Shown one piece after another: positions 1-30,688 of a stretch of 30,688 bases of DNA. The DNA is from Dissophora ornata (Eukaryota; Mortierellomycota; Mortierellomycetes; Mortierellales; Mortierellaceae): the NCBI GenBank assembly GCA_025201705.1, contig MU616947.1, forward strand, positions 1-30,688, written 5' to 3'. Within the stretch, counting starts at the first letter, position 1. Each line of letters starts with the position of its first letter. The position numbers and the translations under genes were made by a program. Below the pieces are notes generated by a model that was not told the DNA's origin, searched no databases, and saw nothing but the letters and a program-made list of their open reading frames with translations.

Positions 1-67
1 AAAAAAAGAAAAAAAGAAAAAAAGAAAAAAAGAAAAAAAAAAGAAAGAAAGAAAGAAAAAAAAAAAA
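1..67. repeat. A-rich simple repeat at the left edge, probably intronic
   Basis: The window opens with about 67 bases that are nearly all A, broken by single G at intervals of about 4-8 bases. It lies just upstream of a branch-point-like CTGAT and a good 3' splice site ending at 106, so it is best read as the interior of an intron of the kinase gene that follows. Other introns in this window carry similar A/T runs (around 2058, 3721 and 7785). Confidence 0.7.
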
Positions 68-106
68 CTTTACAACATGCTGATCAAGTACGCTCTTTCA
101 CAACAG

Positions 107-2178
107 TTCCTTAGACGAGTTGCCTCGACGCCCAATACCAAGGCAGCACTCGAAGAGGCTATCAGCAACAGCAATACCAAGAATATCGACAGCAACGGGA
201 GCCCGGGCGCACCCACAGTCGCAAAGTCCAACAGCTCCATTCGCTCGATCATGACCACCTCCTCCATGACTACCACCGCCACCGACACAACAGTCAACAG
301 TAATGGGTCCTCGAGACTCAATGGAGGATCCCATCTCGCCCTCCCAAAGAGCCCCAATGGATCAGCAATAGACCTGAGGAGAGGCGCCTTCCGCCGGACC
401 TATTCTTCAAACTCGATCAAGAAAAAGACTGTCGAGGTCACTCCAAGCAGCTTTGTCAAGATCCGTCTACTGGGCAAGGGCGACGTTGGAAAAGTTTATC
501 TGGTGCGCCAGAAGGATACCGACCGGCTCTACGCCATGAAAGGTATATTGGTCTGATACATGGATCGTTGGCAATACCAAATGCGCATACGCGTCTCGTT
601 TGTTTATTGGTGCTCTGTGGTGCTGACAAGTTGCTTGTTTCCTTTCTCCGTCCAGTCCTATCCAAGAAGGAGATGATCAAACGCAACAAGATCAAGCGGG
701 CGTTTGCAGAACAGGAGATCCTGGCCACCTCCAACCATCCGTTCATTGTCACATTATACCACTCCTTTCAATCAGAGGACTATCTTTATCTGTGCATGGA
801 GTACTGCATGGGAGGCGAGTTCTTTCGAGGTGTGTGTGTGTGTGTTTATGTTTTCGCTCGATTGACCCCAGTTCCCACATCAGTGGCACTGCTCCTTGGA
901 GGTTATTCGTGTGGTGTGGATATGTCGATTAATCCGCTCCGCCTTGATCCCAATGTTTTTTTTAGCGCTTCAAACAAGACCCGGAAAGTACCTTCAGGAA
1001 GAGGATGCCAAGTTTTATGCAGCCGAAGTCATCGCTGCATTGGAATATCTTCATCTGATGGGCTTCATCTATCGCGATCTCAAACCCGAGAGTATGTGTG
1101 CTTTCCCGTTTTGTTTTGTTGTTGTTGTTGTTGTTTAGGGGTTGCGTTGGAATAATCCATGCGAGTGCATGACGTACCTTTTATTCACACAGAGTTTGTC
1201 CTTTTTTTTTTTTGGTCATGCAAAAGATATTCTGCTGCATCAGACAGGACACATCATGCTCACGGACTTTGATCTGTCGAAGCAGTCATCACCTGCAGGA
1301 GAACCTACCGTGGTCAAAACAGGATCACCATCCATACCACCAGCCATCGATACCAAATCTTGCATTGCTAATTTGAGGACTAATAGCTTTGTTGGCACAG
1401 AAGGTATGTTGCACTACCAAAGAAAAGACAAAGGGGAATACAGCATCCCCCATTTGCAGTGAAGAGAGAGAGAGAGAGAGATATTGCCAGGAGCAAGTTT
1501 CGAGAAACGCAAATTTTCTAAAATATGCATTTTCTGCGCTGAAAAATAGAATATATCGCCCCAGAAGTGATCAAAGGATGCGGACACACTTCTGCTGTGG
1601 ACTGGTGGACCTTGGGAATCTTGATGTATGAAATGTTGTTTGGGGTGACCCCGTTCAAGGGCAAAGACAGGAACGCGACCTTCCAGTCGATCTTGCACAC
1701 AGATGTTCAGTTCCCAGACCACCCAAGTGCACAGCCAATCTCATCTCTGTGCAAGTCTGTGATCCGCAAACTGTTGATTAAGGATGACCAACTCCGGCTA
1801 GGATCCAAGGCAGGAGCGAGCGACGTAAAGTCGCATCCATTCTTCAAGACAACCAATTGGGCGCTGTTGAGACATTTGCCACCGCCCATCATACCCCAGC
1901 CTTCGTTTGGGGCGGACGCAATCAACTTCCGGCAGATGCAAGAGTCGATCAGTCTTGATATCGAGGGTGAGGAGCTGGTTCTTCAACAGCCCGGGGCCAA
2001 AAATTTGTTTGCAAACTTTAGTTCAGGTAAGAAAGATGTTCTATCCAACAAATTGGGAAAAAAAAAAAAAAAAAAATCCTCCGAGAAACAAACTAAGAAT
2101 GGTTCTAACGATGTCTCTTTTGTACATTTCTGTGCGCGAATAGTCACCCTGCATCACGATGGAGATGATGATCTGTAA
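107..2178 (+). CDS. nrc2: AGC-family serine/threonine kinase, NRC2/Fpk1/Kin82 type (5' partial)
   Basis: Six exons fit GT-AG junctions and stay in frame: 107-542, 656-829, 966-1091, 1227-1403, 1550-2026 and 2144-2178, giving 474 residues. The glycine loop (GKGDVGKV) lies near residue 123. The ATP-binding lysine is in AMKV, the catalytic loop is YRDLKPEN, the metal-binding motif is the variant DFDLS, and EEYIAPEV and [13 protein letters not shown] follow. The tail ends in [17 protein letters not shown] instead of [11 protein letters not shown] and the VTLHHD tail are typical of fungal NRC2/Fpk1 kinases, which in yeast phosphorylate lipid flippases and affect membrane asymmetry and polarity. 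An ATG exists at 77, but the sequence from 79 to 106 looks like a 3' splice site. FLRRVAS directly after it is a known block inside the N-terminal region of these kinases, so the true start is off the window. Introns 2 and 4 carry GT and GA microsatellites. Confidence 0.9.
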
Positions 2179-2349
2179 TCAACTGTACCACAACTCAATC
2201 TCGAAATAAAACAATGTAAAGGAATAACCCCACGTCTGGCTCGTCTTGCCATGTTGCCACGCTGGCGTTTTCCTTTGGCCCCATTTTTATTTTATAACAC
2301 CTTGCTGGGGCTATAAAAGAGAAAAAAGAGGAATGACAATCATTTGAAA

Positions 2350-3717
2350 TCATGGCTTCGACTGGGGCGTCGTGGAGGGTTGATTTGCAAATGCCGAGAA
2401 GGCAGATATGGTCGACCCTGCAGTCGAGGTATTTGCGGCGGCCGCTGCAGCTCGCGCTCTCCGTGCCTTGGCAATGGGGTCCATGTCATCCTCGCTTGTT
2501 TCCTCTTCTTCCTCTTCCTCTTCTTCTTCCTCTTCGTCTTCTTCTTCATAGTCATCGTCGCTTTCATCGATACTCTCGTCACTGCCCGCATCGTCTTCTC
2601 CGTTCTCTTTAGAATCACCCTCGATAGCAGGGCCGAGGAAAAGGTCCAAGTCTTCCTTTTCTTTGCGCTCCTCCTCGTCCGGATCAGTCCACTGATCTGC
2701 CTGTATCCGAGTTCCGCTATGAGTCGACGCCAGTGAAGTTGGCGGTGGCATTGCAGTTGCGTTCGGCGTCCTGGGGCGGGCAACATTGTTGATAACACCA
2801 CCACCGCCACCATCACCCGCACCCACTTCTGCTTCTGCGATCTTCCAGAGCTCCTGTTCCCGTTCTTCCTGAGTCCTCCGGAACCGCTCCATATCTGTCT
2901 CAAACTGGTTCTGATACAGTCGCAGTTTTCGTGCAGCTTCTTCTTTCTGGAATTGTTCGCTTCTCATGGACAATAACTCTGCTTTGTCCCACAGCTCTGT
3001 CCTAATAGGGAGACAACCAGAACAAATACACCCGTACATGCCAGTTAGAAGTGCAGGCAGTTTTAGTGGAGAATCGGCTGCAAGATGGATAGGTTAGGAT
3101 ATGAGGCAGGTTGAAGTAGGTGCAATTTGCACTTACTTTTTGGTTTCCATATACTTGTCCAGTTCTGCGGTCTTGAATTTTTTCCAGTCTGCCAGGGTCG
3201 AGACCTCGGCGTCGTCTTCAAGTTTCTCAATCATGCTCTCTAGTCCCACTAGTTTCTTTTGGATGTTTTCTACCATATAGACAAGTGGTGAGATGCGGGA
3301 TGAGGAACAACGTAGTTTACGGATAAGCAAGATATATATCAGTCACTCGGCGAGCTATTGACTGAACAGTGAGGAAAGATAAATATGGTACCTGACATGG
3401 ATATCATCGCGTCCAAACTCTTGCCCAAATCTTTGAACCCTTTCGCCTCCTCTGCCAGTTGGGCCGAAGCATTGACGTGCCGCATACAAAGCTCCATTAC
3501 TTTTCCTAGAATTTCATCCGCATCCTGTTTTCCGTGCAAAAGATTAACGAAAGTGGTATGAGGAAAGATGGACACTGCGCAGATTCTTAGCTTTTGAGTC
3601 GTGTTTTTTGGTTACATACATCAGCCTTATCCGAGTTACGCGTCGTATGGCAGTGGATCTCTGTCCATGAATCCTGGTATCTACGTGTGTGAAAACAGCC
3701 ATGTTTCCGTTAGCCGG

Positions 3718-3785
<68 letters not shown>

Positions 3786-4904
3786 ATCCCATCAACAGCT
3801 CGGAGAGTTCTCATTTTCAATGAATACCTTTGTGCCATCTTCTCAACCTCCGGCATACGTTTAACGCGCTCTATTGCCAAATACTGTTCTTGCTGCTCCC
3901 TCACTTTTGCCAATAACGCTGCAGTCTCCTTTGCAGCCTCTTCAGTCTTCGCACCCGTCCTTAACAGGTCCTTCCCCTTTCTTCCAATTATCGATTCAGC
4001 GTCGCCTCCTAATACATCACGATCGTCGTTGGTATCTTGACCGCTCCAGGTCCATACTCGACTCCTGCTTGCTGGACCTCCCGTGACGTTCATGTAAGGC
4101 CCCTGTTGTTGCTGTTGCTGGCTCTGATGCAGATCTCCTGTTCCTCTCCGCACATGCGCACCTGATCCTAGAGCCGACGTCGAGTTCAAACCCAGCCCCT
4201 CAACAAACTGACCAAGCTTGAGCCCCGTGCCCAAACTCTTGATTGACCCCGCAACAGAGTCAGAGATAGACCCCGCAACATCTTTAATTGATCCAGGACG
4301 GTGCTGTGCACCGGCAGTTGTACTTGTTGTTGAGAAGGAATTGGTAGTGTTAATACTGCTACTACTACTGTTTTGGAAGTGTAGACCAGACATGAGCGAT
4401 GGCGGTAAGAAGGACCATGATCCGGACGAGTCGCGCCTTGCTATTGGTGGTCTTCCCATTCCTGCTCCTGTTCCTGCTCCTAGCCCCATCCCTGTTCCTG
4501 CGACTCCTGGTGATGATGATGATGGTCCCAATCCGGGTCCCGATCTATGTTGGGGACTTTCGCTGCTCGAGTTAGGTTCTACAGGGTTGTTTGCGAGCAC
4601 GGTGCGTAGACTTTCGACGCCGGACCTAACAGCCAGCAGTCTAATATTCGCAATATGTCAAAAGGAGGCGGGGGTGAACGACTGGGGATCGAAGATATGA
4701 TAGAGCAACATCTTCATCTCGCATGATGGGAGAGGTAGTTCTTACCCCTGTTGGCTCTTTGCGCGCAGCTCATCCTGCCCCAAGCTATACAATGAACGGC
4801 ATAAGATATATGTATGTCTGTGAGTACTGAGTAGCGCCACTAAGTGTCAGCTTTTGTGTGCCAAGCGCCAACAAAAAGGGAGGGGGAGACTTTGTCTGTG
4901 GCAT
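2350..4904 (-). CDS. DTNBP1: Dysbindin-like protein, putative BLOC-1 subunit
   Basis: Exons I can join in frame on the minus strand are 4784-4746, 4640-3828, 3680-3620, 3524-3392, 3269-3137 and 3001-2350, about 610 residues. A first exon 4904-4828 starting at an ATG also joins in frame, but only through a 43-base intron, so the start is tentative. After a low-complexity Gly/Ser-rich N-terminal half comes RYQDSWTEIH, then about 150 residues of predicted coiled coil including a VGLESMIEKLED-like segment, LYQNQFETDMERF, and finally KEDLDLFLG before a long acidic E/D run. The order RYxDxW - LExLxxxLE - F..D...F - LDxFL matches the dysbindin family, which acts in BLOC-1 on endosome-to-lysosome-related traffic. 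Budding yeast BLOC-1 lacks this subunit. The acidic stretch and Ala/Ser-rich end are not diagnostic. A coiled-coil protein of another family is the main alternative. Confidence 0.72.
3721..3784. repeat. Long poly(T) tract (poly(A) on the gene strand)
   Basis: An uninterrupted run of about 60 T bases lies inside the intron of the dysbindin-like gene between the exons ending at 3828 and starting at 3680. It is not coding: reading through it would give an unbroken polylysine run, while splicing around it (donor GTATTC at 3827, acceptor TAG before 3680) restores the family motif RYQDSW. Exact length is likely uncertain because of sequencing or assembly. Confidence 0.9.
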
Positions 4905-5160
4905 TCGATTTCTCGAATGACATTGCTATGAGCAGCGTACATTGCATTGCGGAGCGACTCTGGCGAGTTGAATATGTTTTTGAACATTATTATTCATGCA
5001 TTCGAAGAGGGCGGTGGTGATGTTGTTGAGCTTGTTTCTGGCTTGCCAGCAAAACTGTGAAATCTAAAAGGCACGAGCGTGACAACAAGCCACGACACCT
5101 TGGGCCAAGTCAAAAAAGATGAAACGCTATTTATTTACTATGTGGTTGGATATCTGAAAT
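4905..5160. other. Intergenic region between the dysbindin-like and pacC genes
   Basis: About 250 bases hold the 5' flank of the dysbindin-like gene and the 3' flank of pacC, both on the minus strand. An AT-rich stretch near 5125-5160 follows the pacC stop and probably holds its polyadenylation site. I see no further gene here. Confidence 0.5.
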
Positions 5161-8100
5161 TTATACATGAACATGTTGTCCACCGGCCGCCGCAGTCCTG
5201 GCAATGTCCTCCTCAATAAACCGCCTCTCCTCCTCCGACAACTCAAATGGCTCTTCCGGGGACTCGAATGGAGCCGACGTTCTGTGCAGGTCCGATGTAG
5301 GATACAAAACTGGCGAGTCCGGTGATGACGGCCTGTCCACTACCAGGTTCGAGCGCAGGTGACTGTAGTCAGGATCTGGTCGCGTGTGGTCCTGATGTAA
5401 TGACGACGGTTGATTTGGTGCCGCTCGACGGGGGAGGTACGATGAAACTGTGCGAATCTGTCCTTGGTGCTGTACGTTGAGACCTGACCTTGGGTAAATG
5501 CTGGGAGATGAACCGGTGCCGGGACCACGGTGCGCAGACCCACGAGCCTGTTGTTGTTGCTGCTGCTGCTGCTGTCTAGCTTGAACCCCTTTCAATACAG
5601 CAATCTTTTGGCGGTGATCTGCCATGAGCGAATCGATGCTCTTGAGGAGGTTCAAAACAACCTCAGCGTGCTGCTTTCGGACAGGATCCCGTGCACACAT
5701 GGCGCGTGCCTTTGCCGCCTTGATCTGCCTATCCACGTCGCCCTCAGCCACAGGCCTAATAGTAGGAGGTCGGGTAATGATCTTTACATTCAATTGATCC
5801 AAATGAGTCTGGGCTAGCTGGCGTGTCATCGCCTCCACTGGGTCCAATGCCTCCGTTGGCGAAGTAGCGACTGCAGCGGCGGCGGCTGCTGCTGCTGCTG
5901 CTGCTGCCTGATTTGCACGCACTCTTTCGGTATATCCGCCATAACGGGTCGACGATACCGGCTGCGTATTCAATGGTAGGGCTGAATCCGTGTTGTGCAA
6001 CTCCTGAACGCCATGTTCGCCAGCGGTTCGGTCCTCTTCACCCTTTTCCAGGTCCTCGATAGAGAATTCCTTGACTGCGATTCCTGGCAGCGGTGTGCTT
6101 GGGACTGCGGGCGCGTCCAGCATGATACTTTCGGGATCCATGCCAACGTATGACGACTTTGGCTGCCTCTTTTCTGACGGACGCTGCATCGCCATCATAC
6201 CTCCAGCGGATGCGTTCTTGTTAGCTTTAGCCTTGGTCTGAGTGCTCATGTCTGCATAAGTTCTCTCGACCTTGACAACCACCTTGGGCTCAAAGACTTC
6301 ATCCTTGGGTTCCGCCTTGATTTCTGGCTTTACGCTGCTGTTCATCAAGCTGTTGATCGTAACGCATTGATATTCGAATTCACTGGTTGGCTGCTGGACT
6401 GTACTTCTAGCTGGCGCGACTCTCACGACTCCCGGCATTGGCATACCCACAGTAGGAGTGATACCCCACGACATTCTCTCAGACCCATACGTCATGGAGG
6501 GCGCCGAAGAGGTAGAGACGTAGGGATCATCAGGGAGGACGGTGCTGTAAATCGAGTCCTTTTGTGAGGCCCCGCCTGGGCCTGTGTTGTTGGCAATGTT
6601 GCTGTTACTGAGGTTGAGGCCGAGAGCTGCAGCGTTATAATTCGAGTATCCGCCAACATTATAGCTTGTATCCATTGCGACTGGGTTCTGTGGTTGTTCA
6701 TAATCTGGGAATAGCGTGCCGAATGTCTGCGGCTCAAAGAGCTCTCCACTGACATCCTCGAACAGCGCCGAGCAATACTGGCTGACCTGGTCCCAGTTGC
6801 TGTCAGGCAAGGATGTCAGCAAACGGTCATGCGTCAGTGGGGCGACATCCAGAATGGCCGAGATCGCATCCAAGCGGCCCATCATATCTAGAAAAACAGC
6901 AGCCCAATTTATTTTTCCCAAAAGTGGTCAATCGTTGTTCCTCGACACATTCGCATTCCGTCTTCCGAACACTGGCACGACTTTGATACAGCCCCCCTCT
7001 TCTTGCCGATAGCCTTACCTTCGTTGTAGGAAGGATCCAGACGCTTCTTCTTTGCCTCTGCAACAAGCGGGCCCAAAGTGTCGGAGAGAAGCTCGTCGAC
7101 ACCATCACGCGCACGCTTAGCGCTCCTAGGCGACACAATGTCTTCAAAGTCTGAGGTGGGTGGGAAGGCGCCGTAGTAAGTACCAGAGACATCGATGACG
7201 GGTTTTCCGAACGCCCGACTGTTCATTAAAGTCGCTTCCAAATCCTGTAGTCTTGGCGAGTTGTAGAGTTCCGAGCTAGTCGAGTAGGAGGGCGAGGCTG
7301 TACGCAGGTTTAGGAAGCAAGCTCCAGGAGATTAGAACACCGTTCCTCCAAACATAAAACAAAACGCTGCGCATGCGAAAAAAAAAAAAGAAAAAAAAAA
7401 CAAAGTTTGAAGCTGCAGAAAATAAGCAAACAAGCATTGAATAGGCCTTACAAAGACCAGGGTTGTTCCATGATTCGCTCGAGTCTGCCATACTGGCGGG
7501 GGACATGGGTACGTAGTATTGTGAGTGAGCAGAGACCGTGGACGCAGCAATCGTGGGAGAGTGATCTGTGAAGGATGGGGGCGAGAGGGGCTGGTATGCC
7601 TGGCCATGGCCGCTAGGTTGCAAGAGGGACGATGATGACTCAACAGTGTCCTCTTCTCCTGCGCCAGCATTCTCCTGATGGGTCCGTTCGTGTTTTTTCA
7701 AATCCTGGCGCCGCTTGAAGGACTTGTTGCAAATCTTGTTTCGCAATACAATTGAAAAGTAAATAAAAAATGCCAAGAGATAAAGAAAAAAAAAAAAAAC
7801 GTCAGCGGCTGTGGCCAAGCAAAGGAGCAATTGAGGAAAAAAATAGTGCTTGACAACAACACCCAATAGCAAGGCTCTAGAACAATGATATGCACAGCAT
7901 CTGCAATGCCAGGAAGCCTTACATCGCAACTGTGTGGCTTCAAGTCAACATGGATCCGAAGGTGGGATGTGATATGATCTCTCTTGCTAAACGTCTGAGC
8001 GGAGCACGAGTCCCAGCGACAGGTCAGGCAGAGGTTGTGCTTGGCCTTGCGGCCGACGTGGTCGTCTATGAGGTGCTGGTACAGCAGCTGGGCCTCGTCA

Positions 8101-8180
8101 AAGTTCTTGAGGCATTCGTCCCAATGGCAGATGTAGTCGTCCGAGAAGATGAAGTACTGGGGCGATGGGGTGCTGTCCAT
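5161..8180 (-). CDS. pacC: PacC/Rim101 pH-response C2H2 zinc-finger transcription factor
   Basis: Four exons, 8180-7923, 7734-7452, 7297-7019 and 6887-5161, join in frame to 848 residues. Three zinc fingers occupy residues 18-105: finger 1 C18-C23-H36-H41, finger 2 C54-C59-H73-H77, finger 3 C85-C88-H101-H105. The signature strings NDHVGRK-like [29 protein letters not shown] and [14 protein letters not shown] are those of PacC/Rim101. Intron 1 splits finger 3 between its two cysteines. The bipartite basic region AKRARD...[12 protein letters not shown] in exon 3 corresponds to the region after the DNA-binding domain in PacC. Exon 4 carries polyalanine, polyglutamine, a run of psi-K-x-E sites and two YPxxxL-like motifs near the C-terminus. 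In the known Pal/Rim pathway, alkaline pH triggers proteolytic activation. The start gives an N-terminus close to finger 1, shorter than ascomycete PacC. The family call is firm; the exact processing site is not visible. Confidence 0.95.
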
Positions 8181-8286
8181 TGTCGGTTGAGTTGGTGGAA
8201 TGGGGAGCAGAGATGAGCAGAATGGGGTGACCGGCCGATGTTGGGGTATTTTATAGGGAGAGGAAGATGTGAATGACGGATGGATG

Positions 8287-8292
8287 GCCAGG
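8287..8292 (+). promoter_or_regulatory. GCCAGG core upstream of pacC (possible PacC autoregulatory site)
   Basis: GCCAGG fits the published PacC consensus GCCARG and lies 107 bases upstream of the pacC start. pacC is autoregulated in Aspergillus. A 6-mer occurs often by chance, so this is a candidate only. Confidence 0.35.
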
Positions 8293-8429
8293 GCGAAGAA
8301 GAATAGAACAAACAGAGGTCGAGGGGTACAGCCAATGGCTGTCCCTCTGTGGGACAGGGCGAGTGGAGCACGGTCTATTTCAGTGGTCTTGGCTCCGAAA
8401 CGAGCATCAAAATCATCAAAATGGCAAAT

Positions 8430-8435
8430 GCCAAG
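8430..8435 (+). promoter_or_regulatory. GCCAAG core upstream of pacC (possible PacC autoregulatory site)
   Basis: This is a second GCCARG match, about 250 bases upstream of the pacC start, in the same orientation as the first. Two matches within 150 bases is slightly more than chance would give, but unproven. Confidence 0.35.
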
Positions 8436-9128
8436 CCTCGCTCTCTGCCTGCACTTCACGTTCTCGTCATTGATGCTCCCAATTGCTGTCTGAACGCGAC
8501 GCCTGAGACGGCAAACACTTGGCGGATCGTCGCGGCTCTGTCCAGCCAGCCCTCGCTATCGAGTGTGGCTGCCCTCCCCTGTCGTTTCCCCCCACACGCC
8601 TGGAATCTCCGCCATCGACCGCAGCTCTTGCTCCAGAATGCGCTTTGCCCTGTACTCCCTTCCCGTTATCGACGACAATGGACAGCGATCAAATATTTCT
8701 GCCCTTTTGGTCGATCAAGCTTCAAATTAAACAGCCATTATCGTTCAGCCCAGTTTTCTGTAACTGCAAGTTTTTCAGTTCAGTGGGGCAGCAAGGCAAC
8801 AAAGTGGGCTGTGATGGATGGACTGCTTCGTTTTTCCAGCGAGCAAAATAAAATAAATGCATCATGAGGCTGTGGCTGAATTCAGGAACAGGTTTCAGCT
8901 GACATTGCTGTTCCTCAGAATACTATGCGCATGCAGACACCATTGATTGTGATATAGTGTTACTGTTGTGATATTGAATGCTTGTTATGAGATGCTAAGG
9001 TTTATTAGAGTGCACGTATTTACAGTGAGAGAATGCAGGGCGAGGATATGGATGAATGAAAATATGCTGGATGAATGGGTATGTAGTGCCATCAGCTTAA
9101 TGCGAGACGGGTCGAGTGATATGCTGCA
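8436..9128. other. Intergenic, no gene recognised
   Basis: The sequence between the pacC promoter and the first small-protein gene holds only short open frames with no recognisable motif and no splice-consistent extension. The part near 8900-9128 is the 3' flank of the minus-strand small gene. Confidence 0.5.
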
Positions 9129-9356
9129 TTACACTCTGGCCATGGAAAGGGCCTGCATGTGGCCCAGGGCGCTCTTGCTCAAGAGCATCTCTACGGCATT
9201 CTGGTGCGAGAGGAGCTGGGTCTTGTTGGCAGCTGGGAGATCGGAGGCATCGAGCTGGATCGAGGTACGGGGGGTCTGCGCGGGAGTGTTGACGGCAGAG
9301 GCGGTCTTGTTCTTCTTGGAGGAAGCGTTGGATCCGGAGAACTTGAAGAAGGCCAT
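9129..9356 (-). CDS. Small FFKxSK-family protein, divergent member (75 aa)
   Basis: This intronless gene encodes 75 residues starting MAFFKFSGSNASSKKNKTAS and containing TPAQTPRTSI. It shares the N-terminal hydrophobic-basic block and the central TPR(S/T)S block with the cluster at 11.9-18.4 kb, but its C-terminal block is diverged (QNAVEMLLSKSALGHMQA in place of QALEMLHKKAMPNA). No signal peptide or membrane segment is seen. A TATAAATA box lies on the minus strand at 9495-9488, and the leader between it and the ATG is A/C-rich and nearly free of G on the coding strand. The function is unknown. The start is the only ATG giving the family N-terminus. Confidence 0.75.
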   Translation of the reverse strand: MAFFKFSGSNASSKKNKTASAVNTPAQTPRTSIQLDASDLPAANKTQLLSHQNAVEMLLSKSALGHMQALSMARV

Positions 9357-9487
9357 TGTTTTTGTGTTTGTGTTGTGTGTTGTGTGTTGTGGTTATGTGT
9401 GTGAAGGAGAGTGAAGGAGAGTGATGATGTTGCTTGAGTTGCTGTTGAGTTGTGATGAGTGAGAAGGAAAGCGCAATGGCCCGGTCG

Positions 9488-9495
9488 TATTTATA
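9488..9495 (-). promoter_or_regulatory. TATA box (TATAAATA) of the small gene at 9129-9356
   Basis: TATAAATA sits about 132 bases upstream of the ATG. The same octamer, often followed by CG, stands at a similar distance before the B-type genes and the gene at 11878. Confidence 0.65.
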
Positions 9496-9499
9496 CGGA

Positions 9500-11007
9500 C
9501 GACCGTGCCTGGTTGTCCAAGAAATGAGAATGGTGGGGAGTGTGTTGGGGGAATAGGCGAGAACATTTTCAGGCTGAGCTTCAACCTAGACTTGAACCGT
9601 GCGGGGCCTGGATTATAAGAGTGGGAAGGGAAGAAGGGTGAGCCAGCGTCTGGCGATTAAAAATAGACCGCGGCACACACGCTCATTCATCCATCCTTAC
9701 ACCTCAGAGGCGCCGTCCCTTCTTCATCGTCTACCGAAATGGAGTAGAGTGGAGCAGAGGGCGCATCTTCGTCTTCGAGTCGCATACTTTTCACGATCGG
9801 ACTTGTATTATACAGGGCGAATGAGGTGATATGGCGACAGCACGCACTGTTCAGTCCAGCATGCTCCCGCAGCACGCTGGCTAATGCCTGTTCTCACTGC
9901 TGCCAGTCATGATCTGTAGCCTGTCACGTTTCCATTATGTCAGGCACGATTCTCTTCAAGTAATCTGGCTGTTCTCATTGTCAACATGCTACGTGTTCGG
10001 CGTAAAAAGGGTTTCTGAACAGACAGTTCTAGAACGGGTCCCCTGAGCAAGAGAAATGGGTTGTTTCTTGCGGATGGCACGCATATGGTATGGTATAGCC
10101 CGGATCCCAGCAAGGTGTCAGAGAGCGAGAAACAACATGCGCGCAATGCTGTATATGGTCGCGGACAATACTGCCTTCTAAATTATATTTAGGTCGCTGG
10201 CGATCAGACCCGCTTTTAGGAACCATCTTCGTTTTGCTGAGACGGATAAAGAGGAGCGACAGACTGAGACGTAAACGTTTTCTGTTTGCCGTGGTGCATT
10301 CGCTCATCCTCGTCGATAATTTTCAGTCGGAGATTTTTTTAATCTCTCAACGACTGTGGAGTGTGAAATTAACGAATATCTGTTCGTACGTGAATACAAA
10401 TGCAAGGGACAGCCATTCATCCATTCCCATGAGGCGGTCGTGGGAGTCAACAAAGCAAGCGACTGGCCAAGCGAGCATTTTGGCTGGGTGGAATGCACTC
10501 TCCTATCCCATCCCGACCTGCTCCTGCAGTGTCTTAATCCCTCAACAATAGGATATCACCGAGAGAACGTGGATCAGCATTCTGAGTCGGAATGACTGGA
10601 AGTGCCATACACATCGTATTACGATAGCACGTACACGACTTCAACATGTCCTCACGCTCGAAGGGGTCTACATCAATGTCAAATGGTCAATCAACTCTAG
10701 CCTCCCCTGGGCCATGAGTGTGCCTCGAGTAGATAGCAGCAAAGAACCGTGTCTGAGTTGGTCCCCCTCGAATATTCCTTGTAACTGCAGCGCATAGGTG
10801 TGAATGACGCGGGGCATTCATTGAGTCCACTCCGAAAAGCACCACCCCGCTACTTTGAAGCCTCTTATAGTAACCCGCTTATCCTAGGTTCGTTGGTCCC
10901 ATCCTGCGGCAACCATTGGGTATTGTTCAAGTAACAGTCCAGGGATCCCAGATTAGACATCTTGGCAAATATCCGTCAAGCAAGCACAATTCGCATCAGA
11001 CTTCCGC
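9500..11007. other. Non-coding stretch, no gene recognised
   Basis: About 1.5 kb contains only short overlapping open frames on both strands with no shared motif, no credible splice sites joining them and no RNA gene I can fold. GGTTCAAGTCT on the minus strand near 9590-9600 resembles a tRNA box B, but no paired T-arm or acceptor stem surrounds it. Confidence 0.5.
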
Positions 11008-11394
11008 ATGAAGACAGAGAAATTCTGCTCCTTCGAAAGTCCTCTTAGAAACAGGTCCACCGAAGCCGCTGCCTCACCGGCACAGACCCCTCAGGAATCC
11101 ATCGACGAGTCCCATCCTTACACTTCCGACCTCACCGCCAGGGGATTGAAGCAAGCTCAAGAAAGCGAAATGCCCCACACTACGAAAGTCAATCGGATCT
11201 TACATACTTTAGACGCGCTGGTCGCATCCAACCAAGTCAAAATGCGAATATCCATAACCAACGTCTATGTACAGCATCAAACGGTCCACCGCTCAATGCA
11301 TACTATGACAATGATGCGCGATCCTAGCACAGTTACCTCCAAAAGCGACACGTTTACACTTACTCGTTTTCTAGAGTTTCTGAGCCGTACGTAG
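11008..11394 (+). CDS. Possible divergent relative of the small FFKxSK family (128 aa)
   Basis: This open frame of 128 codons begins MKTEKFCSFESPLRNRSTEA and continues AASPAQTPQESIDES. Residues 7-34 line up without gaps against the first 28 residues of the A-type small proteins (FFKSSKNQSASAA.SPAATPRSSMHE); AASPA-TP, a serine and the acidic residue after it are kept. The underlying DNA is also alignable, so common origin is plausible. The rest, about 90 residues, has no MLHKKAMPN block and matches nothing I know. No strong TATA box precedes it. It may be a decayed or repurposed copy, or a chance open frame. Confidence 0.3.
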   Translation: MKTEKFCSFESPLRNRSTEAAASPAQTPQESIDESHPYTSDLTARGLKQAQESEMPHTTKVNRILHTLDALVASNQVKMRISITNVYVQHQTVHRSMHTMTMMRDPSTVTSKSDTFTLTRFLEFLSRT

Positions 11395-11761
11395 GCGCTT
11401 TTGAACTGAGGCATTTTTTAACTGCGGGCTTGCAGTTGCTGGAGTTTATTCGACCGCAGCGAGACAGGGCGTGGCACCCCGATCCTTGTTTCGTACCTAT
11501 TTTATCTCCTACAGAATTGCCGCACCCAGTCTGCGGCTGTTTAACGTTTCTGTTTGAACGGCTTGCAAAATTTGCGGACGTAGAATTTTTTTATGATTTT
11601 GCTCGTTACTCAATATGTGGTCCAGGAATGGAAATGAAAATGAATAGACAGCAAAAAAGAAACGTCGATGGTCGAATGCTTTGACTTGGCAAAGCGCGGC
11701 AGTTCTAGAAGAAGGCAGAGGGACATGGGCCACTTCTTTCGAACACTGCTTCGATCGTTGC

Positions 11762-11769
11762 TATAAATA
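11762..11769 (+). promoter_or_regulatory. TATA box (TATAAATA) of the small gene at 11878
   Basis: TATAAATA followed by CG lies about 110 bases upstream of the ATG. The leader after it is rich in CAA/CAC and poor in G. Upstream, at about 11670-11690, is CTTTGACTTGGC, which resembles part of the B-type promoter block and includes GCCAAG on the minus strand. Confidence 0.7.
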
Positions 11770-11877
11770 CGTGCACACTTTCCCACTTTTCCCAACCTCA
11801 CTCAACCACAACAACCCAAGCATAACAACTACAAAGCTCGCCAGTAAACCAAACCGAACAAACCCACTACTACAACC

Positions 11878-12057
11878 ATGCCTCTTTTCAAGTCCTCCAA
11901 GAAGAACGAGACTGCCTCTGCCGCGGCCACTCCAGTTCAGACTCCTCGCAACTCTATGCACGAGCAACGCCCCAAGGTGATGACTCAGGATGAGGCCCTC
12001 CACATGATCTTCCAGAAGACCATGACCAACGCTGCTACTGGCCCTTTCCTCCGCTAA
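11878..12057 (+). CDS. Small FFKxSK-family protein (59 aa)
   Basis: This intronless 59-residue protein starts MPLFKSSKKNETASAAATP and ends MTNAATGPFLR. The three family blocks are clear: basic-hydrophobic N-terminus, QTPRNSMHEQRP in the middle, and MTQDEALHMIFQKTMTNA, probably an amphipathic helix, at the C-terminus. It is the most distant member that still keeps the A-type HEQRP, and its helix is closest to that of the gene at 18141-18413 (MTQDE, K-MTN). It stands alone, outside the triplicated unit. AATAAA lies about 175 bases downstream. The function is unknown. The match across paralogues makes it a real gene despite its size. Confidence 0.88.
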   Translation: MPLFKSSKKNETASAAATPVQTPRNSMHEQRPKVMTQDEALHMIFQKTMTNAATGPFLR

Positions 12058-12310
12058 AGACGACATCAGAGGTCACTCGCTCGTAGCCAAAATCGACTCA
12101 ACCTACACGCGTATTCGATTCCCTAGCTCCACGAGATTTCACAAGCCTAAGGCACACATATACATCGCAGCATCATATACCTCCGCGTTGTCTTCAAGGA
12201 TGGCCACTCCATACTGTATCATACCATAGCATAATAAAAACATAAGCATTTCGAACATCAAAACTTACATCGTCCGAATGTTACAACTTCAATTACCCTG
12301 GATCTGGTCT

Positions 12311-12432
12311 TTCGCGAGCAACACTCTGATGCTTCGCGAGCAATACTCTGATACTTCGCGAGCAACACTCTGATATTTCGCGAGTAACACTCTGATATTT
12401 CGCGAGTAACACTCTGATATTTCGCGAGCAAT
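12311..12432. repeat. 22-bp tandem repeat, about 5.5 units, core TTCGCGAG
   Basis: TTCGCGAG recurs at 12311, 12333, 12355, 12377, 12399 and 12421, exactly 22 bases apart. The consensus unit is TTCGCGAG(C/T)AA(C/T)ACTCTGATA(C/T) and the units differ by only a few bases. Each unit contains the palindrome TCGCGA. The array lies between the 3' ends of the convergent genes at 11878 and 12630. Confidence 0.95.
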
Positions 12433-12629
12433 GACTACAGTACAGAATTTGACAATTCTCTTCTGATACTTTTGCATTCTGCCAAACAACCAGACTTTTT
12501 GAAACACTCGCTTTCGTAAATTAAAGGCTTATTTTAATGCTACAGGTAGATAATACGGTATTGTACAATTGTAAAATGATAGCAGATGCATTAGGCAAAG
12601 TGCCCGTCAACATTGTCGGCTGTGGGTTT

Positions 12630-12803
12630 TTAACGGATGAAAGGACCGACAGAAGCGTTGGGCATTGCCTTCTTGTGAAGCATTTCGAGGGCTTGGTCTT
12701 GTGTCATCTTGTTGACCTGCACGGGGCGCTGCTCATTCATCGAAGATCGGGGAGTAGTGGTGGCCGAACCGGACTGGTTCTTGGAGAACTTGAAAAGTGC
12801 CAT
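12630..12803 (-). CDS. Small FFKxSK-family protein, B-type copy 1 (57 aa)
   Basis: This intronless 57-residue protein starts MALFKFSKNQSGSATTTPRS and has SMNEQRPVQVNKMTQDQ, then ALEMLHKKAMPNASVGPFIR at the end. B-type members lack the SPAA insertion of A-type members and have NEQRPVQV.KMTQDQ where A-type has HEQRPASTMTL.Q. It is rich in Ser/Thr next to Lys or Pro, so it is probably phosphorylatable. No signal peptide, no transmembrane segment and no cysteine. It is divergently paired with A1 across 653 bases. The function is unknown. Confidence 0.9.
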   Translation of the reverse strand: MALFKFSKNQSGSATTTPRSSMNEQRPVQVNKMTQDQALEMLHKKAMPNASVGPFIR

Positions 12804-13456
12804 AATTGTAGAGAGTGGGGTGATGATTTGACGGAGAGAGTGTTGACTTGTTGGTCGGATGCTCGGAAGCGTTTGTTGGTTTGTTGCTGAAGTTGTTGAA
12901 GATGTTGAATGATGATTAGAGGGAAGTGGGGCGCCTCCCAGGACGTATTTATACAAAGATTTAAACGCGTCTACTTTTGCAGGAGGGGTTGGTTGACAAT
13001 GCCATCCATCCATGCTGTGAAATGCGGCACCATGCATTGCGATGCTTTGTAGAACACCCCACATGCAACCAAAAGAGCATTCTCGGCATTGCTTGGCTAC
13101 ACGCTTTGACTTCCATTCTTGGCAGCCATCGAGGTGGACCATATTTGTGCACGATCGAAAAAATTTAAGCATTTTTCAGGCACCGCTATTCGTTCCTGAA
13201 TTTTCCCGCTTCTTGGAACTCCTCTATGATGTTGATCTTCTGTGCAGAATGGTCCATGCTTCACATAAAGGGAACAGTCGCACGCCAAGAATAGACTCTA
13301 GACAGCCGAAAAATGATATAAAAGGGTCCAATTCTGCTCGTCTTCAACCCTCTCTTCACTCAACCAACAACCAACCAACAAAGCACCAAGCTACCAAGCC
13401 GCCAAGCAACTACTTCCATTCAAGCCCACAAGCACTCACCCATACACTCATCAACC
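12804..13456. promoter_or_regulatory. Divergent promoter of pair 1 with GCCAAGAAT elements
   Basis: TATA boxes: TATAAATA on minus at 12953-12946 for B1, and TATAAAAG on plus at 13317-13324 for A1. GCCAAGAAT occurs on minus in 13123-13114 and on plus from 13284, each about 35-170 bases upstream of its TATA box. A further CTTGGC lies at 13092-13097. GCCAAG is the PacC/Rim101 core. A conserved block GGAACAGTCGCACGCCAAG precedes the A1 TATA box. The A1 leader is a CAAC/CCAA-rich, G-poor tract. Confidence 0.65.
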
Positions 13457-13636
13457 ATGGCCTTCTTCAAGTCTTCCAAGAACCAATCTGCCTCTGCTGC
13501 TACCTCTCCTGCTGCTACTCCTCGATCGTCGATGCACGAGCAACGCCCAGCAAGCACGATGACGCTAGACCAAGCCCTCTTGATGCTCCACAAGAAGGCG
13601 ATGCCTAATGCCTCTTCCGGTCCTTTTATCCGCTAA
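13457..13636 (+). CDS. Small FFKxSK-family protein, A-type copy 1 (59 aa)
   Basis: This intronless 59-residue protein starts MAFFKSSKNQSASAATSPAA, has TPRSSMHEQRPASTMTLDQ in the middle and ends ALLMLHKKAMPNASSGPFIR. The ATG sits in CAACCATGG, a good fungal start context, and follows a long G-poor leader. AATAAA lies about 80 bases after the stop. It differs from A2 and A3 at only a handful of residues. The C-terminal 20 residues are nearly identical to those of the B-type, which argues that this block carries the function. That function is unknown. Confidence 0.9.
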   Translation: MAFFKSSKNQSASAATSPAATPRSSMHEQRPASTMTLDQALLMLHKKAMPNASSGPFIR

Positions 13637-13737
13637 ACGGACATTGTCTACATTTTCACAAGCATTCATCATTACATTGTATAATATCACATCAAACCAC
13701 ATCTAGCATCATAAAATAAACATTGCTCTTCAGCATC

Positions 13738-14320
13738 CTACTCGATCGATATTCTTGCGCTTGGGATTACTTCCATGTTCTGATAGCCGGCATGTGTGGA
13801 TCCTTGAGGTATACACTCTTCGCTGGGGTCCAAAAGACGCTGAAACGCTTGATTAATGTGATGCAAGATCAGCACTACAAGCGTTTCTATCTTTTCCCCC
13901 GTCAGCTCAACATGCTTAATCATCATCGTTGCATTTTCATTTCCTCGTGTTGGCAGAGTGAGATCGTCAAGACTTGAAATATAGATATTATTCATTGGAG
14001 ACTCGCTTTTTTGGGCGGCCTTTCGGGGTATTTAGAGTCTTCAGAGTCGTCGGGGGTACCTCACCATGGGATTGATCTTAATTATGACGTGGTTGGGATG
14101 AATTTCAAGCTTAAAACTTCCTCTGAAAGAAAGACACAAGGCGTGGAAAACGTAACATGGACCCATGAAATTGCAGAGGGAACAGAGCCTTTTGTTAGAA
14201 CTTTTAATCCAGTGCGGACGACGGATAGCTAATTGAAAGGGGTTAACCGCCTCGTTCTGAGCGAAGGGAAACAAGTAATAAGGAAGAAAGCGCATATAGA
14301 CAAGAAGCAGTGTACACACG
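13738..14320. other. Spacer of unit 1 with relic-like open frames
   Basis: Two open frames here have counterparts in unit 2. On minus, 13995-13738 reads 85 codons, while the unit-2 copy has a one-base deletion and an early TAG. On plus, 14011-14232 includes VTWTHEIAEGTEPF, and the unit-2 frame at 16070-16276 has EAWIHEIADGTDPF. Several of the DNA differences in that stretch fall in third codon positions. I do not recognise the protein. It may be a decaying gene carried along by the duplication. Confidence 0.35.
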
Positions 14321-14549
14321 CATTATTACTGAGACCATTTTGAAGCGTCTAATACAGAATGCCGATTTAAAATCGTAGCCAGAAGATATCGGATCAAGAA
14401 CAGAGCGACATGTTTAAGCAATCAGAATGTGTTCAGTTTAAGATGCTGGTGTTGTTTCTTTTTAATGTTACAGGATTATACTAGAGTACAAGGGATAAGT
14501 GCTTATAGTGTACGAGTTAAGATATTACGGTTCTGTCCATATAGCGTGT

Positions 14550-14723
14550 TTAGCGGAGGGAAGGGCCGGTACAGGGATTAGGCATTGCCTTCTTGTGGAG
14601 CATCTCGAGGACCTGGTCTTGCGTCATCTTGGTGACTTGCACGCGGCGCTGCTCGTTCATCGAAGATCGAGGAGTGGTGGATGCCGAAGCGGACTGGTTC
14701 TTGGAGGACTTGAAAAGGGACAT
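14550..14723 (-). CDS. Small FFKxSK-family protein, B-type copy 2 (57 aa)
   Basis: This intronless 57-residue protein starts MSLFKSSKNQSASASTTPRS, continues SMNEQRRVQVTKMTQDQ and ends VLEMLHKKAMPNPCTGPSLR. It is the most changed of the three B copies: P to R after NEQR, A to V in the helix, ASVGPFIR to PCTGPSLR at the end, and the only cysteine in the triplicated set. The frame is intact and the length is identical to B1 and B3, so it is probably functional or only recently relaxed. Confidence 0.88.
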   Translation of the reverse strand: MSLFKSSKNQSASASTTPRSSMNEQRRVQVTKMTQDQVLEMLHKKAMPNPCTGPSLR

Positions 14724-15451
14724 GTTTGTAGTGAGTGAGTGCTGTTTTGACTGACTGAATGCTGGCTTGTTGGTTGGATTCTCAAAAGCGTTTGTTGGTT
14801 TGCTGCTGAAGTTGATAAAGTTGTTGAATGATGATGAGAAGGAAAATGGAGTACATGTCTGGACGTATTTATACAATTTTCTAAGCGCGCCAGTCCTGCA
14901 GGAGGATCAATTGGCGTTGTCTTCGTTGTCTTTCATCAGTGCCGCGCAACGAGGCGCCGTACAACGTGACGCTTTGTCGAGCACCTTCACACACAAAAAA
15001 ACAAGTGCGTTCTCGGCATGCTTGGCTGCAAACTTTGATTTCCATTCTTGGCATCCATCAAAGCAGACCATATTTGTGTACGACCGATCCAAATGGACAG
15101 TCGAAAATTAATTTACGCGGTGGTGATGACATGTCAAAAATAAGCATTTTTCAGACACCGCTCAGTGCCGTTCCTGAATCTTCCAAGAAAGCGTCGTGCC
15201 GGTTTTATGTTTATATTTTCTGCGCAGAATGGCCCATGCTTCGCAGGATTAGTCAATGGGAACAGTCGCACGCCAAGAATAGATTCTGGACATCCGAAAA
15301 GCGGTATAAAAGGGTCCAATTGTGTTCGTTTTCAATCCTCTCTTCACTCAACCAACAACCAACCAACAAAGCAACAAAGCACCAAACTACCAAGCAACTC
15401 GCAATCACTACCATCCAAGCCCACAAGCACTCACTCATACATTCAACAACC
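14724..15451. promoter_or_regulatory. Divergent promoter of pair 2 with GCCAAGAAT elements
   Basis: TATAAATA on minus at 14873-14866 serves B2 and TATAAAAG on plus at 15305-15312 serves A2. GCCAAGAAT lies on minus in 15052-15043 and on plus from 15272, with CTTGGC at 15021-15026. The spacing to the A2 TATA box is the same as in pair 1. The middle part is the least conserved stretch between copies. Confidence 0.65.
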
Positions 15452-15631
15452 ATGGCCCTCTTCAAGTCTTCCAAGAACCAGTCTGCCTCTGCCGCTGCCT
15501 CTCCTGCTGCCACTCCTCGATCGTCGATGCATGAGCAACGCCCAGCAAGCACGATGACGCTAGAGCAAGCCCTCCTGATGCTCCACAAGAAGGCGATGCC
15601 TAATGCCTCTGCCAGCCCTTTTATCCGCTAA
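15452..15631 (+). CDS. Small FFKxSK-family protein, A-type copy 2 (59 aa)
   Basis: This intronless 59-residue protein starts MALFKSSKNQSASAAASPAA, has TPRSSMHEQRPASTMTLEQ in the middle and ends ALLMLHKKAMPNASASPFIR. It differs from A1 mainly at residue 3 (F to L), T16 to A, D to E before QALLML, and SGP to ASP near the end. Start context CAACCATGG and a CCAACAA-rich leader match A1. AATAAA lies about 80 bases downstream. The function is unknown. Confidence 0.9.
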   Translation: MALFKSSKNQSASAAASPAATPRSSMHEQRPASTMTLEQALLMLHKKAMPNASASPFIR

Positions 15632-15734
15632 ACGGACATTGTCTACAGTTTCACAAGCATTCACCACTCAATTGTACAATATCACATCTAACCACATCTA
15701 GCATCATACAATAAACATTGCTTTTCTGCATCCT

Positions 15735-16450
15735 ACTCGATCGATGTTCTTGCGCTTGAAATTGTTTCCACGTTCTGATAGCCTGCATTCGTGGATCTTC
15801 ACGTTATACACTATTCACTGGAATCCAAAACACGGCGAAATGCTTGATTACTGTGATGCAAGATCAGCACTACGAGCGTATCTATCTCTTTCCCCGTCAG
15901 CTCAACATGCTTAATCATCATCGTTGCATTTTCTTTCTTCGTGTTGGTAGAGTGAGATCGCCAATGCTTGATATATATAGATACATAGATACTATCTACT
16001 AATGGCTCGAGTTTTGGGGCTACATTTCGGGGTATTTACAGTCTTCGGAGTCATCGGAGGCACCTTACCATGGGATCGATCCTGACGGTGAGGATCTGTG
16101 CCGAACTGTTGGACATGGTTGGGATCAATTTCACACTTCCTCCAAAAAAGGCATCAGGCGTGGAAAGCGAAGCATGGATCCACGAAATAGCAGACGGGAC
16201 AGACCCCTTTCTTTTACGAGTTTGGTCCAAGGTGGGCGACCAAAAGGATCGAAAGGGTTTATCTATTACATTCTAGGGAAACGAGGAAAAGGATGAAAGC
16301 GTACATAGACAAATAGTAATGTACATTATCACCGAAGGTGATGCGTCTAATACAGAAAGCCGATTTGTAATCGTAGAGGATCTCGGATCAGGAACAGAAA
16401 TGCGATATTCAATCGCCCAGAGTGCGAGCTTAAGATTCCGGTGTTATGTT
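15735..16450. other. Spacer of unit 2, decayed copy of the unit 1 spacer
   Basis: This aligns along its length with 13738-14465. The minus-strand frame that is open in unit 1 is broken here by a one-base deletion in an A-rich run near 15940 and by a stop. The plus-strand frame 16070-16276 is open, but its upstream part is shifted relative to unit 1 by an insertion of about 20 bases. Confidence 0.5.
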
Positions 16451-16541
16451 CTTTTATTGGTACAGGATTATGCTAGAGTACAAGGGATATGTGTTGATGG
16501 GGTATGAGTTGGAAGATTACGCTTCTAGCCATATAGCCTGT

Positions 16542-16715
16542 TCAGCGGATGAATGGACCAGTGGAAGCATTAGGCATTGCCTTCTTGTGGAGCATCTCGA
16601 GAGCCTGGTCTTGCGTCATCTTGATGACTTGTACAGGGCGCTGCTCGTTCATCGAAGATCGGGGAGTAGTGGTGGCCGAAGCGGACTGGTTCTTGGAGGA
16701 CTTGAAAAAGGCCAT
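16542..16715 (-). CDS. Small FFKxSK-family protein, B-type copy 3 (57 aa)
   Basis: This intronless 57-residue protein starts MAFFKSSKNQSASATTTPRS, continues SMNEQRPVQVIKMTQDQ and ends ALEMLHKKAMPNASTGPFIR with a TGA stop, unlike the TAA of the other copies. Longer open frames read the opposite strand here, but the family match and the TATA box at 16861-16854 identify the minus strand as coding. Its residues 1-16 are closer to A-type copies than B1 is, which may reflect gene conversion. Confidence 0.9.
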   Translation of the reverse strand: MAFFKSSKNQSASATTTPRSSMNEQRPVQVIKMTQDQALEMLHKKAMPNASTGPFIR

Positions 16716-17391
16716 GTTTGTAGTGAGTGGGTGTTGTTTTGACTGAGAGAGTGTTGGCTTGTTGGTTGGATGCTCGGAAGCGTTTGTTAGCTTGTAGCTG
16801 AAGTTGTTGAAACTGTTAAATGATGATGAGGAAATGGAAGGCCTCTCAGGAAGTATTTATACAAAGTTTTAAACGCGTCCACTTTGCGAGGGAGGTAACC
16901 AACCATTCATGCCGCGAAGTGTGATGCCATGCATTGCGCTACTTTGCCGAGCACCACACACACAAACGAAAAGCATTCTCGGCATTGCTTGGCTGCACAC
17001 TTTGACTTCCATTCTTGGCAACCATCCAAATCGACAGTCGAAATTAATTCGCGCATTGATGTCATGTTAAAAATTTTAAAGAATTTTCAGGCACCGCTGA
17101 ATTTTCCCAAGAAAGTGCCGTGCGCGCTTTTCTGCGCGCTTCTTGGAACTCCTCCACGATGTTGATCTTCTGTGCAGAATGGTCCATGCTTCACAGGATT
17201 AGTCAAAGGGGGTATTCGCACGCCAAGAATAGATTCGGGACAGCCGAAAAGTGATATAAAAGGTTCCTGTTGTCCTCGTCTTCAACCCTCTCTTCACTCA
17301 ACTAACAACCACACTAACAAAGCACCAAGCTACCAAGCAACTCGAAACCTCCATTCAAGCCCACAAGCACCCACTCATACATTCATCAACT
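16716..17391. promoter_or_regulatory. Divergent promoter of pair 3 with GCCAAGAAT elements
   Basis: TATAAATA on minus at 16861-16854 serves B3 and TATAAAAG on plus at 17255-17262 serves A3. GCCAAGAAT is on minus in 17019-17010 and on plus from 17222, with CTTGGC at 16988-16993. TTCTTGGAACTCCTC and TGTGCAGAATGGTCCATGCT are shared with pair 1, so pair 3 resembles pair 1 more than pair 2 here. Confidence 0.65.
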
Positions 17392-17571
17392 ATGGCCTTC
17401 TTCAAGTTTTCCAAGAGCCAGTCTGCCTCTGCTGCTACCTCTCCTGCTGCTACTCCTCGATCGTCGATGCACGAGCAACGCCCAGCAAGCACGATGACGC
17501 TAGAGCAGGCCCTCCTGATGCTCCACAAGAAGGCGATGCCTAATGCCTCTGCCGGTCCTTATATCCGCTAA
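17392..17571 (+). CDS. Small FFKxSK-family protein, A-type copy 3 (59 aa)
   Basis: This intronless 59-residue protein starts MAFFKFSKSQSASAATSPAA, has TPRSSMHEQRPASTMTLEQ and ends ALLMLHKKAMPNASAGPYIR. Changes from A1 are S6 to F, N9 to S and F to Y in the last four residues. The start context is CAACTATGG rather than CAACCATGG. AATAAA lies about 80 bases past the stop. The function is unknown. Confidence 0.9.
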   Translation: MAFFKFSKSQSASAATSPAATPRSSMHEQRPASTMTLEQALLMLHKKAMPNASAGPYIR

Positions 17572-17660
17572 ACGGGCGTTCTCTATATTTTCGCAAGCAT
17601 TCATCACTCATTTGTACACTATCGCATTACCAACACCTAGCATCATACAATAAAACACTC

Positions 17661-18140
17661 ATTTCTGCACTCCAATATTGTGCTCGGATCTAAGAGTCGC
17701 AGCATGTCAGACATGCACTAATAATCTACACGGCGCGATATGAAAAAAGAAAAAACGCCCGTACGCACAATCAAACGTCGTTTGCTTCACTTAGTATCTC
17801 AAGTTTTATTTTCGCCCTGGCGACCGTCGAGATTTTTGTAGAAATCGCACGGTCTTATGCCTCATGATTTCCGCTCGCGTCCATAGTGCATTATACTCAT
17901 TAATGACTTCTGGGTTTAATATGTAACGCTCGATAACGACTTGACTTTTGTCATTACGAACGCACAGGCGAGCCTATGACCTCTCATTTCTGCCATCTAA
18001 TGCGTCAATGGTTCGTGTATGGGAATGCTTTATTGTTACAATTGGATGCTGATGTAGTGAAAGGAAGACGAACAGGAAAACGTTGAGGCTGAAAACGCTG
18101 TAGTTGTGGGGCCCCGTTCGTGGACCCTCACATGTGTCTA
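17661..18140. other. Intergenic, no gene recognised
   Basis: The spacer repeated after A1 and A2 is missing. This 480-base stretch shares no obvious sequence with it and has no convincing open frame. It separates the array from the last, divergent family member. Confidence 0.5.
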
Positions 18141-18413
18141 TTAACGACGCATTCTGGACAAGGACCCATTAGTCATGGACTTGAGGTAGATTTTATGCAG
18201 AATCTCATCCTGAGTCATGTTATTCTTGAGGTCCAGGCCAGGCATGAGATTCATATTGGAGTTGTTATTCCGTTGGCAATCGAGTGGCTCTTCCAAGACA
18301 GACATGGTATCCGCACGCAAGAGAGGACGGTCGATGGTCGAGGTTCGTAATGCCTGCATATGAGTCGAGAGAGAAGCAGCACTGTGGCTCTTGTTGGACT
18401 TGAAGAGCGGCAT
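18141..18413 (-). CDS. Small FFKxSK-family protein, long divergent member (90 aa)
   Basis: This intronless 90-residue protein starts MPLFKSNKSHSAASLSTHMQ and ends MTQDEILHKIYLKSMTNGSLS followed by RMRR. The first 10 and last 25 residues follow the family pattern. About 30 extra residues (RPLLRADTMSVLEEPL..., NNNSNMNLMPG) are inserted between the central block, here ALRTSTIDRP, and the C-terminal helix. Its helix resembles that of the gene at 11878, so these two may flank the array as older members. TTTTTATG at about 18561 is a weak TATA candidate. Confidence 0.75.
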   Translation of the reverse strand: MPLFKSNKSHSAASLSTHMQALRTSTIDRPLLRADTMSVLEEPLDCQRNNNSNMNLMPGLDLKNNMTQDEILHKIYLKSMTNGSLSRMRR

Positions 18414-18419
18414 GACTAT

Positions 18420-19800
18420 AGTGCTTTGGTGTATGTATATTGACAGGCTGGTTTTAAACGAGCGGCAAAGGCAGCGAGAAGGTGGAGGCTGGGAAGCGGT
18501 TGATATGTTGTGCGTGAATGGGTTGAAAAAGATAGAAAAAAGACGTGCCAGAAGGTCCTTTTTATGCCTCGCGCGGACGTATGTACGACGGTCTCACTTC
18601 CAAAGTGTTGCTAGACTACGCCATGCCCTAATATTCGAGAAGTGCATTGACCGTGGGAGAGACCCGCGATTGAGCTTAGTCAAAGAGAAGTGGGGTTGTT
18701 CTCTTACGCCAGGTGAAAAGACCCGCAGCTCGAAAAAAAATCGCTCAACCAGCTTGAGTTGAACTGGAAATGCCTCAAGGATCGAGAGAATGCGCGATTT
18801 TTCTTTGCAATTTGCTCCATCCTAGGTCTACTTACCTGGACGTGCTTTCAAGAGCGCGTTCCAATTGTTTTTTTTCCTTGCCACCAAATAGATCGATCAC
18901 GTTCACCCAATGATGTCAAATGGTAAACCCGAAAACAGGACACGTTCGAGTCACCTGCCTAGGGACATACGCCACCAATTTCAGTAGGACAGCTGAAAAG
19001 GACAGAGGTCCAAACCACGCCGGAAACCCTTGCAAGGGTAGATCATGAAGCAAAAGACCATGCGATCTCGACAAAAATCTCAATGATCGCGAAGCAAACG
19101 ACGGCTGAGACCTATAGTGAGTCGCAGTGGGAGTCACTTGTCGGGCCGCAAAGGGCGAAGCGAGGCGAGAGGGACTGAAAACAGAACATGGACTTGAATC
19201 AGCCACTGTCTGTCTGTGATCCTGACGAGGAACCATCAGCGTAGGGCAACGATCAACAACGGCCCGAGGGTGTAGCATGGACAGCCGCTTTACTAGCCGT
19301 AAATGGACTATTCATGGTCGCGGGGTTGCAAAGGGTCACTACTTGGTGGTATGCAGGCCGGCGCTGTGGGCAAGCATTTGTTCGGTTGATCGGGTTGACT
19401 TTGTTGATTTGTTTGATTTGTTGATACACAAACACAAACTTCGTGGTTGCGATGCTTGATGCCAGGAGCAGAGGGGACCCGGAGAGGGGAACAGTGCTGC
19501 CCTTCTTACTGTGATTAGCACTCGGGTCGGGGTAGTGTGTTCACCCGTGCCTGGTGGCCACAGACGGTCATCCAGGGAATACCACAGAGTGGGTTGGAGA
19601 ACAGAATGTCGCTCTTCTCGGCTCAAGGTGTCACGTGCAAGAGTGACACTCCAACGGCACACGCCTCGCGCTGCTCTGTGGCCAGAACGGCTCACACGCG
19701 GCACGAATAAAAAGAGAACCTCAATTTGAATTCTTTTCTCCATTTACATTCTTCTCCACACCCCCACCCATCTCCGCTCTCCCTCTTCATACAACAGCAC
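18420..19800. other. Intergenic, no gene recognised
   Basis: About 1.4 kb lies between the last small gene and the thiolase start. Several open frames of 60-134 codons overlap each other on both strands, but none shows a domain, a family match or a splice-consistent structure. GAATAAAAAG near 19705, about 100 bases before the thiolase ATG, is a plausible TATA-like element, followed by a C/T-rich leader. Confidence 0.5.
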
Positions 19801-19807
19801 AAGCACA

Positions 19808-21502
19808 ATGGTCAACCATCAGAAGGTCTACGTTATTGGTGTCGGCATGACAAAGTTCATCAAGCCTAGAGACTTGAGAGACTACCCTGGTATGTCGCAT
19901 TCAGGTCCCTGGCCTGCGATCGTTTTCTATTAGGGGCGCTTCGGCTGACAAATTCTCTTGCAACTCCTTCGTATCTGCATCGTAGATATGGGTCGTGAGG
20001 CTGCCACTAAGGCATTGTTGGATGCTGGCATCACCTACGACAAGGTCCAGCAGGTATGTCTGATTCGGCTCGCCTATTTATTCTTCCGCCTCCTCACAAT
20101 ATATTCAGTTGATCGATCGAATCATATCCACGGACCTCGTAAACTTACACACTGTGGCCATTACTATCCTTACTAGGCTGCTGTCGGATACTGCTACGGT
20201 GACAGCACCTGTGGTCAGCGCACCCTGTACCAGCTCGGAATGCACCAGGTAATGCAACAGCAGGAGCCGAGAGGGGGAGACAGCCCATTGGCGCGGATAA
20301 AAGAAAGTAAACCGGCCACTGAGGAGAGGAAACCTTGAGCTAACTTATGCAAACCATAATTTGACGCCCTGCGAAAAAAAAAAAAACGCCTTGCGTAGAT
20401 CCCCATCATCAACGTCAACAACAACTGCTCCACCGGATCCACTGCCCTTTATTTGGCTCGCCAGGCCATCGAGTACGGTATCGCTGACTGCACCATGGCC
20501 CTCGGTTTCGAAAAGATGGAGGCTGGTTCCCTTGGATCAAAGTTCCAGGATCGCACCAACCCCTTGGACAAGACTATGACGATGATGAGCGAGACCCGTG
20601 GCATTAGTGCCGGTCCCTTTGCCGCCCAGATCTTTGGTAATGCCGGTATCGAGTACTGCGAAAAGTACGGCGCCACCCCTCAGCACATGGCCAAGATCGC
20701 CGAGAAGAACCATCGCCACTCTGCTTTGAACCCTTACTCCCAGTTCCGCGATATCTACACCTTGGAGCAGGTCGAGAAGTCCAATACCGTGTTCGGACCC
20801 CTGACCAAGCTCCAGTGCTGCCCTACCTCAGACGGCTCTGCCTGCGCCATCTTGGCCTCGGAGAAGTTCGTCAAGGAGCACAACTTGCAGGACCAGGCTG
20901 TTGAGATGGTTGCTCAGTCCATGGCCACCGATTCGCCCAAGCTCTTCAACGAGTCTTCGATCGAGTTGGCTGGTGCTGACATGACCCGCCGTGCCGCCCA
21001 GGAGGTCTTCAGTAGGGCCGGCATTAAGCCCACTGATGTTCAGGTTGTCGAGCTCCATGACTGCTTCTCGGCCAATGAGTTGATCACCTATGACGCTCTC
21101 GGACTCTGCAAGCCCGGTGAGGCCCACAAGTTGATCGACACCAACGATGTCTCGTACGGCGGCAAGTACGTCGTCAACCCCTCTGGTGGTTTGATCTCCA
21201 AGGGCCACCCTCTCGGCGCCACTGGTTTGGCTCAGTGCTCAGAGTTGGTCTGGCAGCTTCGCGGCTGGTGCGGTGATCGCCAGGTTCCTAACTGCAAGTA
21301 CGCCCTCCAGCACAACGTTGGTCTCGGTGGTGCTGTCGTCATCTCGCTCTACAAGAAGGCTGACTTGGGCTCGTCCCCCAAGTACGTCGACTCGCGCAAG
21401 CGCGTTGGCTACAACCCTGCAGTTGAGGCCCGTGAGGTTTCAGAAGAGGAGGTTGAGTCTGTCCGCGCCAAGCAGAGCTCCGAGTTCATGGCTCGCCTTT
21501 AA
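19808..21502 (+). CDS. SCP-x-type thiolase (3-ketoacyl-CoA thiolase-like), probably peroxisomal
   Basis: Exons 19808-19889, 19986-20053, 20177-20248 and 20399-21502 join in frame to 441 residues. The start [17 protein letters not shown] is the typical N-terminus of SCP-x/nonspecific lipid-transfer thiolases. The nucleophilic cysteine is C84 in NNNCSTGS, a histidine is H294 in [10 protein letters not shown], and H344 lies in [14 protein letters not shown], all expected for the fold. [12 protein letters not shown] follows. The enzyme class cleaves 3-ketoacyl-CoA, often of branched or sterol side-chain substrates, in beta-oxidation. The protein ends ARL, which fits the PTS1 pattern. The C-terminal SCP2 sterol-carrier domain found in animal SCP-x is absent; length is that of the thiolase domain alone. 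A/T runs occur in intron 3. Three small 5' exons precede one large exon. Confidence 0.92.
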
Positions 21503-21700
21503 TTGCCTTTCCCACTGTATTGATATCGGCTACATTGATACAAAAGAACAACTAAAATAAATGTAAATACCTTTGCTTTCGCGCGATGTCGGCTTACTTT
21601 TGTGATTGAACCTGTTTTCCATGACGACCCTGGGACAGTTGTACTCGACAAAACGAAGTTCTTCGTTTTATTGGATGTTGTATATGTGAAGTCTATAATT

Positions 21701-24700
21701 CTATGCAGTGCTTTCTTTTGGAGGGTTTGGGTCGGTCAAATCCTCTAGTGATTTTAATGCGCTCGATTCCTGGAACGAGATGGAGTCGCGGACGACGTTC
21801 TGGAGTTGCTCGACGTCGTACCAGCATGTGGTTGTATAGTCAACACCCGTGATTTCGCTCAGACCCTGGGACGCAACCGACTTGGATCTGTACCAACCCG
21901 AGCGTCTGCTACCTCGTGTCGGGAAGATGGGATGCGAATGCTGGGCTGAAAAGGGTAGGACGGTCAATAATGAGGAGGTATAGGGGATGCTGAGGTCGTT
22001 GGAAATGGATTTTTTAAGCTCTGAGGTCTGTGAGCAGCTGCCTGCGCCTGTGGCGGCAGAGTTGTAGAAGGTGCGGTTACTCTCGGAATGGGATTGGGAC
22101 GATGCTGACGAATTTGAAGCGGGATATTGATCAAAGACCAGAACTTGGCTAGTGCTGTTATGGTGATATGTGCCTGATCCAGGCACGGCCAGAGTCATGT
22201 CGCTATCTTGGCTATGTTGCTGTGGCAGGTCCAGGCTTTGCTGGTGGTCCTCGAATAGATCATCCATCATCGCCAGATCTGTGCTAGAGCTGAGTAGCAA
22301 GTTTTTGCTGGTGTTGTTTCTGGAAATGTTCGCAAACGAAGTCAAGATCGTCGAGTTGGAGAGGGGGAGATTGGCCATGGAGCACGACGCGGACGAAAAT
22401 GCAGATGCCTGGTGGGTCAGCCCTTCCTGACAAACGTCTTTCTCGAGCTGGCTCAGATCAAACCAGTTAGGCCAGGCGGTTGCTGCAGCCGCTTGCACCG
22501 CTGCAGCGGCAGTACTGTCCATCATCATCAGGTTCTCGAGGCTCACGAGGTCATTCCTAGAGAAATTCACGCCAGGGACTACTGAAGCTGACGCATTATT
22601 GGAATCGATTCCCAAATCACCCATACCCCCATTGCACTCTGACAGTGCCCGGATGAAATCTGCGGCTGCAATAGACTCCAGTGGCGAAGCAGAACTGCCA
22701 AGAATGCTGCTTGCGGTGGCGTTGGTGATAGACGGTGCAGAGATGGATGAGGACATTAACGACCTAGGATCGAGGAGCTCCGAGGAACCGCCCGTCATCG
22801 AGGTGGCCAATGTTTGTGCTAGACAAAGAGCTGCTGATGAACCAGACTTGTTCATGGACTGCTGATGCTTTGAGTAGTGTGCGGCGTATTCAGTTTCATC
22901 CATGTGGACCATCTTTTCGGCGACCTTGTGTCGCGGATCAGTGGCACTTACAGTGGCGCTGTTCCCGATCCCTCCAAGTCCGCCAACTTGAGTCAAGATA
23001 GCCTCCGTGACCATTGAGTTATCCTCCTTAAACACGCTTGTCGATTTGTATGGGTGAGTCCGTGGTGCGTTCTTCTTCTTTCTTGCAGGGTTGCTCAGGC
23101 TGGGATTTGAGACTGTACTCGATCTGCGAATGCTGGGCGCTGCCACAGAGCTTATCGACGGCGCAGACGCCCGGCGGAGGAGTTTGCTATTGCTGGAGGA
23201 CTGTTGGAATGAAGGCGAAGACACCGAGGCTGGCAATGTAGACTGGCCACCAAACGTCGTGTGAGATCCTGTAGGACCTCCATTATTGTTTCCATTGGCT
23301 GTAGATCCATTCAAAGGTAGCAAGTGTTTAAACGGCGGTTGAATAGACTGCGTAGCGATGGCTGAAGGAGTGCCGTTCATCAGCCGTTGTGTCTCTTCCT
23401 CAGAGCCCGGAGCGAGATCCAAGAACGGAATTGTGTGCGCATAAATTGCTTGAAGCAAGTTGAGGTAAGCAGGATCCTGGTTCATACTGCAGGTAGTTTC
23501 GGGACAGATGGGAAGGATTTGCACGTAGTTTCCGTAATAATCATGGCCAATAATCTCCAGACCTGGTACAACGGTCGGTGAGGCCAAATACTCGTACAAT
23601 GGTTCTGGATTACCGCATGGGGCAGGGCCATGATAATAAGGACGCGATGTTGATGCGACAGGTTGCTGCGGCTGTTGCTTGGCGGCTGTAGAAAAGGAGC
23701 CGACAGTAGCTGTGCTAGTACATTGGTGCGATGGAAAGATTGACTGAGCAGCAGCCTGTTGAGTATGGCTTGACAATGTGGACCACGGCATCTCTGCTGA
23801 CATGTATGACTGGGTTGGCGGTGCAGAGCTAGGCGTTGGAAGACTGCCGATGCGGCGCTTCGCTTTGGCTTTAGAATTTCTTCTTGACTGAGATCCTTGT
23901 CCCGGTTGCGCTGACTTTTGTTGTTTGGGCTGCGTCGACAATCCTACGATTTGCTGCATCTGCTGTGTTGATGCGCCTTGCTGTTGATGAGTAGGGTGCA
24001 GTAAACCATGGATATCGGGCTGCTGAATCATGGAATGTTGTAGATGCTGCAGATATTGGATGGTTGCAGACTTTGTGGCGGTAGACATTGGCAACGGCAA
24101 CGGCAACGGTGGAATACCAGTGATATTTCCAGTAGTCCACGCGCTTGTGGTTCCTATTTCGAAAGGATGAATTCCGGAAGAGAAATTTGTGTCGTTGGCT
24201 GTTGTGGGAAGCAATCCTGTCATAGAAGAAGATATTTGTGTCGCGTAGTCCATGTAGTAATTCGCGTCGCCATTGGAAGATCCACGGAAAGTTGACTCTG
24301 TGGGTGTGGGAAGGAAAGATGCATTCGTCATGAGACTTGTGGCGCCCAGCGCGCTGTTTCCTATCGCCAACCTCTGGATTGCAATGTTTGGTGAAGGTGT
24401 GCCTGTACTAGCTGCGGTATTGTGGACGTTATTTGGTACCGAATGCCTCCGGTTGATTCCAGTAAGGCTAGATCGCTGCCTTTGAAGTGCGCGCGGTTTC
24501 GGGGAGTGATCAGAGTTGCATGGGATTGCGCTGTTGAAGTGATCGTTGGTTGAGTAAAGCGCCTGGGTCGTCGCTGACTTGAACAAACCAGCGCTGGGAG
24601 GCGGGGACATCATAAAGCTGGCTAGAGAAGACCTCCTGGGCAAATTCATTGGCACCCTGCAATTTGCTGGTGGAGTGTCACTATCAATGTGGTCGATGTC

Positions 24701-25150
24701 TACTCCTGTGGACCTCGCGTGGCGTTGATGCTGAAGCGAAGGATAGGAGAGCTGCTGTTGGAGTGGTGTGTGTGCTTGGTGAATTGCGGGCGACAGAGGG
24801 CTGTTGAGCAACGCTTTCTGGTCCATGCTGTTCATAGCAAGTGGAAGATCGGTGGCGATGAAAAGATCTTTGCGCTGGAGTCTCTCTGCAAAGGAGATAT
24901 TTTCAGGCTTGACAGTCGGGGAGAACACCTCCATCATGTTGGCAGGGATATTGACATGCTGCTTTCGTGGCGACTCTCGAGCGATATCTATGGAGTTCAT
25001 CGCCTCGTCCTTGCCTAGTTTGGAGGCATAAGTCTCCGTAGTGCCGGCCTTGATCTCATCACGTTCACCACTGTAGTATGGTTGAGATGTTTCAGAGGAG
25101 GAAGAAGTAGGGATAGAGGTAGCTGATTTGCCGTGGTGAGAGGAGAGCAT
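21701..25150 (-). CDS. Large low-complexity protein of unknown function (1149 aa)
   Basis: This is a single uninterrupted frame of 1149 codons, long enough to be coding. It is rich in Ser, Gln, Asn, Pro and Ala. Short basic stretches (NSKAKAKRR, ARKKKNAPRTHP) could be nuclear localisation signals. The only parts that look folded are roughly residues 505-600 (PEPLYEYLASP, GHDYYGNYVQILP) and the C-terminal 60 residues (SGWYRSKS, CWYDVEQLQNVVRDSI). No DNA-binding domain, zinc finger or enzyme motif is visible. It may be a transcriptional co-regulator, but that is a guess from composition. The upstream 600 bases are C/T-rich on the coding strand, as in a long leader. The 3' end is convergent with the thiolase, about 200 bases away. 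Confidence 0.8.
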   Translation of the reverse strand: MLSSHHGKSATSIPTSSSSETSQPYYSGERDEIKAGTTETYASKLGKDEAMNSIDIARESPRKQHVNIPANMMEVFSPTVKPENISFAERLQRKDLFIATDLPLAMNSMDQKALLNSPLSPAIHQAHTPLQQQLSYPSLQHQRHARSTGVDIDHIDSDTPPANCRVPMNLPRRSSLASFMMSPPPSAGLFKSATTQALYSTNDHFNSAIPCNSDHSPKPRALQRQRSSLTGINRRHSVPNNVHNTAASTGTPSPNIAIQRLAIGNSALGATSLMTNASFLPTPTESTFRGSSNGDANYYMDYATQISSSMTGLLPTTANDTNFSSGIHPFEIGTTSAWTTGNITGIPPLPLPLPMSTATKSATIQYLQHLQHSMIQQPDIHGLLHPTHQQQGASTQQMQQIVGLSTQPKQQKSAQPGQGSQSRRNSKAKAKRRIGSLPTPSSAPPTQSYMSAEMPWSTLSSHTQQAAAQSIFPSHQCTSTATVGSFSTAAKQQPQQPVASTSRPYYHGPAPCGNPEPLYEYLASPTVVPGLEIIGHDYYGNYVQILPICPETTCSMNQDPAYLNLLQAIYAHTIPFLDLAPGSEEETQRLMNGTPSAIATQSIQPPFKHLLPLNGSTANGNNNGGPTGSHTTFGGQSTLPASVSSPSFQQSSSNSKLLRRASAPSISSVAAPSIRRSSTVSNPSLSNPARKKKNAPRTHPYKSTSVFKEDNSMVTEAILTQVGGLGGIGNSATVSATDPRHKVAEKMVHMDETEYAAHYSKHQQSMNKSGSSAALCLAQTLATSMTGGSSELLDPRSLMSSSISAPSITNATASSILGSSASPLESIAAADFIRALSECNGGMGDLGIDSNNASASVVPGVNFSRNDLVSLENLMMMDSTAAAAVQAAAATAWPNWFDLSQLEKDVCQEGLTHQASAFSSASCSMANLPLSNSTILTSFANISRNNTSKNLLLSSSTDLAMMDDLFEDHQQSLDLPQQHSQDSDMTLAVPGSGTYHHNSTSQVLVFDQYPASNSSASSQSHSESNRTFYNSAATGAGSCSQTSELKKSISNDLSIPYTSSLLTVLPFSAQHSHPIFPTRGSRRSGWYRSKSVASQGLSEITGVDYTTTCWYDVEQLQNVVRDSISFQESSALKSLEDLTDPNPPKESTA

Positions 25151-26693
25151 TATTCTATCAGATGGGTCTCTTGATGGTGTGAGTCCTTTGGCGGTCCCGT
25201 TCTCGATTAAAGTAATTGATGTTATTGGAGTATAATTCTAAGGGACATGGCACCGAAGCACGTTAGACTGAGGTATATTAGGACGCACAGACAATCAAAT
25301 AGCGCCATACTTACCGATTAAGAAAATGATGCACCAAGTAGGAGTTGAGGATTAAGAGAGTACAAGTGCGATGAGTGAATGCAAGTGCGATCAGAAAAGA
25401 GTAGAGAGAAAAGTAGGAAGGACAGAGAGAGGAAGACCAGCGAGAGATGGTATTATTGTGGGGTCATAACAATACGCTGGGCACGGGCTTGGCGGTGGTC
25501 TTAAGCGCGTAGATATGGAGGGATGCGATTGTAGATGCAAGGATGGAAAAAAGAAAGTCAGTTAAAGGTGAGAGCAAGTATAGAAGACATGCGAAGTAGA
25601 GTTCTGACTGAAAGATGATATGAGGGAAGAAGAAACGATGTGAATATGATTGTGATCGTAGAACGATCTGTCCTCTTCCCCCCATCTCCCTCTCTCTTCC
25701 GCTCTGCTTGTTCATCTCCACATCCGCTATCTCCCCAGAGTTGAGAAGTTGTAAATCGTCATAACGATGCTAAAGAACGGCGATGCCTGCAATTAGGAAA
25801 ACAAAGGTGGGCCTTTGATTTATCAATATGCGTTGGAATCATGGATAAGAGACAGATGGGCATCTCGAATCTCGTCCATACAGACCCAGCGACCGCCATG
25901 TCATTGGATCCTACGTCGTGCAAAAGAAGCAAATCAGGCAATAAGGACAGGAACCCACTACATGATGTTTGTAAGTGCGTGCGTTGTCATGTCTCACCGT
26001 TGGGAGAGAGTGTGGTTGGGTGCATCCTGGCACCTGGAAGGATGCCATCTGCAGGCCTTTCCGGACAATGCTAATACGTCCCAAGATCACCTTCTCTCGC
26101 ATGTCCTTACAATGACATGGTGTGGGGAATGTCATGGTGATAACAGATCTACGGATGCATATCTGCCTACCGGCTCTTGTTTATTTCTTGAACCTCTGTG
26201 TTTTCACGAAAGATGACCACATATTTCTGTGTGGTTTTTATTTTTATTTTTATTTTTTTTTTGTTGCTCAGTCGAACCAAAACAACTCGTAGCGTTCATT
26301 CTTTCTTTGTCGATCACTTCCTTTGAAAAGATCAATGACTACAGAAGTCAGTTAGAATTCATGATATGGAATAGAGTCGATTCCTTTGCGTCTGATCTCC
26401 CTTCCATACACGGGTCGTAACAGATCAGGAATGCCGTTAATATTTACTTACTAGATTGGGATTATCCTCACTCCAAACACGCTCGATCAAGGAACAAGCA
26501 ATTCTTCTCTAGGAACAGGGGAATTGTTCATCGATCATCGCAGCCTGCTTCAGGACTTTTGAAGTGCAGATGAAAGATTGACTCTTTCCTAGAAACACAT
26601 AAGCAGAATCAAAGCCGAACATAGCGACTTCGCAACAGTATACTCGCATGTCAGTGTGCAGCTGGATTATTTTTTTATTTGGAAGCACTATTG
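25151..26693. other. Upstream region of the 1149-aa gene and 3' flank of the kinase-like gene
   Basis: About 1.5 kb. From 25150 to roughly 25750 the minus strand is C/T-rich with TCTCTCTT runs, consistent with promoter and leader of the large gene. The rest holds scattered open frames without recognisable motifs. I see no RNA gene. Confidence 0.45.
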
Positions 26694-28145
26694 CTATGCT
26701 GTTGTAGTTGGAGCAAAGCATATAACAGTGGTGATGTCGTATGACACACCTTCGCTCTCGCCCATCTCGATAAAGGCCATCATCTGATCGTGAAAGTACT
26801 GGATACACTTAGCTGGCATTCCTGGATAATTGCAGAGGATCGCAAACACCCACAGCCATTTCTCAACACCACTTCTTAAGAACGACTTCCAGCACACTTC
26901 GAACGGGTACTCAGCGGGCGTCACAGCACCCAGCTCGATCAGTCTCTCCCAATACCTCTGAAGGGCAGACCGGGCATGGGCTTGAAAGACGGGGATGGCG
27001 ACGTCTGAGATCACCGTCTGTCCCAAATCCGTCGTCGGTTCCCAAACACAGATTTCGGACCAGTCGTAGATCACAAGATCCGGCGTTGTCGAAGACTTTG
27101 ACCTATCCAAAATCATGTTCGCTGCATGAAAGTCTCCGTGACTCAACGTGAATGGCACCGTCCGGTCCTGTAACCTGCGCTGCAGATTCTCCCAGGAGGC
27201 ACGCTCAAAGGAATCGTCCATGATCTTGATGAATTTTTCTGAGTACTTGACCTCATACTCGCCGTTCGCCGCCTTAGCCTTGCCCAATGCCCATGAATTT
27301 CTAGCGGCATGGACGCTCCACTCCCACCGTGTTCGGTTTGTGCCGCGGTACCACCCAACAGTCTTGAGCCAGTCCAGTCGCAAAAGCCTAGAGTCGTTCC
27401 AGTGCTGAGCATGGATCCCTGCTGCGGTGACGAACATCTGCTCCAGCATTTTGTCGGCAGGGGGCAGTGTCGTGCGATCGATTGTAGGAGGCACTCCCCA
27501 AATTTGATTTCCAAACACAAAGTTGACATCCACAGGAGGCAGTGCCGTATTGTCAGCGCCGCCATGTCCACGGCGCTGTTTGATATCCTCCATCAGAATC
27601 ACATACTCCCCCAGTAGCAATGAAGCATGGGCGTAATAAATCTTTGGTAGAAGGGTCGTGGGTTCCAGTTCCTTGGCCAGATCAGAGTAATAGAAGATGG
27701 CCTCGCGCGCCTGACGGGAGATGATATTACCAAGTCTACTCACACGTCCATCTCTGCTCTTTTTGAGGATCAAATGCAGCTCGTGTGAGTCCTTAGACGA
27801 GTCTGTCTCCGTGGTCGTCGTGGATGTCGTACTTGGTCCGCCATTGAGAGTATACGTTACGAGAACACGGGTCATGACGCCAGCCAGGCCACGGTTTCCG
27901 TCAAGGCCCTTACATTCTGCACTGGTGATCGTTGCGTCCGCGGGAATGGCCCCTGCGGCCCTCAAGGTCTTCGTGAGCCATGGGATTGAGATTTCTGTGT
28001 CGCCGGGGTATGGGGCGTGGCCCAGTCCGAGGGCAGGAGAGAAGACGATCGGGAATAGATAGCGGCGGAATGTCGCATACGCCTGCGCGGCGACAGACTG
28101 CAGCGAGTAGTAGCGATATGTTGCAGGCGAGGTGATGGTTGTCAT
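26694..28145 (-). CDS. CHK/EcKL-like (aminoglycoside-phosphotransferase fold) small-molecule kinase
   Basis: This intronless protein has 483 residues. The catalytic-loop motif LSHGDFHAANMI places the catalytic aspartate at D338, and VIYDWSEICVWEP holds the metal-binding aspartate D361. The N-lobe has LHLILKKSRDG with the likely ATP-binding lysine, and REAIFYYSDLAKEL...LLPKIYYAH...LLGEYVILMEDI forms the hinge region. These are the landmarks of the CHK-kinase-like/ecdysteroid-kinase and APH superfamily, which phosphorylates small hydroxylated molecules. The substrate cannot be read from sequence. An N-terminal stretch SYxxxx-type signal is absent. TATATA on the minus strand at about 28190-28182 stands only about 40 bases upstream of the ATG, so the leader is very short. 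Confidence 0.85.
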   Translation of the reverse strand: MTTITSPATYRYYSLQSVAAQAYATFRRYLFPIVFSPALGLGHAPYPGDTEISIPWLTKTLRAAGAIPADATITSAECKGLDGNRGLAGVMTRVLVTYTLNGGPSTTSTTTTETDSSKDSHELHLILKKSRDGRVSRLGNIISRQAREAIFYYSDLAKELEPTTLLPKIYYAHASLLLGEYVILMEDIKQRRGHGGADNTALPPVDVNFVFGNQIWGVPPTIDRTTLPPADKMLEQMFVTAAGIHAQHWNDSRLLRLDWLKTVGWYRGTNRTRWEWSVHAARNSWALGKAKAANGEYEVKYSEKFIKIMDDSFERASWENLQRRLQDRTVPFTLSHGDFHAANMILDRSKSSTTPDLVIYDWSEICVWEPTTDLGQTVISDVAIPVFQAHARSALQRYWERLIELGAVTPAEYPFEVCWKSFLRSGVEKWLWVFAILCNYPGMPAKCIQYFHDQMMAFIEMGESEGVSYDITTVICFAPTTTA

Positions 28146-28181
28146 GTTTGTTGCTTAATTCTCATGGAGTTGTGGGGGGTT

Positions 28182-28190
28182 CTTATATAT
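28182..28190 (-). promoter_or_regulatory. TATA-like element of the kinase-like gene
   Basis: ATATATAAG on the minus strand lies about 40 bases upstream of the ATG at 28145. It is the only AT-rich core element in the first 100 bases. Confidence 0.5.
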
Positions 28191-28603
28191 CTGAATTTCC
28201 GCAGTAAAAATCATGATTGCGGATTCTAAGCCTTCTCAAGATCGCCGTGCGGACTTTTCCGATCACACAGGGGAGCCCAGAGGGAGAAAGAAGCACCCCA
28301 AAATTGAACAATCCAGCTTTCGACTCTGTTCACTTCTCGACTCAATCACATAGAATATGCAAGACATCCAGACTCTCTTCCAGCAATATTAATATTCCTG
28401 GCGCGTTTATTCTTCTATACGCACCAGGTCCACGACTGTTTTGAGCAGCGATACTCTCTAAATAGACTCCGGTACACTAAGATGTTGAACTAAAGACTTT
28501 TTAAATTGAATTTTCATGTACTATGTAGGGAAGCATATCAGAAGGAGGACTTTCCATTGAAGTTTGATATGTGATGAAAATACTATCTACACAGGCACGC
28601 AAA
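28191..28603. other. Intergenic, no gene recognised
   Basis: This 410-base AT-rich region lies between the kinase-like gene's promoter and the 3' end of the next minus-strand gene. Only short non-matching frames are present. Confidence 0.5.
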
Positions 28604-30370
28604 TCAGAAGCTTCTCTTGCGGCGCTTCGGGGTGTTATGGGGTGTTGAAAGAGTCCGTAGATGGAATGGAGGCGGTGTAGAAGCATGACGAGGGTTAGAC
28701 CATCTGCTCATAACATCCTCAATGTTTGGGTGAATCCAAACGTTTTCGAGTTTTGCCATCGTTTCCAGTCGATTCCTTAACAACAGCATCTCCGTGATCA
28801 CGACCAGTATAGAGCGGATGCTTTGCTCGTTCCAGGTTACAGGGAGGAAGATGGGTTGCTCTCTTTGGAGATAGTAGAAGCGACCATCCAGCTTCCGTAG
28901 CGATACAAACTCCATGCGTAAACCTGACACAAGTAGCCCATACACCCCCAATTTCCTCGAAGCGTCAACTGGTCTCACGCACTTGCTACAGATAGCGTCA
29001 AACATATCTTTTAAAAGTTTTGCGAGTTTTCTTCCATCCTGTAACACCTTGGTTCCTGTGGAGCCATCATCTACACTTCCAGCCTCAAGTGCGCCGATTT
29101 CGCTCTGACTGACTTTGCATATTAATAGGCCATCGAATTTTCGGCCATGGGCGTGTCGACTTTCCAGGTCACGGTCAATGTTTCTTCGCTTTGATGAGGC
29201 ACTTGAGTAAACTTCACCAGGCCGGTATCTGAGCCACTCGCTCCCATCGTCAAGCAAGTTAATCAGGGTCCCCCACAATTTAGTAGTCTACCAAGATTCC
29301 GACTGTGACTCTGGAAGCTTACTGTTATGGTTCTTATAAAACATCGCCAGGTTCAGCATCGTGGCGTGTAAACTTGCGCGAAATCCATCCAGCTCCGTTT
29401 GATCAACTGTTGCATTTGTATCCTCCAGCTCATGGTGACCCCAACCGCGACGTAACAGATCCCAGAGCTCATCCGGTGCCAATAAGAACCGAGCAAGTTC
29501 ATGTTGCTTCCATTTTGGTAATGACTGTGCAAGCTCTTGCTCTTGGGAGTTGTCTTGGCCAAGAACTTCTTTCAAAAGTGCCCTATCATCGACCTCAAAT
29601 CTACCCAAGATGGACTTCCCTTGGTCAAGCACAAATGAATGGAGAGAGGATTCTTTATCCAGAGTCATGACGTGGTGAAAAAAGACATCATCCACGTTAG
29701 TGCCTGTTGATAGAGTCAGTGGCGTGCCATTGTACTCGCGAAAGTTTGTTGAAAGCTCTAATCTCATGCGATCCAGCGCACCAGGGCTGAGACTGCTGTT
29801 GGATGACGAACGTGAGACTAAGGACGAAGACAAGGACAAGGACGATTGCGAAGGGGAGGACAACGACGGTCGCAAAGGCGAAGATGACGACAGTGATGCT
29901 AAGGGTAGAGGCGGTGATGGTCGCGACCGCGAAGGGTATGGAGATGACCGCAAGTCCGCACCTAGACGCGGTATACATCAGGTGTGGCATTAGCCAGAAT
30001 CATCTTGATAAATTTTCTTCGATCGTTTATCTGCTTGCAGTTATTACTTACTGTGGGCGAGCTACTCCTTGACGGACTTCTGGCTAAGGCCTGGAGCGTT
30101 ACCTGCTGCAATGCGCCATGCGGGAGAGTCGCATGTTTTGAGTTCTTTTATCCAATCATTCCACTCTTTCCAAAGATTAAATGGCATACGACAGTTGATG
30201 GACCGAGCTGCAACATAGTCTTTGGCTGAAAGCAGAGCTGGTTTAGACAAGCCTCGAAAGTAGAGGGCGCCATTCCTGTTAGGACGAAATAGTATATCTA
30301 AAATGCCACTGGCACCGCGCGTCTGCACTGTTCGGGCCGGAGTTTGGCTACCACTGGCTTTCCTAGGCAT
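28604..30370 (-). CDS. PD-(D/E)XK-like domain protein, interrupted by an in-frame TAG
   Basis: Exon 1 runs 30370-30103 (MPRKASGSQTPARTVQTRGA...), and a GTAACG donor with a CTAG acceptor joins it in frame to a second exon starting at 29961. That frame continues to 28604 except for one TAG at 29290-29288. Sequence on both sides of the TAG is in the same frame and coherent. The downstream half has GEVYSSASSKRRN, HGRKFDGLLI, SEIGALEAG and TKVLQDGRKLAKLLKDMFD. This order (basic-N, GRKxD, E-x-G-x-x-E-x-G, TK...K..K.LKDM) is seen in a large Mucoromycota family with a restriction-nuclease-like fold, some associated with Crinkler-type proteins. The usual E-x-K lysine is not evident. A GTAAGC donor lies just before the TAG, but no acceptor in the right phase was found. 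It may be a pseudogene, two genes, or a gene with an unresolved intron. Confidence 0.55.
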
Positions 30371-30688
30371 TGTTTAAAATACTAAAGAAAGAAATGTAAT
30401 GGTTAACAATTGCAAGCCCCAACTATCTTGTACTCCTCAAAAATGCGTCATGCCCCAAGAGCAGGGGTTTGTCTATCACCCGAGGATAAGAGTTGGCACC
30501 GCTTTAAAAGCAACGGACAGTACGAGGAGGTTGTGAGTCCTGCTCGAAACTGGTCATCGGCGTAGTGTGTCTATCATCTAGGCCACCTCCACACACCACA
30601 CAAAACTCAAGTGGGAGATGGGGACTAAATTGCCTCCAGCCCTAGTGAATCGACACCGCCTTGCCACTCTTTTTTTTTTTTTTTTTCG
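30371..30688. other. Right-edge intergenic sequence ending in poly(T)
   Basis: It contains the promoter side of the gene at 30370 and then GC-richer sequence with tRNA-like fragments (TGGCCTAGATGA and TTTCGAG on the minus strand) that do not fold into a tRNA. The last 20 or so bases are almost all T. Confidence 0.45.

Follow-up and report, generated by a model that had tools for sequence, protein, structure and literature searches.

A multicopy family of basic microproteins beside a PacC/Rim101-like gene in Dissophora ornata: a putative ambient-pH response set

What are the small genes that crowd a few kilobases of a contig of the mortierellomycete Dissophora ornata, and what switches them on? 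The window, by which we mean the whole stretch of 30,688 nucleotides analysed here, had been given a preliminary description in which these genes were assigned to a stress or developmental peptide family. Their promoters point to a more specific condition, namely ambient pH acting through the transcription factor PacC/Rim101. We propose, with moderate confidence, that the genes constitute a lineage-specific, PacC/Rim101-controlled set of basic microproteins in the ambient-pH response; for single genes, the regulatory part of this proposal is weak. Ten genes of a single small-protein family lie in the window, nine of them intact and of one exon and the tenth decayed, and a three-finger PacC/Rim101-like gene lies approximately 0.95 kb from the first of them:

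7452..7734, minus strand: exon 2 of the PacC/Rim101-like gene, carrying finger 3; both ends from AG/GT splice signals
7923..8180, minus strand: exon 1 of the same gene, carrying zinc fingers 1 and 2, together with finger 3 as far as its first cysteine
9129..9356, minus strand: C-type gene, 75 aa, the sole C-type found in the genome
9488..9495, minus strand: TATA box of the 9129 gene, 139 nt before the ATG
9517..9524, plus strand: CCAAGAAA, a Rim101-type candidate site 28 bp (start to start) upstream of the 9129 TATA box
about 11032-11181, inside the ORF 11008..11394, plus strand: decayed member resembling the J-type (P0201, P0204), profile E 2.9e-7
11685..11690, minus strand: GCCAAG site upstream of the 11878 gene
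11762..11769, plus strand: TATA box of the 11878 gene
11878..12057, plus strand: D-type gene, 59 aa, profile E 1e-29
12630..12803, minus strand: B-type gene of pair 1, 57 aa
12804..13456, no strand: shared divergent promoter of pair 1; TATA at 12946 (towards B) and 13317 (towards A); GCCAAG at 13092 (minus), 13118 (minus) and 13284 (plus), and one in the leader at 13401 (plus)
13457..13636, plus strand: A-type gene of pair 1, 59 aa
14550..14723, minus strand: B-type gene of pair 2, 57 aa
14724..15451, no strand: shared divergent promoter of pair 2; TATA at 14866 and 15305; GCCAAG at 15021 (minus), 15047 (minus) and 15272 (plus)
15452..15631, plus strand: A-type gene of pair 2, 59 aa
16542..16715, minus strand: B-type gene of pair 3, 57 aa
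16716..17391, no strand: shared divergent promoter of pair 3; TATA at 16854 and 17255; GCCAAG at 16988 (minus), 17014 (minus) and 17222 (plus)
17392..17571, plus strand: A-type gene of pair 3, 59 aa
18141..18413, minus strand: E-type gene, 90 aa, the most diverged intact member
18708-18713: GCCAGG, the sole GCCARG near the 18141 gene

Membership of the family was established with an external profile of 40 proteins, without rows from the window, run on 645 six-frame stretches of the window. All 10 members were recovered at E values of 1e-29 to 3e-7 and the next match was at E=1.1, which excludes chance and bears out the earlier recognition of small open frames of one family at this locus. The members combine the profile match with an MxFFK-type start, a KN(K/Q)(S/T) core with TPR(S/T/N)S, and a C-terminal block predicted to be helical; the exceptions to TPRxS are the 18141 gene, which has LRTS, and the 11008 member, which has PQES. 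The weakest intact member is the 18141 gene (whole-frame E 7.5e-9, best single domain 4.8e-5), whose pairwise match to the 11878 gene (E 1e-7) is limited to 19 C-terminal residues. The genes had also been called intronless, and we concur, because the frames are open and the C-terminus is conserved. Some public models of copies (e.g. P0031) differ near the C-terminus in an intron-like manner, which we read as mis-modelling. Neighbouring members seem to have been wrongly fused in at least two public gene models; the model P0018 joins the decayed 11008 member to the 11878 gene.

Across the D. ornata genome, at least 33 recognisable places of the family were found, 24 of which form 12 head-to-head pairs. 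The A and B genes of the window had been described as a triplicated array. Three A/B copies are indeed present, but each is a head-to-head pair of one minus-strand and one plus-strand gene, and pair 2 clusters with the pairs of contig C314 and not with its neighbours, so the array is not a simple in-place triplication. Homologues were expected in related genomes, and they occur in many Mortierellaceae genera; close relatives of the C-type gene at 9129 are likewise spread across many of them. All named matches listed in the protein searches (the best 120 of 225 at E<=1, 14 of 14, and the best 120 of 132 at E<=10, down to E=1) belong to Mortierellaceae genera; since unnamed metagenome matches and the remaining rows fall outside this statement, restriction of the family to the Mortierellaceae is likely, not proven. 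Among viral contigs, none of 28 pattern matches was a relative, and no title on such a microprotein family was found among the literature matches listed; the single paper returned by one of the family searches, PMC2848000, concerns FACT and MCM according to its title.

Most comparisons between members gave dN/dS values well below 1, indicating purifying selection: dN was 0.10 and dS 1.12 between A and B, and the median dN/dS was 0.29 among A copies and 0.21 among B copies. The proposed protein-level constraint is supported by these values. It is less clear for the distant members: synonymous change was extensive in the comparisons with the 9129 gene, where pN/pS was 0.62-0.86, and the 18141 gene lay outside the analysis. 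Three ordered blocks had been noted previously; across the family, the stretch conserved most strongly is the N-terminal KN(K/Q)(S/T)xSA...TPR(S/T)S; TPR[STNAP]S is found in 213 of 224 listed proteins, and 217 of 222 N-terminal segments lack any acidic residue. The N-terminal arm, MxFFK...KNK(S/T)ASAA..TPxxTPR(S/T)S, is non-acidic and probably disordered, and is predicted to offer proline-directed and R-x-S phosphorylation sites; a short C-terminal helix is predicted to follow it, the structure models being of low confidence (61 and 65). The helix had been suggested to be amphipathic, which is unsupported, since none of six segments had a hydrophobic moment above that of shuffles. As to what the proteins resemble, the preliminary description named no family, and a Pfam scan of 30 family proteins placed none above a curated cut-off, for HSP20 or any other family. 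The label "activator of HSP90 ATPase" on P0129, which has no Pfam match, was treated as a misnaming, and the UniRef label "SMP domain-containing" on P0007 was unsupported by the same scan. In being short, polar, multicopy and probably disordered, the family is like the fungal Hsp12/Con-6/LEA-type proteins, which are not known to have its conserved TPR(S/T)S motif and FFK start; it also differs in having no Pfam match above cut-off.

The gene at 7452-8180, read over one GT-AG intron, encodes three C2H2 fingers, of which the first two form a GLI-like pair and the third is a CxxC finger carrying a QDLKKH helix, and further exons probably continue towards 5161. Its finger domain matched Zap1_zf1 at 8e-9, and the best PDB match was GLI; we presume the gene to be PacC on the basis of these GLI/Zap1-type matches and of the zinc-finger signature of that factor. 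A three-finger domain is a feature of the PacC/Rim101 regulators of Ascomycota, and the regulator in the window shares it. The only close copy of the gene lies on another contig, which also carries family genes. Within the 948 bp before the ATG of the window copy, there are three GCCAAG sites and one GCCAGG. A literature search with the finger motif strings returned no paper, and a search for the PalH sensor gave no match, as did its controls.

The published PacC/Rim101 site is GCCARG (PMC8265631, PMC3618310), and Rim101-type sites GCCAAGAA and CCAAGAAA have also been described (PMC10783099). Candidate sites in the pair 1 promoter, 12804-13456, are of the form GCCAAGAAT. GCCAAG was observed 40 times against 5.5 in shuffles (17 regions), with a density of 4.18 per kb (19 regions) against 0.65, 1.07 and 1.29 per kb in three background sets, and GCCAAGAA-N20..28-TATAAA had 11 matches in 31.4 Mb, 10 of them in family promoters (reversed control, 3); since the family promoters are mutual copies, neither the A/B counts nor the ten spacing matches can be treated as independent, and they represent two groups, A/B and F/G. 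At least three GCCAAG sites occur in 10 of the 12 pair regions, as against 0 of 5000 random 490-bp windows (overlapping draws from 20 kb only), and in pair promoters one GCCAAGAA-type site precedes the A- or F-side TATA box by 30-34 bp. The F/G promoters have four sites each, although only short pieces of them can be aligned with the A/B promoters and just one such piece contains a site; taken alone, they gave p of about 3e-3, with GCCAAG ranking 10 of 510 6-mers. GCCAAG is present in 16 of 19 upstream regions and GCCARG or CCAAGAA in 18 of 19, a figure weak by itself because, by our estimate, about half of such regions would hold some site at background density. Consensus sites thus exceed background in the pair promoters; the four single genes as a group have no GCCAAG excess (2 vs 1.4), and the 9129 promoter has CCAAGAAA and no GCCARG.

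The layout of these promoters is also characteristic. A TATA box and a G-poor, CAA-rich leader are found at most family genes (median G 7% vs 21%, CAA 11 vs 2.5; 28 vs 28 sequences), the partial exceptions being the C468 gene and the 18141 gene, which has no TATA match with the pattern used. Codon bias is 0.69 in the C-type gene, 0.62 in the D-type gene and on average 0.53 in B and 0.46 in A genes, against 0.32-0.41 in five other window genes; there is no clear rise in the 18141 gene (0.43, p 0.09) or in the C285:5045 gene (0.36), and a value of 0.71 is reached by the window thiolase. The divergently paired small heat-shock genes of C. elegans, hsp-16, provide a parallel: they too encode small proteins from head-to-head pairs with one promoter region in common, occur in arrays of pairs, and have TATA boxes on both sides, as do 10 of the 12 pairs here. 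Unlike them, the present family is unrelated to HSP20 by Pfam, its common element is of the CCAAGAA type, and heat-shock elements are not general. With the Ascomycota PacC/Rim101 regulon (Aspergillus PacC, Candida Rim101, Yarrowia Rim101), the core GCCARG and the Candida variants GCCAAGAA and CCAAGAAA are shared, as are multiple sites per promoter and sites upstream of the regulator's own gene. The present case differs in that the putative targets, recognised here from sequence, are one lineage-specific microprotein family, physically linked to the regulator genes and arranged in divergent pairs.

A different factor might nevertheless act on these promoters, because CATTCT, CCAAGA and TATA words rank level with GCCAAG, and other words are also over-represented in the 17 regions: CATTCY (39 vs 12.2), the Yap1-type TTAGTCA/TTASTAA (8 vs 1.3) and GAAnnTTC (12 vs 3.9). 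The same family might then be a general or heat-stress set under HSF, a Yap1-type or another regulator, with CCAAGAA read by a different protein, a reading that we consider rather unlikely. It draws on the last two of these words, on three perfect three-unit heat-shock elements in the 12 pair promoters (0.16 expected), and on the TATA boxes and CAA-rich leaders, which are compatible with inducible genes. However, neither the F/G pairs nor any of the five single-gene regions tested contains GAAnnTTC, TTAGTCA/TTASTAA is missing from F/G and four of these five, and most occurrences of both words are in related copies. In nine regions upstream of HSP70/HSP20 genes of this genome, no perfect heat-shock element was found; this control consequently gives no support, although introns may hide the true promoters. 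Heat-shock control had been a first lead from TTCnnGAAnnTTC sites; it was dropped because these sites are confined to related copies and none is perfect in the nine regions.

Other explanations concern the proteins themselves. That the open frames are incidental to a repeated DNA element, whether mobile or a source of non-coding RNA, is exceedingly improbable: the A/B copies do recur in units of approximately 1.9-2.0 kb with conserved non-coding blocks, and the lack of an Rfam match would allow an undescribed RNA, but the codon-level selection seen between A and B, the maintenance of protein blocks across Mortierellaceae genera, and an internal stop in just 1 of 33 places have in the main refuted it already. 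Small, basic (net charge +4 to +6 in the nine window members) and multicopy proteins might be secreted or antimicrobial; here, MxFFK is followed by a polar Ser/Ala/Lys-rich arm, and inspection of the sequences revealed no hydrophobic signal core and no cysteine pattern (no cysteine in seven of nine members, one in two), as had been noted before, making such a role very improbable. Just as little weight attaches to a ubiquitin-interacting function through a UIM-like C-terminal LxxAxxxS helix. P0008 matched UIM_2 at E 0.0088 in two stretches and P0007 at 0.043, but neither reached the curated cut-off; the eight further proteins scanned with them had no UIM match, and the window's A, B and D members lack the central Ala and Ser that mark a UIM. 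With Pfam matches that were below cut-off or lacking altogether, the UIM and SMP leads were set aside.

Under the PacC/Rim101 reading, the factor, activated by a change in ambient pH, would bind the sites in the pair promoters and would switch both genes of a pair together, and the mRNAs would be translated efficiently. We speculate that the proteins would act as small phospho-regulated adaptors, the arm docking to the acidic surface of a membrane, an RNA or a partner, while the helix would dock to a protein. A bolder extension, which we regard as doubtful, is that the microproteins belong to the pH-signalling circuit itself: their genes would travel with the PacC/Rim101 gene, be switched by it in divergent pairs, and feed back on PacC activity or on the membrane/ESCRT activation platform. 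If so, ambient-pH sensing would have in them an amplifier or brake peculiar to this lineage, and the response would be tuned by copy number.

Among the matches listed, there was no study of a PacC regulon in these soil fungi. An unnamed family, numbering at least 33 gene places in this single genome, lies beside, and is apparently targeted by, a PacC-like regulator. Twice in this genome, a contig carries both a regulator gene and a growing group of short putative targets, which makes D. ornata useful for the question of how regulons originate.

Nine intact one-exon open reading frames of a single family of small basic proteins span 9129-18413 in the window, and an outside profile, composed of 40 proteins without the window's own rows, matched ten places there (E from 1e-29 to 3e-7; the next match had E = 1.1), the tenth being a decayed copy. 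The cluster of at least eight related genes proposed in the preliminary description was thereby confirmed and slightly enlarged. The features discussed here are as follows.

From 7734, minus strand: third finger of the candidate regulator gene, completed after a GT-AG intron (sequence reading)
8180-7923, minus strand: exon of the candidate regulator with two C2H2 fingers (sequence reading)
9129, minus strand: C-type family gene
Within the ORF 11008-11394: decayed tenth family copy, recognized by the outside profile and resembling the J-type database proteins P0201 and P0204
11878, plus strand: D-type family gene
12630/13457, 14550/15452 and 16542/17392: pairs 1, 2 and 3, each with B on the minus and A on the plus strand
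18141, minus strand: E-type family gene

Searches of the 31.37-Mb genome with three member proteins and the 18141 gene revealed at least 33 family places, distributed as ten on the window contig (C386), eight on C314, five on C285, four on C524, three on C698, two on C310 and one on C468; an internal stop was present in one of the 33 (C698:6506). Weaker places on C398, C37, C203 and C566 (E from 0.3 to 2.3) were set aside. Twenty-four of the 33 places are arranged head to head as 12 pairs. Ten of these pairs combine an A-type with a B-type gene, and the other two, on C285, an F-type with a G-type gene; two places on C698 are convergent. In a tree of ten A/B units, window pair 2 grouped with C314 pairs and not with the other two window pairs, 1 and 3, so the array previously described as triplicated is not a plain local triplication. 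The repeat units of approximately 2 kb reach non-coding DNA outside the gene pairs (77% identity between 13976-14077 and 15980-16081), which argues that they were probably copied together with their downstream flanks. The stretch that separates the 11878 gene from the B gene of pair 1 contains, at 12303-12431, a 22-bp unit, TCTGATATTTCGCGAGCAACAC, repeated in tandem (5.9 copies, 91% matches).

Constraint on the proteins was evaluated by Nei-Gojobori counts, with the 18141 gene left out. The A and B types differ by a dN of 0.10 and a dS of 1.12 (pN/pS 0.16), and the median dN/dS was 0.29 among 45 A pairs and 0.21 among 45 B pairs; inside C314 only, pN/pS was 0.49 for A copies and 0.37 for B copies. 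Among the distant types A, B, D, F, G, H and I, A versus B excepted, pN/pS was 0.32-0.70. These values, all below 1, support protein-level constraint, as claimed from the sequence alone, for these copies and types. The seven comparisons with the 9129 gene (0.62-0.86) involve much synonymous change and say little. The block TPR[STNAP]S is present in 213 of the 224 proteins listed (which include those of the window), and N-terminal segments (median 26 residues) lack acidic residues in 217 of 222. AlphaFold models had a mean pLDDT of 61 for the 9129 type and 65 for the A type, with helices of at least four residues falling in the C-terminal part. A Pfam scan of 30 proteins yielded no family above its cut-off, in agreement with the initial view that no named family has these motifs.

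When aligned, the intergenic regions of the ten A/B pairs show several conserved blocks. Among 12 elements tested in 17 regions, GCCAAG stands out, with 40 occurrences where shuffles gave 5.5. Also raised are CATTCY (39 versus 12.2, overlapping GCCAAG in part), TTAGTCA/TTASTAA (8 versus 1.3) and GAAnnTTC (12 versus 3.9). An unbiased ranking with one representative per group placed TATAAA, CATTCT, CCAAGA and GCCAAG among the top six 6-mers. Over 19 family regions, GCCAAG occurs at 4.18 per kb, compared with 0.65 in 20 kb of other contigs, 1.07 in the rest of the window and 1.29 at HSP loci; 16 of the 19 contain it, and 18 contain GCCARG or CCAAGAA. Taken together, the four single genes exhibit no GCCAAG excess. 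GCCARG is the consensus given for PacC and YlRim101 in two reports (PMC3618310, PMC8265631). The A/B promoter copies are related to one another, and the F/G pairs by themselves give a modest signal (p about 3e-3).

In 11 of the 12 pair regions, GCCAAGAA lies 30-34 bp upstream of the A- or F-side TATA-like box, as counted with patterns widened by hand for two C314 pair regions, C314_p4, which has an altered form at the GCCAAGAA position, and C314_p1, in which the TATA-like box is CATAAAAG. Across the 31.4-Mb genome the arrangement GCCAAGAA-N20..28-TATAAA occurs 11 times, in ten cases within a family promoter, and the reversed pattern three times; the sole match outside family promoters, C860:10760-10793, could mark another co-regulated gene. 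The 9129 promoter carries CCAAGAAA 28 bp upstream of its TATA box. A 12-bp near-palindrome, TTCTGTGCAGAA, at 13238-13249 in pair 1 recurs at the corresponding position in each of the ten A/B promoters and varies only at its sixth base. With the pattern used, a TATA box was found on both sides in ten of the 12 pair regions and on one side in two; it lies 116-139 nt 5' of the ATG in the 9129, 11878 and C468 genes, and the same pattern found none at the 18141 gene.

A candidate regulator resides in the window itself, its gene starting approximately 0.95 kb from the 9129 gene. Its fingers match Pfam Zap1_zf1 (8e-9), with GLI as the best solved relative, and we take their signature to be that of PacC/Rim101. 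A whole-genome search identified one close copy of the exon, at C285:17586-17840 (74% identical; next match 29%), with the third finger ICKKGFKRPQDLKKHEKIH; C285 also carries two F/G pairs and one further family gene. The PacC/Rim101 regulator is usually described as single-copy, and this genome has two genes that resemble it. Because the seven family contigs make up only 0.62% of the genome by summed length, chance is an unlikely reason for both PacC-like genes to lie there, in a post hoc test of loci that may be one duplicated block. The 948 bp upstream of the regulator start contain three GCCAAG and one GCCAGG, somewhat above background; for T. virens pacC, nine GCCARG sites in the upstream kilobase are reported in PMC3618310.

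The leaders and codon use of the family are also distinctive. In the 110 nt before the ATG, 28 family genes have a median G content of 7% and a median of 11 CAA words, versus 21% and 2.5 in 28 control stretches, which were mechanically chosen ORF starts, some possibly exon starts. The least typical leaders are those of 18141 (4 CAA) and the C468 gene (6 CAA, two upstream ATGs). Codon adaptation, scored against three HSP70 genes, was 0.69 for 9129, 0.62 for 11878, 0.53 (mean) for B, 0.46 (mean) for A, 0.43 for 18141 and 0.36 for C285:5045, compared with 0.32-0.41 in five other window genes, 0.63-0.85 in five other HSP70 matches and 0.50 in HSP20. These values suggest that the family mRNAs are efficiently translated, most clearly those of the single C and D genes. 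Beside the cluster, a thiolase at 20495-21499, presumably SCP-x-like, has an HSP70-like codon bias (0.71).

Named matches listed in the profile searches, by the genera checked, were from Mortierellaceae only, among the best 120 of 132 and the best 120 of 225 scored proteins; the expected homologues in related genomes are therefore present. As the 9129-type list extends to E = 1, deep relatives of this type outside the family Mortierellaceae are unlikely at present sensitivity among the matches listed. Near-consecutive locus tags (EMPS_01102/01103/01104, BGZ83_009449/009450/009452, BX616_002789/002790, BGX34_009852/009853 and DFQ26_003093/003094/003095) suggest that the 9129 type neighbours other members in several genomes, possibly an ancestral locus. 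Database proteins resembling two tandem family domains (P0001, P0018 and perhaps other models of 110-150 aa) are, at least partly, annotation merges of neighbouring genes: P0001 reads as the C314 B-type genes 7048 and 8913 fused across an opposite-strand gene, with the caveat that its contig is 35149 nt and C314 31898 nt, and P0018 is the decayed 11008 frame fused to the 11878 gene.

We consider it somewhat probable, judging from promoter sequence, that PacC/Rim101 controls the family genes: it would bind the predicted sites in the pair promoters and switch both genes of a pair together with ambient pH. Either repression or activation would fit, because a site so near the TATA box suits both and because Candida Rim101, whose sites are GCCAAGAA and CCAAGAAA, represses through the former and activates through the latter, according to PMC10783099. 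The proteins are basic and combine a conserved arm, open to phosphorylation, with a short helix; that they act as adaptors is a guess, and a doubtful one. Among the matches listed, the family was not met in the literature searched on the family, its organisms, PacC sites and fingers. The family is unnamed in Pfam, and its lineage-specific microproteins may constitute a PacC-type regulon.
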